The notes beneath the pieces were generated by a model. It saw only the letters and a list, made by a program, of their open reading frames with translations. It did not search any database and had not been told where the DNA came from. A program made the position numbers and the translations under genes. From a virus, in the IMG/VR virus record IMGVR_UViG_3300030108_005279, positions 1-61,567 of that record: a stretch of 61,567 nucleotides of DNA. One strand, given 5' to 3'. This document shows, piece after piece, positions 1 to 61,567 of the stretch. Numbering within the stretch: the stretch's first letter is position 1; every line of letters begins with the position of its first letter.

Positions 1-469
1 TAAAGATACTGGTTGATATATGCTCAACAGCAGGGAAAAAGTTTTTCTGAACTGAGTTGTGTGCTTCATCAAAGTAGATAGTATCAACAACAATATTACT
101 CTCAGCAATTCTGTGTAGTGAATGATATGTTGTGAAAATCAACTGGTTGTGACCATCATTGGCATTGTGAAAGTTGAACTCTCTGATCGCATCAACCTTA
201 GTTGTACTAAAGTGATGAGTCTCTCCACTGTGAACGTGCATCACTTTAACATTAGTGATGAACTCTAAGAACTCTGCTGACAACTGGTTTGCCAATAGAA
301 TACGAGGAGCAACAACCACAATAGTGCTACATGCTTCACTCTCAAACTCTCTCTTGGCATCCTGTATCATACAGATAGTCTTACCACCACCTGTAGGTAC
401 AATGACTTGACCTTTATCATTGTCAATCATTGCCTGTATTGCTTGCTCTTGGTGGGGTCTTAGTTGCAT
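1..469 (-). CDS. uvsW: UvsW-like DNA/RNA helicase, 5' part only
   Basis: This is the first 156 codons of a superfamily 2 helicase; the rest lies beyond the left edge. The start codon ATG is at 469-467 behind an AGGAAA ribosome site. Seen directly: an N-terminal LRPHQEQAI segment (Q-motif-like), Walker A PTGGGKT near residue 26, a motif Ia-like VVVAPRILL, TTYHSLH, and the DEAH box FDEAHNS near residue 138. This motif order is typical of T4 UvsW, which unwinds recombination intermediates and R-loops and drives the switch from origin- to recombination-dependent replication. It is the most upstream-facing gene in the window and is read away from the restriction-modification pair. What cannot be seen is the C-terminal helicase lobe, so UvsW is chosen over other phage SF2 helicases mainly from the T4-like context. 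Confidence 0.82.
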   Translation of the reverse strand, partial: MQLRPHQEQAIQAMIDNDKGQVIVPTGGGKTICMIQDAKREFESEACSTIVVVAPRILLANQLSAEFLEFITNVKVMHVHSGETHHFSTTKVDAIREFNFHNANDGHNQLIFTTYHSLHRIAESNIVVDTIYFDEAHNSVQKNFFPAVEHISTSIF

Positions 470-536
470 AGATTTCCTGTTAATATACTCATTATAGCAG
501 TTGGGTCAAGTTTGTCTTGATTGATTGTGACACTTT

Positions 537-1295
537 TCAAACTGGTGTGATAAATTTTTCCAATGGATTATAACTTAGTATTCGATCTCTTGCTGTCTGA
601 CAATAACTTTCGCTAATATCAATTCCAATATATTTTCTACCTAATTGATGTGCAACCAATGTAGTTGTACCGACTCCGTTAAATGGGTCAAGGACTACAT
701 CATTCTGATATGAAAATAACTTAAGACACCTTTTGACTAACTCTTCTGGAAACATAGCGGGATGATTAAATTCTTTCATTCTTATCTCAGGTGCGATTGT
801 CCAATGTCCATTGACATACTTGATGAACTCATCCTTTGTAATATCAATATTCTCTCTATCCCCCTGATGTTTGATAGATGTCTTACTAAACACTTCGATA
901 AATTCAAATGGATAATTCAGATATGGGCAAGATGGAGATTTAAAACTACCCCATGCTGTCAGTTTTTTGAGATTATTCTTCAACCATAGAATCTCTCCTC
1001 TCCATATCAATCCACTCTTAACTAATTCTGTAGTCAAATAATGATGTGACGGAAAGTAATCTTTATAGTTTGGTTGGATATTAATTATTAAACGACCACC
1101 ATCTTTGAGAGTGCGTTTACATTCGCTGAATATATTTACAAGTGTATCAATATACTTAAGAGCATCACTTTTATCATCATGCTCATCATATTGCATATCA
1201 AAGTTATAAGGTGGGGATGTTAATACAATATCAACACTCTTGTCATCAATGTCTTTTAATGCTGTAAGTGCATCACTACAAATTATTTGATTCAT
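537..1295 (-). CDS. Type II DNA methyltransferase, beta class, probably N4-cytosine
   Basis: 252 residues. The catalytic motif IV TSPPY is at residues 26-30 and the S-adenosylmethionine-binding motif I (DPFNGVGT) comes late, at 203-210, followed by a GIDIS acidic strand. Catalytic motif before cofactor motif is the beta-class order. A TSPPY rather than DPPY/NPPY signature points to N4-methylcytosine (family knowledge). Its ATG overlaps the stop of the preceding endonuclease gene by four bases (1292-1295), so the two are probably translationally coupled. The partner looks MjaI-like, a family whose prototype cuts CTAG, so methylation within CTAG is the likely activity; this is inference. It could protect phage DNA from the phage's own enzyme and from host enzymes of the same specificity. 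Confidence 0.85.
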   Translation of the reverse strand: MNQIICSDALTALKDIDDKSVDIVLTSPPYNFDMQYDEHDDKSDALKYIDTLVNIFSECKRTLKDGGRLIINIQPNYKDYFPSHHYLTTELVKSGLIWRGEILWLKNNLKKLTAWGSFKSPSCPYLNYPFEFIEVFSKTSIKHQGDRENIDITKDEFIKYVNGHWTIAPEIRMKEFNHPAMFPEELVKRCLKLFSYQNDVVLDPFNGVGTTTLVAHQLGRKYIGIDISESYCQTARDRILSYNPLEKFITPV

Positions 1296-1822
1296 TGAGT
1301 AACAACTAATCCCTTCTTTGTATTCTTATAGTATATTATATCATACTCTATACTTTCTTGCCCTGCTTCCCTTTTACTTTTGTAACTATTTGGTTTGATT
1401 GAAACAAATCTTCCATCAACAACTCCATCGATTCCTTTTGATTCTTCTTCTGGTGTTGATAATCTATATTCTCCTGTCTCTGACACCATTTCCAGTATGT
1501 CCAACTGCACCTGTAAACCTGAGAATGTCTTGTCAATAATCAAATCTTTCTCCCACTCATAAACATCGTCACGAGTCAATGAATTAAGATTCTCTTTGAT
1601 TCTTTGCACATAATCCCAAGTCTTGTCAGTTGCAATATCAATCTTATCAAGTCCGATTCTGTCATTGTAGAAAGATTCCCATCCGTCTCTTGTTGGTTTA
1701 TCTGTTGACTCTCGATACTCTTGAATTAAATCACTCATCTGACCCACGTTCTTCGGTCTGGTTGCTTGTGAGAATGAGTTACCAAGATTGATAACTGAAC
1801 CAACATAGGGAAGTAATGTCAT
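1292..1822 (-). CDS. MjaI-like type II restriction endonuclease
   Basis: About 176 residues with the chosen start (ATG 1822-1820). Seen: an N-terminal block INLGNSFSQATRPKNVGQMS followed by LIQEY, and near the C-terminus ESKGIDGVVDGR plus VSIKPNSYKSK. In MjaI-family endonucleases I know the VGxxSxLI block and a SKGIDG...SIKP core as the conserved parts; the latter would be the metal site of the PD-(D/E)xK fold. It lies immediately 5' of a methyltransferase gene with a four-base overlap, the usual layout of a type II system. The frame is open to 1909, but a -10 hexamer lies across the ATG at 1843, so the longer starts would be transcribed only from a promoter further upstream. A solitary nuclease for host DNA degradation is an alternative role. 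Confidence 0.68.
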   Translation of the reverse strand: MTLLPYVGSVINLGNSFSQATRPKNVGQMSDLIQEYRESTDKPTRDGWESFYNDRIGLDKIDIATDKTWDYVQRIKENLNSLTRDDVYEWEKDLIIDKTFSGLQVQLDILEMVSETGEYRLSTPEEESKGIDGVVDGRFVSIKPNSYKSKREAGQESIEYDIIYYKNTKKGLVVTQ

Positions 1823-1841
1823 AATATAATTAATTTCTTTC

Positions 1842-1870
1842 ATTATAGCAAAGAAATCCTCTATGGTAAA
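1842..1870 (-). promoter_or_regulatory. Sigma70-type promoter of the restriction-modification pair
   Basis: On the minus strand: TTTACC at 1870-1865, a 17-base spacer, then TATAAT at 1847-1842, preceded by TG one base upstream (extended -10). Predicted transcription start is about 1835, so the first ATG on the message is the one at 1822. This decides the endonuclease start. Confidence 0.6.
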
Positions 1871-1909
1871 GAGTGTGTGACACCTTGTGATCTGACCACA
1901 TGTGAACAC

Positions 1910-2083
1910 GAGTCAAATTGTCTCATTGTGAGAGAAGTAAGAATCGAACAATTCTACACCAGTTTATGACCTCTGCACCATCCCTTCAAAAAATTTATAG
2001 TATCTCCCGAACAACCCATACAAAGGTATGTAGCGTTTTTGATATTTTGACTATATAATATAAATGAAGTCACTTTGAATTAA
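1910..2083. other. Intergenic region between the R-M pair and the plus-strand ORF
   Basis: 174 bases with no convincing gene. It holds a 5-bp hairpin (AGAAT/ATTCT around TGTTCG, minus strand), an imperfect late-type octamer TATAAATT on the minus strand at 1992-1999, and TATAAT/TATAAATG overlapping on the plus strand at 2054-2066 just before the small ORF. Confidence 0.4.
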
Positions 2084-2269
2084 ATGCGTGAACTGAGTCG
2101 TAATGAGTTAATTTTACTTAGAGGAATATTATATACAAAAAGAATGTATCGTGGAATGAAACATATTCCAAACGATATTGTAATTTGGGAAGATTGGATG
2201 GAAGATTCCTTAACTTGGGTTAATCAAGAGATCGAGAAAAAATATCCTGACACACCAAAGTGGAAATAA
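2084..2269 (+). CDS. Small protein of unknown function
   Basis: 61 residues, not recognised. It begins MRELSRNELILL and is rich in charged and aromatic residues (several Trp), with no membrane segment or signal peptide, consistent with a small soluble alpha-helical protein. It is the only plus-strand gene between the minus-strand R-M pair and the fibre/baseplate block, and its stop codon abuts the stop of the convergent gene at 2270 without a gap. Just upstream, around 2054-2066, are TATAAT and TATAAATG elements on the same strand, so it probably has its own promoter. No recognisable -35 and no clear Shine-Dalgarno were seen. Confidence 0.55.
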   Translation: MRELSRNELILLRGILYTKRMYRGMKHIPNDIVIWEDWMEDSLTWVNQEIEKKYPDTPKWK

Positions 2270-2770
2270 TTAGTAGGGTAACTCTTCGAAAAATCCTACG
2301 AAACTATCTCCGATTTCTATCTCGTACTCTCGATCAGTATCTAAATCAACACAAGACATTTCTGGTATTTCAATACCATTAATTTTAAAAGAATTTTTAA
2401 ACGCAATCAAACAGGAATAAGATCTCGTACTCTTAATTTGAGTTTCACTTTTATCAATCAATCGACCACTCCAATCAATTTCTTTTCGCCACGGATTAAA
2501 AGATATAAACTTATAATCTGATGTTGATCGAATCACAACACTTGAGTTTTTATGTTCACGCAAGTCTAATAATTCCTCCTTACCACTCCCCTTGACTACT
2601 GATATATTATCATTATCATCAAAGGCATAATAAGTTCCACTGCCATGATGCACAAAACTAAACTGTGTGTGTCGATTACTTTCATGCTCAAATCCGATTG
2701 TATTTTTTTCGCCAGAATGAACACAAAGAAAAAATTTCTTTGATCTATAATGTCGATTATAAGTTGTCAT
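2270..2770 (-). CDS. Hypothetical protein, 166 residues
   Basis: Not recognised. The protein is polar and rich in Ser, Asp, His and aromatic residues (FSFVHHGSGTYYAFDD), with alternating hydrophobic positions suggesting a beta-rich fold. It ends in a VDLDTDREYEIEIGDSF segment reminiscent of a small barrel. No catalytic motif, signal peptide or membrane segment was found. Its ATG overlaps the stop of the gene at 2767-3120 by four bases, so the pair is co-translated, and both follow the glycine-rich adhesin gene. An accessory structural or fibre-assembly role is possible from position only. Confidence 0.6.
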   Translation of the reverse strand: MTTYNRHYRSKKFFLCVHSGEKNTIGFEHESNRHTQFSFVHHGSGTYYAFDDNDNISVVKGSGKEELLDLREHKNSSVVIRSTSDYKFISFNPWRKEIDWSGRLIDKSETQIKSTRSYSCLIAFKNSFKINGIEIPEMSCVDLDTDREYEIEIGDSFVGFFEELPY

Positions 2771-3120
2771 ACTTTAATTTTATTCAGTCTAACTGATTTA
2801 ACATGAGTTAAATCTCTCTCTGGTGTTCCATAGACTTGTCCAATCATTTTAGTAATATTGATTTCATCTTCTTCACTTATATCATTTATGATGTTTGATG
2901 TCAATATATCATCGTTCTTATCTTGTGATCTTATTTCTGGTAATCCCATCTCGCAAATCGAATCAACTAAAGAAACATTATCAGTCAAATCTAAAGAATC
3001 AAGACTCATTGCAATCTCGTACCGTTTATCAATCGATTTAGCAGAGTTTTGCCTTGAAAATTTGACTATGATTTGATTTGTCTCTGGTAAATATTCAATT
3101 ATTTTAAAAATAATATTCAT
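2767..3120 (-). CDS. Hypothetical protein, 117 residues
   Basis: Not recognised. The N-terminal part (MNIIFKIIEYLPETNQIIVKF) reads as beta strands, the middle is acidic, and the C-terminal tail is basic. It overlaps the downstream 166-residue gene by four bases and its start abuts the stop of the glycine-rich adhesin gene, so it sits in the same transcription unit. In adhesins of the S16 gp38 type accessory genes flank the tip gene; whether this is a tip-assembly factor cannot be told from the sequence. Confidence 0.6.
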   Translation of the reverse strand: MNIIFKIIEYLPETNQIIVKFSRQNSAKSIDKRYEIAMSLDSLDLTDNVSLVDSICEMGLPEIRSQDKNDDILTSNIINDISEEDEINITKMIGQVYGTPERDLTHVKSVRLNKIKV

Positions 3121-4244
3121 TAATTATTTGTATAATTTACCGCACTCGTGGAACCTATGATTGTGCCTATGTTAACTAATGTAAAAGATGCACCACTTTT
3201 TTTTCTAATTGCTGCACCAACAACACCTGCTGAACCTCCGACTCCAGAACTTAATACTCCTTGCAAACTTGAGGGATTATCGCCATTCTCAGGAGAAATA
3301 CCATTTTGTCCACCGTTTCCTCCATCACCTGATCTGGAAGTACCTTCAACTCCAGTTCTACCAGTTCCACCAAGTCCTCTGGTTTGATTTGCACTATTAC
3401 TTCCAGCAGCACCATTTGCAGCATGAACTGATCCAGTACCAGGACCACCACCTAATCCATTTGGAAATCCAGCTCCTCCACCGCCGCCACCACCAGAAAT
3501 GACTGGATCTCGATTATTTTTGTTGGGATCGGAGTAAACACCACCACCACCTCCACCACCACCAAAACCACATTGTATGAGACCTTCATTTATAATTGTG
3601 ACACTGCCATTACCGGCTCTGACACCAATCGCAGTTGTTCCATTTGTCCCAGTTCCACCATTACCACTGCCAGAGGAACCTCTACCTCCTCGACCACCTG
3701 CACCAAATATCTTTCCTGATGATGAAACTTCAACTCGAATCGAAGTTCCGATTCCAAAGGCACCCGTGTCTAATGCGACAAATTGTTCAGATGGATTGTT
3801 ATAGGTAGTTCTTTTTGACCCCAATGTACCTTCAATTTGTGCTATAACAATTAATGGTTTGGATGCATCGTTAAAATCAGATGGAAGAGATTCAAATTCT
3901 CCAACTTGTAATGGTTGTGAAATAGACAATCCTTGATATGCATTTTGAGCAGCATTGTAAACACTTCTTAAATTCAAAGCTGATGCGTCATTCCCAAGGT
4001 CTTGTCTACTTATTGTGCCTGTATACTTAAATACAACTGTTCTTGTTTTACCTCTTAAATCAGAAAATGAAATCTGACCTGATTGTGGAACACCAACATC
4101 TAAAGGTTTGTTTAGTGTTGAAGAATCATTTACACGATACTTACCTAAACTAAATGCAGTTCCAGTGGTGTCTCCATCTGGAGCCGCTCTACCAAACTCT
4201 GAAATAATATCAGAAACTGAAATTTGTCCTGTTGGTGTTGTCAT
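3120..4244 (-). CDS. Glycine-rich fibre-tip adhesin with polyglycine segments
   Basis: 374 residues. The N-terminus has the phage-structural pattern GQISVSDI ... SGQISFSDLRGK (residues about 6-67). From about residue 185 to 345 the chain is dominated by Gly-Gly-x runs interrupted by Asn/Ser/Thr-rich loops, for example an eight-glycine run before VYSDPNK and a second before AGFPNGLGG. The last 30 residues are an ordinary hydrophobic beta segment. Glycine-rich motifs separated by variable loops are the hallmark of the polyglycine-II sandwich in the long-tail-fibre adhesin gp38 of phage S16 (established); here that fold is inferred. The loops would contact the receptor. The gene abuts the 708-residue fibre gene upstream, so it may be that fibre's tip. 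Confidence 0.65.
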   Translation of the reverse strand: MTTPTGQISVSDIISEFGRAAPDGDTTGTAFSLGKYRVNDSSTLNKPLDVGVPQSGQISFSDLRGKTRTVVFKYTGTISRQDLGNDASALNLRSVYNAAQNAYQGLSISQPLQVGEFESLPSDFNDASKPLIVIAQIEGTLGSKRTTYNNPSEQFVALDTGAFGIGTSIRVEVSSSGKIFGAGGRGGRGSSGSGNGGTGTNGTTAIGVRAGNGSVTIINEGLIQCGFGGGGGGGGVYSDPNKNNRDPVISGGGGGGGAGFPNGLGGGPGTGSVHAANGAAGSNSANQTRGLGGTGRTGVEGTSRSGDGGNGGQNGISPENGDNPSSLQGVLSSGVGGSAGVVGAAIRKKSGASFTLVNIGTIIGSTSAVNYTNN

Positions 4245-4245
4245 G

Positions 4246-6372
4246 TTATGAATCTACTTTTGTGGTTGTTCCAATGCCTACCCACCCATCAATATAAATT
4301 TGTAATTGATCTCCACTTGTGTTATATACCATCGCACCATTTGTCACTCCGACTAAATTATTCCTCTCAGTCGTAGTAATCTTTGGTGGATACATGTACT
4401 GACGATTATTAAATGGTGCTGGTGCATCACGACCTGCATCATGAAAGTCCACAGCTGCGGTCAAAGCAGTTGTTCCGATTCCGATTCCACCAATCGTTGC
4501 TTCGCCATCAACATTCAAATCAACAAAGTCATGAATCACATCAGTTCTAATTCCAACTCTTCCTGAGTTGTCTACAAAAAATCTCGCAGAGACAGCAGAG
4601 TTCACAGCAAATCCAGTGTTTGTCTGAACACCGACACCGACACCAGATGCAAGAATACTCGTGCTTGATGTTGATACAGTTCTAAATGTTGATACACCTG
4701 TTGCTGTGCTTACATTACCAATTAAGAATCCGATTGTATTTCCCGTTAGGTTTCCTGTAACATTTCCTGCTAATCCAGAGGATGCAGTAATTTGACTACT
4801 AAATGTTGTAATACCACTTACTTGTAACGATCCTTGTATTTCTAAGGTTGTGGTGGGTATAGTTAATCCGACACCTAAGTTACCAGTATTGGTTAAGGTC
4901 ATTATTGGAGTTCCACCAGTTCCTTTATGCCAATGAAAATGTCCTGTTGGTCCACCACCAGAAGCACCAGCATCAAGATAATAATTAAAGTTACCATTAT
5001 GCTCGTTGATTAAATCAAATGAATTACCAAATTTAGCATAAGGGAAAGCACCATCTGTGCTTCCAAATCTTACAATTCCAACATATGTTCCGATTCCTGT
5101 TTTTGCAATGTTCAATTCATCAAAGACACTTACTCCAGTTCCAACAGTTTCTAATTTCTTGACACCACTTGAATATAATGAAACATTAGATGTAGTAAAA
5201 CCTGCGTAAGTTCCAGTGATTGTTAATCCTGTTCCAATATTCCCAATGTTTATCTGTCCACCTTGAATTTCAATGTCACCTTTTGGATTTTGTAATGAGG
5301 TATCAACTTCGTCACCATCAGTTCTACTAAAGATACGAAGACTATCGCCAAAATATAATTGATTTGTATTTGAGAAAAATGCAGAGGATCCAAAACTCAC
5401 ATTTCCTGTGAGAGTTGAAACACCAGAAACATTTGCCTGATCAATATTTGCTCCACCTACAACATCAAGACGATTATTAACATCAACAAGTGAACTAAAT
5501 GTAGATACGCCAGCAACTACAACTTCATCTAAGTCTGATTGACCATCAACATCTAATCCAGCATTAATATCTACAGTATTATTAAATGTCGATACACCAG
5601 CAACAACAACTTCATCCAAGTCTGATTGACCATCAACATCTAATCCAGCGTTTGCGTCAATTGCTCCTGTAAATGTCGATACTCCAGTCACACTAAATGA
5701 TGTAACGGGATTTAGATTATTAATTGTAGCACTTGATATCGTAGCAATACCACTCACATTTAATTGAACTGTATCAAGTAACTCACCATTTACATCTACA
5801 TTACCAGAAAATGTAGATACGCCTAATACGTCTAAATTTTTTGATACAACAGTTCCACCCAATATCGTGGTGATTCCAGTAGAACTACGATATGAAGATA
5901 TACCCTCAATATCAAGTGTTTTTGCAAATAATTTACTACCTACAGTTGTGATACCTGTAAATGTTGATGGACCAACAACTCGGAAGTCACCTAAAACATC
6001 CAACGTAAAATCTGGTTGTGTGCTACCAATACCAACAGATGATGTTGTTGATAGTGTTCCAGATAATTCAGTGAATCCAGCAGTAGATATCGCAACAATA
6101 TTTGTTAGTCCTGATGCATCACCTACAAACTTTGTTGCAGTGATAATACCCGTTGGTGCATCAATACTTATCACTCCAGCAGTAATCGCTGCCGAAACAT
6201 TTACTGAAGTTAAACTTGATACGCCACTTATCTTAGCACTTCCTAATACATCAAGAATCTCTGTCGGTACAGTCGTACCGATACCAACCAAACCTGATGG
6301 ATTAACTATAAAATTATCATTGTCAACTTGAACACCATTTCTGAAATTGAATGACTTGGAAAAATTTGCCAT
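4246..6372 (-). CDS. Tail fibre-like structural protein, 708 residues
   Basis: Beta-rich fibre made of short repeats with the pattern xxVxGVSTFxxxVDxNxxLDV and GIGTTxP. Two consecutive repeats around residues 240-300 (AGLDVDGQSDLDEVVVAGVS) are near-identical in protein and DNA (about 5500-5660). The start MANFSKSFNFRNGVQVDNDN and C-terminal knob ending GDQLQIYIDGWVGIGTTTK match a fibre layout with an attachment end and a terminal domain. No S74 protease and no Gly-rich tip are present; the tip may be the adhesin encoded next. The start is 14 bases beyond the end of the 1918-residue gene, with GATAAATA over that gene's stop codon as candidate late promoter. Confidence 0.7.
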   Translation of the reverse strand: MANFSKSFNFRNGVQVDNDNFIVNPSGLVGIGTTVPTEILDVLGSAKISGVSSLTSVNVSAAITAGVISIDAPTGIITATKFVGDASGLTNIVAISTAGFTELSGTLSTTSSVGIGSTQPDFTLDVLGDFRVVGPSTFTGITTVGSKLFAKTLDIEGISSYRSSTGITTILGGTVVSKNLDVLGVSTFSGNVDVNGELLDTVQLNVSGIATISSATINNLNPVTSFSVTGVSTFTGAIDANAGLDVDGQSDLDEVVVAGVSTFNNTVDINAGLDVDGQSDLDEVVVAGVSTFSSLVDVNNRLDVVGGANIDQANVSGVSTLTGNVSFGSSAFFSNTNQLYFGDSLRIFSRTDGDEVDTSLQNPKGDIEIQGGQINIGNIGTGLTITGTYAGFTTSNVSLYSSGVKKLETVGTGVSVFDELNIAKTGIGTYVGIVRFGSTDGAFPYAKFGNSFDLINEHNGNFNYYLDAGASGGGPTGHFHWHKGTGGTPIMTLTNTGNLGVGLTIPTTTLEIQGSLQVSGITTFSSQITASSGLAGNVTGNLTGNTIGFLIGNVSTATGVSTFRTVSTSSTSILASGVGVGVQTNTGFAVNSAVSARFFVDNSGRVGIRTDVIHDFVDLNVDGEATIGGIGIGTTALTAAVDFHDAGRDAPAPFNNRQYMYPPKITTTERNNLVGVTNGAMVYNTSGDQLQIYIDGWVGIGTTTKVDS

Positions 6373-6385
6373 TATCTTTTATTAG

Positions 6386-9300
6386 TTATTTATCTGATAG
6401 TTTTTGTTCTAATTTTTCGACCTTTTCGTTAAGTTCCTTGATCGCTTCAATTAGAAGTGGAACTAACTTTTCATACTTAACAGTTAAGTAATCTTCATCA
6501 TTAACTAAATTGATCGGAGCTGGTACAACTGCTTCAGGAAGAACTTTTTGAATTTGTTGAGCAGATACACCTACATGTCTGACTGATGTGTCATAAACCT
6601 CAGAACCAATTTCATTAAAATTAAAAGTAAATCCTTCTATCTTCATTACCTTATCTAATGGATTATCGATAGGTAATTTATTTGTCTTTAATCGATCATC
6701 AGATGCAAATGCAACCACATCACCAACAACACTCAAATTATTATTTGATGCATTAAATGCTATGCCAGCATCTTCTTTGCACTCAAAATATTCTTCACCT
6801 GCAAAACCTTGCTTCATGAGAATCGGGAATGTTTCATCAAGGTCACCAGCACCACTTATCTTTAACTTATCTGCTTGTGTTGCAGTTCCTGATGTGTCCT
6901 GATTACCACTGACATTAACACCTGGTAGATTAATGTTTGCACTACCATCAAATGATACACCACCAATTGTTCTTGATGTTGTCAATCCATCTGCCTTACC
7001 AGCAGTGTCAGCGTTACCAGTTACATTACCTACAATGTTACCAACGATGTTACCTAATACGTTTCCACTGAATGATGTTGCTGTGACAACGCCAGTTACA
7101 TTTGCTCCACTTGTGATGTCTAACTGTCCGTAAACTGTTGCTCCAATTCCAGATGTAGCAAATCTTCTTATATTATCATCATATAATTCAACACCATTTG
7201 TTGATCCTGCTCCTGATAGTTGACCAAATCTAGCTATATTTATTGTATTGTTGGGATTATTAATAGTTAATAATGAACTCATCAATATTAAATTTCCAGT
7301 TCCACGATCTTTAATAATACTATGATCTCCGTCATGAGAAATTTCAAGATCTCCATCATTACCAAATTTTAATTTAGCATCATCAGCAAACTGTGAATTG
7401 GCATTTATACCAACACCACCACTGAATATGACTGCAGCATCGGTAGAACTTGTTGCTTCGGATGTGTTACTGAATTTAGTTTTACCTGATACATCAAGTG
7501 TATTCTTTATTCTAACTTCATTATTAAGTGTGACAGGACCATCAAATTGTGATAACACCTGACTATTATCTCCACCCTCTACAATGAGTCTTTCTTTGAC
7601 TGTAACTTCATCAAATACAACACTTAATCTTCCAGCATCTTCACCTGTGACTGTAGGAACTGGTGTATCAAATGTTGTTTCTTCACCAGTAAGTGATGAT
7701 TTCTTTTGGTTTCCAATATAGAAGTCACCTTTATCATTCATACCTGTGTATACAACAGCACCCGCTGATTTTTCTTGTGCTTGTGACAAGAACTCTTCCT
7801 TTTCTGTGAGAGATACAGTTTGTAATTGAGGTAATGCAGTTGAATAGTTACCGGGACCGTAACCAAGATATTCAAATGTATGTCCAGATGCCCTTAGAAC
7901 AGAAGGTCTACGGAACTCAATAGGTATTGGTTTGATTTTTCTTGCCAGTGATCCATTGTCATGAGATTCAACTCTTGTACCAAGAGCTCCACGTATCACA
8001 GTAATCTCATTATCAGCAGTGACAGTTGCCTTGCTGATTCTCATGATTTCATCATCAACCTGAATGTAAGATCCATAAGGGAATCTTGTAGGTATTGATG
8101 CTAAAGATCCTGGTAGACTTACTTTTAACAGACTTTGAGATGTGAATGAGTCAATATATAATACTTCATCACCGAAAATATGTGCACCACGAACACTTAA
8201 ATTTTCATCTGAAGCGTCTGATGATGCATCGTTTGCTGACAGATTATGCTTCAGAACTCTCGCATTTGGTGTTCCAGCACTAATTAAAGTTCCTGTAATT
8301 GGATCTTTAACCTGACCTGTAACTGAGAATGTTCCAACTCCTGATACAGATTTTACAATATAATCACCATAATTTAAATATGGAGTTGCACCTGAGGAAC
8401 TAACTATCTGTACTCGGTTACCAGCAACTAAACCATGAGCTCGTGATGAAGTTAAAGTTGTAACACCAGTCGCCGATCCAAGTATCGCAGTACCGATTGC
8501 AACACTATGTCCTGCAGGGAAGGCATATTGGAATGGAACTATCTCTGGATCAGTGCTTGTTTGAGCGATTGCGATTGAAGTTTTAGATGGAACTGAAGTG
8601 ATTGGGAAGTAACCACCAGCAGTTGTTCCAATACCTGCAACCTGAACATAGTTCTCTGTTGCTGCTGTAAGATTATTTGCGGATACAGTGAGTTTTGCAT
8701 CTGATGATCCAGATAACACGGAAGCATCAAAGAATAACTCGGTACCAGCAGAATATCCAGATCCTTGTGACACAACATCTGCGTGAGTGACAGCATTAGA
8801 TGCGACAATTACGTTTACAGTTGCTCCTTGCCAAGTTCCTGTGTTGCTTGTATTGAGTAATTTAACGTTATTATAAGTCCCGTTTGTATATCCTCCGCCA
8901 CCTGTGAGTGTTCCTGTCGTAATACCAGCGATTCCATGTTCTCTACTAAATGTGATAGTTGAGATACCTGCCGATAAAGGTGTCACACTTGATATACTGA
9001 CACCGATACCAACATCTGTAAAGAGTTTATCAATTGTTTCTTTTGTAATACTCTTCTTCAAATCGTTAGTGGTTACTTTACCAAGAGGAGTTCGATTAGC
9101 AAATGTTTTTGTTGAATTTGGAGAATCATTTACATTGTCACGATCTAACTGAGGATATAGGTCCGTCACATTTTGACTGTAATTTGATGTTGTAAACTGC
9201 TCAGTGATATGATTACCTGCGTTTAATGGATAGATGTGGAATATACCATCTTGTACAGATTCTTTATAATCAGATATTCTCTCTCCACGATATGCATAAA

Positions 9301-12142
9301 TGTTTGACTGATTATTATTCCTTTCAAATCTTGGTAGAAGAGAATCCTTTGTGTTAAAGTCATTAGTCGCAGTTGCGCCTGGATTTCTACCTGGTTCATA
9401 TGTAAAGACCATATCATTAGAAACTGTCTTTACTGAGAATGTGCCATTATATCCACTGGTTGCAGCACCAACGATTGTAATATTGGGGTTTGTTGAGTCA
9501 GTAATATTTCGAATAATTACAGAATCACCAACTTTTAAATTGTGAGGTATTTCTGTTCGAATTGTAGCGTCAGGCTCTGAGTATGTGGCGGCACTAATGA
9601 ATCTTGGATTTCTTTCAAAATCAAAATCATTTAAAGTCAATGGGTCATCTTGATTTTTCTTGGAGAAATCAAGATCAGTTCTTATACCAGTGGAACTTGA
9701 TTCTTGTATGATAAATCCATTTTCAGGATTTTTAGAGGAAGTAAGTTGCTTTGGTATAACAACACGTAATTTATAAATCTTATCATCAATCTTTCTAACA
9801 TCAGATTTTCTTTTGATAAATGAGGGTTCTGTTCTTGCTCCGATACCTGCAACACCTGAAGAATTAATCGCTGTGTAGATATTATTTGAAGCATTTACAT
9901 GTACAAACCAATTACTATTTGTTGTGTCAAACTGAACTGGGTGACCTAAATCACCAACAGATTTATCTGAGACACGACTTAGCACTCTAATTTGAGATCC
10001 ACCATATATTTTTAATGGTTTTGCAATCGCTGCGTCTGCTGCGGAAGTTGCAATCTGTATCTGTGATGATGTTAATGTTGCTGGAGTTTCATCTGGATCT
10101 CGAAGACTATTTGTTGCATCTGTTATGGCAAAATATATTTGATTGTTTTCAATATTTTCTGGTAAATCACCAACCTCACTCTGAATAATAATTTTCTCAC
10201 CGTTCTCTAAAGAATGACCACCTAATGTCAATACACTATTACTAATAGTACTTGCAACATAATTTTTAATTGCTGAAGACTCATCATCAGACATTAATAT
10301 ATTCGCTTCCTTCTCAACATTACCGATTGAAACAAATAATTTCTCATTATTTTTTGCACCAACACGGAAACCTTGAGTTAATGCAGTTGGTTTAACATCT
10401 TTTGAATCAAATCCAAACAAATATAAATGAGTGCTGTCACCCACAGATGTTGTGACACCAACATCAAGAGACACCCAATCAATCACATCCTCAGTTTCTG
10501 TTATTGCTCGTGGTGTGATAATATTTGTCAAATACGCTTTATCATCTTTTGCAAATGCCTCTTTTTTAAATCCATCAGAGACAAGTGCAAGTTGTCCAAA
10601 GTTTGAGTTGGAGTTTGTAATTGATGCGTCACCACCATTTATTGCAGCGAAATGTTTATTGTAACCAATTGCAAACACTGATACAATCTGCATGATTGCA
10701 TCATTTGTAATCGTAATGTGACAATTTTCAAAATCTTTACGATAAATTGCTTTTGGATCTAAGTGATATATTTTCTCTGGGTTTGTTGATGATGATTCAG
10801 TTGCAAGATCTCCACCAATCTGTTCTGTCAGTGTAATTGCATCGTAACTACGTGAACTTTCATTATACTTAACGAAAGCACGATCATCTTTTTGTAATGA
10901 TACACCAGTGAACTGAGCAACAACCATTGAACGGAAACCAGTTGCCTTGTTTCCATCTGCTTTCATTCCATTCAATCCATAAACAGATCTCATTGAAATA
11001 TTGAAAACATATGGTGATGCACCAGAAACAGTGTCAGTTTCAATTACAACTTCACCGCCTGTAGCGTTACCTGGTGAAGTTAAGTTTTGTGGAAATGTTG
11101 GAAGAAGATATGTAAAAGTCTTACTATCAACAACAGTCGCAACTAATGTTGAGATATTATACTCGTTTGGATCAATGCCACTAATCTTGATGGGTGTTTC
11201 AGTGGATAACTCATGATCCACCTTTGTTCGTACAGTAACAATGTTTGATAGAACTCCACCACTACCAGCTTCAATAGTATCAATCTGAATTGGATCTGAT
11301 GCAAACGCACCAACAATTTCAAATTCAGGTCTCTTTGGTTCGAATCCTTCTGGATTTGCAGGAAACTTATCAATGCTATCAATAACTCTTGTAGATGACT
11401 CATTATATGCGTTTGATAATTTTGCATAGTACATCTCCAAGTCAGTAAGACCTGTAGATGTGATATTCACACCGTCAGCGTATTCAAATATAGTAAGTTT
11501 ATGATGAGAAAATGTAGCGTTTGCAAGGTTTGAACCAGATATATCTGTAGGATCTGTGTAAACATTACCCTTACCATCAAATACTGAGAACTGCCATAGG
11601 TAACAAGCACCTGTAATTCTGAAAATTGCAGAGGGAGAGATTGTTGATATGGTAGGATTTGGTACGTATTTTGGTCTTATCTTTGTTTTTCTTAAGTCAA
11701 GTCCAACGATTGAAGTACCTCTTGGTATGATAACTCCACCTTCTGTACTATTAAATTTACGAAGAACGTTATTTGGATCTGATAAATCAAAATTTGTATT
11801 TAAATCTAAAAATATACTCTCATTTCCTACAACTGCACCATTTACGTCTACTAATTGATATGTTCCTCCTGAAGATTGAATTGATAGACCTGGTCGGTTA
11901 TCAATCTCATGTTCACCAGGCATTAATAATATTGTTGTTCTCTCTGTGAAATCGTTTGAATCACCCGTTTGATACGAAAATCTTGCAGACTCTACTAATG
12001 CTCTCTGTAAAGTCTTGAATGGTCTGGCTAAAGAATTACCAGAGTTTGTAATACTATCTGTAGCATCTAAATCACTCGGACTCACATAAAGGATTCTTCC
12101 CTCAGTGTTCTTTATGAAATTATCTAACTTATTCAGTGGCAT
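6386..12142 (-). CDS. Large baseplate/fibre structural protein with S74 autoprotease-chaperone
   Basis: 1918 residues. The N-terminus (MPLNKLDNFIKNTEG, then SLARPFKTLQRALVESARFS and TTILLMPGEHEI) reads like the pectate-lyase-type start of a right-handed beta-helix and resembles a large virion protein I know from T4-like cyanophages. The middle is beta-rich with GIGTTxG-type turns. Near 1600-1790 it shares fibre segments with the >3100-residue fibre (TAGKADGLTT, IGGVSFDGSANINLPGV). The last about 105 residues are a peptidase S74 intramolecular chaperone: SDDRLK at 1814-1819 supplies the expected Ser and Lys dyad, followed by a coiled coil to the end. The chaperone should trimerise the fibre and cleave itself off at Ser1814. 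It is the first gene after the spike/hub block, suggesting a baseplate location. Confidence 0.72.
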   Translation of the reverse strand: MPLNKLDNFIKNTEGRILYVSPSDLDATDSITNSGNSLARPFKTLQRALVESARFSYQTGDSNDFTERTTILLMPGEHEIDNRPGLSIQSSGGTYQLVDVNGAVVGNESIFLDLNTNFDLSDPNNVLRKFNSTEGGVIIPRGTSIVGLDLRKTKIRPKYVPNPTISTISPSAIFRITGACYLWQFSVFDGKGNVYTDPTDISGSNLANATFSHHKLTIFEYADGVNITSTGLTDLEMYYAKLSNAYNESSTRVIDSIDKFPANPEGFEPKRPEFEIVGAFASDPIQIDTIEAGSGGVLSNIVTVRTKVDHELSTETPIKISGIDPNEYNISTLVATVVDSKTFTYLLPTFPQNLTSPGNATGGEVVIETDTVSGASPYVFNISMRSVYGLNGMKADGNKATGFRSMVVAQFTGVSLQKDDRAFVKYNESSRSYDAITLTEQIGGDLATESSSTNPEKIYHLDPKAIYRKDFENCHITITNDAIMQIVSVFAIGYNKHFAAINGGDASITNSNSNFGQLALVSDGFKKEAFAKDDKAYLTNIITPRAITETEDVIDWVSLDVGVTTSVGDSTHLYLFGFDSKDVKPTALTQGFRVGAKNNEKLFVSIGNVEKEANILMSDDESSAIKNYVASTISNSVLTLGGHSLENGEKIIIQSEVGDLPENIENNQIYFAITDATNSLRDPDETPATLTSSQIQIATSAADAAIAKPLKIYGGSQIRVLSRVSDKSVGDLGHPVQFDTTNSNWFVHVNASNNIYTAINSSGVAGIGARTEPSFIKRKSDVRKIDDKIYKLRVVIPKQLTSSKNPENGFIIQESSSTGIRTDLDFSKKNQDDPLTLNDFDFERNPRFISAATYSEPDATIRTEIPHNLKVGDSVIIRNITDSTNPNITIVGAATSGYNGTFSVKTVSNDMVFTYEPGRNPGATATNDFNTKDSLLPRFERNNNQSNIYAYRGERISDYKESVQDGIFHIYPLNAGNHITEQFTTSNYSQNVTDLYPQLDRDNVNDSPNSTKTFANRTPLGKVTTNDLKKSITKETIDKLFTDVGIGVSISSVTPLSAGISTITFSREHGIAGITTGTLTGGGGYTNGTYNNVKLLNTSNTGTWQGATVNVIVASNAVTHADVVSQGSGYSAGTELFFDASVLSGSSDAKLTVSANNLTAATENYVQVAGIGTTAGGYFPITSVPSKTSIAIAQTSTDPEIVPFQYAFPAGHSVAIGTAILGSATGVTTLTSSRAHGLVAGNRVQIVSSSGATPYLNYGDYIVKSVSGVGTFSVTGQVKDPITGTLISAGTPNARVLKHNLSANDASSDASDENLSVRGAHIFGDEVLYIDSFTSQSLLKVSLPGSLASIPTRFPYGSYIQVDDEIMRISKATVTADNEITVIRGALGTRVESHDNGSLARKIKPIPIEFRRPSVLRASGHTFEYLGYGPGNYSTALPQLQTVSLTEKEEFLSQAQEKSAGAVVYTGMNDKGDFYIGNQKKSSLTGEETTFDTPVPTVTGEDAGRLSVVFDEVTVKERLIVEGGDNSQVLSQFDGPVTLNNEVRIKNTLDVSGKTKFSNTSEATSSTDAAVIFSGGVGINANSQFADDAKLKFGNDGDLEISHDGDHSIIKDRGTGNLILMSSLLTINNPNNTINIARFGQLSGAGSTNGVELYDDNIRRFATSGIGATVYGQLDITSGANVTGVVTATSFSGNVLGNIVGNIVGNVTGNADTAGKADGLTTSRTIGGVSFDGSANINLPGVNVSGNQDTSGTATQADKLKISGAGDLDETFPILMKQGFAGEEYFECKEDAGIAFNASNNNLSVVGDVVAFASDDRLKTNKLPIDNPLDKVMKIEGFTFNFNEIGSEVYDTSVRHVGVSAQQIQKVLPEAVVPAPINLVNDEDYLTVKYEKLVPLLIEAIKELNEKVEKLEQKLSDK
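6387..6394 (-). promoter_or_regulatory. Candidate late promoter GATAAATA
   Basis: The octamer matches the NATAAATA late-promoter pattern of T4-like cyanophages. It is formed across the final Asp-Lys codons and stop codon of the 1918-residue gene, 15-22 bases upstream of the 708-residue fibre gene. Confidence 0.45.
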
Positions 12143-12205
12143 GGTATGCTAATCTTCTTAAATTTCTCTATGTTCTATTTAGTTAGGTAAAAAAACCAAA
12201 TAATT

Positions 12206-13267
12206 CTATGTGGCATGGATGACAACAGATACCATAGTTTTATCTACCCTATCTCCAGAATTGTTAGGATTAAAATTGATTATTTGCAGAGATCCAGTAG
12301 CAACATTATAAGAACCATCTGAAGCACCAGTATAGATAACACCATGAGTTGAACCATTATTGGGGGCATTACTATGTCCAAATGTCATAATGTAATTTGT
12401 ATTAGCGAAAGCTGTGCTGAAATTTATCGTATAATCACCAGTTCCATTATCTGCTACTGATGAAACATTATAACTATCTCTTATGGTGCAATTACCGCCA
12501 GTGTTGGTAGTGCCATCAAAATTAACAAATGCTTTTGGAGTATTAGATGCAGTTACAAAGCCTTGAACATCTAATTTTGACGTTGGAGCATCAGAACCAA
12601 TCCCTACGTTGCCAGAAGATGTAATTCGAAGTCTTTCATCATTACCACCACCATTAGTTCTTGTATGTAAAGTGAGATAACCAGCTTCAGAACTCGTAGC
12701 TTCTGTATTACCTCTTATCGCTGCTCTCACGATTGGATTTCCAGCAACACCAATTGCAGAGAATCCAAGACCACCACCCTTTCCTATTGCTTCAGATGCA
12801 GGATCATGAAGATTCATGGTTAAATCTACACTACCATAAGATGATGTTGGAAGAGAAAAATAAGCGTAGGGTAAAGTGCCAGCAGGTATATCACCAGAAT
12901 GCTGTATTAATTTTCCATCTGAGTCGATGCGAAGTCTTTCAGTACCAGCAGTTTCTGCTGTAATTGTATCAGCAGTAGGGAATCTAATTATAGTATCTGT
13001 GTCATCTTTATGCCTTATAGAATCAGTAATATCTACATTACCACCTACTGTAAGATCACCATTAACATCAAGTTTTGTTGCAAGAGTTGTGCTTTCAGAT
13101 ACAATCCGAAGTTTTTCATCACCTTGTATTTTAAAAGAAAGATCATCAGAAAAATCAAATGATGTGTCTTTTGTTTTGTTTTTTATATTACCATAAATCT
13201 CAAGGTCTTTGAGTAAAGTAACCTTTTCGTTAAACTGAGCATCATTACCTACGATTTCCATCGTCAT
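12206..13267 (-). CDS. Fibre-like virion protein with tip domain
   Basis: 353 residues. The first half is short beta repeats (LKDLEIYGNI, LDVNGDLTVGGNVDI, TERLRIDSDGKL, NVGIGSDAPTSKLDVQG) like fibre shafts. The C-terminal about 110 residues (KAFVNFDGT, IRDSYNVSSVADNGTGDYTI, then FGHSNAPNN) form a tip module seen at the end of many phage fibres. The same SYNVxSIxDNxTGxYTxNFS signature recurs in the stand-alone proteins at 36198-37415, so those may be exchangeable counterparts. The start overlaps the stop of the spike-needle gene by four bases, linking its translation to baseplate proteins. Confidence 0.65.
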   Translation of the reverse strand: MTMEIVGNDAQFNEKVTLLKDLEIYGNIKNKTKDTSFDFSDDLSFKIQGDEKLRIVSESTTLATKLDVNGDLTVGGNVDITDSIRHKDDTDTIIRFPTADTITAETAGTERLRIDSDGKLIQHSGDIPAGTLPYAYFSLPTSSYGSVDLTMNLHDPASEAIGKGGGLGFSAIGVAGNPIVRAAIRGNTEATSSEAGYLTLHTRTNGGGNDERLRITSSGNVGIGSDAPTSKLDVQGFVTASNTPKAFVNFDGTTNTGGNCTIRDSYNVSSVADNGTGDYTINFSTAFANTNYIMTFGHSNAPNNGSTHGVIYTGASDGSYNVATGSLQIINFNPNNSGDRVDKTMVSVVIHAT

Positions 13268-13800
13268 AACTTATCCCTCCCAACTCTTGATTTGGAGAAC
13301 ACTCGACCAACAAAAGATCCACCTGCTCCTCCCAATACATGGAAAATTGCTGCCATAATATTTCCACTTTTACCATTTGCTTGAACTTTATTTGCACTTA
13401 AATTAATTGTTTGAGGTGCGTTCAAACTTATATTTCTCCCTGCTTTAAGAGAAATATCTTCTCTTGCCTGAATTACAACACTGGATCCCTTGATTAAAAT
13501 ATCTCCATCACCTGTGCATGTGATTGCAATGTTTGCCTTTTGAGAAGCAATATTAATTCCAACTTCACCATTTACTTTCTTACCAGCGATTATTTCAACA
13601 TCACCCTCATTATGCAACATGTATTTTCCAGACTCATCCAGTGCAGAAAATTGTCTAACCTCATTATCAGTAGCAGCTCTTTGTAAGAAAACATTTGGTC
13701 CATTTTCTCCCATTTGAGGATTATTGACATCGAGACTATATTTCGGACCAAAAGAATCTATCAGTCTACGTTCCCAATTTTGATCTTTTCTTTCTGCCAT
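13264..13800 (-). CDS. Baseplate spike needle-like beta-helix protein
   Basis: 178 residues. Residues about 80-145 contain regularly spaced strands GDILIKGSSVVIQA, EDISLKAGRNISLNA, TINLSANKVQA, the pattern of the triple-stranded beta-helix that ends T4 gp5, P2 gpV and VgrG proteins. The N-terminus starts MAERKDQNWERRLIDSFGPKYS and the C-terminus is Gly-rich and basic. It sits directly downstream of gp5, overlapping it by one base, and overlaps the next fibre-like gene by four. I infer that the needle part of the central spike is a separate polypeptide here. A role as a baseplate assembly accessory is the alternative. Confidence 0.62.
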   Translation of the reverse strand: MAERKDQNWERRLIDSFGPKYSLDVNNPQMGENGPNVFLQRAATDNEVRQFSALDESGKYMLHNEGDVEIIAGKKVNGEVGINIASQKANIAITCTGDGDILIKGSSVVIQAREDISLKAGRNISLNAPQTINLSANKVQANGKSGNIMAAIFHVLGGAGGSFVGRVFSKSRVGRDKL

Positions 13801-16064
13801 TAGTATCCTCCTCCACCTGATGGTGGGCTACTGGTTGGTGGGTCACTTGGTGGTGTATAAGTTGATGTTGATGTATCAGTCATAATTTCACCAATCACCT
13901 CACCCTGTGTTGTAGTTGTGGTAGTTGTTGTTGGAGTTGTCATCATGGTTGTGATTCCTACAGATCTTGCTGATCTAAAACTTTCCTGAGGTGTATCATA
14001 TATTATTACATCGTTCCCAGTGTGTGATGCACCTGTCATTTTAACACCATTTGACATTATGTGATAAGGCCCTGTGTATGGTTTACCATTTATATAACCA
14101 ACAATATTGTTTATATTTGGACTGATACAGTCAATAACTTGAACGACTTCACCCTGTGGTGTAAGTGGTAGTCTACCGATCACAGGTTTGATAAAGGCAC
14201 CTGACCCTGTTTTTGATGTGACTGTGATTACTGGAAGATCTTGAATTTGTATATTATTTAGAGGTTTTGCAGATATAATTCTACCATTTTGTATGACTAA
14301 ATCATATCCTTCTGCAACCGCATCCACATATCCCTGACCAGTGTTTACTACAATCGTATCAATTACACCCACAGGAACTTGATCCGCATTTATCGCATCT
14401 AAATCATCTGCTGGTGATACTGGATAGTTTTCTCCAATCGATATCACATTTATTGCGGTGATTTGTCCGTAAGTTGGTGAACTTGGATTGAAATCTACTA
14501 CTGCCTCTGCTACAGAACCATATCCTTGATTACATGGATCTTCGAAGGTAATTAAAGGAGGCGAAGTAAAGTATCCTAAACCAGGATCTGTAATTTCAAC
14601 ACCTATAATACTACCTGTTCTTGAGAGGTCTGCAGTTACATCAGATAAACCATCAGTATTGCTTACAATACCACCCATAATTGCTTTTGCTACACCACCA
14701 ATTCCATCTCCACCAAAAATATTGACAACTGGAGGACCACAGAAATCGACATTCGCACAGTCTGGTTTGATAAATGGAGTGCCACCTGAATTTGAATTTA
14801 AATTACTTAATACATTATCTAATGAAGCGTTAATATCAAATGGTTTTTTCGACTTTCCTCCAGTCTTAATCGTTTTTATCTTTCCAACACATCTACTATT
14901 TTTTTGATTACAATCTACAAAGGCACCTGCACTCTTAAATAAATCTGATGAACTTCTCAAAACATCAGATACCTTAAACCCTGCTGACAAGATTGAGGAT
15001 AATCCATCTAATGCGTCATCTAAAGTATCTGATATCTCATCAATTATGCCATCTAATAATGACGCTGTGAACTGTTCAGCAATACATATACCTGTATTTG
15101 ACACTGATAATAATGCGTCGTTTAATAAATCTTGTATTGTTGTGTTTAAACCATTTACAATTTTACCTGGTGCACACTCCAACAAACTATCTAAACCCTT
15201 GACTTTTGGAATCAATGCTTCTTGAGCAGCGATAGCAGCAGATGGACCTGATATAGGAGCAATTTTGTCGTATAAACTCTCCAATCCACCCTGCATCTCA
15301 GGAACTAATTTTTCATATAAGTTGTTCATTGTATTCGACACAAGATTATTTGACATCTTCTGAATCTTACTTGTTGCTTGTGCAATATCTCCAAAGAAAT
15401 CTGTTCCTGAATCAACCGCTGCAACTAAGTCATCAAGAGTTGATGAAACCTCTGTGAGGAAATTATCGTCACAATCATTTGCAACATCGACACTTGCTCC
15501 AGTGGTGCTTGATATTGACTTTTCTTTAAATTCATCTTCCTTTTTCTCTTTATTTAAATTATCAACCTTTTTCTTATCTAATATTCTATTATTTTTTTGA
15601 TCTTCCTTATTTTGTCCACCAGCTTCTGAAGTAATTGTTGCATCATTTGGTTTAACTCTTTCAGTATAACCTGTAAAAGGTTCAAAACCAATTGTTGGAG
15701 CGTCTTGAGAAACATCACCTGTGCGCCCATATAAACCAAAAATGACTGGAATTTGTGCGTTGTCACCATCAAGAAAGAATCCGATAACAATATCACCTGG
15801 TCTGATGCGATCAGATCTAAAATAATTAGCACCTCCACTACCACCAGTTGGTGGAAGAAGAACAGATGCCCATGGTAAATCTTCATCAGATAAATCTTCT
15901 TTACTAAATGGATGATATCCAAGTATTCGAACCTTATGTCTACTTGCCCATCCCTCACCTTCTACTTGTGACTTATGAGCTTCTATTGGTGCGATTTGTC
16001 CGATCCACCAACGAAAACTATCTCTTCCTATAAAATTACTTTTTATGAGTGATTCGTCTATCAT
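13800..16064 (-). CDS. 5: gp5-like baseplate hub/spike protein, lacking lysozyme
   Basis: 754 residues. The N-terminal about 120 residues (RWWIGQIAPIEAH, ASRHKVRILGYHP, RPGDIVIGFFLDGDNAQIPVIFGLYG) match the OB-fold of T4 gp5, which joins gp27 under the tail tube. T4 gp5 continues into a lysozyme; here no lysozyme motif is visible. Instead there is a long Ser/Asp-rich helical region (about 150-390), Gly-rich beta modules such as GVEITDPGLGYFTSPPLITF, a segment PYHIMSNGVKMTGASH, then Thr-rich and Pro/Ser-rich low complexity to a GGGGY end. The start overlaps the gp27-like gene by four bases. Loss of lysozyme is common in marine relatives as I recall, so cell-wall entry must use another enzyme. 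Confidence 0.78.
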   Translation of the reverse strand: MIDESLIKSNFIGRDSFRWWIGQIAPIEAHKSQVEGEGWASRHKVRILGYHPFSKEDLSDEDLPWASVLLPPTGGSGGANYFRSDRIRPGDIVIGFFLDGDNAQIPVIFGLYGRTGDVSQDAPTIGFEPFTGYTERVKPNDATITSEAGGQNKEDQKNNRILDKKKVDNLNKEKKEDEFKEKSISSTTGASVDVANDCDDNFLTEVSSTLDDLVAAVDSGTDFFGDIAQATSKIQKMSNNLVSNTMNNLYEKLVPEMQGGLESLYDKIAPISGPSAAIAAQEALIPKVKGLDSLLECAPGKIVNGLNTTIQDLLNDALLSVSNTGICIAEQFTASLLDGIIDEISDTLDDALDGLSSILSAGFKVSDVLRSSSDLFKSAGAFVDCNQKNSRCVGKIKTIKTGGKSKKPFDINASLDNVLSNLNSNSGGTPFIKPDCANVDFCGPPVVNIFGGDGIGGVAKAIMGGIVSNTDGLSDVTADLSRTGSIIGVEITDPGLGYFTSPPLITFEDPCNQGYGSVAEAVVDFNPSSPTYGQITAINVISIGENYPVSPADDLDAINADQVPVGVIDTIVVNTGQGYVDAVAEGYDLVIQNGRIISAKPLNNIQIQDLPVITVTSKTGSGAFIKPVIGRLPLTPQGEVVQVIDCISPNINNIVGYINGKPYTGPYHIMSNGVKMTGASHTGNDVIIYDTPQESFRSARSVGITTMMTTPTTTTTTTTQGEVIGEIMTDTSTSTYTPPSDPPTSSPPSGGGGY

Positions 16065-17365
16065 ATTTCTCCGAATGAATCTCTAACTAATTTCATTGAT
16101 GTAAATGAACGATCAGGATCAAAGTGATGGCATAATTCCTTAATAATATATTTACCACTTGTTTCACTATCAAATCTTTCCGAATCCTCTCTGGATATTT
16201 TTGGAAACTTACAAGTGATAATATCTCCTGCACGTAAATCAGTATTACAAGGCACAATAATACTTAGTAATTGTGTAACCATTACATTATATCTCATCGC
16301 TGACTGTGCTTGATATTTCGTTGGATCTGCATTTTCAGTCGTTGATACATCAGGTTCAAATGTACCACGATCAATCACTTGAGAAAATACCCTTGATGGA
16401 ATATCACTTAAAGTTTTTTCAGAATCCTCTGATATTTGAGGAAGTTCAACTTTATTCCCTAATTTATCAATACCAGATTCATCAAATTTAAATTGTGCTT
16501 GTTTACATTTAAAAGTGAACGGATCAAAAGTAACTCTCACGGAAGAGTAAGTTCCTAATCTTAATTTTTCAAGCAAATTTTGATTCTTATCAACACCATA
16601 ATTTAAAATTCTAAAATCATTATTTGTTTCAGTTGAACTTTCATTAACCTCTGTGTATGTATAAGTTGCTTTTGATTTTTGTTTTGTAAGATTATCAATT
16701 GATTTAAATCTAAATCCATCTTGCGTTTGATAGAATAAAAATCCTGCAGTCGTATCACCAGATTTATCAAGCACTGATTTTGATGCTAACCATACTAATA
16801 TTGTGAATGGTTTTCTTAAGTTACCTATAAATTGATAGTCATTGCTTGTATCATCAACTTCATAACGATCTGTCTCAGTTGCAAGAACATCTTTTAATAT
16901 TGTTTCAACTGAGGTGCTTATCTTTGCAGAATATTTTTTAAACACTCTCGTGGTTTCATTTGAGATTGCTTCTCGTGACACAAGATTCAGCATGAAACTC
17001 TCTCTTTGTGATTCGGAGATTACTTCAGTAATACTTGAGACGATTAAGTTTCGATCTGGATCTGTAAAATCAAGTCCTGTCTTATCTTCACCTGAACCAG
17101 TCTTTCCGTGATCCAAAATTTTCATAGATAATCTCTCCCCACCACGAAGAGGAAGACCATTATAAATGGATTGCCTTTCTTTCTCTCCCTCTACTGCAAT
17201 TGTATCACCAGTGTTCACAACTCTCATCTTCGCGGTAATTGTAGGAGAGAATAAATCCTCATAATAATCAATCGAAATTGTACCGAGTTTTAAATCGACT
17301 GTTCTTGACCTATCATTTGATTCGATCGTGAGTTCTTCGTAGAGTGATGCTTCTGATGCTGACAT
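16061..17365 (-). CDS. Baseplate hub protein, gp27-like
   Basis: 434 residues. The N-terminus reads YEELTIESNDRSRTVDLKL, then ISIDYYEDLFSPTITAKMRV and GERLSMKI, with long beta strands; the C-terminus has TDLRAGDIITCKFPKISRED and SGKYIIKELCHHFDP. The latter resembles the domain that closes hub proteins of contractile tails (gp27, gpD). Position is the main argument: in the order tube initiator gp54, chaperone gp26, tape measure, then this gene, then gp5, it lies exactly where gp27 should lie, and it overlaps gp5 by four bases. T4 gp27 is 391 residues, close in size. It would form the trimeric base on which the spike sits. Confidence 0.62.
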   Translation of the reverse strand: MSASEASLYEELTIESNDRSRTVDLKLGTISIDYYEDLFSPTITAKMRVVNTGDTIAVEGEKERQSIYNGLPLRGGERLSMKILDHGKTGSGEDKTGLDFTDPDRNLIVSSITEVISESQRESFMLNLVSREAISNETTRVFKKYSAKISTSVETILKDVLATETDRYEVDDTSNDYQFIGNLRKPFTILVWLASKSVLDKSGDTTAGFLFYQTQDGFRFKSIDNLTKQKSKATYTYTEVNESSTETNNDFRILNYGVDKNQNLLEKLRLGTYSSVRVTFDPFTFKCKQAQFKFDESGIDKLGNKVELPQISEDSEKTLSDIPSRVFSQVIDRGTFEPDVSTTENADPTKYQAQSAMRYNVMVTQLLSIIVPCNTDLRAGDIITCKFPKISREDSERFDSETSGKYIIKELCHHFDPDRSFTSMKLVRDSFGEI

Positions 17366-18621
17366 TATGTGTATGCTGCGTCGGTTAAAATACTTTCCTT
17401 AATATTACTATTTAAGGACTTTCCTAATACGATGATATTAGTTTCACCACCACCTGCTTGTTGCACCACTGGTGGTATTGGTGGTAATATGTTATCAATA
17501 ATAATATCTTTACCTTTCTTTTGTGGAGTAATTGAACTTCCCAAATCCATTGGAGTAGGTAGTTTTGATATAATATTATCTTTTTTTACAGAAGTATCAA
17601 ATTTTTGAGTTTGACCATAATTTTGTATCTGTTCTTTTTTTGACATATTAGCAAACTTATTATATTCATCAGCTGAAACTTCTTTGTTGTTAATGTAAGT
17701 TTTTCCAGTCTCAAGATCAAACCTACCAGTAACTTCTCGCTCCATAGAAATTTTTTTAGTGATAACTTTTGCATCGATTTTATCTAATTCATTTTTACCC
17801 TTTTCGATAGCATCATTTAAATTATTACTAAGTTGATCAGTATCCTTATTTAAAATATTTGTTTCAGTTTTCAAAGTATCCAAAGCACCTTTATTCTCAT
17901 CTATTTTCCCTTTAGTTTCATTAACATTTGATGTAGCGTCACCTCCTAATCCTGTCTTTCCTAATTTTTTTGGATCCTCACTTTTCTTTGAATTAACTAA
18001 ACTAACACCCTTACCAATGTCTGTGATTAGATTTGTAAAAGCATCTTTCAATCCTCTTATTTTTTCTTTAATTGAATCTCCTATTTTACTAAAGTCAAGA
18101 TTTTTAAGTTTATCAATTGTGCCACCAATCACATCTTTGATACCACTAAAAAATTCACCAAATGATCCAAAGAATCCAATTATTTTATCATAAATGTCTT
18201 TTATTTTTTTGATTACTCCCTTAACTGAATCAATTATCTTTGGTAAATTTACAACAACCCAACCAATTAATACTGTTGAAATAAAATCTATTATTTTTTG
18301 TAAGACACCGCCACCTTTTTTCATAATTTTTGAAGGATTTGGTTTTTTTTCTTTATTATTTCTTTTTTCAAGCAATTCCTCTTCTTGTTTTCTCTTATCT
18401 CTTTCATTTTTTTTCTTCTGTGCCCTATCTTTTGACATAAATGTCTCTTTATTAATTTTTCTTTTTTTAATTACCGCCTTTTTAACATTACCTGCAACTT
18501 TCTTTGATTTTTTTAATACAGTGCCACCTTTCTTCATCGCCATCTTTCCACCTTTTGCGATTGCTCCTCCCGTCTTTGCGAGCATAGAACCTACTTTTAA
18601 TGCTGCTGCTGTGATTGCCAT
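17365..18621 (-). CDS. Tape-measure-like hub protein B
   Basis: 418 residues. Residues 1-100 are extremely basic, Ala/Lys/Gly-rich, then Lys/Glu-rich coiled coil (RDKRKQEEELLEK). A hydrophobic segment FISTVLIGWVVVNLPKII follows at about 112-130, then amphipathic Lys-rich helices, Asn/Lys-rich linker, and a C-terminus PPIPPVVQQAGGGETNIIVL. Basic start, coiled coil and pore-like hydrophobic segment are features of tail tape measure and membrane-perforating proteins. It directly follows the 466-residue gene, which has the same architecture, and precedes gp27 and gp5. I infer that the two together replace T4 gp29. No enzyme motif is visible. Confidence 0.55.
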   Translation of the reverse strand: MAITAAALKVGSMLAKTGGAIAKGGKMAMKKGGTVLKKSKKVAGNVKKAVIKKRKINKETFMSKDRAQKKKNERDKRKQEEELLEKRNNKEKKPNPSKIMKKGGGVLQKIIDFISTVLIGWVVVNLPKIIDSVKGVIKKIKDIYDKIIGFFGSFGEFFSGIKDVIGGTIDKLKNLDFSKIGDSIKEKIRGLKDAFTNLITDIGKGVSLVNSKKSEDPKKLGKTGLGGDATSNVNETKGKIDENKGALDTLKTETNILNKDTDQLSNNLNDAIEKGKNELDKIDAKVITKKISMEREVTGRFDLETGKTYINNKEVSADEYNKFANMSKKEQIQNYGQTQKFDTSVKKDNIISKLPTPMDLGSSITPQKKGKDIIIDNILPPIPPVVQQAGGGETNIIVLGKSLNSNIKESILTDAAYT

Positions 18622-20022
18622 TTACACCACCACCCCGTATTGTGTCTGTGAAAATGTTGAGTAAAAATTATTTGGATTTGATGTTGCAATCAATGGAACA
18701 TCAGATTGTCTACCAGATTTCAATGGTTGATCACCACTTTTTTTACTTTCTAAATTATTTACAATAACATTTGGTGCATTATCATCAACTGCAGATAAAT
18801 TTGGATTTTTTTGAACTTTCGAAATATTGTTTGAATTTGATGGAGTTATAGTTTGTGAGTTACCATTAATCATAGCTTCATATTTCGCACGAACTTCCGC
18901 TTCTAATTGTTTTTTCTTTTCTAAATCTTCTTTTGTAAAATATGCTTGACCTTTATCTCTACCCGCAGTTTTAACACCACTCTTTTCAACTGTTGCCTTC
19001 TGTGCATCCATTTCTTTTCTCATACTATCTCTTATACCTATCACTTTATCTCTTTGTGTAATATAGTTTGCAACTATTTCTTTTTGTTCTGGTGTTCCTG
19101 CTTTTTCTACAGTTTCTTGTCCTCTTCCTCTAGAATTTGCCTTTCCAACATAAAACTTTTCATTTTTACCTGATCCTTTAATCGTAATACCAGCTTCTGT
19201 TAGAGGACCTTTGAGATCATCAAATTTTTGTTTAAACTTTTGACCACCAGCAGCTTTCGTTGATGCTGCGTCAACTGCCTTTTTCATTCCAAAGAGAACA
19301 CCAACTCCTGCTGCTAATCCCAGTGCAATCAAACCTGCAGGAGACAATAAAAATCCAAGAATTGCACTTCCAACTGTCCCTATCACAGCGATTACTTTTG
19401 CGATTATTGCTGGTAGTGCCAATATTCCAACATTCATAGCAAGAAATACACCTCCAACAACCGCAAGTGCACCAACAACATTCATTCCAATTTTTTTCAA
19501 CTTCTCCTTATCACCATCCATAAACGCTTGAATTGCTTTTAACCCTTTATCAGTCAACCAACCAACGAATATTAATTCAAACGCTGCCATTAATTTAGAC
19601 AATATACCTTTTGCTTTTTTGCCAACCGCCTTGACCGGTGCGAGTAAAGCATTCTTCAATCTCTCAGGGACTTTCTCTAATAATCCTTCCTTCTTTTTTC
19701 GGTTTTCCTTTTCTCCTGCCAATAATAATTGACGATTTTCTTTTGCTGTATCCTTTTTCTTTTCCTCTGCGTCAGTGATTATAAAGTTAGATATTTTTTG
19801 TAGAGTTTCTTGAATATTTGCAATCGACTTCATCACAGATTCCATATTTGCCTGAGGTTTATCAACCTTGACTATTGCAGACTTATCAAATACTTTGCTT
19901 GGATCAAGTTTTCTTTTTCTAAGTTTAAAAACCTGCTTTCTTTCATCAGGAGACAAGTACTCTCCTGTCTTCGGATTGACTCCTGTAAACTCTGGATTTA
20001 ATTTTGGTAGAAGACTAGCCAC
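18622..20022 (-). CDS. Tape-measure-like hub protein A (GTG start)
   Basis: 466 residues from a GTG codon at 20022-20020; that start overlaps the end of the 58-codon ORF. Residues 1-130 are charged and coiled-coil-like (SIANIQETLQKISNF, EEKKKDTAKENRQ). A segment ALLAPVKAVGKKAKGI precedes an amphipathic helix LMAAFELIFVGWLTDKGLKA, which parallels the VLIGWVV segment of the next gene. Residues about 182-255 are three or four hydrophobic helices (VGALAVVGGVFLAMNVG, IIAKVIAVIGTVGSAILG, LIALGLAAGVGVLF). The C-terminal part is hydrophilic. The gene follows gp26 plus a short ORF, the place of the tape measure in most long-tailed phages, and hydrophobic segments fit that role. 466 residues at 1.5 angstroms each would span about 70 nm. 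Confidence 0.58.
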   Translation of the reverse strand: MASLLPKLNPEFTGVNPKTGEYLSPDERKQVFKLRKRKLDPSKVFDKSAIVKVDKPQANMESVMKSIANIQETLQKISNFIITDAEEKKKDTAKENRQLLLAGEKENRKKKEGLLEKVPERLKNALLAPVKAVGKKAKGILSKLMAAFELIFVGWLTDKGLKAIQAFMDGDKEKLKKIGMNVVGALAVVGGVFLAMNVGILALPAIIAKVIAVIGTVGSAILGFLLSPAGLIALGLAAGVGVLFGMKKAVDAASTKAAGGQKFKQKFDDLKGPLTEAGITIKGSGKNEKFYVGKANSRGRGQETVEKAGTPEQKEIVANYITQRDKVIGIRDSMRKEMDAQKATVEKSGVKTAGRDKGQAYFTKEDLEKKKQLEAEVRAKYEAMINGNSQTITPSNSNNISKVQKNPNLSAVDDNAPNVIVNNLESKKSGDQPLKSGRQSDVPLIATSNPNNFYSTFSQTQYGVVV

Positions 20023-20191
20023 TTTGCTGTTGTTGTTTTAGATTTTCTTCTTCAATATACTGTTCTAAGAGAGCAACATATACATCTTTTTCCCAAGGGA
20101 TCATATTTTCAATCTCTGTCAAAGAGTATTTATGGTGTTGCATCAAGGCAAAGTTTATCTTAAAGTATGACGCAAGATCAGTATGCGCCAT
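20015..20191 (-). CDS. 58-codon ORF, putative frameshift extension of gp26
   Basis: Reads MAHTDLASYFKINFALMQHH, then KYSLTEIENMIPWEKDVYVA and ends Gln-rich. It starts three bases after the gp26 stop codon and lies in the -1 frame relative to gp26. A PWExDVYVxLL helix resembles the conserved core of the T (extension) part of tail-assembly chaperones. The gene sits in the position of T4 gene 51, but it is far shorter than T4 gp51 (about 249 residues). It can be made by re-initiation from its ATG, or as a C-terminal extension of gp26 after -1 slippage at 20200-20206, which would add Arg-Val-Gly plus these 58 residues. Confidence 0.72.
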   Translation of the reverse strand: MAHTDLASYFKINFALMQHHKYSLTEIENMIPWEKDVYVALLEQYIEEENLKQQQQSG

Positions 20192-20193
20192 AC

Positions 20194-20910
20194 CTACTCG
20201 AAAAAAGATGCTAACCCTTCTAAAACTATTTCATTCTCAACCTTTGTATTTGGATTTACAACTTTCACTTTATGAGAAAGTTTTGGCATGGTTTCAAAAA
20301 ACTTTTCAACTTCTTTGAATTGTTTTGAACTTAACTGTTCAATAAACTCTGTCAATTCTTTCTTCGTGCAATCAGATGATGTCCAAGATTCTTCTTCATT
20401 AAATACTTGATCGACACATGCAGTAATCATGTCAAATGATTCACTCACTCCGATATTCTCAACATCAAAATTATTCTTTACAAATTCACCGAGTGATGGA
20501 TATTTCATTCTCATTGTAAGAGTGTCATCAAGTTTGATATCAAGTTTATGTTCAGGGTCTTTTTGAACTTTGATTGCATCTAAGTCAATAACTACAGGAA
20601 CTTGTGTTTCACCATCATCAGGGCAAGTTACAAGAACCTCCACACTCTCACCCACTGACTTACCACGAATATTTAAAAATAGATATTCAATATCAAATGT
20701 TGACAACTTATCAACTTTCGTTCCACGAGTTAAAATACAATTTCCAATGACAGTTTTGATCGCATTTGTAATCTGTTTCTGATCTTCAGATTCCATAGCA
20801 ATAATTAAAAGTTTCTCTTCTTTGACCAAAAAAGGACGATATTTTATTTTTCGATTCGAAGAAGGTAAAACCAATTCATACGTCGGGGTTGCAATTCTTG
20901 GTAAAGGCAT
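20194..20910 (-). CDS. 26: Baseplate hub assembly protein gp26 (tail assembly chaperone)
   Basis: 238 residues beginning MPLPRIATPTYELVLPSSNR, followed by KIKYRPFLVKEEKLLIIAME, the recognisable start of the T4 gp26 family. The interior has LTMRMKYPSLGEFVKNNFDV and LTEFIEQLSSKQFKEVEKFF helices; two CxxD/C-type segments (VTCPDDGETQ, TSSDCTKK) are present but no full zinc site. In T4 gp26 acts with gp51 in hub assembly around the tape measure. The gene follows gp54 and precedes the tape-measure-like genes. Its last codons TCT TTT TTC GAG TAG carry a -1 slippery site (see 20200-20206). Confidence 0.85.
   Translation of the reverse strand: MPLPRIATPTYELVLPSSNRKIKYRPFLVKEEKLLIIAMESEDQKQITNAIKTVIGNCILTRGTKVDKLSTFDIEYLFLNIRGKSVGESVEVLVTCPDDGETQVPVVIDLDAIKVQKDPEHKLDIKLDDTLTMRMKYPSLGEFVKNNFDVENIGVSESFDMITACVDQVFNEEESWTSSDCTKKELTEFIEQLSSKQFKEVEKFFETMPKLSHKVKVVNPNTKVENEIVLEGLASFFE
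20200..20206 (-). other. Candidate -1 programmed ribosomal frameshift site T TTT TTC
   Basis: On the minus strand the gp26 reading frame runs TCT TTT TTC GAG TAG, giving the canonical X XXY YYZ heptamer T TTT TTC two codons before the stop. Five bases after it, GGTATG GCG CATACT can fold into a six-pair hairpin (one G-U). An AGAAGGG element resembling an internal Shine-Dalgarno lies about ten bases before it. The -1 frame is open into the 58-codon ORF and would give a 298-residue fusion. Confidence 0.6.
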
Positions 20911-20943
20911 AATATTATTTTTAGTATATTATATAGACAGGTT

Positions 20944-21603
20944 TTAGGAATTATTTTCAGATGATCCTCTGACGATGCTTAGATTAGTTGACTCACCTGC
21001 AACGTATCTTTCATAGTTAAAGGTGACATTACATCTTAATACGTCAGAACTTCCATACTGAACGGGAGTTGATGCAAAATTAATCGGAAACATACCAATA
21101 AAAGTATACTCGATTTCTTTCTGATAGTCAATATTAAACTTAACAATCTTCGTCTTGTCACACTTGTAACCTGAGTCACCTCTTGGATATCTCATACGAT
21201 AAAAATATCCTGGTGATGCTTTTGAAAATGAAGTAATTCTTCTTTTTTCTGATCCACTTGATATGTAATCCATCCAATGTTCAAAGAACTTGATCATCTT
21301 GTAATCCTTATCAACATAAAACTCCAAAGACATTTCTGAAAAAATTCTTGTGTGTGCAAATTTTTCTTGAACACCAGTAAAGTTTCCAAATATATCACTT
21401 GTTGCCAGTGCACTGCCAGGTATTGAAGCAGAACTACATAATAATCCTGAATTATCTGTTATAAATCTTCTATCTACATTTTTGCTTCCTAAAAATGAGA
21501 ATAAACTTGGTGACAAACCATCAAAAAACACTTGATAATGCGACGTTTGTGCCACATTCGTCAGTATTGGTTTAAATTCAGATATTTTTTTAGGTGAAAC
21601 CAT
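20944..21603 (-). CDS. 54: Baseplate tail-tube initiator gp54-like
   Basis: 219 residues, with a tube-protein-like fold: SHYQVFFDGLSPSLFSFLG, ASIPGSALATSDIFGNFTGV, KFAHTRIFSEMSLEFYVDKD, KFFEHWMDYISSG and YTFIGMFPINFASTPVQYGS. These blocks are shared by T4 gp19 (tube) and gp54 (initiator). I choose gp54 because the divergent neighbour operon encodes gp48 and gp53 and because the gene adjoins gp26; T4 gp54 is longer (320 residues), so a gp19 paralogue is the alternative. Its ATG (21603) is one end of a 10-bp inverted repeat whose other end contains the ATG of gp4, so the two divergent genes share a 37-base control region. Confidence 0.7.
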   Translation of the reverse strand: MVSPKKISEFKPILTNVAQTSHYQVFFDGLSPSLFSFLGSKNVDRRFITDNSGLLCSSASIPGSALATSDIFGNFTGVQEKFAHTRIFSEMSLEFYVDKDYKMIKFFEHWMDYISSGSEKRRITSFSKASPGYFYRMRYPRGDSGYKCDKTKIVKFNIDYQKEIEYTFIGMFPINFASTPVQYGSSDVLRCNVTFNYERYVAGESTNLSIVRGSSENNS

Positions 21604-21643
21604 CTAAATACTCTATATCTCTATATTATAAACTATTTAGATG
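21601..21643. repeat. Inverted repeat spanning the two divergent start codons
   Basis: CATCTAAATA (21601-21610) and TATTTAGATG (21634-21643) are perfect 10-bp inverted copies, each including a start codon. Between them are TATATTATAA-type AT-rich elements that could act as -10 boxes in both directions. Confidence 0.6.
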
Positions 21644-22078
21644 TCTTATAAAGGTAAATATAAACCATCGAATACAAGAAAGTACAAAGGTGATCCAACA
21701 CAAATTATTTACAGATCACTTTGGGAAAGAAGATTCATGGTTTACTGTGACACGAATGAAAATATATTAGAGTGGGGAAGTGAAGAGATATGTTTACCCT
21801 ATCGTTCACCGATTGACAATCGAGTGCATCGATACTTTCCAGATTTTTATATTAAAGTGAAAGAATCAAATACAATTAAAAAGTATTTGATTGAAGTCAA
21901 ACCCAAAAAACAAACAACTCCTCCAAAGAAACCAAGAAGACAAACAAAAGGTTATATTCGTGAAGCATATGAGTATGCAAAGAATCAAGCGAAGTGGAAA
22001 GCAGCAAAAGAATTTTGTGCTGACCGCATGTGGGAGTTTAAAGTTATCACGGAAATCGAATTAGGAATCAAGAAATGA
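21641..22078 (+). CDS. 4: Head completion nuclease-like protein gp4
   Basis: 145 residues. Seen: YKGDPTQIIYRSLWERRFMV with a conserved Glu, ENILEWGSEEICLPYRSP, RVHRYFPDFYIKVK and KYLIEVKPKKQTTPPKKPRR. The E ... PDF ... EVKPKKQ series is the TnsA-like PD-(D/E)xK nuclease pattern characteristic of T4 gp4, a head completion protein that acts on packaged heads before tails join. The C-terminal half is Lys/Arg-rich (DNA contact). It starts a four-gene plus-strand operon with gp48 and gp53 and overlaps the next gene by four bases. Confidence 0.82.
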   Translation: MSYKGKYKPSNTRKYKGDPTQIIYRSLWERRFMVYCDTNENILEWGSEEICLPYRSPIDNRVHRYFPDFYIKVKESNTIKKYLIEVKPKKQTTPPKKPRRQTKGYIREAYEYAKNQAKWKAAKEFCADRMWEFKVITEIELGIKK

Positions 22079-22446
22079 ATCGTCCAACCGATGACAATGA
22101 TAATCGAATCAGATCAGTTGTTGATAGTGTAATCGGCACTGAAGATCCTGATGATTTAATGGTTGATTTAATGAATGCACTCACCGAAGGAAGTAAAGTG
22201 CCAAAGGTTGGTGGATATTATACATTTGTATATACTCCTAAGACTCCGAATATACCTTATGATTCAAATCCACTGGTTGCAGTGACTGATGTCTTTGAAT
22301 GGGGATTTCGTGGTATCAACTTTCACTGGGGAACGATGAGAAAATATACATGGAATGAGATTCCTGGTGGACTTTATGAAATTAATTCTGATGAACTCGC
22401 TGATGCCAGAGAGATTCCTTTTGGTCATATCCGTCTAAATAGTTAA
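22075..22446 (+). CDS. Conserved T4-like marine phage protein, function unknown
   Basis: 123 residues. The core YYTFVYTPKTPNIPYDSNPL followed by FEWGFRGINFHWGTMRKYTW is a block I associate with a small protein next to gp48/gp53 in T4-like cyanophages; its biochemical role is unknown to me. Trp/Tyr-rich strands suggest a compact beta fold. The N-terminus is Asp/Arg-rich and helical. It overlaps gp4 by four bases and lies nine bases before gp48, so a structural or assembly role in head-tail completion is a reasonable inference. Confidence 0.62.
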   Translation: MNRPTDDNDNRIRSVVDSVIGTEDPDDLMVDLMNALTEGSKVPKVGGYYTFVYTPKTPNIPYDSNPLVAVTDVFEWGFRGINFHWGTMRKYTWNEIPGGLYEINSDELADAREIPFGHIRLNS

Positions 22447-22455
22447 AAAACAATA

Positions 22456-23370
22456 ATGTCAAAGAAATTTTCGCCGCTAAGATATCCAAATGCTCGTATT
22501 GATACTGATAGTGACTACTTAGAAATCAGAGTGGTTGAGTATGAACCACCTGGTTTTGAAGTAGGTGCGCAGGAGGGTCAGGGATTAAGTTTGGGAACAT
22601 CAACTGATGCGTTACAAGAGAATATCGAAAATCCATTAGGTTTTATTTTTCTACCAATTCCTGAGAATATACAAGATTCAAACGCTGTCAACTGGGGTGA
22701 TGATAGTATTAATGGACTTGCAGCTGCTGGTGTCGGTGCAATAAAAGGTGCTATTACATCTGAAAATTTTATTAAGGGAGCAACTGAAGCGGCTCAAAAA
22801 TTTGGCAGTGGTCTTGGTGATGTAGCAACTGATAAAAGCACAAGAGATTTAGCATCTTCATACTTTGCATCAAAGGCATTAAATATATTTGGTGGCAATA
22901 CATCATTAGATGGAGTTTTAGCAAGATCCTCAGGTCAAATCATTAATCCAAATATGGAGTTACTCTTCAATGGTGTGACTTTAAGATCTTTTAGTTTTTC
23001 ATTTGATCTTGCACCAAGAGATGAAAGAGAAAGTGATACAATCAAAAGAATGTTGAGAATCTTCAAACAAAACATGCAAGCGAAAAGATCATCAGACGGA
23101 ACTTCAAATTCATCTGGTTTATTTCTTCGTTCACCAAATGTATTTCAACTTAATTATAAAACAGGTCGTAGAAATCATAATTTCTTACATAAGTTTAAAC
23201 CAATGGCACTTTTGAATATGGCAGTCAACTACACTGGTGGTGGAACATACGCAACTTATGATGATACAACACCAGTTCACATGAAACTTGACTTATCATT
23301 CCAAGAATTAAATCCTGTTTACTCTGAAGATTATGAGTCAGAAGAAGGTAAAGAAGGAGTTGGATTCTAA
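22456..23370 (+). CDS. 48: Baseplate tail-tube cap protein gp48
   Basis: 304 residues. The N-terminus PLRYPNARIDTDSDYLEIRV, the central ALA/GAIKGAITS helical stretch, and the C-terminal LFNGVTLRSFSFSFDLAPRD followed by ESDTIKRMLRIFKQNM are the pattern of T4 gp48. The C-terminal domain has the tube-like fold that caps the hub and starts tail tube polymerisation with gp54. T4 gp48 is about 364 residues. The stop overlaps the gp53 start by one base (TAATG). Confidence 0.78.
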   Translation: MSKKFSPLRYPNARIDTDSDYLEIRVVEYEPPGFEVGAQEGQGLSLGTSTDALQENIENPLGFIFLPIPENIQDSNAVNWGDDSINGLAAAGVGAIKGAITSENFIKGATEAAQKFGSGLGDVATDKSTRDLASSYFASKALNIFGGNTSLDGVLARSSGQIINPNMELLFNGVTLRSFSFSFDLAPRDERESDTIKRMLRIFKQNMQAKRSSDGTSNSSGLFLRSPNVFQLNYKTGRRNHNFLHKFKPMALLNMAVNYTGGGTYATYDDTTPVHMKLDLSFQELNPVYSEDYESEEGKEGVGF

Positions 23371-24020
23371 TGAGTTATTTTAGAGAGTTACCAAATTTTC
23401 AATATCAATCACCGTTCATTGATAGTTTATCATCATCTGAATATGTAACTGTCAAGAATATATTTCGTCGTGTCAAATTGCGTGATGATTTACAAAATGT
23501 CTTTACAGTTTTTGATAAATTTGTAATTAAGGAAGGTGCAAGACCCGACACAGTTGCAGAGGAAGTGTATGGTAAATCTGATTTAGATTGGGTAGTGCTC
23601 ATATCTGCAGGTATTGTTAATGTAAGAAATGAGTGGCCACTATCCAGTAGAGATCTCTATAATTATGTTGTAGAAAAATATGGTCTTGATGAAAAGGATT
23701 TTGTACATCATTACGAAACAAAAGAAGTTAAGGATTCTCAAGGTCGTTTGATCATGTCAAAAGGAAATCGTGTTGATGCTGATTTTTCATTGACTTATTA
23801 TGACAATGGATCTTATGTGACTAAATCTGAGGTTTCTGGAATCACTAACTATGAGCATGAAGTTCAAGAAAATATAAAAAAGTCAACGATATTCATATTA
23901 AGAAGATTTTATCTACAACAAGTATTAAATGACATTAAAAAAGAGATGAACTACAAGAGATCATCTCAGTTTGTAAATAATAAATTAATCAAAACTCCGA
24001 ATACCAGAGTTACAAATTAA
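23370..24020 (+). CDS. 53: Baseplate wedge protein gp53
   Basis: 216 residues. MSYFRELPNFQYQSPF, VFDKFVIKEGARPDTVAEEV, YGKSDLDWVVLISAGIVNVR and NEWPLSSRDLYNYVVEKYG match the T4 gp53 family, with a LysM-like part in the DTVAEEVYGKSDLDWVVL segment. gp53 joins six wedges into the hexagonal baseplate. The C-terminal helix KSTIFILRRFYLQQVLNDIK is basic. It is the last gene of the plus-strand operon; its stop codon touches the stop codon of convergent gp32 with no spacer and no visible terminator. Confidence 0.85.
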   Translation: MSYFRELPNFQYQSPFIDSLSSSEYVTVKNIFRRVKLRDDLQNVFTVFDKFVIKEGARPDTVAEEVYGKSDLDWVVLISAGIVNVRNEWPLSSRDLYNYVVEKYGLDEKDFVHHYETKEVKDSQGRLIMSKGNRVDADFSLTYYDNGSYVTKSEVSGITNYEHEVQENIKKSTIFILRRFYLQQVLNDIKKEMNYKRSSQFVNNKLIKTPNTRVTN

Positions 24021-24923
24021 TTATTCCTCTGCTAATTTAGCAAAGTATGATAGAGCATCATCTTCATCCTCATCAGTTGTAACTGATCTTGATGTTGAGT
24101 CAGCAGCAGCAGTAACTTCTTGTTCTGCTCTTTCTCTTTCGATAATTTCAACTTCGTCTTCAACTTCTGCGTCTTGACGAGGTGCTGTATTACCAAGAAC
24201 ATAGTCGAGTCTTCTCTTAAGATCTTCGTATGTCTTGAATTGATCTGTAGCAACTATTTCAGCAAGAGATATCTCTTTCTTCCATATTGCTTCTAAAGCA
24301 TCGTCATCATCAAGTAATGGACTTACAGCAGCGAACTCAGAACTATCGTAGTTTCTGTATCCTGCTACATTTTTTGCTTTCAATTTGAAGTTGGCACCTT
24401 GCCAGAAATCAAATGGATCAATCGCTTCTTCATCTTCAAACTCTGGTTGCATTGCGGCAGTAAGTTTATCAAATATTTTTTTACCATACTTGAATAGAAA
24501 TACTTTACCTTCATTCTCTGGATTCGCTGGATCTTTTACAACATAGATGTTGCTGGTGTAGGTTAACTTTCTCTTTTGTTTACGAGCAGTTTCCTTTCCA
24601 TGATCAGTTCCGTTATTCCAGAGTTGTGTGTTATACTCTGAGACAGGATCTTTTTGACCTAATGTAGTCAAAGAGTTTTCAATGTACCATCCACCTGGTC
24701 CTTGAAATGCATGAGAATATAATTTAACAAATGGTAGGTCTTCACCATCAGGTGCAGGTAAAAAACGAATAACAGCATAACCGTTACCACTTTTATCTAC
24801 ATCTAACTTCCAAAGGCGATCATCACCTGATGCGCCATTGTTATTCATTTTCTCAACTTCTTTAACTAACTTTGCAGTCAAAGAACCTAACTTAGATTGT
24901 TTTTTTAATTTTGCAAACGACAT
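24021..24923 (-). CDS. 32: Single-stranded DNA-binding protein gp32
   Basis: 300 residues. The N-terminal KLKKQSKLGSLTAKLVKEVE is the cooperativity segment. Then come the OB-fold blocks DRLWKLDVDKSGNGYAVIRF, LPFVKLYSHAFQGPGGWYIE, NSLTTLGQKDPVSEYNTQLW, IYVVKDPANPENEGKVFLFK and FDFWQGANFKLKAKNVAGYR. The C-terminal about 70 residues are acidic and end DEDEDDALSYFAKLAEE, the protein-interaction tail. No cysteine is present, so the zinc-binding subdomain of T4 gp32 is lost. A consensus promoter (24965-24993) and a repeat-rich leader precede it; the ribosome site is GAGG before CAAATG. Confidence 0.9.
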   Translation of the reverse strand: MSFAKLKKQSKLGSLTAKLVKEVEKMNNNGASGDDRLWKLDVDKSGNGYAVIRFLPAPDGEDLPFVKLYSHAFQGPGGWYIENSLTTLGQKDPVSEYNTQLWNNGTDHGKETARKQKRKLTYTSNIYVVKDPANPENEGKVFLFKYGKKIFDKLTAAMQPEFEDEEAIDPFDFWQGANFKLKAKNVAGYRNYDSSEFAAVSPLLDDDDALEAIWKKEISLAEIVATDQFKTYEDLKRRLDYVLGNTAPRQDAEVEDEVEIIERERAEQEVTAAADSTSRSVTTDEDEDDALSYFAKLAEE

Positions 24924-24925
24924 TT

Positions 24926-24960
24926 GGATACCTCGGATTAAATTGGATTACGTTGGATAA
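24926..24960 (-). promoter_or_regulatory. Repeat-bearing leader of gp32 mRNA
   Basis: Between promoter and start codon the message reads ATCCAA/TAATCC units four times (ATTATCCAACG, TAATCCAATT, TAATCCGAGG, TATCCAAATG), embracing the ribosome site. T4 gp32 represses its own translation by binding an unstructured leader; these purine/pyrimidine-simple repeats are a candidate for the same control. Inferred only. Confidence 0.35.
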
Positions 24961-24964
24961 TTGG

Positions 24965-24993
24965 ATTATAACAAAGAAAGAATTAAAAGTCAA
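24965..24993 (-). promoter_or_regulatory. Consensus sigma70 promoter of gp32
   Basis: Minus strand TTGACT (24993-24988), 17-base spacer, TATAAT (24970-24965). Eleven of twelve consensus positions match. Confidence 0.75.
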
Positions 24994-25126
24994 GTGACTT
25001 CTGTTTTTCACATTTAAAATAGATTTTGATTTGATGAAATTTAGTTGGTTGATAATTAGATTCAAGAGGTTTTGAATACTCTTTTAGTGGATTTCGATGG
25101 ATTGAAATTAGATCGTGTTTATGATA

Positions 25127-25158
25127 CATAAATGATTAGTTGTAACTAACTATTTATG
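25127..25158. repeat. 32-base imperfect palindrome after the DUF1825 gene
   Basis: CATAAAT, two mismatches, TTAGTT, a short loop, AACTAA, two mismatches, ATTTATG. It lies nine bases beyond the DUF1825 stop in the 243-base non-coding stretch 24924-25166. No U-tract follows, so it is a weak terminator at best. The minus strand also reads CATAAATA (late-type octamer). The rest of that stretch up to the gp32 promoter is AT-rich and featureless. Confidence 0.5.
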
Positions 25159-25166
25159 CGAGTTTT

Positions 25167-25499
25167 TCACATCTTGTTAAGATTTTTTAACTGTTCTATT
25201 GTCTTCTCCATTCCTTCAAATAACTTTTCAACACTTGTGCCTGACGGGAATCCCATCAGTGAAACAGACTGTCTCATTGTCTCTTTCATTTCGATTGCCT
25301 GAGGATCATCTGAAAGACTTAATCTTCCATACATGATTTTTTGTTTTTCTAATAATAAAGATAATTTGTCAATGTGTTCCTGTTGTCCCTCAGGTGACAA
25401 ATTTGGAAAAGAAATTAGACTTCCATAAACTTCTCGTTGAAGTTCATTGATTTCTTCAAGTTCTTCTCTTACAAGGGGTGAATCAAAAAAATTACTCAT
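25167..25499 (-). CDS. DUF1825 family protein
   Basis: 110 residues, all helical. It begins MSNFFDSPLVREELEEINEL, continues LSLLLEKQKIMYGRLSLSDD and PQAIEMKETMRQSVSLMGFP, and ends with a coiled-coil-like EGMEKTIEQLKNL. This matches the DUF1825 pattern known from cyanobacteria (FFDSExVxxE ... ExxRxFxxRxxLSDDPQA) and found throughout T4-like cyanophages. Function is unknown. Constant association with gp59/gp33/gp32 suggests a role in replication or late transcription; that is inference. It overlaps the stop of gp59 by eight bases and is the last gene before the gp32 promoter. Confidence 0.8.
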   Translation of the reverse strand: MSNFFDSPLVREELEEINELQREVYGSLISFPNLSPEGQQEHIDKLSLLLEKQKIMYGRLSLSDDPQAIEMKETMRQSVSLMGFPSGTSVEKLFEGMEKTIEQLKNLNKM

Positions 25500-26088
25500 C
25501 GATAAGTCCTTTTAAAATTTGTTTATACTGGAACACATTAATATTTAGGAAAGGTAGATACTTCTTTATTTTCAAACTGACGGTTTCCCATACCGGATCA
25601 ACTAACTTTTTATCAAAGTTTTTACGAAAGGAAAATATCTTTTCGTAAATTGTTAATGTCTCTAAGTTTAGATCTCCACCAAGATATTTTTTGAGTATTG
25701 GTGGGTGTCCTTTCGAGCAATTGAATATTTGATCGAATTCGTTTTCGCAAAGCAATTCCTTTGATTGTTCTTTGAACAAGTAAGTCAAACTCTGTTGTCT
25801 TTTCATCCAGTCTGAATAATTTCTTTCTCCAGAATTTATGATTTCTCCAATCCATAAATTTTGTGGTGCGTCTGTGTGTACAAAGTTAGATAATAAGAAA
25901 TCTGTAATCTCTTGATCTGAATATTTTCTTGATGTCTTTTCAAACCAATACTTATCTTTTCTTTTATTAAAAGAAGATACTGTTGCTCTTGACTTACCGC
26001 CATACTTAAAAAAGTCATACTTACGATTTGTAAAATGACTCTTCATTGAAAGATATGTCTGGTAGGTTTCATATGGTGTCACTTTCAT
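25492..26088 (-). CDS. 59: Replicative helicase loader gp59
   Basis: 198 residues from ATG 26088, chosen because GAGGA lies seven bases upstream; the frame is open to a GTG at 26100. Conserved blocks: VTPYETYQTYLSMKSHFTNR, KYDFFKYGGKSR, FNKRKDKYWFEKTSRKYSDQ, LLSNFVHTDAPQNLWIGEII. The KYDFFKY ... KRxDKYxFxKLSxKY series matches T4 gp59, which loads gp41 helicase on gp32-covered forks. The C-terminal half is helical and variable as in T4. The start overlaps the end of the 66-residue ORF by 20 bases. Confidence 0.85.
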   Translation of the reverse strand: MKVTPYETYQTYLSMKSHFTNRKYDFFKYGGKSRATVSSFNKRKDKYWFEKTSRKYSDQEITDFLLSNFVHTDAPQNLWIGEIINSGERNYSDWMKRQQSLTYLFKEQSKELLCENEFDQIFNCSKGHPPILKKYLGGDLNLETLTIYEKIFSFRKNFDKKLVDPVWETVSLKIKKYLPFLNINVFQYKQILKGLIDE

Positions 26089-26269
26089 CAACGTCCTCAC
26101 TTTCTAATTCTGTAATTGAATCGACAGGCACTTCTGCCTCTCCGATACGATACCAATGTTGACTAATTCCAATACTATCAGGTTTAGTTCCTAAGTATTC
26201 CAAATCACTAAATCTATGCTCACGTAGCATTGCTTGTAGTCGCCAATGAATCAATTCTGATTTTTTCAT
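26069..26269 (-). CDS. Small conserved-looking protein, unknown
   Basis: 66 residues: MKKSELIHWRLQAMLREHRF, a Trp/Tyr-containing centre (GISQHWYRIGEAEVPVDSI), and an acidic tail ending EDVDESDTI. Not recognised. Its ATG is shared with the stop of gp33 (TAATG) and its end overlaps gp59, so it is locked into the gp33-gp59 unit, and it may be co-expressed with the late transcription and replication proteins. No domain can be assigned. Confidence 0.6.
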   Translation of the reverse strand: MKKSELIHWRLQAMLREHRFSDLEYLGTKPDSIGISQHWYRIGEAEVPVDSITELESEDVDESDTI

Positions 26270-26529
26270 TATAATGGTAATTTAGATCTTGATGTCTTTT
26301 TCATAAAGTTTAAATTTATTGCATCATACTTCAATCTTTCCTTTAATGGTTTTGACATCAACTTTGATACTGATTCTACCTCAATATCATTCATTTCGCA
26401 ATAGTGGCATATTGCATCAATATAATTAAGATCTTCCTCTGCCACAATTTTCTCAATCTCAATCGCAAACTTGGATGGAGTTAAAAATTTCTTCTCAATA
26501 ACTTTTTCTAATTCTTTATTCGGTTCCAT
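26269..26529 (-). CDS. 33: Late transcription coactivator gp33
   Basis: 86 residues from ATG 26529-26527 (MEPNKELEKVIEKKFLTPSK). The frame is open further upstream, but that part would lie inside the exonuclease gene and is low complexity. Core: FAIEIEKIVAEEDLNYIDAI, CEMNDIEVESVSKLMSKPLK, and the C-terminal KTSRSKLPL. This is the gp33 pattern: helices that bind the RNA polymerase beta flap and link it to the sliding clamp at late promoters with gp55. The ending overlaps the next gene as TAATG. Confidence 0.8.
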   Translation of the reverse strand: MEPNKELEKVIEKKFLTPSKFAIEIEKIVAEEDLNYIDAICHYCEMNDIEVESVSKLMSKPLKERLKYDAINLNFMKKTSRSKLPL

Positions 26530-27196
26530 AGATTTGCAATTTGTCTCTAACAAACTTCTTAATATATTGGTTGAGAAGTTTGATGTATTTTTGTTTGTTG
26601 TATTCTTCATAAACGACGCATTCTCCATTTTCACAAGCCATTATAATGACTAATTTTTTAACTGATATTCCAGTAATTTCATACAACATACAACCATATG
26701 CCATACATTGAACAAAATAGTGTTCGATCCACTCTCGTGGTTTTGGTTTTTTAGATGTTTTAAAATCTATTATTGCCAGTTCGTTGTTATACTCTGCAAT
26801 ACAGTCTACGGTTCCAGCAATACCAAGGTATTTGCTGTATAATGAACCCTCTAATGCGTGTATATTATTTATATTCCGTAACTCACGCTTCGAAATATTA
26901 AACAAGAACTCAGAGATTGGTGGTGCACTTGGAAGATCATCATTTTTTAAATAATGTTCTGTAAGTGTGTGCATATCTGTGCCACGTTTTGTAGCAGCTT
27001 TTGTAATTTGATCTGCCTTTTCATTACCTACCTTTTTTCTCCAGTTAATGAATATCTCACGATTGAAATGACTCGTGATTGAGGTAATTGAAACTAACTT
27101 GATGAGTTCATCTTCATCAGGCACAGAATAGTAACGAACACCATCTATAGTTTCTCTCTCCAACTTAGGGAGATCAATATCAATATGATCAAACAT
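26516..27196 (-). CDS. PD-(D/E)xK exonuclease, RecB/MGME1-like
   Basis: 226 residues. The N-terminal part has LVSITSITSHFNREIFINWR and KRGTDMHTLTEHYL (motif with His76). The nuclease core is EGSLYSKYLGIAGTVDCIAE with Glu116 and Asp131, then LAIIDFKTSKKPKPREW with Asp144 and Lys146, then a helix with HYFVQCMAYGCMLY. This is the RecB-family layout found in mitochondrial MGME1 and in small phage exonucleases. Likely work: 5' or 3' trimming of single-stranded DNA in recombination or host DNA degradation. It begins at the phoH stop (TAATG), in the same operon. Confidence 0.82.
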   Translation of the reverse strand: MFDHIDIDLPKLERETIDGVRYYSVPDEDELIKLVSITSITSHFNREIFINWRKKVGNEKADQITKAATKRGTDMHTLTEHYLKNDDLPSAPPISEFLFNISKRELRNINNIHALEGSLYSKYLGIAGTVDCIAEYNNELAIIDFKTSKKPKPREWIEHYFVQCMAYGCMLYEITGISVKKLVIIMACENGECVVYEEYNKQKYIKLLNQYIKKFVRDKLQIYGTE

Positions 27197-27948
27197 TACA
27201 TTCCTAATTCAATTTTTGCTGTAAGATATTCTTTAACAAGACCAGAACGGACAATATCATCTATTCCAAACTCTATTATATCAAATGAACTCATTTTACG
27301 CAAGATGTTGAGAAAATCAACGATGCCATTGCGATCATTTGTTTTTGTCAAGTCAGATTGACGAGCATCACCACAAAATAGGATTCGACTATTCTCTCCG
27401 ACTCTTGTAATTATACTATCTAATTCATGAAAATTCAAGTTCTGAAATTCATCAACGATAACAATTGCATTATCCAATGTAGTTCCTCTTAAAAAGGATG
27501 TGCTCCAAAAACGAATTGTCTCCTGTGCTTTTAAGTTACCATATAACATTTCAAAGTCTGCATCAGATGGCATTTGAAACATATACTTCACCATATTCTT
27601 ATATGGTATCTGATAGATATCTGCCTTATCTTCGTGGTCACCTGGTAGAAATCCAATCTCTCTGGTTGCAACCAAAGATCGAACAAGATATATCCTGTCG
27701 AATGGTGTTTTATCACTCAGTACATCTTGAATAGCATTATATAAACTGATGAATGTTTTACCTGTACCTGCACATCCAAATGCAACAATGTGTTGTCCTT
27801 TATCGTATGCATCGAACAAGAGTTTTTGATTATCGGTCAAAGGTTCAATTTTAACAAGGTAATCAGAATTAACAGGTTTCTTCCTTTTCATCTGTTTCGA
27901 CGTGTATCCAATCCCTATTGGTTCAGATCCTTTTTTTCTTCTTGCCAT
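27196..27948 (-). CDS. phoH: PhoH-like P-loop ATPase
   Basis: 250 residues. After a basic N-terminus (MARRKKGSEP) come KIEPLTDNQKLLFDAYDKGQ, Walker A FGCAGTGKTF at 57-66, YLVRSLVATREIGFLPGDHE, Walker B AIVIVDEFQNLNFHELDSII, and sensor motif RILFCGDARQSDL. These are all PhoH family signatures. PhoH is a widespread marker of marine phages; its exact job (an RNA-linked ATPase) is not settled. It starts at the stop of the 82-residue gene (overlapped TAATG) and runs into the exonuclease gene, so it belongs to the thyX-phoH-exo-33-59 operon. Confidence 0.92.
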   Translation of the reverse strand: MARRKKGSEPIGIGYTSKQMKRKKPVNSDYLVKIEPLTDNQKLLFDAYDKGQHIVAFGCAGTGKTFISLYNAIQDVLSDKTPFDRIYLVRSLVATREIGFLPGDHEDKADIYQIPYKNMVKYMFQMPSDADFEMLYGNLKAQETIRFWSTSFLRGTTLDNAIVIVDEFQNLNFHELDSIITRVGENSRILFCGDARQSDLTKTNDRNGIVDFLNILRKMSSFDIIEFGIDDIVRSGLVKEYLTAKIELGM

Positions 27949-28196
27949 TACTGTTTTCTGACGTTTGCACCAGGTGTTTTTCCAACCTTGTTTAATACTT
28001 CATTCCAACCAGGATGTTTCATACGAAGTTTATCTTTCCATTCTCCGACTTCACCGACACCTGGCATTGTTGAAGGATCTGAATAATCACGAGTCCAATC
28101 AGGATTATCTTCTCTCCACTGATCCCACTCAGTAACACTCATGATTACTTCTTTTTGTTCACCAGTTTTTGAATTGACTACAGGATAAGTTGCCAT
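27948..28196 (-). CDS. Conserved cyanophage protein, unknown
   Basis: 82 residues: MATYPVVNSKTGEQKEVIMS, VTEWDQWREDNPDWTRDYSD, PSTMPGVGEVGEWKDKLRMK, HPGWNEVLNKVGKTPG. The Trp-rich central block is one I associate with a small protein next to phoH in T4-like cyanophages. The start resembles the beginning of the FmdB zinc-ribbon family, but all cysteines are missing, so metal binding is not expected. It might be a DNA or RNA-binding remnant of such a ribbon; that is a guess. It lies 22 bases after thyX. Confidence 0.65.
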   Translation of the reverse strand: MATYPVVNSKTGEQKEVIMSVTEWDQWREDNPDWTRDYSDPSTMPGVGEVGEWKDKLRMKHPGWNEVLNKVGKTPGANVRKQ

Positions 28197-28217
28197 TTAA
28201 TTATAAAGTTATGTGTA

Positions 28218-28856
28218 CTATTTAGACCACTCTAAGGACTTTGATACAGTTGGAAACTGTTCAGTAAAGATAGACTTGCAAGCATTTGCAATATCCATAT
28301 GTTCCTTTTGTGTTCCATGTCCAGAGCGAAGATCGATATAATGTATCCAAGAACGAACACTCCCAGACATATAAAGACGAGTTGGTGTTGCAAGTGGAAG
28401 AACAAATCTTGCACATTCTTTTGCAATACCTTCTCTCAATAATTCATTATATAAATCCATTCCTTCGTTAAAATATTGTTTAATTCTTTCTTGTAAAAAC
28501 TTAGTTTGTTTTTCTGGAACATCATCAATACTATTTTGACGGTTCTTTGTATCTTGTCTTCTTAAATCTGGTATTGGTATATTTGCATCTAATAAATTTG
28601 TATCTGCATATCTTTGACTAAACTCTTGAAATGTGAAAGAACGATGTCTCAATATCTGTGCAGCAAGTCCTCTTGTTGTATTGATTTCAAGAGTCATAAA
28701 TGCTTGTTCAAAAATTGACCAGTGTTGATGTTTAATACAATATCTCAACAGACCTGCATAATTTTCATTATCCTGATTATTCGGATTGCTCACACGAGCA
28801 CAGTATGCCATGTGCTTTTCGGCATCAGGAGAGACACTTATTAATGATACGTTCAT
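28218..28856 (-). CDS. thyX: FAD-dependent thymidylate synthase ThyX
   Basis: 212 residues. The ThyX signature is at 70-83, RHRSFTFQEFSQRY (family RHRxxSxNExSxRY, slightly varied). Other blocks: HWSIFEQAFMTLEINTTRG, GIAKECARFVLPLATPTRLY, and MSGSVRSWIHYIDLRSGHGT with the FAD/dUMP-binding Arg residues. The enzyme makes dTMP from dUMP with flavin and methylene-tetrahydrofolate, supplying T for AT-rich phage DNA. It overlaps the 51-residue ORF by four bases. The SxNE of the motif reads TFQE here, a variation I consider compatible with activity. Confidence 0.93.
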   Translation of the reverse strand: MNVSLISVSPDAEKHMAYCARVSNPNNQDNENYAGLLRYCIKHQHWSIFEQAFMTLEINTTRGLAAQILRHRSFTFQEFSQRYADTNLLDANIPIPDLRRQDTKNRQNSIDDVPEKQTKFLQERIKQYFNEGMDLYNELLREGIAKECARFVLPLATPTRLYMSGSVRSWIHYIDLRSGHGTQKEHMDIANACKSIFTEQFPTVSKSLEWSK

Positions 28857-29008
28857 TTAAATCCTTTTGATGTTTTTTCTTCAATCATTGCTAACTCATT
28901 CTTAGCAACTTTCAATTGTTCTCTGAGTAATTTGAGTTGATCCTCATCATAGAGATAATCTTTTTTCAATAATCTCTCCAATAACTTAATTAATCTTTTA
29001 AGTCTCAT
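28853..29008 (-). CDS. Small coiled-coil protein, 51 residues
   Basis: Starts MRLKRLIKLLERLLKKDYLY, then heptad-like LKLLREQLKVAKNELAMIEE and a Lys-rich end. It is strongly helical, basic at the N-terminus and amphipathic. Not recognised. It overlaps the preceding 50-residue ORF and thyX by four bases each (ATGA), which argues for real translation in spite of its size. Confidence 0.65.
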   Translation of the reverse strand: MRLKRLIKLLERLLKKDYLYDEDQLKLLREQLKVAKNELAMIEEKTSKGFK

Positions 29009-29157
29009 GGTCCTTCGTATTCCTTATCATAATCAAGTTCAATTGGATCAATATCATCATAAGAATATGATGTAACATCTGAATAAACTTCTGTCTTCAA
29101 TTGATCGACTAACATTTCAAGATTACGAATAATCAGTTTTAATTTATCTTTATCCAT
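29005..29157 (-). CDS. Small acidic protein, 50 residues
   Basis: Reads MDKDKLKLIIRNLEMLVDQL, then a KTEVYSDVTSYSYDDIDPIE tail, net acidic. Helical start, disordered acidic Tyr/Asp-rich end. Not recognised. It is the first gene of the long minus-strand operon driven by the promoter at 29178-29206, and overlaps the next ORF by four bases. An AAGGAA element lies about 15 bases upstream of the ATG, rather far for a ribosome site. Confidence 0.62.
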   Translation of the reverse strand: MDKDKLKLIIRNLEMLVDQLKTEVYSDVTSYSYDDIDPIELDYDKEYEGP

Positions 29158-29177
29158 GAAATAAATGATTATTCCTT

Positions 29178-29206
29178 ATTATATACAAAAAAAGAGGAAA
29201 GGTCAA
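29178..29206 (-). promoter_or_regulatory. Early-type sigma70 promoter nested in a terminator
   Basis: Minus strand TTGACC (29206-29201), 17-base spacer, TATAAT (29183-29178). The -35 hexamer covers the loop of the terminator hairpin at 29186-29219 and the spacer is its 3' arm plus U-tract. It would start transcription near 29171, ahead of the operon 29157-25167. Confidence 0.7.
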
Positions 29207-29219
29207 CCCTTTCCTCTTG
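29186..29219 (-). terminator. Rho-independent terminator
   Basis: Minus strand AAGAGGAAAGG, loop GTTGA, CCTTTCCTCTT, then a run of T. The 11-bp stem is perfect and overlaps the stop codon of the 58-residue gene. Confidence 0.88.
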
Positions 29220-29379
29220 GATTTTTAAGTTTCCAATCTGAATGATGGAAAATGTCAAGATACACCCATTTAGCATAATGAATCCCACGATAACACATAA
29301 AAGCGAAAACTTTTTCTGGATTGTGGATTTCTGGATCGAAATCTGGGACTTCGGGTGTCCTCCACCCAATATGTAACAT
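29203..29379 (-). CDS. Small protein, 58 residues, with strong ribosome site
   Basis: MLHIGWRTPEVPDFDPEIHN, then PEKVFAFMCYRGIHYAKWVY and LDIFHHSDWKLKNPRGKG. The ATG at 29379 follows AGGAGG by nine bases, which picks this frame over a longer overlapping frame (29369-29169) whose product is an implausible hydrophobic chain. Rich in Trp, Tyr and His; no known family. It sits between a one-helix micropeptide gene and a strong terminator, at the end of the riboswitch-led unit. Confidence 0.66.
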   Translation of the reverse strand: MLHIGWRTPEVPDFDPEIHNPEKVFAFMCYRGIHYAKWVYLDIFHHSDWKLKNPRGKG

Positions 29380-29400
29380 TGACTTTACCTCCTGTTACAA

Positions 29401-29490
29401 TTATTTATAATTGTATAGGAGTTGTGCTTCAGCGTAGATGATCGTCAAGAAAATCACGCTTGCAGCGAGTATTTCTATGACAGTTAACAT
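29401..29490 (-). CDS. 29-residue single-pass membrane micropeptide
   Basis: MLTVIEILAASVIFLTIIYA followed by EAQLLYNYK. Nearly the whole chain is one hydrophobic helix of about 18 residues with a short polar tail. An AGGAGG ribosome site lies nine bases upstream of the ATG, the same strength as its neighbour at 29379. It follows the DUF4278 mini-gene directly. Cyanophages and their hosts carry many tiny membrane proteins; which complex it might join is unknown. Confidence 0.6.
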   Translation of the reverse strand: MLTVIEILAASVIFLTIIYAEAQLLYNYK

Positions 29491-29491
29491 G

Positions 29492-29635
29492 CTACTTGCC
29501 TCCTGCTACTGTTCTTACAACCTTGAGACCACGATACATTAGATCATGATTTCGAGCTTGCTCAGCTTCGGCAAGCACTTTTGCGTTGTATTCCTTAGAG
29601 TCGTACTGAACTCCTCTGTATGTGACTTGTGCCAT
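29492..29635 (-). CDS. DUF4278 mini-protein under riboswitch control
   Basis: 47 residues from ATG 29635: MAQVTYRGVQYDSKEYNAKV, LAEAEQARNHDLMYRGLKVV, RTVAGGK. The two TYRGVxY/MYRGLKV boxes are the DUF4278 signature, a short cyanobacterial and cyanophage domain of unknown function. AGGAGA lies seven bases upstream of the ATG. The same frame is open further back to 29779, but that part coincides with the structured RNA and is best read as untranslated leader. Glutamine riboswitches of the downstream-peptide class are known to precede tiny genes in cyanobacteria, so this peptide probably answers to nitrogen status. Confidence 0.75.
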   Translation of the reverse strand: MAQVTYRGVQYDSKEYNAKVLAEAEQARNHDLMYRGLKVVRTVAGGK

Positions 29636-29696
29636 TTGGTTTCTCCTAAAGTAATTGGACTTTGCACCTTTAACTCTTTCGAGTGATCCGTGTTCC

Positions 29697-29743
29697 CGTT
29701 CCTTCAGTCGGCTTTTGCGTCTCCCGTAGGAGATGAACGAATC
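29697..29743 (-). promoter_or_regulatory. Glutamine riboswitch (glnA / downstream-peptide class)
   Basis: Minus strand: CGTTC opens stem P1, then ATCTCC TACG GGAGA forms a hairpin, then CGCAAAAGCCGACT, and GAAGGAACG closes P1. This CGTTCA ... ACGcAA ... GAAGGAACG skeleton is that of the glutamine-binding RNAs of cyanobacteria and one of their phages. Some 60 further leader bases, including a small ACTC-GAAA-GAGT hairpin, separate it from the DUF4278 ribosome site, leaving room for an expression platform. Confidence 0.78.
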
Positions 29744-29768
29744 CGTTCCGAGTCGGCTTACTTGCGTC
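29744..29768 (-). repeat. Second copy of the 3' half of the riboswitch
   Basis: GACGCAAGTAAGCCGACTCG plus GAACG lies directly upstream of the complete aptamer and repeats its 3' half (GACGCAAAAGCCGACTGAAG plus GAACG). The matching 5' half is absent. It begins one base after the stop of the 62-residue gene. Confidence 0.65.
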
Positions 29769-29957
29769 TTATGGTTCAAAATTACATGATTCTTCTACTT
29801 TAGTTTTAAAGTAGTTTATCAAATCTGACTTTGATTGTTCATCAAGATATTCATCTTGTCGAACCTCTGAGGTCAAATCTTTCCACCCCTCACACTTAAT
29901 AGTCCAATGAACTGGTTCGTGGTTTGCAAGTAGAAATGCTGATAGTAAGACTTCCAT
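29769..29957 (-). CDS. Small protein, 62 residues, unknown
   Basis: MEVLLSAFLLANHEPVHWTI, KCEGWKDLTSEVRQDEYLDE and QSKSDLINYFKTKVEESCNF. The first 12 residues are hydrophobic, too short for a full membrane helix; the rest is charged and helical. Not recognised. It is preceded by a TTGCCT-17-TAATAT promoter with a palindrome over its -10 box and followed at once by the riboswitch leader, so it may be read as the first gene of that unit. No clear ribosome site was found. Confidence 0.58.
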   Translation of the reverse strand: MEVLLSAFLLANHEPVHWTIKCEGWKDLTSEVRQDEYLDEQSKSDLINYFKTKVEESCNFEP

Positions 29958-29975
29958 AAGATGAACGATGTGTCT

Positions 29976-30004
29976 ATATTAACACATTCATAGTATATAG
30001 GCAA
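29976..30004 (-). promoter_or_regulatory. Sigma70-type promoter with palindromic -10 region
   Basis: TTGCCT (30004-29999), 17-base spacer, TAATAT (29981-29976). The -10 box lies inside ATGTGT-TAATATAG-ACACAT, a 6-bp inverted repeat that could be an operator. Confidence 0.58.
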
Positions 30005-30037
30005 GAACTTTTGTAATTTGTGTTACAATTTAATAAT

Positions 30038-30082
30038 TTATTTAGATTTAAACAAAAATTAAACTGTTTTTAATCTAAATAA
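30038..30082. repeat. Long AT-rich inverted repeat
   Basis: TTATTTAGATT (30038-30048) and AATCTAAATAA (30072-30082) pair perfectly; inside them AAACA and TGTTT extend the stem to about 16 pairs around a 10-base loop. A further GGGTTT/AAACCC hairpin follows at 30084-30105. The 214-base stretch 29958-30171 holds only these hairpins, the promoter above and a terminator. Confidence 0.6.
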
Positions 30083-30111
30083 TGGGTTTGACTGTCGTAA
30101 AAACCCTACAG

Positions 30112-30142
30112 ACAAAAAAATTGCCGCGATTTTTTTGCGGCG
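30112..30142 (-). terminator. Rho-independent terminator
   Basis: Minus strand GCCGC, nine-base A-rich loop, GCGGC, AA and seven T. Short but GC-rich stem, 30 bases after the stop codon of the gene at 30172. Confidence 0.7.
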
Positions 30143-30171
30143 ATATATGGAATTAAAAGTTGATTTTGGTT

Positions 30172-30525
30172 TTACTTCTTTTTTTTACCCTTTGGATTCT
30201 TTGATTGATATCCCCACAACTTCGCACTGATTTTACCATTACCAAATTCAATTGACTTTAAATCACCTTTAAACTTATCATAGTACATATCAAATAACGA
30301 AGTGCGACTTCCTCTTGTCAGGTCATATCTTAATTCACCATCTGCCATGTATGATACGACTTGTGCATCATTCGGTGCATTGTTAGTCATTGCTTCTTTA
30401 AATGTGACGTTTGTCATCAGAATTTCACATCCATACTGAGTCTTTGTATTTTCTTTTTCAGTTGGTGTCCAAAATTCCATCTTTGTTTTTGCTTTTGGTT
30501 TTGCTTTGAGTTCTTGTTTTGCCAT
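30172..30525 (-). CDS. Conserved-looking basic protein, 117 residues
   Basis: Start ATG 30525 is shared with the preceding stop (TAATG) and has GGAGG nine bases upstream. The protein has a Lys-rich N-terminus (MAKQELKAKPKAKTKMEFWT), a middle NVTFKEAMTNNAPNDAQVVS, TRGSRTSLFDMYYDKFKGDL and SIEFGNGKISAKLWGYQ, then a Lys-rich tail. Not assigned to a family. High positive charge at both ends suggests nucleic acid binding, which is inference. It is the last gene before the terminator at 30112-30142. Confidence 0.62.
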   Translation of the reverse strand: MAKQELKAKPKAKTKMEFWTPTEKENTKTQYGCEILMTNVTFKEAMTNNAPNDAQVVSYMADGELRYDLTRGSRTSLFDMYYDKFKGDLKSIEFGNGKISAKLWGYQSKNPKGKKKK

Positions 30526-31124
30526 TACGAACGACCTCCCCATTGTATATCTGGATATGCCTCTGCTACTACTTCTTTTGTAATCTTATAGACTTCACCA
30601 AGTTTTTTATCCTTGCACAATGTTATAATTTCTGCTTCCAATGGATGTAATCCTTGAAGTATATTGATAAACATTGTCTCTCTTCTCATCTGATTCATCG
30701 AATCTTCACCACCCTTGATGAATCTATAAAAATGTTTTGCCTCTCTACGAATTGTGGTATGTCCTTGTTGATCAGCAGCTCCAAGTGAAAATGAACCTGT
30801 TTCATGCATGTTACGAACTTCTAAGTCCATCTTTTTGGTAAGAGTTCCGCTATAAGAATTTGTTTCATCAAATCCTGCGTAAGGCACTTCACCATCAGGC
30901 AACATACTTACAACACTTTCATCAAAGTTCCATATCAATACAATCTTTAATGATAAATCCTCATGTTTCTTGAGTGCTTCAATTTTCTTTGCTTTTGATC
31001 TCTGTCGAGATACTAAGTCAAAAACTTCAAAAGCAAATGGATTACGTGGTAACTCTAAACTTGGTTTAGTTTTAACTGTAAAAGATTTTGCCTTTTTAGT
31101 TGATGTCTTCTTCGTCGTAGTCAT
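30525..31124 (-). CDS. DUF6433-like T4-type phage protein
   Basis: 199 residues from ATG 31124 (a TTG nine bases earlier is also in frame). After a Lys/Thr-rich lead comes FAFEVFDLVSRQRSKAKKIE, ALKKHEDLSLKIVLIWNFDE, LPDGEVPYAGFDETN, REAKHFYRFIKGGEDSMNQM and RRETMFINILQGLHPLEAEI, ending KITKEVVAEAYPDI. The blocks LPEGxPPY, FYxFxxGG, KxxReTxFIxxLexxxPxEAxI are those of a protein conserved in T4-like phages, DUF6433 as I recall. The function is unknown to me. Confidence 0.62.
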   Translation of the reverse strand: MTTTKKTSTKKAKSFTVKTKPSLELPRNPFAFEVFDLVSRQRSKAKKIEALKKHEDLSLKIVLIWNFDESVVSMLPDGEVPYAGFDETNSYSGTLTKKMDLEVRNMHETGSFSLGAADQQGHTTIRREAKHFYRFIKGGEDSMNQMRRETMFINILQGLHPLEAEIITLCKDKKLGEVYKITKEVVAEAYPDIQWGGRS

Positions 31125-31317
31125 AATTTTCAAATCTAAATGCGATGATTTCGTCAGGGACTAAATTACCATTTTCATCTAACATTTCTGGATGAGGTCT
31201 TGGAATTTCACGATAGTTTAACATGTAATCCCTTGCTATCCAACCACCCAACAATCCTACTGAAAATAATAAGAGTGATATTGGTAACACCAATACTAAT
31301 ACGGTTTCTAAAGTCAT
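31096..31317 (-). CDS. Small one-helix membrane protein
   Basis: 73 residues. MTLETVLVLVLPISLLLFSV and GLLGGWIARDYMLNY form one N-terminal transmembrane helix (about residues 5-27) with the remainder acidic and cytoplasmic by the positive-inside rule (weak). It includes REIPRPHPEMLDENGNLVPD and ends in Asp/Glu. CGGAGGT is placed ten bases before the ATG. The end overlaps the next gene by 29 bases. No known family; a similar short TM plus PHPEM tail is familiar from T4-like cyanophages. Confidence 0.66.
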   Translation of the reverse strand: MTLETVLVLVLPISLLLFSVGLLGGWIARDYMLNYREIPRPHPEMLDENGNLVPDEIIAFRFENYDYDEEDIN

Positions 31318-31334
31318 AATACCTCCGAAGTTGA

Positions 31335-31550
31335 TTAGTCTTTTTTGATGTCAAGTGAAAACTCAAAATTAATTGTAATCTTTCGATTAAGTAAAACTAA
31401 AATCTTATGAAGATTAACTTCAAATGTTTTCTTTAGTTTTCTTTTTCCCCCACTAAGAATGAGTTCAACACCACGATCAGAATAATCGTTTGTCTTATTT
31501 ATGTTAAGAAGCGATGACTCTTTTTTCTTTGAGGAATTGAATTGTTTCAA
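31335..31550 (-). CDS. Possible small protein, start uncertain
   Basis: Frame of up to 71 residues from a TTG at 31550 with GGAGG five bases before it, but that site and the first 15 codons lie inside the glutaredoxin gene, so the ribosome site may be chance. The part after the glutaredoxin stop reads DYSDRGVELILSGGKRKLKK, TFEVNLHKILVLLNRKITIN, FEFSLDIKKD, a basic beta-rich sequence with balanced composition. Not recognised. It could also be untranslated. Confidence 0.42.
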   Translation of the reverse strand: MKQFNSSKKKESSLLNINKTNDYSDRGVELILSGGKRKLKKTFEVNLHKILVLLNRKITINFEFSLDIKKD

Positions 31551-31746
31551 TAGATCCTCCTAACTTTTTTCCTTCACAACATACTTGTGGAAATGTAGAT
31601 CCTTCACCGAATTCTGCAATAAATTCTTCCTTCGTAAAGTCCTCTCCTAAATTATAGACCACAAATGTGCTACTTGTCAACTCTAATACTTTTTTTACCT
31701 TTTCACAATATGTGCATCCATCTTTTGAGTAGATTACAAAATTCAT
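31504..31746 (-). CDS. nrdC: Glutaredoxin
   Basis: 80 residues: MNFVIYSKDGCTYCEKVKKV with the dithiol CTYC at 11-14, EFGEGSTFPQVCCEGKKLGG containing the cis-Pro TFPQV and the GG of the glutathione site, then an IETIQFLKEK helix. It would reduce ribonucleotide reductase or protein disulphides using glutathione. Two extra cysteines (CC after TFPQV) are unusual. A late-type octamer AATAAATA precedes it at 31763-31770, at the end of the carbamoyltransferase gene. Confidence 0.9.
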   Translation of the reverse strand: MNFVIYSKDGCTYCEKVKKVLELTSSTFVVYNLGEDFTKEEFIAEFGEGSTFPQVCCEGKKLGGSIETIQFLKEKRVIAS

Positions 31747-31762
31747 GTGCTTGTTAAAATTT

Positions 31763-31770
31763 TATTTATT
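31763..31770 (-). promoter_or_regulatory. Candidate late promoter AATAAATA
   Basis: Formed by the last Lys codon and stop codon of the carbamoyltransferase gene plus the next bases; 17 bases before the glutaredoxin ATG. Confidence 0.35.
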
Positions 31771-33451
31771 TGTTTTTAGTAATTAAGAAATTATTAATTA
31801 CGAGGAAATCCAAATCAATATTATTAAAAGTACTAACTGCATCTTTTGGTGTTTCAATGATTGGTTGTCCATTGTCATTGAAAGAAGTATTCAATAAAAT
31901 TGGAATACCTGTAAGTTCATTATATTTTTGAAGCAATGTCGTTACTTCTGGATGTAAATCATCATTAACTGTTTGAATACGACAACTAAAATCCTTATGT
32001 GTAATCGCACCAAGTTTTCTTCTTTGATGAGGTCTGACTACTAATGAATACAACATATACTCATTTGGATAAGTTTCTGTAAAATATTCTTCCTGATATT
32101 CTTCAAGCATGATACCTGCAAATGGTCTCCACTCCTCACGATGTTTGATACGAGTGTTGATCATTTCTTTATTTTTTGCAGGAGTTGGATTCATCAGTAT
32201 TGATCTTGAACCAAGTGCTCTCGGACCAAACTCGGATCGATTCTGGAACCAACCTATAATTTTATTATCTGCAAGATGTTTTGCAACAACTTCACATAGT
32301 TCATCAAAATCATCATATTTTTCATATTTTGTATCTACAAGTGCTTCTTCAACTTCAGCATTATCGTATGTTTTACCAAGAAGAGATATATTGTGTGGTA
32401 ACTTAACCACCTCTTTACTCTTAAATAATCCAAGAGCAGCAGCACCAAATGATAAACCAGTATCGTCTGGGAAAGGTGGTATATGTATGTTCTCTGTAAT
32501 ATTATTCTTTCTCAAAACAGAATTTGCAAGTATGTTTAAAAAGACACCACCCGCAAGACAAAGATTATCATTAATATAATCCTTCTCCTTAAGTTCTTTC
32601 ATGTACTCAAGCATTGCATTTTCAAAATTATATTGAAGTTGCTTTGCCTTATTCTCCGGTGAAAGATTACCATAGTTAAAGTCACGACCAGGCAAGGATT
32701 CAAGTGCGACTTGTGGTATGCCTTCAAAATGAGTCCTATAGTCTTTCTTAAATTCTTTGATGTTACCATAGGCAGAGAGACCCATGACCTTACCACAAAA
32801 TGTCTCACGATACTTTGGATCGGTGAGTTGTATATCTTTACCAATCTTATTCACGTAAATATGATATGCCCATAACCAATAATAATTTCCAAAATTATTT
32901 GTCATCGGAATACCTGGATAGTATTTGAATAATCCCTTCTTCTTGTTAAAATATCCAAAGGAATGATTTTCACAAGCAAATATCTGACCTGTTGTATCAA
33001 ACAAAACTGATCCTGCGTTATCAAGTGTCACGAATGATCCTTCATTATAATCACATGAGAACACTGAAGAGTATGCATGACACAAGTGATGTGATGCAAT
33101 TTCAACTCTTGCTTCTGGAAAATATCTTCGAACTTTCTTTTCAACTGTCTTATTAATATAATTTTTATAGAACTGTTGATTTGCCATTGATGGAACTATG
33201 ACTACATCAATATCATTCTTATCCAAGTTTGCAGTGGTCAAACAGTATTCAATCGACTTTCGTGGAAAGTTACCATCATATTTAATACCACTCAATCTCT
33301 CTTCACTAATGCTAACACAATGTTCTCCATCTTTAATCAGAGTCACACTTGCACCATGTGTCCAAGAATCCTCTGATTGTTTCAGTAACTTTGGATTGTC
33401 AGAGATTAAGACATTCCAACCAATCGCACCATAAAGTCCAATTACATTCAT
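31766..33451 (-). CDS. O-carbamoyltransferase, NodU/CmcH family
   Basis: 561 residues. N-terminal ASKHA-like domain: MNVIGLYGAIGWNVLISDNP, GASVTLIKDGEHCVSISEER, the His motif ASHHLCHAYSS near 118-128, FVTLDNAGSVLFDTTGQIFA, and CLAGGVFLNILANSVLRKNN. C-terminal domain: IIGWFQNRSEFGPRALGSRS and ILMNP, then EEWRPFAGIMLEEYQEEYF and LNTSFNDNGQPIIETPKDA. Both halves needed for carbamoyl phosphate and ATP use are intact. The enzyme transfers carbamoyl to hydroxyls of sugars or small molecules. It overlaps the glycosyltransferase by four bases, so both probably act on one glycan. Confidence 0.88.
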   Translation of the reverse strand: MNVIGLYGAIGWNVLISDNPKLLKQSEDSWTHGASVTLIKDGEHCVSISEERLSGIKYDGNFPRKSIEYCLTTANLDKNDIDVVIVPSMANQQFYKNYINKTVEKKVRRYFPEARVEIASHHLCHAYSSVFSCDYNEGSFVTLDNAGSVLFDTTGQIFACENHSFGYFNKKKGLFKYYPGIPMTNNFGNYYWLWAYHIYVNKIGKDIQLTDPKYRETFCGKVMGLSAYGNIKEFKKDYRTHFEGIPQVALESLPGRDFNYGNLSPENKAKQLQYNFENAMLEYMKELKEKDYINDNLCLAGGVFLNILANSVLRKNNITENIHIPPFPDDTGLSFGAAALGLFKSKEVVKLPHNISLLGKTYDNAEVEEALVDTKYEKYDDFDELCEVVAKHLADNKIIGWFQNRSEFGPRALGSRSILMNPTPAKNKEMINTRIKHREEWRPFAGIMLEEYQEEYFTETYPNEYMLYSLVVRPHQRRKLGAITHKDFSCRIQTVNDDLHPEVTTLLQKYNELTGIPILLNTSFNDNGQPIIETPKDAVSTFNNIDLDFLVINNFLITKNK

Positions 33452-34350
33452 GATTTGTCAACTGCTTCTATAATTTTATCAAAGTCAAATATCTCATCAT
33501 CCTCATCTACATATGGATACTCTGCTTCCTGACCAGTAAAGTCAAAGTCAAACAATACACTATTCGGTAACTTAAACTTCGCAGGTTTCTTTGCCTGTAT
33601 ATTTGTATGCATATCCCACCCAAATACTTTTGGACTTGTGCCATTCCATAATACAACTGATGGTAATTTAAGTGCTGCAGCAGCATGTTGCATGCAACTA
33701 TCAATTAATATTCTTTTCTCACTATGAAGTAAAAGACTTACCAATTCCATATTAGTCATTGGATCTTTGATTGCTTCAACACCATCTAAGATTTCACTTG
33801 CAGGTTTAGTGACTTGAAATATATGATAATCTTTTTCGTAATGATCGACAAGTTTTTGTGCGAGAACCACAGGCATGTCTCTTGCCCACAGATATGGTCT
33901 TTGTTCCTGATACATACCACCATTAGTCTGAATAACCATGATGGGTTTACCGTTTGCTCGACTTGGCCAGAAATCTTTAGCACCCTTTCTTTGTAAAGGA
34001 TTGAATTTAATTTGTGGCATCTCCCCATTGTAATCAAGATTGTACATCTTACACCAAGATTCAACAAGAGGAAGTTTTTTATTTACGTGGTCAGTTGTGA
34101 AATATGGTTCATTTGCAAAAACCAGTGAGTCCATATTATCAACATACGTTTGATAATAGTAACTTGTGTTACCCATTTGATAGACACGATCCACAAATGG
34201 GAGATTTTGGAATATCTCAATCCAGACACCAGTTACTATCAACTCACGACTCGGAAAGTTGTTCTTAATACACTTTGCAACTGCAGTAGCTGCAATGTGT
34301 TTTCCAAACCCACCTTGTAAATGGAACAAAGAATATTTTTTTTGTGACAT
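33448..34350 (-). CDS. Glycosyltransferase, GT9/heptosyltransferase-like
   Basis: 300 residues. The N-terminus YSLFHLQGGFGKHIAATAVA followed by KCIKNNFPSRELIVTG is a GT-B acceptor lobe start. The C-terminal lobe has PIMVIQTNGGMYQEQRPYLW, NMELVSLLLHSEKRILIDSC and MQHAAAALKLPSVVLWNGTS PKVFGW, the D-S/G-xxxHxAAAxxxPxVxLxGxTxPxxxGW pattern of heptosyltransferases. The donor and acceptor sugars are unknown. An acidic tail DEDDEIFDFDKII follows. It is coupled to the carbamoyltransferase downstream and lies after the 113-residue fibre-associated gene. Confidence 0.78.
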   Translation of the reverse strand: MSQKKYSLFHLQGGFGKHIAATAVAKCIKNNFPSRELIVTGVWIEIFQNLPFVDRVYQMGNTSYYYQTYVDNMDSLVFANEPYFTTDHVNKKLPLVESWCKMYNLDYNGEMPQIKFNPLQRKGAKDFWPSRANGKPIMVIQTNGGMYQEQRPYLWARDMPVVLAQKLVDHYEKDYHIFQVTKPASEILDGVEAIKDPMTNMELVSLLLHSEKRILIDSCMQHAAAALKLPSVVLWNGTSPKVFGWDMHTNIQAKKPAKFKLPNSVLFDFDFTGQEAEYPYVDEDDEIFDFDKIIEAVDKS

Positions 34351-34372
34351 AATAAAGTATTAGATTATGTAA

Positions 34373-34714
34373 TTACCAAGGAAGTGCTTTATCTACTTCT
34401 GTTGGTGCAGGTGGATTTTTGACTGATTCAATCCACGATTCATGGTTGACTTTTGTGTTTGATGCAGCAAGACCATCTTTCACTGGTGTCCAGTTAAGAA
34501 CTGTGTCTTGTGATAAACTTGCATATGCAACAAATCCTGATGCTCCTGTTCCACCACTTGTATCTAATTGAAATGATTCTTCATTTTCAATAGTAAGTGT
34601 AGATGGATCTGAGTCATCAACTGATACTGTTTTTACAGTGACTTCTGAAACAATATTATCAGAAGTATTTAAGATTGTCAATGCTGATACTGTTTGTGTA
34701 TGTGTAATTGCCAT
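34373..34714 (-). CDS. Small virion-associated protein, 113 residues
   Basis: MAITHTQTVSALTILNTSDN, IVSEVTVKTVSVDDSDPSTL, GASGFVAYASLSQDTVLNW and a Pro-rich end. The MAITHTxxVxxLT start with GFVAYASLTxxxVLxW is a small beta-domain I know from fibre regions of phages of aquatic bacteria. It is likely a fibre-associated structural or chaperone-like protein. It lies between the sulfotransferase and glycosyltransferase genes. A late-type octamer AATAAATA (34737-34744) precedes its start. Confidence 0.6.
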   Translation of the reverse strand: MAITHTQTVSALTILNTSDNIVSEVTVKTVSVDDSDPSTLTIENEESFQLDTSGGTGASGFVAYASLSQDTVLNWTPVKDGLAASNTKVNHESWIESVKNPPAPTEVDKALPW

Positions 34715-34735
34715 TTTAAAATTTAACTTTATGTT

Positions 34736-35647
34736 TTATTTATTTGAGAATAGATTATAACTTATTGTTTTTGTTTCTGGTTTTCCACTAATCATCGGTT
34801 GTGATTTGATTTTTGGTTCTTTCCAGAACTCCAGATTTGATCTATTTTGTTCAACAAGATCTATAATTGACTCTGGTAAAATCGTACTTGGAGGTGGAGA
34901 TGTTTTTTTCAAAACTGAATGAACCTCATGCATGTCTGCTAATCCATACACTTCAAGATCTTTTTCCCTATTTTGATTTGATAATCCTTCAAAAGTATGT
35001 TCATAGGATTCTTCACCTAAGAAATTATATATTTTATCCATTTCACCTTGTGGATCATCCATCAAATCATTATAATCAACATAATGAAAACAATCTCTAT
35101 ATCCTTCTTCCACACCTAATTTAAGAGTATGAAGTGAATCATATAGAATACCTCCAGAGTTTAATAAATGCATGCATCGGTTTTCATCATTCATTGGGGT
35201 ATCAGATTTAATTAATACTTCATCAATATAATTAATTTTTGCCTGACCCTCCTTAAAAGGATTTCGATGAACCATTGTCAAAAATGATGTAAGTATCTCA
35301 TCAACTCTCCTGACTGGTACTATAACTTTAAGTTCTTCTGGTTTGATGTAACCTTCAATAAAAGCCATTCTACCAGTCCATGCACGATTTTTATCTATGA
35401 TGATTGGTTTTTCTATATCAGAATAGTAATTTTCAATCACCGATCCTATAACTTCATTTGCTTGATCCGGTTTTGGATATCCCAAATAAAGTTCATTTGT
35501 TAAAAAGTCTTCATGAGCACCAACCATTACACCAAGCACAGGACTTGATGGTCCAGAATAGATTTCTGGATTTTGATTGAGTAAAGTTGACAGTAAAGTA
35601 CTTCCAGAACGTGGAAGACCTGACATAAAATAATATTTCTTTGTCAT
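34736..35647 (-). CDS. PAPS-dependent sulfotransferase
   Basis: 303 residues. The 5'-phosphosulfate loop FMSGLPRSGSTLLSTLLNQN is at residues 7-26 and the 3'-phosphate region follows as VIVPVRRVDEILTSFLTMVH. The middle (FHYVDYNDLMDDPQGEMDKI, YNFLGEESYEHTFEGL) matches the C-terminal part of Sulfotransfer_1/3 proteins. It moves sulfate from PAPS to a hydroxyl or amine, usually of a glycan or Tyr. An almost perfect promoter (35669-35697) lies before it. With the carbamoyltransferase and GT9 genes it forms a probable sugar-decoration set; the target is unknown. Confidence 0.85.
   Translation of the reverse strand: MTKKYYFMSGLPRSGSTLLSTLLNQNPEIYSGPSSPVLGVMVGAHEDFLTNELYLGYPKPDQANEVIGSVIENYYSDIEKPIIIDKNRAWTGRMAFIEGYIKPEELKVIVPVRRVDEILTSFLTMVHRNPFKEGQAKINYIDEVLIKSDTPMNDENRCMHLLNSGGILYDSLHTLKLGVEEGYRDCFHYVDYNDLMDDPQGEMDKIYNFLGEESYEHTFEGLSNQNREKDLEVYGLADMHEVHSVLKKTSPPPSTILPESIIDLVEQNRSNLEFWKEPKIKSQPMISGKPETKTISYNLFSNK
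34737..34744 (-). promoter_or_regulatory. Candidate late promoter AATAAATA
   Basis: Overlaps the last Asn-Lys codons and the stop of the sulfotransferase gene, 23 bases before the 113-residue gene. Confidence 0.38.
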
Positions 35648-35668
35648 TCAAATCATTCTCATATGTTT

Positions 35669-35697
35669 ATTATATATTAAGTTTGACAAAATGTCAA
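35669..35697 (-). promoter_or_regulatory. Perfect sigma70 promoter TTGACA-17-TATAAT
   Basis: TTGACA (35697-35692), 17-base spacer, TATAAT (35674-35669), 12 of 12 consensus positions. The -35 element is part of an inverted repeat TTGACA-TTT-TGTCAA. It lies between the stop of the 86-residue gene and the sulfotransferase ATG. Confidence 0.8.
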
Positions 35698-35698
35698 T

Positions 35699-35959
35699 CT
35701 ATGAATATGGACTTGTTCCTAAGATGCTTGTATCCCACTGTGCTTTGAGTTCATCTGTTGTAGTTGCAGTTGAAATTCCTGATGCTGCGGGAGCATCTCT
35801 TAATGCATTTTTCTTAGCAACAATATCCGTTGTGCTTGCACCTGTCTCAAGTGCTTTTTGAAATTCAACGTCAAGTTCTGCAAGTTTTGGTGATCTTGCA
35901 TTTCTAATATTTGTTTTATGAATTTCTTTGGCTTTCGCCATATCTACTCCAAATCCCAT
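35699..35959 (-). CDS. Fibre-associated small protein, 86 residues
   Basis: MGFGVDMAKAKEIHKTNIRN, ARSPKLAELDVEFQKALETG, KKNALRDAPAASGISTATTT and a DELKAQWDTSI end. The pattern MxxDMxKAxxIHxxxIRxARxPxLxxLDxxFxxA ... IVxxKQxLRD is common to small genes next to fibre genes in phages; they resemble tail fibre assembly (DUF4376-like) proteins. Helical throughout. It follows the 67-residue gene and precedes the sulfotransferase promoter. Confidence 0.62.
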   Translation of the reverse strand: MGFGVDMAKAKEIHKTNIRNARSPKLAELDVEFQKALETGASTTDIVAKKNALRDAPAASGISTATTTDELKAQWDTSILGTSPYS

Positions 35960-35963
35960 AATT

Positions 35964-36167
35964 TTACTCCGTATAAGTCCAAGCGTTTCTAAAACTTCGA
36001 TCAGTAGGAACTACTGATTTATTTACTATGTATGATGTAGATATACCTGTCGGTACATCCTTTGCCTGTATTTGTTCAACTGTCAAATCACAATTATCTG
36101 CTGGTGTGATGATTGCAATTGAACCGTCATCTTTAGTATAGATAATTCTTTTATCTGAATTAGCCAT
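35964..36167 (-). CDS. Fibre-associated small protein, 67 residues
   Basis: MANSDKRIIYTKDDGSIAII, TPADNCDLTVEQIQAKDVPT, GISTSYIVNKSVVPTDRSFR, NAWTYTE. The RxIYTxDDGxxAIIxPxxxCxLTxEEIxxKDVPxG ... IPxDRxFRNAW pattern is a small domain repeatedly found with tail fibre genes in phages; no function is proven to my knowledge, but a role in fibre assembly is often inferred. TATAAATA (36189-36196) precedes it by 22 bases, the classic T4 late octamer. Confidence 0.66.
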   Translation of the reverse strand: MANSDKRIIYTKDDGSIAIITPADNCDLTVEQIQAKDVPTGISTSYIVNKSVVPTDRSFRNAWTYTE

Positions 36168-36188
36168 GATTTTTTTATTGTTTTTTTT

Positions 36189-36196
36189 TATTTATA
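36189..36196 (-). promoter_or_regulatory. Late promoter TATAAATA
   Basis: Exact T4-type late octamer one base after the stop codon of the tip gene 36198-36605, 22 bases before the 67-residue gene. Confidence 0.6.
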
Positions 36197-36197
36197 T

Positions 36198-36605
36198 CTA
36201 AACTTCTGAGGCATCATATACAAGACCATAATTGAAATCACAATCATGTAATGCACCAGAGCCGGTGGAGGGGTTTACAACAGTATTGTTGGCAGTTTCT
36301 ACCTGTGCTGTGGTGCTTGTTATATACATGTTACAGGTATCCGAGTATGAAGCATCAAAAGCATCAGTATTGTAAGAAGCATCAGAAGCACCACAAGGTT
36401 TATGTAAAGTCACACTAAAATTAACAGTGTATTGACCAGTTGCATTATCAGTTATAGATGTGACATTATAACTTTTTGAGATTGCTGGACCTGTCCTTTG
36501 AGCATAGTTCCACCAAACTTTAACTCTCCCATAAACTAATTGCTTCGGAGTTGATGGGTGTGTATTGTCTGTATTTTGAATTGTATTGACTTTAAGTGTT
36601 GACAT
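36198..36605 (-). CDS. Stand-alone fibre-tip domain, copy 1
   Basis: 135 residues. N-terminus MSTLKVNTIQNTDN, then the tip block GRVKVWWNYAQRTGPAISKS, YNVTSITDNATGQYTVNFSV, TLHKPCGASDASYNTDAFDA and the end GALHDCDFNYGLVYD. Three consecutive genes (36198, 36607, 37026) share this block, differing mainly in the SYxxDAF and xxTxAQVxT loops. The same signature forms the C-terminus of the fibre-like protein at 12206. Probably small trimeric adhesins or tips; the receptor is unknown. Confidence 0.66.
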   Translation of the reverse strand: MSTLKVNTIQNTDNTHPSTPKQLVYGRVKVWWNYAQRTGPAISKSYNVTSITDNATGQYTVNFSVTLHKPCGASDASYNTDAFDASYSDTCNMYITSTTAQVETANNTVVNPSTGSGALHDCDFNYGLVYDASEV

Positions 36606-36606
36606 A

Positions 36607-37023
36607 TCAGTTTGAATCTAAAATAAATCCATAATTGAAATCACAATCATGTAAAGCACCTGAACCAGTAGGAGCAGAAGCAGCACTCATATTCATAGTT
36701 TCGACTTCAGCATATGTATTTGTTGCATATAAGTTAGTCACATCTGAATATTGACTATCAAAAGCATCATCATTATAAGAAGCCGAAGTGGCACCACAAG
36801 GATTTATACAAGTAATAGCGAAATTTACAGTGTACTGTCCAGTTGCCTCATCAGTTATGGATGATACATTAAAACTGTTTTCAATTCCTAAGTTTGACAT
36901 TGATGGACCAGATCGTTGAGCATAATTCCACCAAACTTTTGCTCTTCCCTTCGATAATTCTTCAGGAGTTGAGGTTGAAATACCACTTGTACTTTTAAGT
37001 GTGCTGACTTTAAGTATTGACAT
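36607..37023 (-). CDS. Stand-alone fibre-tip domain, copy 2
   Basis: 138 residues, MSILKVSTLKSTSGISTSTP, GRAKVWWNYAQRSGPSMSNL, then FNVSSITDEATGQYTVNFAI, TCINPCGATSASYNDDAFDS and a GALHDCDFNYGFILD ending. Paralogue of the neighbours on either side. It has three extra residues before the SFNV strand and the loop after NLYATNTYAEVETMN differs. It is separated from copy 1 by one base and from copy 3 by two, so the three arose by tandem duplication. Confidence 0.66.
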   Translation of the reverse strand: MSILKVSTLKSTSGISTSTPEELSKGRAKVWWNYAQRSGPSMSNLGIENSFNVSSITDEATGQYTVNFAITCINPCGATSASYNDDAFDSQYSDVTNLYATNTYAEVETMNMSAASAPTGSGALHDCDFNYGFILDSN

Positions 37024-37025
37024 TT

Positions 37026-37415
37026 TTAATCTACAATTACACCATAGTTAAAATCACAATCATGCAGATTTCCAAAAGCAGCACCACCCTGTCCAATATT
37101 AGGTGTCATTACTTGTGCTGTAGTATTGGTTGCATATAAATTAGCATTGTCTGAATATGAATTATTAAATGCATCAGCATCATAAGAAGTTGAAACTGCA
37201 CCAGATGGTTTATCCAAAGTTACACTAAAATTTACTATGTATTGACCAGTCGCATTATCAGTTACAGATGTAACGTTGTAACTGTTCGTGATTGCCGGTC
37301 CTGTTCGTTGAGCATAATTCCACCAAACTTTTACACGTCCTGAGAATAACTGCGCGGTCGTTGAACTAAAAGAAGTAGTTTTGTCTTGTATTTCGTTAAC
37401 TTGAACTGTTGACAT
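37026..37415 (-). CDS. Stand-alone fibre-tip domain, copy 3
   Basis: 129 residues, MSTVQVNEIQDKTTSFSSTT, GRVKVWWNYAQRTGPAITNS, YNVTSVTDNATGQYIVNFSV, TLDKPSGAVSTSYDADAFNN and GNLHDCDFNYGVIVD. Closest to copy 1 in the first half. The copy lacks the Cys of KPCGA present in copies 1 and 2. Tip role inferred from similarity with the fibre C-terminus at 12206-12540. Confidence 0.66.
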   Translation of the reverse strand: MSTVQVNEIQDKTTSFSSTTAQLFSGRVKVWWNYAQRTGPAITNSYNVTSVTDNATGQYIVNFSVTLDKPSGAVSTSYDADAFNNSYSDNANLYATNTTAQVMTPNIGQGGAAFGNLHDCDFNYGVIVD

Positions 37416-37421
37416 AATTAA

Positions 37422-37832
37422 TTAAGCAAAAATTGAACAACAACAGATGGCTGAATCGGCTCTTACGTTAGAATTATCAATATTAAAAAATATTAGTGGT
37501 AATTGACTTGAAGTTGGTGTGCCATGAATAAACATCATTAAGTGATGAGTAGAAACAGCAGTTCCGTCCTGTCCGCATACAGCAGCATAATTACCTGTTT
37601 CAGTTCCAGATTCGTTTCTTATAACATTTGTAAAATTAAGTGTTGTATTTCCAGAACCCTCATCAGTTATAGAAGATATATTATAAGATTGATTGATTGT
37701 TTGTGTACCTTGTTGATTAAATCTTATAGATGCTCTACATAATTGACCTCTAGTAGTACCTCCAGAATCTTGAAAAAGTGGAGGAACGTTTGCTGTTACG
37801 CTCTTAATTGTGCCTACGTTTAATGTGCTCAT
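37422..37832 (-). CDS. Stand-alone fibre-tip-like protein, divergent
   Basis: 136 residues. MSTLNVGTIKSVTANVPPLF shares the MSxLxV start; then GQLCRASIRFNQQGTQTINQ, SYNISSITDEGSGNTTLNFT keep the SYNxSSITDxGxGxxTxNF strand pair. The rest (TGNYAAVCGQDGTAV, HHLMMFIHGTP, ADSAICCCSIFA) is different and ends in a hydrophobic Cys-rich strand. It is a distant member of the tip family, probably another receptor-binding variant. It overlaps the next gene by four bases. Confidence 0.58.
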   Translation of the reverse strand: MSTLNVGTIKSVTANVPPLFQDSGGTTRGQLCRASIRFNQQGTQTINQSYNISSITDEGSGNTTLNFTNVIRNESGTETGNYAAVCGQDGTAVSTHHLMMFIHGTPTSSQLPLIFFNIDNSNVRADSAICCCSIFA

Positions 37833-38149
37833 GGTTTTGGATTTGCGTCTTTAACGGCTTTTATGTGAGTTGCCCACGTTCCAGTTGTATCTAATTTACC
37901 CGCGAGCATATCTTTGTACAACATATCAAGTTGATCTCCAAAAGAAGCGTAAACAGTAGAACCATCAGTTGTTCTATCTGTCTTGTACTTGACCGCAAGT
38001 GCTTCAGCGTCAAGTGTTGCTCTTGCACTATCTATATCAGATTGAATAAGAGTTACTTGCGTACCATTTTCTTTAAATGCACCTGTATCGTCATTTATAT
38101 ACACTACTTCTGGATATGCTTTTAATATTGCTTCGTGATCTAAATTCAT
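37829..38149 (-). CDS. Tail fibre assembly-like protein, 106 residues
   Basis: MNLDHEAILKAYPEVVYIND, DTGAFKENGTQVTLIQSDID, then STVYASFGDQLDMLYKDMLA and TWATHIKAVKDANPKP. The A/S-F/I-GDQLDMLYKDML segment with a WxxHIKxVKxxxPKP end is a well-known small phage protein related to XkdW/fibre assembly factors. It overlaps its neighbours by four bases on both sides, so it is made with the tip proteins. Chaperone function for tip attachment is inference. Confidence 0.66.
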   Translation of the reverse strand: MNLDHEAILKAYPEVVYINDDTGAFKENGTQVTLIQSDIDSARATLDAEALAVKYKTDRTTDGSTVYASFGDQLDMLYKDMLAGKLDTTGTWATHIKAVKDANPKP

Positions 38150-38655
38150 GCTGACACCTCCATCGCTGTTAAATTCATAGTTTGTGGCATATCAGAAGTT
38201 CTGCCACCTACTATAACATTTCCAAAACTTGAACTATAATGTCTAACTTGATATTTATAATTTATTTGACTTGTTGTATTTGGACTATCTAAAAAATGTG
38301 CAGAATGGCTAAAAAGACCAGAGACTTCAGCACCGTTATGTAATTGGTTTGTCATACTAACACTCGGGTGGTCGGATGGGCGAGTTGTTGTACCACCTAC
38401 TATTCTTGCTAATGAGAATAATCCAGCATCAGATGTACTAGTATGTTGAAGTGTTAGATTAACAAGAATCAAAATTTTACTAGAAGAACTTAGTGGTGTT
38501 ATGTTTAAGCTTAAACCTGATATGTCTTGATAAGTTGTAGAATTTGTTGTTGTTTTATTAGAAGTGTGAGCAGATACAACTTGAATAACCCCACCACCAG
38601 CACCTGTCGCTACACCCGCTACTGGAATTATACTGTTAACTTTAAGTTGACTCAT
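38146..38655 (-). CDS. Fibre-tip-like protein, 169 residues
   Basis: MSQLKVNSIIPVAGVATGAG, GGVIQVVSAHTSNKTTTNST, TYQDISGLSLNITPLSSSSK, ILILVNLTLQHTSTSDAGLF, then a TTRPSDHPSVSM loop and LTAMEVSA ending. The VxxxxTxKTxxNSTTYxDISGLSxxITPxSxxSKIxIxVxL segment is a common phage tip or side-fibre domain. It shares the MSxLKVNSI start with the tandem tip genes. It is the nearest downstream gene of the giant fibre. Confidence 0.66.
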   Translation of the reverse strand: MSQLKVNSIIPVAGVATGAGGGVIQVVSAHTSNKTTTNSTTYQDISGLSLNITPLSSSSKILILVNLTLQHTSTSDAGLFSLARIVGGTTTRPSDHPSVSMTNQLHNGAEVSGLFSHSAHFLDSPNTTSQINYKYQVRHYSSSFGNVIVGGRTSDMPQTMNLTAMEVSA

Positions 38656-38700
38656 AGTTTTAAATATTCGTCCTTAGTTCAATGTAATTATATTTAGACA

Positions 38701-41700
38701 TCATATTATAGTAAAGGTTGATCCAGAACCAATAGTGAAAGTAACACCAGTGTTGATAGTATACGGTCCAAACACACCACCATTGACTGCAGCACCTCCA
38801 TCAGCAGGGAATGATGTGGTGGTATCAAGTGATGTTGGGTTCTGGAAGAAGCGATTTGCATGAACTGAACCTGCAACTTCAAGTTCTGCTCTTGGTGCAG
38901 TAATATTGGATGAAATACCGACTTTAAAGTTAGAATCACCAGTAACCCAACGACCTGTATTACAACCAATTGCTAACTGTTTGCTACCTGTTGCTGATGC
39001 AACATCTACACCAGATCCGATAGAGACATTAAAGCAACCAGTGGTATTATTTTTACTTGTATAAAATCCTAAAAATGTATTACATGCACCACTTGTAGTG
39101 CACTTACCTGCAGCAGTGCCGAGGAACACGTTACCAGTTGCACTACAATTACAGAAACCTGCATTAGTTCCAATGAAGACATTGCAGGTTCCAGATGTTA
39201 AACATTGACCAGCATAAGTTCCAAGTACAGCATTACAAGAACCACTTGTAAGTTTACAACCAGCTTTATGTCCAATCGTAATATTCAAAGAACCAGTTAT
39301 GGCAGATGTACCACGCATTGCACACTTTCCTATAGCAATGTTATTCGAACCAGAGCAGATACAATATCCAGCATAAAATCCCAATATAACATTACTATGG
39401 GCACCATATGCATTAATAACAGCTTGTTTTCCTATAACAACATTATTGTCTCCTGTTCCTGCAGATGCATTGTCACCCCTAAATGCACATAGACCGATTG
39501 CAATGTTGCCTTCTCCTGTTGTCATACATCTTGCAGCGTTCGAACCAACTATGGTATTACCACCAGAAGCAGCAAACCTTCCCGCGAAAGATCCAATTAA
39601 AGTATTTTGAGTCTGAGTTGATAACTGCATACCAGCTTCATGTCCAAAAATTGCATTTAACTCACCTTGAGTAATATCACAACCTGATGATGAACCAACC
39701 ACTACATTATCACGAGCTGATGTTAAACTTAATAAGGCACAATTACCGATGGCAATGTTAAGGAAACAAGTAGCAACACCAGTTCCAATTGCCTTGTGTC
39801 CAATCGCAATACTTCTGGTTGCTTCAGTGGCATTTTGTCCTGCATAACGTCCCAAAAATATATTACAAGCACCACTTGTCATTGCCTTACCAGCACATGA
39901 ACCGAAGAAAATATTACTGCAACCATTAGATCCGTCAAGATTACATCCGGAGCAGGTGTTAGATGCAAATAAGTTTAGATCAGCGTCTGCTGATAATCCA
40001 CCTAAAGAACTACCGTCTGCCTTGGCAAAGTTTGCTGCTGTAATAACTCCAGTTACACATGCACCACCCGCAACAGTTAATTTTGAAAGTAAAGTTGTAG
40101 TTCCGATACCAACATTAAAGGAATTATCACCAGTAACCCACATTGTAGTTCCGGCACCAACTGCCAATTGTGTATCACCAGTTGCTGATGGAAGACAAAC
40201 AGCACAACCAATCGCAATATTCCTTGAACCTGTTGTGTTATTTCTACCTGCAGCGTTACCAAAAAAGATGTTGAAACAACCAGTTGTTATGCATTGCCCT
40301 GCCACTGAACCCATTATGTTATTGTATGATGCTGATGTTGCCTTTTGACCTGCATACATACCAATTGCTACGTTTTGATCACCAGTGAACGTTGCAAGTG
40401 CTAATGCACAGTGTCCCAAACCAACATTCTTATCACCAGTAGTGATACATTGCATGGTGTACTTACCGATGGCAATATTTCTCTCTCCACTGCTCAAACA
40501 TTTCATTGTTATATTACCAATCGCAATGTTGTCATCACCAGCACTACAGTTCATTGCATTACAACCGATGGCAATATTCCTATCACCTGATACACATCTT
40601 CCTGCCTTCTCACCAATAGCAATATTACAACTACTTGATGTTGTGCACTTTTCAAGTGCATAAGAACCAAGTGCAATATTTTTGTTTCCAGATGTTAAAC
40701 ATTTTAGAGAATACGCACCTAATGTGATGTTATTACTTCCTGTCACTGCAGCACATCGCAATGAATTACTACCGATTGCAATATTTTCACTTCCAGTTGT
40801 TACTTGACATCCAGCATAGAAACCGATCGCTATATTGCTATCACCACAAGATTTAAATCCTGCACCCTGACCTAAAAATATCCTCCTATTTCCTGCAGCT
40901 CCACACTGACCAGCAGAGAGACCAAATATCACATTGTAGCAACCAGATGTATTACATTTAGCAGCTGCGTATCCTCCAAAGATATTAGTTTTTCCTGATG
41001 TGGTAAATTCACCAGCCTTATCACCCAAGATTATATTGCGATCACCAGCATTTATCGATTTACCAGCATTACAACCAAGTAGTATGTTGAAGCAAGAGTC
41101 AGAGTCAAGTGCAGCACCTGCACCATCACCAGCGACCAAGTTTGCCTCAGAGTCTTGTGAGAATCCACCAAGTGAACTACCGTCTGCCTTTGCGAAGTTT
41201 GTTGCTGTGATAACACCACTCACACAAGCATCACCGGCAACACTTAATCTTGAACTTGGATTTGTGGTTCCGATACCAACCATAAATTCAGAGTTACCAT
41301 CAATCCAATGATTGTTGTATTTACCAATTGCAAGTTGACAATTACCATTTGTGATCGCAGGATTAACATTACATCCAATTATCACATTATTAGAACCACT
41401 ATTTACAGCCGCACCCGATGCTCTTCCTAATATGACATTAAAAGATCCTGAAGTTATACTTTGTCCAGCAGATGAACCCAAGACGACATTACTACCACCA
41501 GTAATTGTGTTATTAACTCCCGCATATTTACCTATGAAAATATTTTCTTCTCCTGAGGTCGTTCCCTTCCCTGCCTTTAAACCAATCGTAATATTATCGG
41601 ATCCAGTTACGGTGCCATTTCCTAAAGAGCATGAACCAAAAGCAATATTTCTTGATCCAGAAGTATTATTTTTACCAGCACATTGACCAATAAAAATACT

Positions 41701-44700
41701 ATCAGTAGAAGAAGCAAGTTTATAACCACCACAAGTACCAAGTACTATATTATGAGTTCCTCCTGATATTTCTTTTCCTGCACGACATCCTATGAGAACA
41801 TTACATCCACCACCTGCTATTTCTTGACCAGCATGATTACCAAGAATAACATTATCTTTACCTGTGAAAGTAGATTGACAAGCAGCACAATCACCTATGA
41901 CTATGTTACAGCATGCAGAGGTCATATTCTTTCCAGCATGCAGACCCATGATTACGTTTTTATGTCCTGTAACAGTTGCATTAGCAGCCGCATACGATCC
42001 CAAGAAGACATTATCATCACCACCATTAATAGAACATCCTGCTTCTGTACCCATAATAACGTTGCGGTCACCAATGTCAGTGTTTTGAGATGCAGGTCTT
42101 AGTCCACCTATTACAATATTTCTATTACCTGTTTGGTTGGAGCATCCTGCATTGCATCCACCTAAAATAATATTTTGATAACCAGATGTAACTGCCTTAC
42201 CAGAACAGGCACCTAAGAAAAGGTTGAAGCAACCAGAGGAACCATCAAGATTAGCACCAGCCTGAGTTCCGGCAACTAAGTTCTCATCTGCGTCTGCAGA
42301 AAATCCACCAAGTGAACTACCATCTGCTTTCGCAAAGTTTGTTGCTGTGATGACACCAACAACTAACGCATCACCAACAAGATGTACTTTAGATGAGGGA
42401 TTCGTAGTTCCAATACCAACTAATTCACCAGCACCAAATGGAGCAACTTGAATCGTTCCGTCTGCATTTACATCAAAACTTGGTATTCCACTGATGTCGT
42501 TGACTGCGAAGATTGAACCTGATGAAAGATTATTTGTAACTGAGAATAATTGACCTTCACTTCCCTCTACATTGAAGGCAACTGTATCAGTTGTTGCTGT
42601 TCCTGTGCTGACATGTAATTTTGCTGCTGGATTTGTTGTTCCAATACCAACACATGATAGTGTATGAATACCAACATCTGTTGATACGAAAGGACTACTA
42701 CCACCAGCACTAATACCAGTTAGACATGAACCATCACCACAGAATTTAGTTGCGATGAAGATTCCACCAGAATTCATCGCCTTAATCGTAGATCCTGCTA
42801 GACATACATTATAAGAACTATCACCACAGATCCAACGATTTGATCCACATCCTATTGCTAATTGAGTGCTTGATGTTGCTGAAGATGCACAAACTGCTCT
42901 ACCAATCAAGGTATTATTATCACCTGTGGTAGTGGTTGATCCAGTATATGATCCAATGAAGATATTTTGAGTACCAGTCGTGACCGTATGTCCAGATTGA
43001 TAACCTATGGAAATGTTTAAGGTTCCAGTGTTGCTTGAAAATGTACCACCCTGTAATGCACACTGACCTAATGCAATATTAAATCCACCAGTGCATCTAA
43101 GTTTTCCAGCATATCTTCCCATGAAGATGTTACCATTACCAGAGATTAAGCAATGACCAGCACTAGTGCCCATGAAGATATTACATTCACCACTTACACT
43201 ACATTTTCCTGCAGCACAACCAATTGCTACGTTACTACTTCCAGTTACTGCTGCAGAACTCATCGCAGCATTACCAATGGCAACATTAAAACCGCCAGAT
43301 GTAAAAGCCTCAAGAGCTTTTCTACCAATAGCAATATTACATACCCCAGTATTGTTGGAGGCAGTGGATGACCCCTTTCCTGCATATTTTCCAATAAAGA
43401 CGTTTGCATGTCCAATAGCAAAACCACCCGTATAATCACCTAAGTATACGTTGCTACTTCCAGTTAGCATATGGTCACCAGCAAGATATCCTAAAACAAG
43501 GTTTTTCGAACCTGTGGTTAGGCATCCAGCAGCTCTACAACCCATGACAATATTATGTTGTCTACTGGATGAGTTACCTGCACATGCACCCATTGCAAAT
43601 CCACCAATAGCAATATTCTTTACACCGCAGGTGTCCTGCTGTCCTGCCATCTCACCAATATAGACATTACCATCACCAGATTCATGACATTCACCAGCAT
43701 AATATCCCATGAAGGCGTTACTATTAGCACCTTGTAGTTTCCGACCTGCATTGAGACCAAATACAGTATTATAATCACCTGTGGTAATACAACAACCTGC
43801 ACGTCTACCCATTGCAATATTGTTATGACCAGATGTCATTGCATTACCAGCATTACAACCTAATAAGATATTATTATCACCTGTCATAACAGCACATGCT
43901 GCTGCTTTATGTCCTATTGCTATGGTTCCGCTTCCAGTAAACCCAGATTTCGATGCAGAACCACAACCTATGATTACGTTATTATCTCCGGTGCTATACT
44001 TACCAGTTTCCCTACCAATATTGACGTTAGCACTTGAATCTGTGGTATGCTGACCAGCTTCAAGTCCAATACGAATATTATCAGAACCAGAAGTTGTACA
44101 TCTTCCTGCGTGTTTTCCTATTGCAACGTTACGAGCACCAGTTACTGTACCATCTGACATTGCATACACACCTATCGCAACATTGCAACTACCAGATGTC
44201 ATTGCATTACCAGCACTATGACCAAGTAAAACATTATGATCACCTGAATTTAACGCTGCACCAGAGTTGCAACCAAGCATAATGTTGAAGCAAGTATCCG
44301 AATCAGCTGCTGCACCAGCACCTGTTCCTGCGATTAAGTTTCCTTCTGAATCTTGTGAGAATCCACCTAAAGAACTGCCATCTGCTTTCGCAAAGTTTGT
44401 TGCTGTGATGACTCCACTAACACAAGCGTCACCAGCAACACTTAATCTTGAACTTGGATTTGTGGTTCCGATACCAACATTAAAATCACAGTTACCAGAA
44501 ATCCAATTGGTATTACCAGCACCAACTGCCAATTGATCATTACCAGTCGCTGATGGTAGTTCAACGTTACAACCAATAGCAATGTTATTAAATCCCGTGG
44601 TTGTAGTATTACCTGCACACGTACCAAGGAAGATATTATCTTTACCTGAGGTAATGTTCAGAGCTGCTCTACATCCTATACCGATGTTTTTATCACCAGT

Positions 44701-47700
44701 AGTAGTGCCAGTTCCAAAGGAATATCGACCTATTGCAACATTATAACTACCACTTGTTAGATTTTGAAAAGATACAGCACCTAATCCGATATTATGATCT
44801 CCTGTCACAGTTCCAAGAGAAGCAGTAAATGTTCCCATGAAAATATTGCAACAAGCAGTGGTTAAATTCTGAGCGATATTCTTTCCTATAGCTATATTGC
44901 TCTTTCCTGATGTTACTTTTCTCAGAGAAAAATATCCAATTGCCGTGTTACAACCACCAGTTGTAACGCCACATTGCATTGCTTTATGACCAATTGCAAC
45001 ATTGCAACCACCAGTGGACAATTTATTGGCTGCCATGCAACCTAAGGCAATATTGGAAGAACCAGAAGAAATAGTGAACATTGCATCCATTCCTATTGCA
45101 ATGTTAGTTTGCCCAGTATTATCTGAAACAGTACTACTACCAAGTAATGAACATAATCCCAACGCAATATTATAATTACCTTTTATACATTTACCAGCAC
45201 AGGTTCCTATGAAGATTGATTTAGTTATACTGGTTGAACAATATGCTGCATTTTTTCCGATTATAATATTTTCAGAACCATTACCACTATACATGGTTCT
45301 TGTACCAAGAATAACATTACAACTTCCAGATGTAACACCTGATCCACTACATTCACCTAATATAATATTTGCAGCACCAGCACATATGTAAGCACCTGCT
45401 TCATGTCCTAATAAAAGGTTATCTGCTCCTGTAACTTTATTACCAGCACGACCTCCAATTGTTATGTTTCTGCTACCCGTTGAGTTACTACATCCAGTTC
45501 TATCACCGATCGCAATATTGTAACCTCCGGAGGTTATACTGTCACCTGCTTGACAACCTATTAAAATATTTTGGTCACCGGCATTTAATGCTGCACCAGC
45601 ATTGCAACCAAGCATAATATTGAAGCAAGTATCCGAATCAGCTGCTGCACCAGCACCTGTTCCAGCGATTAAGTTACCTTGTGAGTCTTGTGAGAATCCA
45701 CCTAAAGAACTACCGTCTGCCTTCGCAAAGTTTGCTGCGGTGATGACACCACTGACACAAGCGTCACCAGCAATACTTAATCTTGAACTTGGGTTCGTGG
45801 TTCCAATACCAACCATAAAGTCAGAGGTACCAGTAATCCAACTAGTTGCTGCGACACCAATCGCTAATTGATGATCTCCAGTTGCAGATGGAACTGTTGC
45901 ACCGTGACCTATCAGAATATTACTACTACCAGAGGTTAAAGATTTACCTGCACAAGTTCCTATTGTTATATTAGAATCACCAGTGACATCAGCAGATCCT
46001 AATGACAAACAACCAATCGAGATGTTGTTAGTACCACTTGATAGTAAATGAGATGAACATCTACCTATTGCGATATTATCATCACCAGTTATAGATCCGC
46101 ACCAACCGGCACAAAAACCCATAATAATATTAGCATCACCAGAACAAATATTTCCAGCACGAGGACCAAACATAGAGTTGTAACAACCAGTCGTACCTCC
46201 TGTGCCACCTGCTAAATATCCAAATCCCTGATTTTGATTACCAGTGATTGCATTGAAAGCACCAGCTTGATCACCAACGAAACTATTCTTCGTACCAGTG
46301 GTAACATCTCTACCTGCGTCTCTACCAACAAATGTATTACACCCTCCACTTATAGCACATTTTCCAGCGTATCTTCCTATTGCAATAATATCCTGAAAAT
46401 AAACACCATCAGCACCACCCATTCCTGCGTGTTCACCAATCGCTATTGCCCTGAGACCACGGTTTTTCATTCCAGCACTATTTCCTATAAAGATTTGGCA
46501 ACAACCAGTTTGACTACATTTACCGGCATTCATACCGATCATGACATTCATGCATCCGACACTGCTTTGATGTCCGGCGTCAATACCAATAAATACGTTC
46601 TTATTTCCTGTGGTTAAGTGATATCCGGCACAGACACCAATGACAAGATTGGCACAACCTGTATTTGAAGCAGTATTAGCACTACCTACAAGTTTACCTA
46701 TGTAAATACTATCACAAGCACCATCAACAGATTTACCAGCTTGAGTACCTATTATAAGATTACGGTCTCCATAAGTTAGGTCACAACCTGAACAGTTACC
46801 TAATAAGACATTTTCGCATCCACTACTACCTAAATTATTACCAGCACAAGTTCCAGCAAATAAGTTTTCTTTTGAGTCTGGTTCGAATCCACCAAGTGAA
46901 CTACCATCTGCTTTTGCAAAGTTTGTTGCGGTGATGACTCCACTAACACATGCATCACCGGCAACACTAAGTCTTGAACTTGGGTTCGTGGTTCCAATAC
47001 CAACCATAAAGTCAGAGGTACCAGTGATCCAACGATTTGTCTCATAACCGATTGCTAATTGGCAATGACCAGTTATTGATGGGAGTTTTACACAACGACC
47101 TATGGCTATGTTACCACAACCAGTTGTTGTGGTACATCCTGCATATGATCCTAAAAATACATTATTATAACCGGTAGTTATGTCTTGTCCGGTATAATAT
47201 CCCATCATGACGTTAAATCGTCCAGTTGTGATATTTCTTCCTGATGCTTGTCCTACAAAAGCGTTTGCTCCAGCACTATGATTCTCACAACCACAACCAG
47301 ATCTTCTACCTATGAAAACATTACTAAATGCTGTCGCACCACGTTTACCAGCATACTCACCAATCGCGATGTTCGCAGCACCAGATGTCCCACAACGTAA
47401 AGCTTCACTACCCAAAGCAACATTGTGAGCACCAGAGTTAGAACTTACTGTAGAACTACCTTGAAGTGCGTGACATCCAATTGCAATCTCTGAATAAGCA
47501 CATCTACATCTTCCAGCATATACACCAATATAAACAGAATTGTGAACAGCTGTATTTTGACCGGCATACTGACCTAACGCAACGACATCAATACCAGTTC
47601 CAGAGGAAAATGCCCCCTTACCAATCGCAATACTCTTTCCTGTAGTTGTAGCTGTAGAACCAGCAAGACATCCAATAAATACGTTGTCTTCACCTGAAGA

Positions 47701-49803
47701 TATATTAATACCAGAACATTTTCCGAATGCGATATTATTATCACCAGTGGTAACCCCGTCTCGCATTGCAAATGCACCTAATGCAATGTTAAAATCTCCT
47801 GTAGAATTCTTACGATTTGCACCACATCCTATAGAAACATTACATGATCCTGAAGTGTTCCATTCAGAGGCACCACGACCTATAAAAACATTTTGATTAC
47901 CTGTATGTGTAGTTTGAGATGCGATATATCTACCTATGAATATATTACATGATCCTGTTGTGTTCTTTTCTCCAGCAAATTTACCAATATTAATATTACT
48001 TACACCAGTAGTGAGACGCTTACCAGCTGCATCACCAATTGCAATATTTTCATTTCCACTTTGAAGACAATATGCAGCACAGCATCCTAAAATAACATTA
48101 TTATCACCAGCACAATTCGTATATCCTGCCTTATATCCCAAGGCAATGTTAAAGCAAGTATCAGCATCAGACGCATTACCTGCAGTTGTTCCTGCATATA
48201 AGTTCTCTTGTGAGTCTGGTTCGAATCCACCTAAAGAACTACCATCTGCTTTCGCAAAGTTTGCTGCGGTGATGACTCCAGTTACACATGCACCACCTGC
48301 GACAGTTAATCTTGAATGTATCGTTGTAGTTCCAATACCCACATTAAAGTCAGAATTACCACTAATCCAAAATTTAGTATGGACACCAATTCCAAGTTGA
48401 CAATTATCAGTCGCACTTGGAAGATTAAAACTATATGTACCTATTGCAATATTCTTACCACCAGTTGAAACATTACCTCCTGCACTCCTTCCTAAGAAAA
48501 TGTTACAACCACCTGAAGTGATCTCTACACCAGCATAAGCACCCATAACAACGTTATCGGATCCTGTAATCGTTTCATTAATTCCTGCTCCTCTACCAAT
48601 GAATACATTATTTTCTGCAGATGTAATTCCTTTTGATGCTTTAAAACCAATCGCAATGTTATGCTGTCCGGTATTAACACCAAGTCCTAAGGCACATTCA
48701 CCCATTGCAATATTATTAAATCCAGATGTTGAATTTTGAAGAGATAATTTACCTAACGCGATATTATTGGCACCTGTTACTGTACCATCATTCATTGCAA
48801 GGTAACCAATTCCTATGTTACAACTTCCTGTGGTTAAATCACTACCAGCATTTGTTCCAAGAAAAACATTACCGATTGCAGTTGTGAAATTTTTACTTGC
48901 ATAACGTCCAATCGCAACGTTAAATGTACCTGAAATAGTTCCTGATGATGCACCAGAACCTGCACACATTCCAATTCCTATATTACAATTACCAGTTACA
49001 TATTGCGCCGCTCTTCTACCAATCGCAACACGATCACTACCAGTGGTGGCAGTTTGCATAGTTCCCTCACCTAATGCAACATTAAAACCACCATCTACAT
49101 TACATCTAAGAGCATATGCACCGATTGATACATTCTTATTTCCAGAGGTTAAACATCTGGAAGCGTACGTACCTAACATGACATTATGATCACCTGAGTT
49201 TAAGTTCGGTGCAGCTTTAAATCCTAAACCAATGTTGAAACAAGTATCAGCATCAGAAGAATTACCAGTATTACATCCTGCATATAAGTTCTCTTGTGAG
49301 TCTGCTGAGAATCCAGGAAGATTACTTAGTGCCGAACCATCACCAGTAAGTGTAGTAGCAGATAGAACACCTACCACCTTCACACCAGTGTTCATCGTCT
49401 CTAATTTTTTACTTGCGTCATAATATAATTCGACTGCTCCGTCTTGATTCGCGATGATCATGTTTTCATGATCAATACGACCACCCTTAATACTTACAAC
49501 AGTTCCATGAATAGCTAAAGGTCCGCCTGAAAAATCAGCATCGTTACCTATCTGTGAGGCAGTGATGACACCTGTAATATTAATGTTAGGAAAAGTTGAG
49601 ATACCATTAGTGACATTTATCCCACCGTTTGTGACTCTTAATCCATTTCCTGCTGTTATTATTCCTACTGAATCTATATTTGTTACGTCTTCATAAGTTA
49701 ATGTACCACCAATCGTGACGTTTCCCGTAAATGTCGCCGCCGCACCGCTTACTATATTTCTACTATCATCAATAATAGTAGAGCCTGATATCTTAATTGC
49801 CAT
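38701..49803 (-). CDS. Giant repeat fibre protein, 3700 residues
   Basis: The largest ORF. It starts MAIKISGSTIIDDSRNIVSG followed by GNVTIGGTLTYEDVTNIDSV. The bulk is 22-26-residue units of the form TGxxNIxIGxxAGxxxTxGxx, similar to those of trimeric autotransporter heads. They are arranged in eight blocks, each opened by an LxAGxxAGxxxDSDTCFNI segment and closed by SATGxxQLAIG, WITGxSDFxVGIGTT and SSRLSVAGDACVSGVITA, then FAKADGSSLGG. Cys often precedes the conserved Asn. The C-terminus (GGVFGPYTINTGVTFTIGSG) is a tip strand module without S74 protease. No enzyme motif was seen. Likely a very long trimeric side fibre. Confidence 0.78.
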   Translation of the reverse strand: MAIKISGSTIIDDSRNIVSGAAATFTGNVTIGGTLTYEDVTNIDSVGIITAGNGLRVTNGGINVTNGISTFPNINITGVITASQIGNDADFSGGPLAIHGTVVSIKGGRIDHENMIIANQDGAVELYYDASKKLETMNTGVKVVGVLSATTLTGDGSALSNLPGFSADSQENLYAGCNTGNSSDADTCFNIGLGFKAAPNLNSGDHNVMLGTYASRCLTSGNKNVSIGAYALRCNVDGGFNVALGEGTMQTATTGSDRVAIGRRAAQYVTGNCNIGIGMCAGSGASSGTISGTFNVAIGRYASKNFTTAIGNVFLGTNAGSDLTTGSCNIGIGYLAMNDGTVTGANNIALGKLSLQNSTSGFNNIAMGECALGLGVNTGQHNIAIGFKASKGITSAENNVFIGRGAGINETITGSDNVVMGAYAGVEITSGGCNIFLGRSAGGNVSTGGKNIAIGTYSFNLPSATDNCQLGIGVHTKFWISGNSDFNVGIGTTTIHSRLTVAGGACVTGVITAANFAKADGSSLGGFEPDSQENLYAGTTAGNASDADTCFNIALGYKAGYTNCAGDNNVILGCCAAYCLQSGNENIAIGDAAGKRLTTGVSNINIGKFAGEKNTTGSCNIFIGRYIASQTTHTGNQNVFIGRGASEWNTSGSCNVSIGCGANRKNSTGDFNIALGAFAMRDGVTTGDNNIAFGKCSGINISSGEDNVFIGCLAGSTATTTGKSIAIGKGAFSSGTGIDVVALGQYAGQNTAVHNSVYIGVYAGRCRCAYSEIAIGCHALQGSSTVSSNSGAHNVALGSEALRCGTSGAANIAIGEYAGKRGATAFSNVFIGRRSGCGCENHSAGANAFVGQASGRNITTGRFNVMMGYYTGQDITTGYNNVFLGSYAGCTTTTGCGNIAIGRCVKLPSITGHCQLAIGYETNRWITGTSDFMVGIGTTNPSSRLSVAGDACVSGVITATNFAKADGSSLGGFEPDSKENLFAGTCAGNNLGSSGCENVLLGNCSGCDLTYGDRNLIIGTQAGKSVDGACDSIYIGKLVGSANTASNTGCANLVIGVCAGYHLTTGNKNVFIGIDAGHQSSVGCMNVMIGMNAGKCSQTGCCQIFIGNSAGMKNRGLRAIAIGEHAGMGGADGVYFQDIIAIGRYAGKCAISGGCNTFVGRDAGRDVTTGTKNSFVGDQAGAFNAITGNQNQGFGYLAGGTGGTTGCYNSMFGPRAGNICSGDANIIMGFCAGWCGSITGDDNIAIGRCSSHLLSSGTNNISIGCLSLGSADVTGDSNITIGTCAGKSLTSGSSNILIGHGATVPSATGDHQLAIGVAATSWITGTSDFMVGIGTTNPSSRLSIAGDACVSGVITAANFAKADGSSLGGFSQDSQGNLIAGTGAGAAADSDTCFNIMLGCNAGAALNAGDQNILIGCQAGDSITSGGYNIAIGDRTGCSNSTGSRNITIGGRAGNKVTGADNLLLGHEAGAYICAGAANIILGECSGSGVTSGSCNVILGTRTMYSGNGSENIIIGKNAAYCSTSITKSIFIGTCAGKCIKGNYNIALGLCSLLGSSTVSDNTGQTNIAIGMDAMFTISSGSSNIALGCMAANKLSTGGCNVAIGHKAMQCGVTTGGCNTAIGYFSLRKVTSGKSNIAIGKNIAQNLTTACCNIFMGTFTASLGTVTGDHNIGLGAVSFQNLTSGSYNVAIGRYSFGTGTTTGDKNIGIGCRAALNITSGKDNIFLGTCAGNTTTTGFNNIAIGCNVELPSATGNDQLAVGAGNTNWISGNCDFNVGIGTTNPSSRLSVAGDACVSGVITATNFAKADGSSLGGFSQDSEGNLIAGTGAGAAADSDTCFNIMLGCNSGAALNSGDHNVLLGHSAGNAMTSGSCNVAIGVYAMSDGTVTGARNVAIGKHAGRCTTSGSDNIRIGLEAGQHTTDSSANVNIGRETGKYSTGDNNVIIGCGSASKSGFTGSGTIAIGHKAAACAVMTGDNNILLGCNAGNAMTSGHNNIAMGRRAGCCITTGDYNTVFGLNAGRKLQGANSNAFMGYYAGECHESGDGNVYIGEMAGQQDTCGVKNIAIGGFAMGACAGNSSSRQHNIVMGCRAAGCLTTGSKNLVLGYLAGDHMLTGSSNVYLGDYTGGFAIGHANVFIGKYAGKGSSTASNNTGVCNIAIGRKALEAFTSGGFNVAIGNAAMSSAAVTGSSNVAIGCAAGKCSVSGECNIFMGTSAGHCLISGNGNIFMGRYAGKLRCTGGFNIALGQCALQGGTFSSNTGTLNISIGYQSGHTVTTGTQNIFIGSYTGSTTTTGDNNTLIGRAVCASSATSSTQLAIGCGSNRWICGDSSYNVCLAGSTIKAMNSGGIFIATKFCGDGSCLTGISAGGSSPFVSTDVGIHTLSCVGIGTTNPAAKLHVSTGTATTDTVAFNVEGSEGQLFSVTNNLSSGSIFAVNDISGIPSFDVNADGTIQVAPFGAGELVGIGTTNPSSKVHLVGDALVVGVITATNFAKADGSSLGGFSADADENLVAGTQAGANLDGSSGCFNLFLGACSGKAVTSGYQNIILGGCNAGCSNQTGNRNIVIGGLRPASQNTDIGDRNVIMGTEAGCSINGGDDNVFLGSYAAANATVTGHKNVIMGLHAGKNMTSACCNIVIGDCAACQSTFTGKDNVILGNHAGQEIAGGGCNVLIGCRAGKEISGGTHNIVLGTCGGYKLASSTDSIFIGQCAGKNNTSGSRNIAFGSCSLGNGTVTGSDNITIGLKAGKGTTSGEENIFIGKYAGVNNTITGGSNVVLGSSAGQSITSGSFNVILGRASGAAVNSGSNNVIIGCNVNPAITNGNCQLAIGKYNNHWIDGNSEFMVGIGTTNPSSRLSVAGDACVSGVITATNFAKADGSSLGGFSQDSEANLVAGDGAGAALDSDSCFNILLGCNAGKSINAGDRNIILGDKAGEFTTSGKTNIFGGYAAAKCNTSGCYNVIFGLSAGQCGAAGNRRIFLGQGAGFKSCGDSNIAIGFYAGCQVTTGSENIAIGSNSLRCAAVTGSNNITLGAYSLKCLTSGNKNIALGSYALEKCTTSSSCNIAIGEKAGRCVSGDRNIAIGCNAMNCSAGDDNIAIGNITMKCLSSGERNIAIGKYTMQCITTGDKNVGLGHCALALATFTGDQNVAIGMYAGQKATSASYNNIMGSVAGQCITTGCFNIFFGNAAGRNNTTGSRNIAIGCAVCLPSATGDTQLAVGAGTTMWVTGDNSFNVGIGTTTLLSKLTVAGGACVTGVITAANFAKADGSSLGGLSADADLNLFASNTCSGCNLDGSNGCSNIFFGSCAGKAMTSGACNIFLGRYAGQNATEATRSIAIGHKAIGTGVATCFLNIAIGNCALLSLTSARDNVVVGSSSGCDITQGELNAIFGHEAGMQLSTQTQNTLIGSFAGRFAASGGNTIVGSNAARCMTTGEGNIAIGLCAFRGDNASAGTGDNNVVIGKQAVINAYGAHSNVILGFYAGYCICSGSNNIAIGKCAMRGTSAITGSLNITIGHKAGCKLTSGSCNAVLGTYAGQCLTSGTCNVFIGTNAGFCNCSATGNVFLGTAAGKCTTSGACNTFLGFYTSKNNTTGCFNVSIGSGVDVASATGSKQLAIGCNTGRWVTGDSNFKVGISSNITAPRAELEVAGSVHANRFFQNPTSLDTTTSFPADGGAAVNGGVFGPYTINTGVTFTIGSGSTFTII
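39900..48350 (-). repeat. Recurring linker blocks within the giant fibre gene
   Basis: A DNA block of about 200 bases coding for GTTNPSSRLSVAGDACVSG, ADGSSLGG and NLxAGxxAG recurs with high identity at about 39.9-40.1, 41.1-41.3, 42.2-42.4, 44.3-44.5, 45.6-45.8, 46.85-47.0 and 48.15-48.35 kb. Similar blocks occur in the second fibre near 53.0, 53.75-53.95, 55.75 and 56.6-56.75 kb. These are natural sites for homologous recombination. Confidence 0.7.
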
Positions 49804-49841
49804 TTAATTACCGTCTTCGTGTAGCACTAGGTAGTTTTTTA

Positions 49842-49849
49842 TATTTATA
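49842..49849 (-). promoter_or_regulatory. Late promoter TATAAATA
   Basis: Exact late octamer overlapping the end of the LamG gene (49845), about 40 bases upstream of the giant fibre ATG. Confidence 0.6.
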
Positions 49850-50573
49850 ATTCAAATCTCCCCTTGAGTGCTAAAAAATTTCTTTTTGCCTCAACAGCAG
49901 ATAAAGCCTTTCTGTAAGTGCGACATAATGCAAAATCACAATTCATTGCTTTCATCGTATTTGTACCTCTACCACCTATTCTCCAGTCATATGTGGAACC
50001 TGTTTTTAAAGACGCATCAGTAAACCCTGCTTGACTAATAGTCTGCACTAAAACACCATCTACATAAATTTTTCCTGATGTACTAGTCGCGTTTACCCAA
50101 TCAGCACTAAAGACGAAATGTTTCCATTCATTTCTTTTACAATCAAATGAAACATGTCTATGAGTACTACCATTATATAAATTCATTCCCATTTGTCCTG
50201 AGGTCGTGCCATCTCTATTTCTTATAGTGTAAGGATAACCTCCGGATCCATATAAATCAATCAACCATTTTTCACTATCACTCGCTGAGTTTTTATTTTT
50301 AAACCAAAATTCAATGCTATAATTTTGTGTTTTTTCAAAATTAGTGACATCATCAATCATGTCAGTATATCCTATGGTATCATTTGAACCATCCAAAGTC
50401 AAAAAACCATTATATTGAGGACTAAAAGTTGGACCATTATATAATGTCATATCATTCGATTCAATCTGATCAAATAATGTTGTTCCTGATTCAGGATAAC
50501 TTTTTGTATTACCAACATCAACACTTAATGCGAGACCATCTTTAACTAAATTCGGACCTGCTGAACATGCCAT
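49845..50573 (-). CDS. LamG-like lectin fibre protein, copy C
   Basis: 242 residues. Shared start PNLVKDGLALSVDVGNTKSY, then SNDMTLYNGPTFSPQYNGFL and TLDGSNDTIGY, the centre YSIEFWFKNKN, FDCKRNEWKHFVFSADW, GKIYVDGVLVQTISQ and the end LCRTYRKALSAVEAKRNF. This is the concanavalin/LamG jelly-roll signature (FxFDGxxDYI ... xWxHxxxxxxxxxxxxYxNG ... VYxRALSxxEVxxNY). Such proteins bind glycans; on a phage they are probably receptor-binding fibres. No signal peptide is present. Confidence 0.74.
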   Translation of the reverse strand: MACSAGPNLVKDGLALSVDVGNTKSYPESGTTLFDQIESNDMTLYNGPTFSPQYNGFLTLDGSNDTIGYTDMIDDVTNFEKTQNYSIEFWFKNKNSASDSEKWLIDLYGSGGYPYTIRNRDGTTSGQMGMNLYNGSTHRHVSFDCKRNEWKHFVFSADWVNATSTSGKIYVDGVLVQTISQAGFTDASLKTGSTYDWRIGGRGTNTMKAMNCDFALCRTYRKALSAVEAKRNFLALKGRFEL

Positions 50574-50575
50574 GT

Positions 50576-50824
50576 TTATGCTCCACTTGTATCGTCAGAA
50601 CTCCAATCATCTCCATTCAAAATTGTCAAAATTTGAGAGTGATCATAAGTTCCTTCAGTATTAGAAAGACTTGAGATAAAAGATGGATCATCACCATCCC
50701 ACTTTATAAATGTTTTTGTTTCATCCACAGATTTTCTGAGAGTTGCTTCTGATGTTTCACAAACCTGTGAAAAATCAACCTTTGAAACTTCTGATACTGG
50801 AATAATAAGATATTTTCTTGACAT
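50576..50824 (-). CDS. Small fibre-region protein, 82 residues
   Basis: MSRKYLIIPVSEVSKVDFSQ, VCETSEATLRKSVDETKTFI, KWDGDDPSFISSLSNTEGTY, DHSQILTILNGDDWSSDD. The KYLIIPVSEVxxIDFxxVxxTSxxTxRxSxDxxKTFVKWxG start and TxEGxYxHxxILxILxxxxW end are a small module often placed beside phage fibre genes. Function unproven. TATAAATA (50834-50841) is its late promoter candidate; it sits between two LamG genes, maybe as their assembly factor. Confidence 0.62.
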   Translation of the reverse strand: MSRKYLIIPVSEVSKVDFSQVCETSEATLRKSVDETKTFIKWDGDDPSFISSLSNTEGTYDHSQILTILNGDDWSSDDTSGA

Positions 50825-50833
50825 TTTTTTAAT

Positions 50834-50841
50834 TATTTATA
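50834..50841 (-). promoter_or_regulatory. Late promoter TATAAATA
   Basis: Exact octamer 10 bases before the ATG of the 82-residue gene and 5 bases after the stop of the LamG gene 50846-51607. Confidence 0.58.
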
Positions 50842-50845
50842 AGCA

Positions 50846-51607
50846 TCACACATATCTTCCTTTATGTGCATTATAGTTTTGTAAAACTTCTGCTGCCGTC
50901 AACGCTCTTCTATACACGGAGAACTGTGATAACTGTCCATCTAACCAAGTTTGAGAATCACCAGAATCTACAAATGAAATAGAAAAATTATCACTCGATG
51001 TTTTTATTCCCCCTATACTAGCATTATATAATGCTTCCTGCTGACCATTTAAGTAAGTATAATACTTATTATTCGTCGTATCCAAAACCACACATATATT
51101 ATGCCAAGTATTTGTAGTATTGTTACCAAAAACATTATCGGCAGTAGTCCATCTATGTTCCGTATTTGAATTATTAGTTACCAATACTGTTAATACATTA
51201 GTAGTTCCTCCACCAACATCACTGGCACCAGTATTTGATCTGGAAACCGTAGATTTATCATACCACAAAATTAATGGTTGAAAACCCGTTTTTCTTGGAT
51301 GTGTAATAATATTATTATCCCTACTATCATCATGTAATTGCAACCAAATATTAAAACTACAATCTTTTTGTTGTATTTCCGAATTTATACGCTGGTTAAA
51401 TTGTAGATAATCATCAGTACCATCGAAAACAATACTACCTTGATTTTCTGTGTTAAAAGTGGGTCCGTTAACTAGTGTTGCATAAGTGCCTTTCAAACCA
51501 ATATCAGTCCACGTAGTTCCACTACCAGAGTATGATTTTGTATTTGCTGCATCAAGACAAACAGCAAGTCCATCAGTAACTATATTTGGAGATTGAAATA
51601 ATGCCAT
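50846..51607 (-). CDS. LamG-like lectin fibre protein, copy B
   Basis: 253 residues. PNIVTDGLAVCLDAANTKSY, SGSGTTWTDIGLKGTYATLV, NGPTFNTENQGSIVFDGTDD, YLQF, then CSFNIWLQLHDDSRDNNIIT, TNTWHNICVVLDTTNNKYYT, YLNGQQEALYNASIGGIKTS and FSVYRRALTAAEVLQNYNAH. Clear LamG family pattern with the terminal RALTAAEVLQNYNA box. Start overlaps the stop of copy A by one base, so the two are coupled. Calcium and sugar binding are family properties. Confidence 0.76.
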   Translation of the reverse strand: MALFQSPNIVTDGLAVCLDAANTKSYSGSGTTWTDIGLKGTYATLVNGPTFNTENQGSIVFDGTDDYLQFNQRINSEIQQKDCSFNIWLQLHDDSRDNNIITHPRKTGFQPLILWYDKSTVSRSNTGASDVGGGTTNVLTVLVTNNSNTEHRWTTADNVFGNNTTNTWHNICVVLDTTNNKYYTYLNGQQEALYNASIGGIKTSSDNFSISFVDSGDSQTWLDGQLSQFSVYRRALTAAEVLQNYNAHKGRYV

Positions 51608-52263
51608 TACACATACCTGCCTTTGAGTGCATTATAATTTTGTAAAACTTCTGCTGATGTCAGTGCTTTATCATAAATCGCCACTATAGATATTCTACTA
51701 TGAGATAATTCTGCAGAACCAGCTACTGGTCTTGGATCACCTCCTATAAAGAAATCTTTTGATGGTTTAGTAATGCTTGATGTTTGAGTAGCAACTGAAA
51801 TACCATTTTTATAATAAGTAAATGATGTCCCATTTTTAGTTATGCAAATATTTTGCCAAATATTAGCTGTCATTGATGGACCAAAATTATCACTGTAATA
51901 TTCAAACGTATTAGTGGTCAGTTTTGTAAAATTTAAATCATTGCCACGATTCCCCAATATTAATTCATCATTTTCTCCCACAGCAAAAGGATATACCCAA
52001 ACATACCAAGTAAATGAAGTTGAGGTTGAGTATGCGGGTTGAGAATATGATGAAAATGATGTGTAGTCATTAGTACCATCAAATAATAAATATCCCAAAT
52101 TATCACCACTAAATGTAGGTCCGTTCGTTAATGTCCCATCAATGCTTGTTCCAATCAAATTTTTCCAGTTAGTTCCACTACCAGAATAAGACTTTGGATT
52201 AGCAGCATCTAAACATAATACAAGTCCATCAGAAACTATATTTGGATTGTAAATAGTTGCCAT
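51607..52263 (-). CDS. LamG-like lectin fibre protein, copy A
   Basis: 218 residues. PNIVSDGLVLCLDAANPKSY, SGSGTNWKNLIGTSIDGTLT, NGPTFSGDNLGYLLFDGTND, YTSF, FTWYVWVYPFAVGENDELIL, NIWQNICITKNGTSFTYYKN and IVAIYDKALTSAEVLQNYNA. The first 60 residues and the last 20 are nearly the same as in copy B, while the lectin centre differs. It directly follows the S74 end of the second long fibre. Role as alternative receptor-binding lectin is inferred. Confidence 0.76.
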   Translation of the reverse strand: MATIYNPNIVSDGLVLCLDAANPKSYSGSGTNWKNLIGTSIDGTLTNGPTFSGDNLGYLLFDGTNDYTSFSSYSQPAYSTSTSFTWYVWVYPFAVGENDELILGNRGNDLNFTKLTTNTFEYYSDNFGPSMTANIWQNICITKNGTSFTYYKNGISVATQTSSITKPSKDFFIGGDPRPVAGSAELSHSRISIVAIYDKALTSAEVLQNYNALKGRYV

Positions 52264-52264
52264 A

Positions 52265-55200
52265 TCATTCTAATTTTGAAATACGCTCGCTAAGAGTATC
52301 TATCTGTTTTTGTTGATCCTTCACAACCTCAATCAACAGACCGACTAAACCATTATAGTTTACAGTCTTCGGATCATCTCCGTGAACAAGTTGTGGAAGT
52401 ATCTTCTCAACCTGATCGGCAATGACTCCAAGTGCAGGTTTATCATCTTTCTTCCAGTTGAATGATACACCTTCAATTTGTATAACCTTAGAGATAGGAT
52501 CATCAATTGGTTTGATATTAGTCTTGTATCTAATATCAGAAGTTGAATTAAAGTTTGGTGCGGAAACATCACCAGCAGCAGTCAGAGAAGTTCCATTAAG
52601 TAACTGTAAACTATCACTACGGAATTCTGCGGTTACAGTTTCAGATCCAGCTTTAATATTTTTAATTTGAAGAGTACCATCTTCAGTGCCATCTGTTACA
52701 TCTGCTGTTATACCTGCTAACTGTACATAATTAAGTTGGTTACCAGCACTATCACTTCCATTAAACTTAAGAATTCCAAGGAAGTCATCATCAGCTGGTG
52801 AACCATCATCTCTTATGAGATTTATTGTAGGACCAACAGCAGCACTTGATTCAGTCGAACAAACTGTTAAAGTCGCGCTATTTGCTCCATGAGGTTTGAT
52901 TACAACAAGACCTCTGCTGATTGTTGTAGATCCATCACTACCTCCTAAAAATGCAGGATTAGCAGCAAATGTAGTAACACCCGTGACACATGCATCACCT
53001 GTTACAGTTAATCTGGAGGTTGGATTAGTTGTAGATCCAATACCAACATTGAAGTCGGAATTACCCACAATCCAGCGATTTGTATCTTTACCAATTGCAA
53101 GTTGACAACCACCAGTAGCGGATAGAGGATTAACAGATGCACCAATAATAATATTAGAACATCCAGATGTAACCGTGCATCCAGCATATTTTCCTAAGAA
53201 GACATTATCATCACCAGATGATAAATTAAGACCTGATCGTCTACCAATTATAACGTTATCATCACCAGAGAGTGGTCCAGTATTAACTGTGCAATTACCC
53301 AAGATAATGTTGAATCGACCAGTGGTCATTCTATAACCAGCACAGTGTCCAACAGCTATATTTCTATTTGCACTGCTTGAAACATATCCACCAGCAGCGT
53401 CTCCAATAAAGACGTTTAAGTAAGCGTCAGTGGACTGAGCACCAGCAAAATTTCCAAGGAAGATATTAGTATTACCACTTGTTATAGTGTTTCCTGCCAA
53501 ACAACCGATAGATATGTTGCCACTAGCAGTAAGAGTACCTGAACCTAATGACTGTTTTCCAATCGCAATATTACAAGCACCCTCTGTCATATTAGCAGCA
53601 GCGTTGCAACCCATGGCAATATTATTACCACCACTTGTGATTGCATTACCTGCCTTGTGACCCATTAAAACGTTGTAACAAGCAAAATTTCCATTAAGAT
53701 TTGCACCAGCACTATATCCAATACCAATGTTGAAACAAGTATTAGTGCTACTATCTTCACCAGAACTTGTTCCTGCATATAAGTTTTCATTTGAGTCTGG
53801 TTCGAATCCACCAAGTGAACTACCGTCTGCCTTGGCAAAGTTTGATGCTGTAATGACACCACTAACACAAGCATCACCTGTTACGGTTAATCTGGAGGTT
53901 GGATTAGTTGTAGATCCAATACCAACATTGAAGTCAGAGTTACCTACAATCCAACGACTTGTGCAAGTACCAATCGCTAATTGATCACTACCAGTTGCTG
54001 AAGGAGGTGATACATACGCACCAATGGAAACGTTACGATGTCCAGTTGTAACACATCTACCTGCTGCAGATCCCAAAGATACATTTCTACCACCTGATGA
54101 AATTGAACAACCAGCAGAAGGTCCGAACAATGCGTTATTACTACCTGAAGAGATTTTATTACCACTGTATTGACCAATTGTTACATTACGATTACCTGAG
54201 GTATCACTTCCACTTGAATTGGCTCCAAGAGATGCTTTTCCCATAGCAACATTATAAGAACCATCTGCAGAACCACTACCAGAAATATGCCTACCTGCTA
54301 AGGCACCCAACATTATATTGGCATGTCCGTTTACAAGTCCTTTACCCGCGTAATTTCCAATCGCGATGTTGCAGTTACCTATACCACCACTGCTACCTCC
54401 CAAAAGTGCATGGAATCCAATAGCAATATTGCAATTATTCTGTAATTTTCTTCCTGCAAGTTGTCCAATTGCAATATTATGTAAACCTGTTGACAAACAA
54501 CATTGTAGAGTGTATGCACCAAGTGCAATGTTACCTGAACCAGATGTAATGCATTTTGAAGAATATGCTCCCAGTGCAACGTTATTATTTCCTGTCACTG
54601 CTGCACAATCCATTGTAAATTTACCTAATACAATGTTTCGTGATCCACTTGTTAACAACTTAGCAGAATTAGTGCCTAATAAAATATTATTTTCACCAGT
54701 ATTATCTGTTGTTGTGCCACTACCACATCCTGCCATACATCCTATGGCAATATTATTATTACAAATTAAACCAACACCTGAGTAATTTCCTATAAAGACG
54801 TTACAACTTCCATCAGCAATACACGTTCCTGCACACATTCCAATGAGAGTATTTCTATTTCCACCAGTTGCACATTTTCCTGAGTGAGTTCCCAATATGA
54901 CGTTATGATCACCAGAGTCTAATCTCTTACCTGCAGCACAACCCATTATAATGTTGAATTGTGTATCAGAGTCAGCACATGCTCCAGCCTGTAAACCAGC
55001 AATTAAATTACATTGTGCGTCTTGAGAGAATCCACCACTGATTGCGATGGTTGCAATTCCTGCTGCACCACTTGTTGCAGTAACAGTGACACCAGTAGAA
55101 CCATTAAAATCAAGAGTGGAAATGCTTCCTCCAGTTCCTACTACAGATCCACTCTGATTTTTAACAGTCAGACCACCAATCGCACCGATTCCTGTTGCTG

Positions 55201-58200
55201 TAATTCCTGTTAAGCTTGAACCATCACCACGGAACTCAGTGGCAGTCACGATACCAGTAAAGTTACCACCAATAGAATTAATATTAACTGCAGTTAGAAT
55301 ACCTGTAGCACCAGCATTTCTTCCATCCCCTTGAGTTAAATTAATACCTGTCGCAGTAAGAATACCAGCAACTCCAACTCCTCCTGTTCCAGGAACAGTC
55401 AATTCAGTTTTTCCACTAGTTCTTATATGAACATTACCAGAAGTTCCACCTGAACTATTCGCTGACAGAACCACATTTCTATTCGAACTGGTTTTAATTC
55501 TGAGTTCTCCAATAGAACCTGCACCGTTTTCTGGTGAAAGAGAACCATATGTAGTTCCATCATATTGAACAGCAATCGCAGTATTTGTAGTGGTTACATT
55601 CGCTGTAATTGCGTTTATAGTGGACGTTGCAGTGATTTTATCATGAAATGTAGATACACCAGCAACGACTAAACCCTTTGTTGCTACATTTTCTGTACCA
55701 CCAATACCAGTCAACGCAGAACCGTCACCAACAAAAGAAGTTGCAGTCATAACACCACTGACGCAAGCATCACCTGCAACACTAAGTCTTGAACTTGGGT
55801 TCGTGGTTCCGATACCAACCATAAATTCAGATGTTCCAGAGATCCAAGTTGAAGTTCCCGCACCAATTGTCAATTGATAATCACCAGTAGCTGATGGAAG
55901 TTCGACATCACGTCCAATCGCAATATTATAACTTCCGGTAGTGTTTGTATTACCTGCTTTGTCACCAAGGAAGACATTACCAATACCTGATGAAATAAGA
56001 CATCCTGCCTCATGACCTAAGAAAGCGTTATAACAACCAGTAGAAAAACATCTACCTGCCTTTGTTCCAACAAAGGTATTATGTTTTCCAGTGGTTCCTC
56101 CTCCCTTTCCTTGTCCAGTATAAGCACCGATAAAGACATTGCAAACACCAGTGCAAGCACATATACCAGCATTATTTCCAACGAACGTAGCAAACTGAGA
56201 TCTATCACATTTTCCAGCACCACATCCAATGAAAGTATTCTCACCTGATTGATTACATTTACCAGCATGGTGTCCAAGTGCAACACTTCCTGATCCAAAA
56301 TTATCAGCAACTATTGCATATTGACCAATTGCAATATTGTTACCATTATTAAATGAGTAACCTGCTTTTCGACCAATTGCTATATTACCGCCAGTACTAG
56401 CTCCACCAGAAGCACCTGCCTGACGACCTATAGAAATGTTACCACCAGCACCTGTCTTGCCACATCCTGCATCTGTTCCTATCAAGATGTTTTGATCACC
56501 ACTTGTAGTTGCCTTACCTGCACAAGAACCAAAGAATATGTTATAACAACCAGACCCATCAAGATCACATCCAGAACAAGTATTAGATGCGAATAAGTTT
56601 ACATCGGCATCTGCTGAAAATCCACCTAAAGAACTACCATCTGCCTTGGCGAAGTTTGCTGCGGTGATAACACCGCTAACACATGCATCACCGGCAACAG
56701 TTAATCTGGAGGTTGGATTTGTTAATCCAATACCAACCATGAAGTCACAAGTTCCAAAGATCCAGTTTGTGTGAGCAACACCTATTGCTAATTGTGTGTC
56801 TCCAGTTATAGATGGTACGGATGCACTATAACCTACCACCACGTTACATGAACCAGTTGTGAGTCCTAAACCTGCATTAGGACCTAAAAGTGTATTAAAA
56901 ACACCCGTGGATACACAACATCCTGCTTTACTACCAAGTGCAACATTAAATCCACCAGTGGCACTACCACTGATTCCCTTTAATGCACATGCACCAATAG
57001 CAACGTTATTATTACCATCAGTACGTTGACATCCTGCTACACATCCTACATAAACGTTACTTGATCCATCTGATTTAGCACCAGCACCATTTCCAACAAA
57101 AACATTTCCTGATCCTGATGATTCATTCCCCGAATACTTGGTTTGGTTACCAACCATAACGTTACCTGATCCAGTTGTGACCTTACATCCAGATTTTCTT
57201 CCAATATACACATTATTACCACCAGTGCATTGACAACCACCAGCTTGAAAACCTATTGCTACGCTGTAAGATCCACTACAAAGAGTTCGAAGAGCACATC
57301 CACCTATTGCCACAACTCTATTAGCAGTAACACAATTACTTTTAACAGCATTCATACCTATGATAACACTATCACAACCAGTTGTTAGGCACATCCCTGC
57401 TCCATAACCTATTCCAATATTACAGCAACCTGTTATACCAGCATCTTTTCTGATACCACCAGCCAACATTCCAACAAATACACTTCTATTTGCAGAAGTT
57501 AAACCAGTACCTGCACACATACCAATTGCGACATTATCTGATCCTGTTACACTGCATGAAGAATCTCCTCTCCCTGCATTTCTTCCCATGAAGATGTTAT
57601 CATCACCAGTCGTGCTTTTACATCCTGCAGCACAACCAACAAAGATATTATATGAACCAGATGTTGTATTACATCCAACTTCCTTTCCAAGAAAAACATT
57701 ATATGCACCAGATGTTGTATTCCTACCAGCACAAGTGCCGAGCATAAGATTAAAGCATCCATCAGTTCCATCAAGATTACAACCAGAACAAGTTCCAGCA
57801 ACTAAGTTTTCGTCTGCGTCTGATTTAAATCCAGCATCTCCAGAAGTAGCGATACCACTTAAGAAAGAACCATCACCACAGAACTTAGTTGCACTTACGA
57901 TACCACTTGAAGATAACATTGTGATTGCAGATCCAACAAACACATTGTTATGGAATGTTGAGACACCAGCAACCACTAAATTATCAAATGCACCAAGATT
58001 GGTTTGAGTTCCAACACCACTTAAGTTTGCACCATTACCAAAGAATGTTGATGCAGTTACCGAATTGATACCAGATATATTTGTAGAGTCATCTCCAATT
58101 ATATTTCCGTTCGCAGTAATATTACCAGCAGCAGTGATTTCATTAATACCTGTGATATTTGTTGATCCATCACCAGCAATGTTTCCATTTGCAGTGATAT

Positions 58201-61200
58201 CACCAGCAACTGAAAGAGCAGTGCCATTTAATAGTTGTAAACTATCACTACGGAAACGACCAGTGATTGTTTGTGAACCTGCTTTGATATGGGCAAACTC
58301 AATGATGCCATCTTCTGTTCCATTACTTGCGTCTAATATCTTACCTGTAATCTTGGCATAGTTTCTCTGAACACCTGTGTCACTTTCACCTTGGAATTTA
58401 ATTTGTCCAAGATAATCCGCATCAGCAGGAGATGCACTATTTCTGAAGAGATTAATTATTGGTGCTGCTGAACTACCAGTATCAGTAGAGGTAAGAGTTA
58501 GATCACCAGTGCCAGTAATATTGCCACTAAAGGTAGAAACACCAGTTACATCCAATCCACCAGCAGTAATTCTTACACCATTTCTTGCAGTAACGAGTCC
58601 AACCGAATCAATATTAGTTACATCTTCGTATGTTAATGTTCCACCGACTGATACGTTTCCAGTTACATTTAATGAACTTAATGTTCCAACTGAAGTGATA
58701 TTAGGTTGAGCAGCAGTTTGAAGTGTACCTGTTAAGGTTGATGCAGTAACACCAGCAATACCAGTGATATTTGTTGAACTATCGCCAACAATATTTCCAT
58801 TTGCATTGATATTTCCTGAAACTGTTAATGAACTTAATGTTCCCAGTGAAGTTACATTTGGTTGAGCAGCAGTTATAAGAGTTCCAGAGAATGAAGTTGC
58901 GGTTACAACACCAATAGCGTTTACACCTTTGGCAGTTAATATACCAACAATTCCAACACCACCATTTTGAGTCTGAAGTGCAAGTCTACCACTATAATAT
59001 AATTCAGTTTCTCCCTGCCCTTCACAAAGGATGTTCAAACTACTTTGATGTCCATGAATCTCAATTCTGTTGTCAGAACTTGTTCCACCCTCAATAAACA
59101 ATGTTTTTGATCCATCATACTTAATTTTACCATCTCTGGTACCAGAGGTTGGGTCTATGAGTATATGATAATCAGTAACACCACCCTCAGTAAATACAGC
59201 CTTCGATGCAGTTGCAATTCCAACACCAAAGATATTCTTACTATTACCATTTAAATCACCACCTAAAGTTGGTGTAGCGTCTCCAAGAATCGAGGTTGTG
59301 ATACCAGTAAGTGAAGAAAACGGATAGTTAGTAGCATCAGATAGATTAAATGCTGGAGTCGCATCAGTTCCACCAAGAGCAAGAGATATACCACCAAAAG
59401 AAACTGTAGAATTTGCTAATTTGTCATTTGCTATTGAACCTGCGAGTTGTGCATTGGTTATAGTTCCGGATAAAGATGATGTTGGATAGTTAGTTGCATC
59501 TGAAAGATCAAACGCTGGAGTTGCATCAGTTTCACCAAGAGCAAGAGATATACCACCAAAAGAAACTGTAGAATTTGATAATTTGTCATTCGCTATTGAA
59601 CCTGCTAACTGAGCATTAGTGATAGTTCCAGATAAAGATGATGTGGGATAGTTAGTAGCATCACTTAAATCAAATGCTGGAGTCGCATCTGAAGAACCTA
59701 ATGCTAAACTTACTCCACCAAAAGAAACTGTAGAATTTGATAATTTATCATTCGCTATTGAACCTGCTAACTGAGCATTAGTAATAGTTCCAGTTAAATC
59801 AGTGGTTGCTAAATTTCCAGAGAATGATGTTGCAGTAACTACACCAGTGACATTTAATCCACCAGCAGTAATTCTTACGTCATCATTGAAGGTTGATATA
59901 CCACCAACTGTGAGACCCTCAATTATTTGAAGATCAGTAAAACTTGATGTTCCTTCAGTATTAATACCACCACCAACAAATTTGTTTGCAGTTACAATAC
60001 CAGTAAAGTTGCCACCTACACCACTTACGTCTGTGACAGTTACAGAGTTAATACCAGATATATTTGTAGAATTATCTCCAACTATGTTACCATTCGCATT
60101 TATATTACCTGAAACTGTTGCTGAACTTAAAGTTCCAAGTGATGTGATATTTGGTTGAGCAGCAGTTTGTAATGTTCCTGTTAAATTGCCAGAGAATCCA
60201 CTTGATGCTGTGACTACTCCAGTAAAGTTCCCACCTACACCACTTACGTCCGTGATCGTGATATTAGGTGATCCACTTAAACCAGCAGCAGTTCCTGATG
60301 TGTTTTGATTACCTGTTTGGTTTACGCCAGGTAAGTTAATGCTTGCTGTGCCATCGAAAGAAACTCCACCAATATCCCTTGCGGTTTCGAGTGCTGTTGC
60401 TGTGGCAGCATTTCCAGATGTGTCTTGATTACCAGAAGTATTAACACCTGGTAAATTAATATTTGCAGATCCATCGAAAGAAACTCCACCGATTGTTCTT
60501 GCTGTAGTAAGACCATCTGCCTTACCAGCAGTATCAGCGTTACCAGTTAGATTACCAACAACATTTCCTGTAAGATTACCAAAAACATTTGTTGCGGTAA
60601 CAGAGCTAATACCAGATATGTTTGTAGAATTATCTCCAATAATATTTCCGTTTGCGTTAATGTTTCCTGAAACTGTTGCTGAACTTAAAGTTCCAAGTGA
60701 TGTGATATTGGGTTGTGCAGCAGTCTGAAGAGTTCCTGTTAAATTACCAGAGAATCCACTTGATGCTGTGACCACTCCTGTAAAGTTACCACCAACGCCA
60801 CTTACGTCAGTAATTGTAATATTAGGTGACCCACTTAAACCTGCGGCAGTCCCTGAAGTATTTTGATTACCTGGTTGGTTTACACCAGGTAAATTTATAC
60901 TTGCTGTGCCATCGAAAGAAACTCCACCAATATTTCTTGCAGTCTCAAGTGCTGTTGCAGTATCAGCATTTCCAGAAGTGTCTTGATTACCTGCTTGGTT
61001 TACACCAGGTAAATTAATATTTGAAGATCCATCAAATGAAACTCCACCGATTGTTCTTGCAGTAGTGAGTCCATCTGCTTTACCAGCAGTGTCAGCATTT
61101 CCAGTTAAATTACCAATTACATTTCCTGTAAGATTACCTGAAAAACCATCATTTGATGTTACAATTCCAGATCCAACACTTACTCCATTTCCAACTACAA

Positions 61201-61567
61201 CAATACCTGATCTTGCAGTGAGTAATCCAACTGAGTCTATGTTTGTTACGTCTTCGTATGTTAAGGTTCCACCAATTGATACATCACCAGTTACATTTAA
61301 TGAACTTAGTGTTCCCAGTGAAGTTACATTTGGTTGTGCAGCAGTTTGGAGTGTTCCTGCTAATGTTGATGCAGTAACTCCAGCAATACCAGTAATGTTT
61401 GTTGCACTATCACCTACGATATTTCCATTCGCATTTATATTACCTGAAACTGTTACAGCACTTAGAGTTCCAAGTGATGTGATATTAGGTTGTGCAGCAG
61501 TTTGTAATGTTCCAGTAATATTTGTAAAAGTAGCACCTACGCCAGAAATGTTTCCAGAAAAATCTGT
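52265..61567 (-). CDS. Second giant fibre with S74 chaperone, start beyond the window
   Basis: Open to the right edge: at least 3100 residues. No in-frame ATG, GTG or TTG exists between the edge and a GTG at 60775, so the true start lies outside. The N-terminal part has repeated TAGKADGLTTARTIGGVSFD, SINLPGVNxxGNQxTSG and GTLQTAAQPNITSLGTLSS units. Four blocks of xGxxNIxIGxxAG repeats follow, like the 3700-residue fibre. The last 91 residues are a peptidase S74 domain: SDIRYK gives Ser and Lys (Ser codon at 52538-52540), then PALGVIADQVEKILPQLV and a terminal coiled coil. Self-cleavage at the Ser is expected after trimerisation. Confidence 0.8.
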   Translation of the reverse strand, partial: TDFSGNISGVGATFTNITGTLQTAAQPNITSLGTLSAVTVSGNINANGNIVGDSATNITGIAGVTASTLAGTLQTAAQPNVTSLGTLSSLNVTGDVSIGGTLTYEDVTNIDSVGLLTARSGIVVVGNGVSVGSGIVTSNDGFSGNLTGNVIGNLTGNADTAGKADGLTTARTIGGVSFDGSSNINLPGVNQAGNQDTSGNADTATALETARNIGGVSFDGTASINLPGVNQPGNQNTSGTAAGLSGSPNITITDVSGVGGNFTGVVTASSGFSGNLTGTLQTAAQPNITSLGTLSSATVSGNINANGNIIGDNSTNISGISSVTATNVFGNLTGNVVGNLTGNADTAGKADGLTTARTIGGVSFDGSANINLPGVNTSGNQDTSGNAATATALETARDIGGVSFDGTASINLPGVNQTGNQNTSGTAAGLSGSPNITITDVSGVGGNFTGVVTASSGFSGNLTGTLQTAAQPNITSLGTLSSATVSGNINANGNIVGDNSTNISGINSVTVTDVSGVGGNFTGIVTANKFVGGGINTEGTSSFTDLQIIEGLTVGGISTFNDDVRITAGGLNVTGVVTATSFSGNLATTDLTGTITNAQLAGSIANDKLSNSTVSFGGVSLALGSSDATPAFDLSDATNYPTSSLSGTITNAQLAGSIANDKLSNSTVSFGGISLALGETDATPAFDLSDATNYPTSSLSGTITNAQLAGSIANDKLANSTVSFGGISLALGGTDATPAFNLSDATNYPFSSLTGITTSILGDATPTLGGDLNGNSKNIFGVGIATASKAVFTEGGVTDYHILIDPTSGTRDGKIKYDGSKTLFIEGGTSSDNRIEIHGHQSSLNILCEGQGETELYYSGRLALQTQNGGVGIVGILTAKGVNAIGVVTATSFSGTLITAAQPNVTSLGTLSSLTVSGNINANGNIVGDSSTNITGIAGVTASTLTGTLQTAAQPNITSVGTLSSLNVTGNVSVGGTLTYEDVTNIDSVGLVTARNGVRITAGGLDVTGVSTFSGNITGTGDLTLTSTDTGSSAAPIINLFRNSASPADADYLGQIKFQGESDTGVQRNYAKITGKILDASNGTEDGIIEFAHIKAGSQTITGRFRSDSLQLLNGTALSVAGDITANGNIAGDGSTNITGINEITAAGNITANGNIIGDDSTNISGINSVTASTFFGNGANLSGVGTQTNLGAFDNLVVAGVSTFHNNVFVGSAITMLSSSGIVSATKFCGDGSFLSGIATSGDAGFKSDADENLVAGTCSGCNLDGTDGCFNLMLGTCAGRNTTSGAYNVFLGKEVGCNTTSGSYNIFVGCAAGCKSTTGDDNIFMGRNAGRGDSSCSVTGSDNVAIGMCAGTGLTSANRSVFVGMLAGGIRKDAGITGCCNIGIGYGAGMCLTTGCDSVIIGMNAVKSNCVTANRVVAIGGCALRTLCSGSYSVAIGFQAGGCQCTGGNNVYIGRKSGCKVTTGSGNVMVGNQTKYSGNESSGSGNVFVGNGAGAKSDGSSNVYVGCVAGCQRTDGNNNVAIGACALKGISGSATGGFNVALGSKAGCCVSTGVFNTLLGPNAGLGLTTGSCNVVVGYSASVPSITGDTQLAIGVAHTNWIFGTCDFMVGIGLTNPTSRLTVAGDACVSGVITAANFAKADGSSLGGFSADADVNLFASNTCSGCDLDGSGCYNIFFGSCAGKATTSGDQNILIGTDAGCGKTGAGGNISIGRQAGASGGASTGGNIAIGRKAGYSFNNGNNIAIGQYAIVADNFGSGSVALGHHAGKCNQSGENTFIGCGAGKCDRSQFATFVGNNAGICACTGVCNVFIGAYTGQGKGGGTTGKHNTFVGTKAGRCFSTGCYNAFLGHEAGCLISSGIGNVFLGDKAGNTNTTGSYNIAIGRDVELPSATGDYQLTIGAGTSTWISGTSEFMVGIGTTNPSSRLSVAGDACVSGVMTATSFVGDGSALTGIGGTENVATKGLVVAGVSTFHDKITATSTINAITANVTTTNTAIAVQYDGTTYGSLSPENGAGSIGELRIKTSSNRNVVLSANSSGGTSGNVHIRTSGKTELTVPGTGGVGVAGILTATGINLTQGDGRNAGATGILTAVNINSIGGNFTGIVTATEFRGDGSSLTGITATGIGAIGGLTVKNQSGSVVGTGGSISTLDFNGSTGVTVTATSGAAGIATIAISGGFSQDAQCNLIAGLQAGACADSDTQFNIIMGCAAGKRLDSGDHNVILGTHSGKCATGGNRNTLIGMCAGTCIADGSCNVFIGNYSGVGLICNNNIAIGCMAGCGSGTTTDNTGENNILLGTNSAKLLTSGSRNIVLGKFTMDCAAVTGNNNVALGAYSSKCITSGSGNIALGAYTLQCCLSTGLHNIAIGQLAGRKLQNNCNIAIGFHALLGGSSGGIGNCNIAIGNYAGKGLVNGHANIMLGALAGRHISGSGSADGSYNVAMGKASLGANSSGSDTSGNRNVTIGQYSGNKISSGSNNALFGPSAGCSISSGGRNVSLGSAAGRCVTTGHRNVSIGAYVSPPSATGSDQLAIGTCTSRWIVGNSDFNVGIGSTTNPTSRLTVTGDACVSGVITASNFAKADGSSLGGFEPDSNENLYAGTSSGEDSSTNTCFNIGIGYSAGANLNGNFACYNVLMGHKAGNAITSGGNNIAMGCNAAANMTEGACNIAIGKQSLGSGTLTASGNISIGCLAGNTITSGNTNIFLGNFAGAQSTDAYLNVFIGDAAGGYVSSSANRNIAVGHCAGYRMTTGRFNIILGNCTVNTGPLSGDDNVIIGRRSGLNLSSGDDNVFLGKYAGCTVTSGCSNIIIGASVNPLSATGGCQLAIGKDTNRWIVGNSDFNVGIGSTTNPTSRLTVTGDACVTGVTTFAANPAFLGGSDGSTTISRGLVVIKPHGANSATLTVCSTESSAAVGPTINLIRDDGSPADDDFLGILKFNGSDSAGNQLNYVQLAGITADVTDGTEDGTLQIKNIKAGSETVTAEFRSDSLQLLNGTSLTAAGDVSAPNFNSTSDIRYKTNIKPIDDPISKVIQIEGVSFNWKKDDKPALGVIADQVEKILPQLVHGDDPKTVNYNGLVGLLIEVVKDQQKQIDTLSERISKLE

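Follow-up and report, generated by a model that had tools for sequence, protein, structure and literature searches.

An MjaI-like restriction-modification gene pair in a T4-like cyanophage and the loss of CTAG sites in many carriers of the nuclease gene

The window analysed here is a 61,567-nucleotide stretch of viral DNA (IMG/VR record IMGVR_UViG_3300030108_005279), and it is DNA of a T4-like cyanophage. Its first 6 kb match 152 phage records by blastn, named as Synechococcus (109), Cyanophage (22), Prochlorococcus (14), Marine (5), and uncultured (2). A prediction made from sequence alone (the original prediction) had described a complete MjaI-like restriction-modification (R-M) pair at positions 537-1909 inside a T4-like phage. 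The phage setting held, as the cyanophage record matches show. The locus consists of the following features.

1842..1870, minus strand: promoter-like site upstream of R, TTTACC-17 nt-TATAAT (pattern scan, suggestive only)
1292..1822, minus strand: R, MjaI-family restriction endonuclease gene, 176 aa (Pfam RE_MjaI, PHROG 14722, alignments, structure model)
1292..1295, minus strand: 4-bp ATGA shared by the stop of R and the start of M (sequence)
537..1295, minus strand: M, N6_N4-type DNA methyltransferase gene with TSPPY, 252 aa (Pfam N6_N4_Mtase)
1..470, minus strand: N-terminal part of a helicase gene, start near 469, cut by the window edge (blastn to cyanophage helicases and the S-SM2 gene order)

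The order of transcription on the minus strand is R first, then M. R matches Pfam RE_MjaI (PF09568) with E=2.3e-45 and 154.8 bits (cut-off 22.7), and its residues 10-174 align to positions 3-164 of this profile of length 164. It also matches PHROG 14722 (E=1.6e-80), which is labelled as unknown function. A search of R against NCBIfam gave no match, and a sequence search of the PDB returned just one chemoreceptor (E 0.21). M matches Pfam N6_N4_Mtase (PF01555) with E=1.3e-44. The sequence and alignment show TSPPY near its N terminus and FNGVGTT, of the FNGxGTT pattern, near its C terminus. TSPPY would point to N4-cytosine methylation. M is presumed to be the cognate CTAG methyltransferase, its methylation being inferred. 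R and the adjacent M form a complete type II R-M pair; this is shown for the genes and their families, and cleavage and methylation are inferred.

Much of the original prediction held at this level. Both ORFs are present with both Pfam matches, as expected of a complete MjaI-like pair, the TSPPY motif is seen, and the four-base overlap is the ATGA at 1292-1295. The profile check it had proposed, for RE_MjaI and N6_N4_Mtase, was passed, and its refuting outcome, the absence of any MjaI match, is not what was observed. The left part of its span also held. Taken to its full length, the R ORF would reach back to a GTG at 1909. The ATG at 1822, however, corresponds to the start residue of the annotated R genes in all four isolates described below, and in 33 of the 48 viral R loci this residue is also where the ORF has its first start codon. 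Therefore, R likely starts at the ATG at 1822, giving 176 aa, and the right edge at 1909 is probably 87 bases too far. The claim that the pair has its own sigma70 promoter has only suggestive support. The promoter-like site at 1870-1842, just upstream of the R ATG, has a TG preceding its second hexamer, TATAAT. The region contains 13 such sites against 9.2 +/- 3.3 in shuffles (within about one sd), so a sigma70 promoter belonging to R is plausible but unproven.

The pair in the window is not the first of its kind. A search of 50,697 phage records detected R in 10, which represent four phages, S-SM2, S-RIM32, S-H9-2, and S-CAM3, all listed as Kyanoviridae with Synechococcus hosts. The cyanophage helicase, by comparison, is found in 416 of the same records. 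S-RIM32, S-H9-2, and S-CAM3 carry R then M, with the gene order and 4-bp overlap of the window, and the two genes are already annotated as a restriction enzyme and a methylase. S-SM2 carries the nuclease alone. The insertion sites of R differ: its neighbour is psbA in S-RIM32 and S-H9-2 and regA in S-CAM3, whereas in the window and S-SM2 it lies near the helicase, with one gene between the two in S-SM2. The helicase is of T4-GC 36 and is located downstream of M in the window and downstream of R in S-SM2, so that both phages share this neighbour, whereas only the window keeps M.

A scan of IMG/VR yielded 48 R loci, including those of S-SM2, S-RIM32, and S-CAM3. M lies directly behind R in 39 of them, seven are R-only (one being S-SM2), and two are cut off. 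The order is R-then-M in all 39 viral loci having both genes. A tree of R places six of the seven R-only copies, including that of S-SM2, in a single group (100/95), which is nested in a larger supported group also containing R+M copies (22 rows, 97/95). The seventh R-only copy, L151, sits among R+M copies. The simplest reading of these two R-only positions is therefore that M was lost in two places. The positions were read from the drawn tree; the one-change count given by the tree tool omits the R+M rows. Conversely, 47 M loci were found, and 40 of the 46 that remained after the exclusion of L406 (20% identity) also have R. Genes other than R precede M in L393 and L394, and L402-L405 begin at M or at most 80 bases from it.

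R is conserved as an intact gene. All 46 full-length IMG/VR copies and the window copy read through without interruption. E126, E127, D132, K143, and E156 are invariant in 39 aligned sequences (21 viral and 18 cellular). D132, K143, and E156, which we infer to be the putative catalytic residues, are kept in the 46 full-length viral copies and the window copy. R is under purifying selection. Its dN/dS is 0.07-0.11 among R-only pairs, with identical pairs and pairs with L151 (dS saturated) set aside, and 0.05-0.12 in nine chosen R+M pairs.

The structure model of R is confident (pLDDT 92.1, pTM 0.64) and has an order of helices and strands that fits the PD-(D/E)xK core. By VIA, residues about 82-176 match Hjc, Eco15I, DpnI, and PA endonuclease at Z 3.1-4.4. 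The top VIA row, however, is an unrelated photosystem chain that matches residues 2-82 (Z 4.7), and unrelated helical proteins match the N-terminal half with equally high scores. The top Foldseek match is the restriction enzyme 3ndh at E 0.17, and no match was found at E <= 0.001. The predicted C-terminal half of R thus resembles PD-(D/E)xK nucleases only weakly, so that the PD-(D/E)xK match mentioned in the original prediction is seen only in weak form (Foldseek E 0.17; VIA Z below 5).

The site of MjaI is CTAG. We compared the number of CTAGs in each phage with an expectation computed from the 3-mers and 2-mers of the sequence itself. R-less cyanophages are near expectation, with eight at 0.74-1.14 observed/expected. 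The observed and expected counts are 499/494 in Sf-FS3, 323/357 in Bellamy (180 of 205 kb), 378/424 in SynMITS9220M01, 551/570 in ACG-2014j, 368/402 in Syn19, 315/423 in S-SKS1, 14/17 in P-SSM2 (5-kb piece), 312/273 in S-CAM1 (98 of 198 kb), and 135/126 in Sf-CH3 (49 of 200 kb). The R profile detected no R in the seven searched with it (Sf-FS3, Bellamy, SynMITS9220M01, S-SKS1, P-SSM2, Syn19, and ACG-2014j), and S-CAM1 and Sf-CH3 are outside the ten R-positive phage records. Among phages with R and M, the counts are 16/84 in the window, 32/428 in S-RIM32, 61/450 in S-H9-2, and 79/424 in S-CAM3. The ratio in these three isolates is 0.07-0.19. The complete genome of S-SM2 (190,789 bp), in which R is present, contains 0 CTAGs against 290 expected.

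The loss is also seen at aligned sites. None of the 155 Bellamy CTAGs aligned to S-SM2 is kept, whereas 34 of 143 are kept in an R-less control, Bellamy aligned to SynMITS9220M01. Base identity is 0.76 in the control against 0.77. Between S-CAM1 and S-CAM3, 13 of 189 CTAGs are kept. Fisher p values against the control are 1.4e-12 for S-SM2 and 2.3e-5 for S-CAM3. CTAG is the least-kept palindrome in both phages by this test, and other palindromes are kept at 12-56% between Bellamy and S-SM2. CCGG is kept at 7/57 in the S-SM2 comparison and at a still lower rate, 1/53, in the R-less control.

No methyltransferase was detected in S-SM2. A profile search of its 190,789 bp found no match to PF01555, PF02086, PF00145, or PF02384, the annotation names no methyltransferase, and M is not next to R. 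A search with PF05063 carries no weight, since this profile matched none of the controls. The best reading is that S-SM2 owes its self-immunity to site loss alone, without M, where the absence of a methyltransferase means that none was detected. The step from few CTAGs to strictly zero rests on this one isolate. Between R and the helicase, where the window has M, S-SM2 contains SSM2_067 (L021:6636-7775, 379 aa), for which Pfam gave no match and the phage collection no relative beyond the two records of S-SM2.

The metagenomic loci show the same association, with exceptions. Pooled CTAG counts are 1117/1397 (0.80) in 79 helicase loci without R, 307/790 (0.39) in 38 R+M loci (window included, isolates excluded), and 12/99 (0.12) in six R-only loci. 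CTAG ranks first of 136 tetramers when loci without R are compared with R loci (p 1.2e-10; next GTAA, 5.8e-7), with R+M loci (p 7.6e-9; next 6.1e-8), and with R-only loci (p 2.9e-7; next 5.6e-6). When R-only and R+M contigs are compared with each other, CTAG is outside the eight most different tetramers. These p values overstate independence because many contigs are near-copies. The 79 R-less loci are fragmentary and come from the 80 top-ranking entries of a longer helicase list, and R may lie outside the fragments. Two cut-off R loci, L182 (17/24.6 CTAG) and L183 (0/14.1), were left out of the counts. The tetramer test also omits the isolates L154, L167, and L168, and L152, which appeared in both scans, was counted as R-only.

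Loss is not universal among carriers of both genes. L016 (14/12.6) and the near-copies L180, L181, and L020 (together 50/52.6) show none, and L171 (16/19.8) and L174 (20/25.6; whole contig 77/91) show little. Two of the 79 R-less fragments are also without CTAG (L207, 0/6.3; L212, 0/7.4). Among R-only contigs, L149, L153, and L010 have no CTAG, whereas L147 (2/8.6), L152 (2/10.6), and G006 (45.6 kb, L343-L345; 9/107) keep some. These contigs weaken the notion that R alone demands zero sites, but they are fragments and M may lie elsewhere. Even so, it is shown that CTAG loss occurs and is associated with R, and that carriers tend to have few CTAGs. All nine CTAGs of G006 are located within 2.8 kb (19853-22618), in one tail-fibre gene, with none in the other about 43 kb. 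Over the 3 kb searched, this gene shares 81% identity with S-SSM7, which is outside the R-positive phage records. A recent exchange, a chimeric assembly, or an M located elsewhere are possible explanations. In L393 and L394, M lies behind a gene that we take to be purC-like and no R was detected, yet both are CTAG-poor (1/11.0 and 0/9.1). R may be elsewhere in these phages or may have been lost recently.

An R-M pair need not leave such a footprint. Syn19 and ACG-2014j (L078, L079) contain annotated RsaI pairs, and their GTAC ratios of 0.48 and 0.41 are within the 0.30-0.67 of the other phages counted, without extra loss. In the open-access literature searched, we found no report of CTAG avoidance in cyanophages. 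A survey of site avoidance concerned host-encoded enzymes (PMC6286503), and the main text of the paper describing S-SM2 (PMC3037559) contains no word starting with "restriction". Within this literature, the CTAG footprint appears to be new, as does the combination in S-SM2 of R with neither a detected M nor any site.

The closest known relative by profile is the MjaI system of M. jannaschii (PF09568), whose genome is matched by the R profile among 14 control genomes. CTAG, the site of MjaI, fits the avoidance seen in phages. The best 80 of 169 cellular R proteins are 37-47% identical to the window R, and 66 of these 80 loci have an N6/N4-type methyltransferase no more than 1.5 kb away. The arrangement differs from that of phages: M is upstream in 35 of the 66, convergent in 29, and R-then-M in two, whereas phage pairs are R-then-M with overlapping ends. 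Some phage lineages, unlike these pairs, keep R alone. Fourteen of the 80 have no such M nearby; some of these are cut short, and the search for M relied on similarity to the phage M alone. In this single scan of genome contigs, no cyanobacterium appears among the titles of the 80 loci. Ten of the 14 M-less loci (L265, L268, L273, L274, L278, L281, L300, L305, L325, and L342) are titled Desulfobacterales, Desulfobacteraceae, or Desulfococcaceae. They may represent a cellular lineage of solitary R, or of R with an unrelated M. Solitary restriction enzymes have been discussed for prokaryotic genomes (PMC3488263).

Viral nucleases that distinguish self from non-self are known from other systems. 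The chlorella virus PBCV-1 encodes both R and M, and these are described as destroying host DNA and leaving the viral genome protected (PMC7248222). It differs from the present case in its eukaryotic host, its GATC and CATG adenine systems, and the packaging of the enzymes in virions. T4 endonucleases II and IV (denA and denB) spare phage DNA while host DNA is destroyed. T4 recognises self by modified cytosine, whereas the mark for R would be a methylated or missing CTAG.

Taken together, the pair in the window is probably an active type II R-M system that recognises CTAG, directed at host and/or rival DNA, with self-immunity provided by methylation and site loss. Cleavage, specificity, methylation, and the victim are inferred, without bench data. 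The few or absent CTAGs in R carriers suggest that R is active and that self-protection comes partly from the absence of targets. Loss occurs even when M is present, a sign that replication may outpace methylation. In the proposed mechanism, R would cut unmodified CTAGs in DNA found alongside the phage in the cell, either the host chromosome, for which we have no CTAG counts, or competing phages, or both. M would methylate the CTAGs remaining in the phage genome. Methylation presumably lags behind fast replication, each unmethylated site would be a hazard, and most CTAGs would disappear from the genomes of many carriers. With no CTAG left, M would become dispensable, as may have happened in the S-SM2 lineage, where M is undetected and R alone is kept. 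The order of these events is inferred. The order R-then-M would fit a phage that has no need to protect the chromosome it enters.

With respect to the original prediction, its CTAG specificity is supported indirectly by the CTAG loss in many carriers, a test that it did not contain. As for its statement that the phage is protected, methylation can be no more than half of the answer, since many carriers also lose sites and S-SM2 seemingly has no methyltransferase. The suggestion that the nuclease cuts competing phages or host DNA is compatible with the data, and the choice between the two is undecided.

A bolder reading is that at least one lytic phage lineage uses R without an antidote and is immune because every CTAG has been purged from 190 kb. 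The pair in the window would then represent an earlier stage of a series in which the pair is acquired, sites are lost, and the methyltransferase is discarded. By a narrow margin, we lean towards this reading.

Two versions of the preferred explanation differ in the victim. In the first, the main role of R is to supply nucleotides by degrading the host chromosome, as the restriction enzymes of chlorella viruses and T4 denA and denB do. A review reports that denA, denB, and ndd are missing from cyanomyoviruses and raises an undescribed method of host DNA degradation as one possibility (PMC2984593). Digestion and recycling of host DNA are attributed to the R-M systems of PBCV-1 (PMC7248222), and the R-then-M order in 39/39 viral loci against 2/66 cellular pairs also favours this version. 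However, R is present in only 10 of the 50,697 records, compared with 416 for the helicase, and most cyanophages manage without it. The balance tips slightly against this version. In the second, R mainly acts against other phages in the same cell. R-less cyanophage genomes hold about 315-551 CTAGs, and an unmethylated rival would be heavily cut. The sporadic distribution of R is expected for an inter-phage weapon. Nevertheless, there are no co-infection data, and phages that enter may escape R by replicating too late or too quickly. This version, too, seems to us a little more doubtful than probable.

An alternative is that hosts carry CTAG-cutting restriction enzymes, so that the phage pair is incidental, or that M is an anti-restriction gene with R as a passenger. 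Avoiding the sites of host enzymes is a known phage strategy (PMC6286503), and CCGG is also absent or nearly so in several cyanophages without a convincing responsible gene. However, phages with the same recorded host, WH8102, have different CTAG ratios (0.14 in S-H9-2, with R+M, against 1.01 and 1.07 in the R-less Sf-FS3 and Sf-CH3), and CTAG loss tracks R across different insertion sites. Phages of one host strain differ by R, and host-driven avoidance was therefore set aside as unlikely; this comparison does not extend to WH8017, the host of S-SM2. A benefit from M alone is also at odds with S-SM2, in which no M was found and R is under purifying selection. The last alternative, that R is an inactive or decaying remnant and the depletion of CTAG an accident of composition, is very unlikely: CTAG is rare in many prokaryotes and some R+M lineages show no loss, but the 46 full-length viral copies and the window copy are intact with the putative catalytic residues kept and dN/dS at about 0.1, the R-less phages counted have close to the expected number of CTAGs, and CTAG is the least-kept palindrome in S-SM2 and S-CAM3.

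If the preferred reading of an active CTAG nuclease is true, some T4-like cyanophages have a nuclease against host or rival DNA, of the kind that the review calls missing (PMC2984593). Self and non-self would be told apart by a methylated or absent CTAG, and these phages would show clearly how a virus can reshape its entire genome to suit an enzyme that it encodes. The loss of cognate sites in carriers can serve as a sequence-only test of activity and specificity for uncharacterised phage restriction enzymes, although the test can be silent, as the RsaI pairs show. PHROG 14722, now of "unknown function", can take the family name (MjaI-type).

CCGG loss is a second site avoidance, without a convincing shared gene. 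A phyletic-pattern search from the S-RIM32 ORFs gave as candidates three short minus-strand ORFs, which are probably spurious. The phage loci concerned are L043-L072, L080-L090, L120-L128, and L362-L364. Observed and expected CCGG counts are 0/98 in S-RIM32, 0/95 in S-H9-2, 1/158 in S-CAM3, 0/145 in Syn19, 0/64 in S-CAM1, 0/34 in Sf-CH3, and 12/191 in Sf-FS3; in the window they are 28/28.7.

Follow-up and report, generated by a model that had tools for sequence, protein, structure and literature searches.

The stretch of DNA analysed here, referred to below as the window, is a virus record of 61.6 kb (61,567 nucleotides) from a T4-like marine phage, and all of the features of its putative tail-assembly chaperone locus lie on the minus strand. 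In their 5' to 3' order on that strand they are:

20944..21603, minus: 5' neighbour, a tail-tube-family protein in the gp54-like position (Phage_TTP_2, 9e-17; phrog_45, 2e-35)
20194..20910, minus: gene 26 (gp26, 238 aa), the predicted "short" chaperone form, TAC-N or G-like (PF12322, 1e-73; phrog_150, 6.8e-81)
20215..20221 (read 20221-20215), minus: Shine-Dalgarno (SD)-like element AGAAGGG, 8 nt 5' of the slippery site
20200..20206 (read 20206-20200), minus: slippery heptamer T TTT TTC, in phase with the gp26 frame
20199-20197, minus: GAG codon between the heptamer and the stop
20194..20196 (read 20196-20194), minus: gp26 stop codon TAG, 3 nt past the heptamer
20163..20195, minus: predicted stimulatory hairpin, stem core GTATGGCGCA / TGCGTCATAC, with a 9-nt loop
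20015..20200, minus: -1 frame segment (CGA GTA GGT ATG ...), 61 residues, the gp51 tail domain
20015..20191, minus: ATG-initiated form of the -1 open reading frame (ORF), 58 aa, called "gp51" in the annotation of relatives
18622..20022, minus: 3' neighbour, 466 aa, with a GTG start overlapping the gp51 end; a candidate tape measure on account of its hydrophobic stretch

The assignment of gp26 to its family is secure, since it scores 248 bits against PF12322, for which the curated cut-off is 24.5. The gene (20910-20194, minus) ends in GCA TCT TTT TTC GAG TAG. A sequence-only reading of the window had proposed that this end carries a canonical slippery heptamer and that the -1 frame is open into an ORF of 58 codons; the position and phase of the heptamer are as proposed, and the ORF is gp51, which bears the annotation name "baseplate hub assembly catalyst". 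No stop interrupts the -1 frame at the junction (F-F-R-V-G-M-A-H...), the ATG of the ORF (20191-20189, minus) lies five bases past the first base of the gp26 stop codon and two past the stop itself, and the ORF ends at 20015. The predicted fusion (TAC-NC, or GT-like) consists of gp26 residues 1-237 and the 61-residue -1 segment, giving 298 aa, with the predicted junction peptide ...ASFFR / VGMAHTDLASYFK. The -1 product matches the gp51 family, phrog_634, over its whole length (7e-30; residues 1-61 of 62, profile positions 56-116 of 121), and it has a second match at the far C-terminal end of phrog_150, the profile of the gp26 family (232-278 of 282).

The presence of the motif in a single genome is no evidence of frameshifting, because TTTTTTC occurs in the window at chance frequency (27 observed, 28.6 expected), and the case is therefore a comparative one. 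That frequency is what would be seen if the heptamer were an accident of an AT-rich genome whose gp26 happens to end in Phe-Phe. Among 80 IMG/VR relatives, however, the pattern TTTTTTC-NNN-stop is present in all 80, and gp51 lies in the -1 frame, with similarity that starts before the ATG, in every relative of this set long enough to score. When the comparison is widened to 196 loci, T TTT TTN is in phase and the -1 frame is open in 193, so that the conservation named by the earlier reading as its own check is borne out in both sets. The 193 heptamers comprise 178 TTTTTTC, 8 TTTTTTT and 7 TTTTTTA, and the distance from heptamer to stop is 10 nt in 190 and 7 nt in 3. Since kinship inflates raw locus counts, counts were also made over clusters of gp26 at 70% amino acid identity, and the heptamer is kept in 39 of 42.

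Codon choice within the heptamer is frozen. TTT makes up its first Phe codon in 169 of 169 sequences (100%) but its second in no more than 4%; the remaining Phe columns of gp26 have 44-93% TTT and the gene body of the window-like set has 636 TTT codons against 206 of the other kind, about three in four. The base 5' of TTT TTN is always T, supplied by AGT, TCT, GCT, AAT or GAT codons; Ala codons elsewhere end in T in only 29% of cases. Conservation in 193 of 196 loci over very divergent gp26s, together with the frozen codons and the covarying stem described below, refutes an accidental origin, the probability of which is negligible.

The signals are found in Kyanoviridae, in KVP40-like and Aeh1/CC2/S13-like phages, in pf16-, Stenotrophomonas Yut3- and Rhizobium Y68-type phages, and in Acinetobacter SH-Ab 15599. 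T TTT TTN is absent from three of the 196 loci, those of Vibrio K355 (L089), Vibrio GR28A (L091) and Aeromonas phiA8-29 (L094), in which gp26 ends in A CTT TTC or G GCT TTC, with a TAATG overlap in two of the three; a gp51-like or -1 frame ORF still follows gp26 in each.

The two stimulatory elements that accompany the heptamer are also conserved. The SD-like AGAAGGG noted in the sequence-only reading is a general feature of the locus, where such an element stands 7-9 nt 5' of the heptamer: a tetramer of the SD core is located 7-22 nt 5' of the heptamer in 152 of 159 distinct relatives, with starts that peak at 12-15 nt. At the Glu column that falls in this element, GAG is used in 87 of 137 cases (64%) versus 560 of 1685 (33%) elsewhere, and GGG is enriched at the Gly codon that follows.

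Downstream, a hairpin stem of 12 bp, in which 20195-20184 pairs with 20174-20163, begins 4 nt past the heptamer. In the window it folds at -16.1 kcal/mol (z = -4.0), and none of 200 shuffles is as good. In 71 sequences, the 10 core pairs of the stem are paired in 82.7% of cases, compared with 25-45% when the pairing is slid, and 36 changes affect both sides of a pair; at one pair UA occurs 30 times, GC 14 and AU 12. Over 70 loci, the 45-nt window past the heptamer has a mean folding z of -2.8, while most flanking windows have values close to 0 and none goes past -1.1, so that structure peaks only after the heptamer. RNAalifold found no common structure when 71 junctions were folded together, since more than one kind of stem occurs among them; the direct count of the window-type stem succeeded. 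In other lineages the place is taken by compact hairpins of another sequence (CCCTC-GAGGG in P-HM1, for example), and three loci (L024, L040 and L070) and Cronobacter S13 have at most a weak one. The smaller hairpin proposed earlier, GGTATG-GCG-CATACT, can form, but it is not the stable, conserved stem, which is the longer one of 12 bp; the two use overlapping bases and are mutually exclusive.

These elements bear on the idea that RNA polymerase, rather than the ribosome, fuses the frames by adding a base on the run of six to eight T. Every variant of the heptamer does contain at least six T. Six T is nevertheless short for efficient slippage by a host polymerase, and a conserved SD-like element and a compensating RNA hairpin fit ribosomes and not a polymerase, which leaves transcriptional slippage very improbable.

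The reading preferred here, to which a probability of roughly 0.87 may be attached, is that a programmed -1 frameshift at T TTT TTC yields gp26 and a gp26-gp51 fusion as the short and long members of a tail-assembly chaperone pair. A ribosome translating gene 26 would meet T TTT TTC just 5' of the stop codon, with the SD-like element paired to 16S rRNA behind it and the hairpin ahead of it, and a minority of ribosomes would slip back by one base. The slipped ribosomes would continue in the -1 frame through gp51 to produce the 298-aa fusion, and those that did not slip would terminate at TAG to produce the 238-aa gp26. Both products would then serve as short and long forms of a tape-measure (tail-assembly) chaperone, like gpG and gpGT of lambda or gpE and E+E' of P2. 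The signals, their conservation and the homology of the fusion are evident in the sequences themselves, and they strongly support the mechanism; the slippage itself, its rate and the chaperone role of the products are inferences.

The same pair of reading frames could in principle express gp51 separately, by termination and reinitiation at the AUG two bases past the gp26 stop, with the heptamer being incidental. The window does have a start codon at this place, as do 66 of 149 distinct relatives, and TAATG or TGATG overlaps exist in a few phages. In the other 83 of the 149 distinct junctions, however, ATG, GTG and TTG are all missing at the usual place, so that only a fusion could express gp51 there, and in 76 of the 178 TTTTTTC loci no start codon occurs in any part of the -1 frame that could be reached. 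(These tallies, like those of the hairpins, depend on simple counting rules.) The AUG of the window sits within the hairpin stem, and the start codon tracks the stem type: it is present in 57 of 57 junctions with the window-type stem versus 9 of 92 others. The conservation of the start codon is thus explained by the stem, which suggests that the codon is retained for pairing rather than for initiation. In addition, the nearest SD-like element lies 23 nt 5' of the AUG and yet stands at the standard stimulator distance from the heptamer, the codon choice in the heptamer is frozen, and T4 retains the fusion as a single protein. Reinitiation is therefore quite unlikely, and the free gp51 of the usual annotation is probably not the functional product.

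Aeh1 provides a specific instance. A comparison from 2010 reported gp51 as missing from this phage (PMC3037559). The gp51 tail is nevertheless there, in the -1 frame after TTTTTTC (L095, AY266303.2, about 2280-2456), and the first possible start lies 50 nt beyond the gp26 stop. The tail is likewise unannotated in the GenBank entries of S-PRM1 (L083), Cronobacter S13 (L086), Aeromonas CC2 (L088) and ACG-2014i (L218), and in P-HM1 and C48C1 it is annotated with a start placed well inside the domain. It is probable that many database entries for "gp51" begin at the wrong codon or are absent. The idea that phrog_150 holds cyanophage proteins fused in frame, as S-PRM1 seemed to indicate, was abandoned: the same frameshift is present in S-PRM1, whose tail is simply unannotated, and the fused members of phrog_150 are T4-type gp51s.

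The T4 proteins connect the predicted fusion to characterized genes. Residues 1-201 of T4 gp51 (249 aa) match the gp26 family (7.7e-55) and its C-terminal end matches the gp51 tail, so that the protein spans positions 13-280 of phrog_150, while T4 gp26 spans 14-235 only. When 189 virtual fusions are made into a profile, T4 gp51 aligns with it continuously through the frameshift point and scores 52.9 bits, compared with 22.8 for a profile of gp26 alone, and a profile of the tail matches five of five T4-type gp51s and no gp26 convincingly. By these alignments T4 gp51 consists of a gp26 paralogue with a gp51 tail joined to it in frame. It follows that the two genes of T4 represent the same short and long pair that the window phage would make from one gene and a frameshift, and this supports the earlier placement of gp26 in the G/GT class of chaperones. 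The two phages share the same families, and T4 gp51 is co-linear with the predicted fusion; in T4, however, there are two separate genes, and the end of gene 26 has no frameshift site.

The copies of gp26 and gp51 are divergent in T4-, 44RR-, RB49- and Acinetobacter-type phages. In the RB43-like Cronobacter phage leB (L098, 1110-3688) there is a tandem arrangement of gp54, fused gp51, gp26 and gp25, which is plausibly an intermediate between the frameshift locus and the split, divergent genes of T4. The spread of the signals over these groups suggests that the frameshift may be the older state. It is reasonably probable, if well short of certain, that for most T4-superfamily phages beyond the T4-type core (the cyanophages, those like KVP40 and Aeh1, and several groups of Pseudomonas, Rhizobium and Stenotrophomonas phages) gp51 exists only as the frameshifted tail of gp26, its annotated AUG being a by-product of the stimulator stem, and that T4 sensu stricto exchanged the frameshift for a gene duplication with fusion of one copy, while RB43-like phages (gp54-51-26-25) still have the copies in tandem.

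A chaperone function for the pair is suggested by homology, gene order and the literature. The gene 5' of gp26 belongs to the tail-tube family in P-SSM2 as well, and in several relatives it is gp54. Directly after the pair the window has two ORFs of 466 and 418 aa (17365-20022, minus), the first of which has a long hydrophobic stretch rich in Gly and Ala that is typical of tape measure proteins; the 466-aa ORF has no relevant family match, and when downstream genes were scanned against PHROG nothing of the tape-measure kind rose above noise. In one GenBank record, gp26, gp51 and gp28 bear the label of tape measure protein assembly chaperones.

If the frameshift is real, its products might still be a factor for assembly of the baseplate hub instead of a G/GT-class chaperone for the tape measure. 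Historical T4 genetics placed both gp26 and gp51 in hub assembly, and the fold search gave no significant match to a tail-assembly chaperone. The AF2 model of gp26 (pLDDT 86) has its highest Foldseek probability in the PDB, 0.75, with the HK97 tail-assembly chaperone 2ob9_B, at an E value of 0.93 that is not significant. Foldseek with a T4 gp51 model found no useful match and no such chaperone in the PDB, phmmer found no relative of T4 gp51 there, and a Foldseek search of BFVD returned gp26-family and uncharacterised phage proteins. The hub is itself thought to be the place where the tape measure is loaded, however, and the short and long design, the position after a tail-tube-family gene and the rank of 2ob9 all favour the chaperone, as does the title of Vladimirov et al. 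(2022). A role confined to the hub is accordingly unlikely. The T4 proteins have been called chaperones of hub assembly; gp51 is required yet absent from the particle, and the presence of gp26 in the virion is disputed (PMC3004832).

The sequence-only reading held that nothing of this kind was described for T4-like phages, and this is contradicted by Vladimirov, Gautam and Davidson (Virology 2022, 566:9-15), who, according to papers that cite them, identified the tail-assembly chaperones of T4-like phages. Of these papers, PRFect attributes to that work the finding that some T4-like phages have one gene for the short form and another for the long, fused form (PMC10885494), and the Adele paper attributes to it poly-T slippery sequences in their TAC-N genes (PMC12846349). 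The locus in the window is thus a well-supported case of an already known type. What is possibly new here is the covariation of the stimulator, the loss of the gp51 start codon, and the account of the "missing" gp51 of Aeh1.

A -1 signal of the dnaX type consists of an SD element, a heptamer and a hairpin, and the window phage has the same three-part layout with similar spacings; the heptamer differs (A AAA AAG in dnaX versus T TTT TTC), as does the gene. With lambda gpG/gpGT and P2 gpE/E+E' the locus shares a short ORF, -1 slippage near its 3' end, a location among tail genes, and a second ORF that needs no start of its own (PMC5009743). In contrast to those systems, the heptamer is T TTT TTC, the stop follows it by 3 nt, and the extension is only about 61 residues; the likeness drawn here is one of design. 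A 2016 review described G-T frameshifting as conserved among long-tailed phages "except T4" (PMC5009743). Against that exception, the frameshift would be widespread in the T4 superfamily, and genes 26 and 51 of T4 would be the same short and long pair made in another way. The frameshift and the T4 gene fusion would together also explain a puzzle raised in 2010, when cyanophage gp51 was found to be without the first 200 residues of T4 gp51 (PMC3037559): both the shortness of the cyanophage protein and its seeming absence from Aeh1 would follow.

Elsewhere in the window, two adjacent ORFs with a 4-base overlap lie at 537-1909 on the minus strand. The 252-aa ORF of this pair matches a DNA methyltransferase family over only part of its length (123-348 of 743), and the gene may be split.
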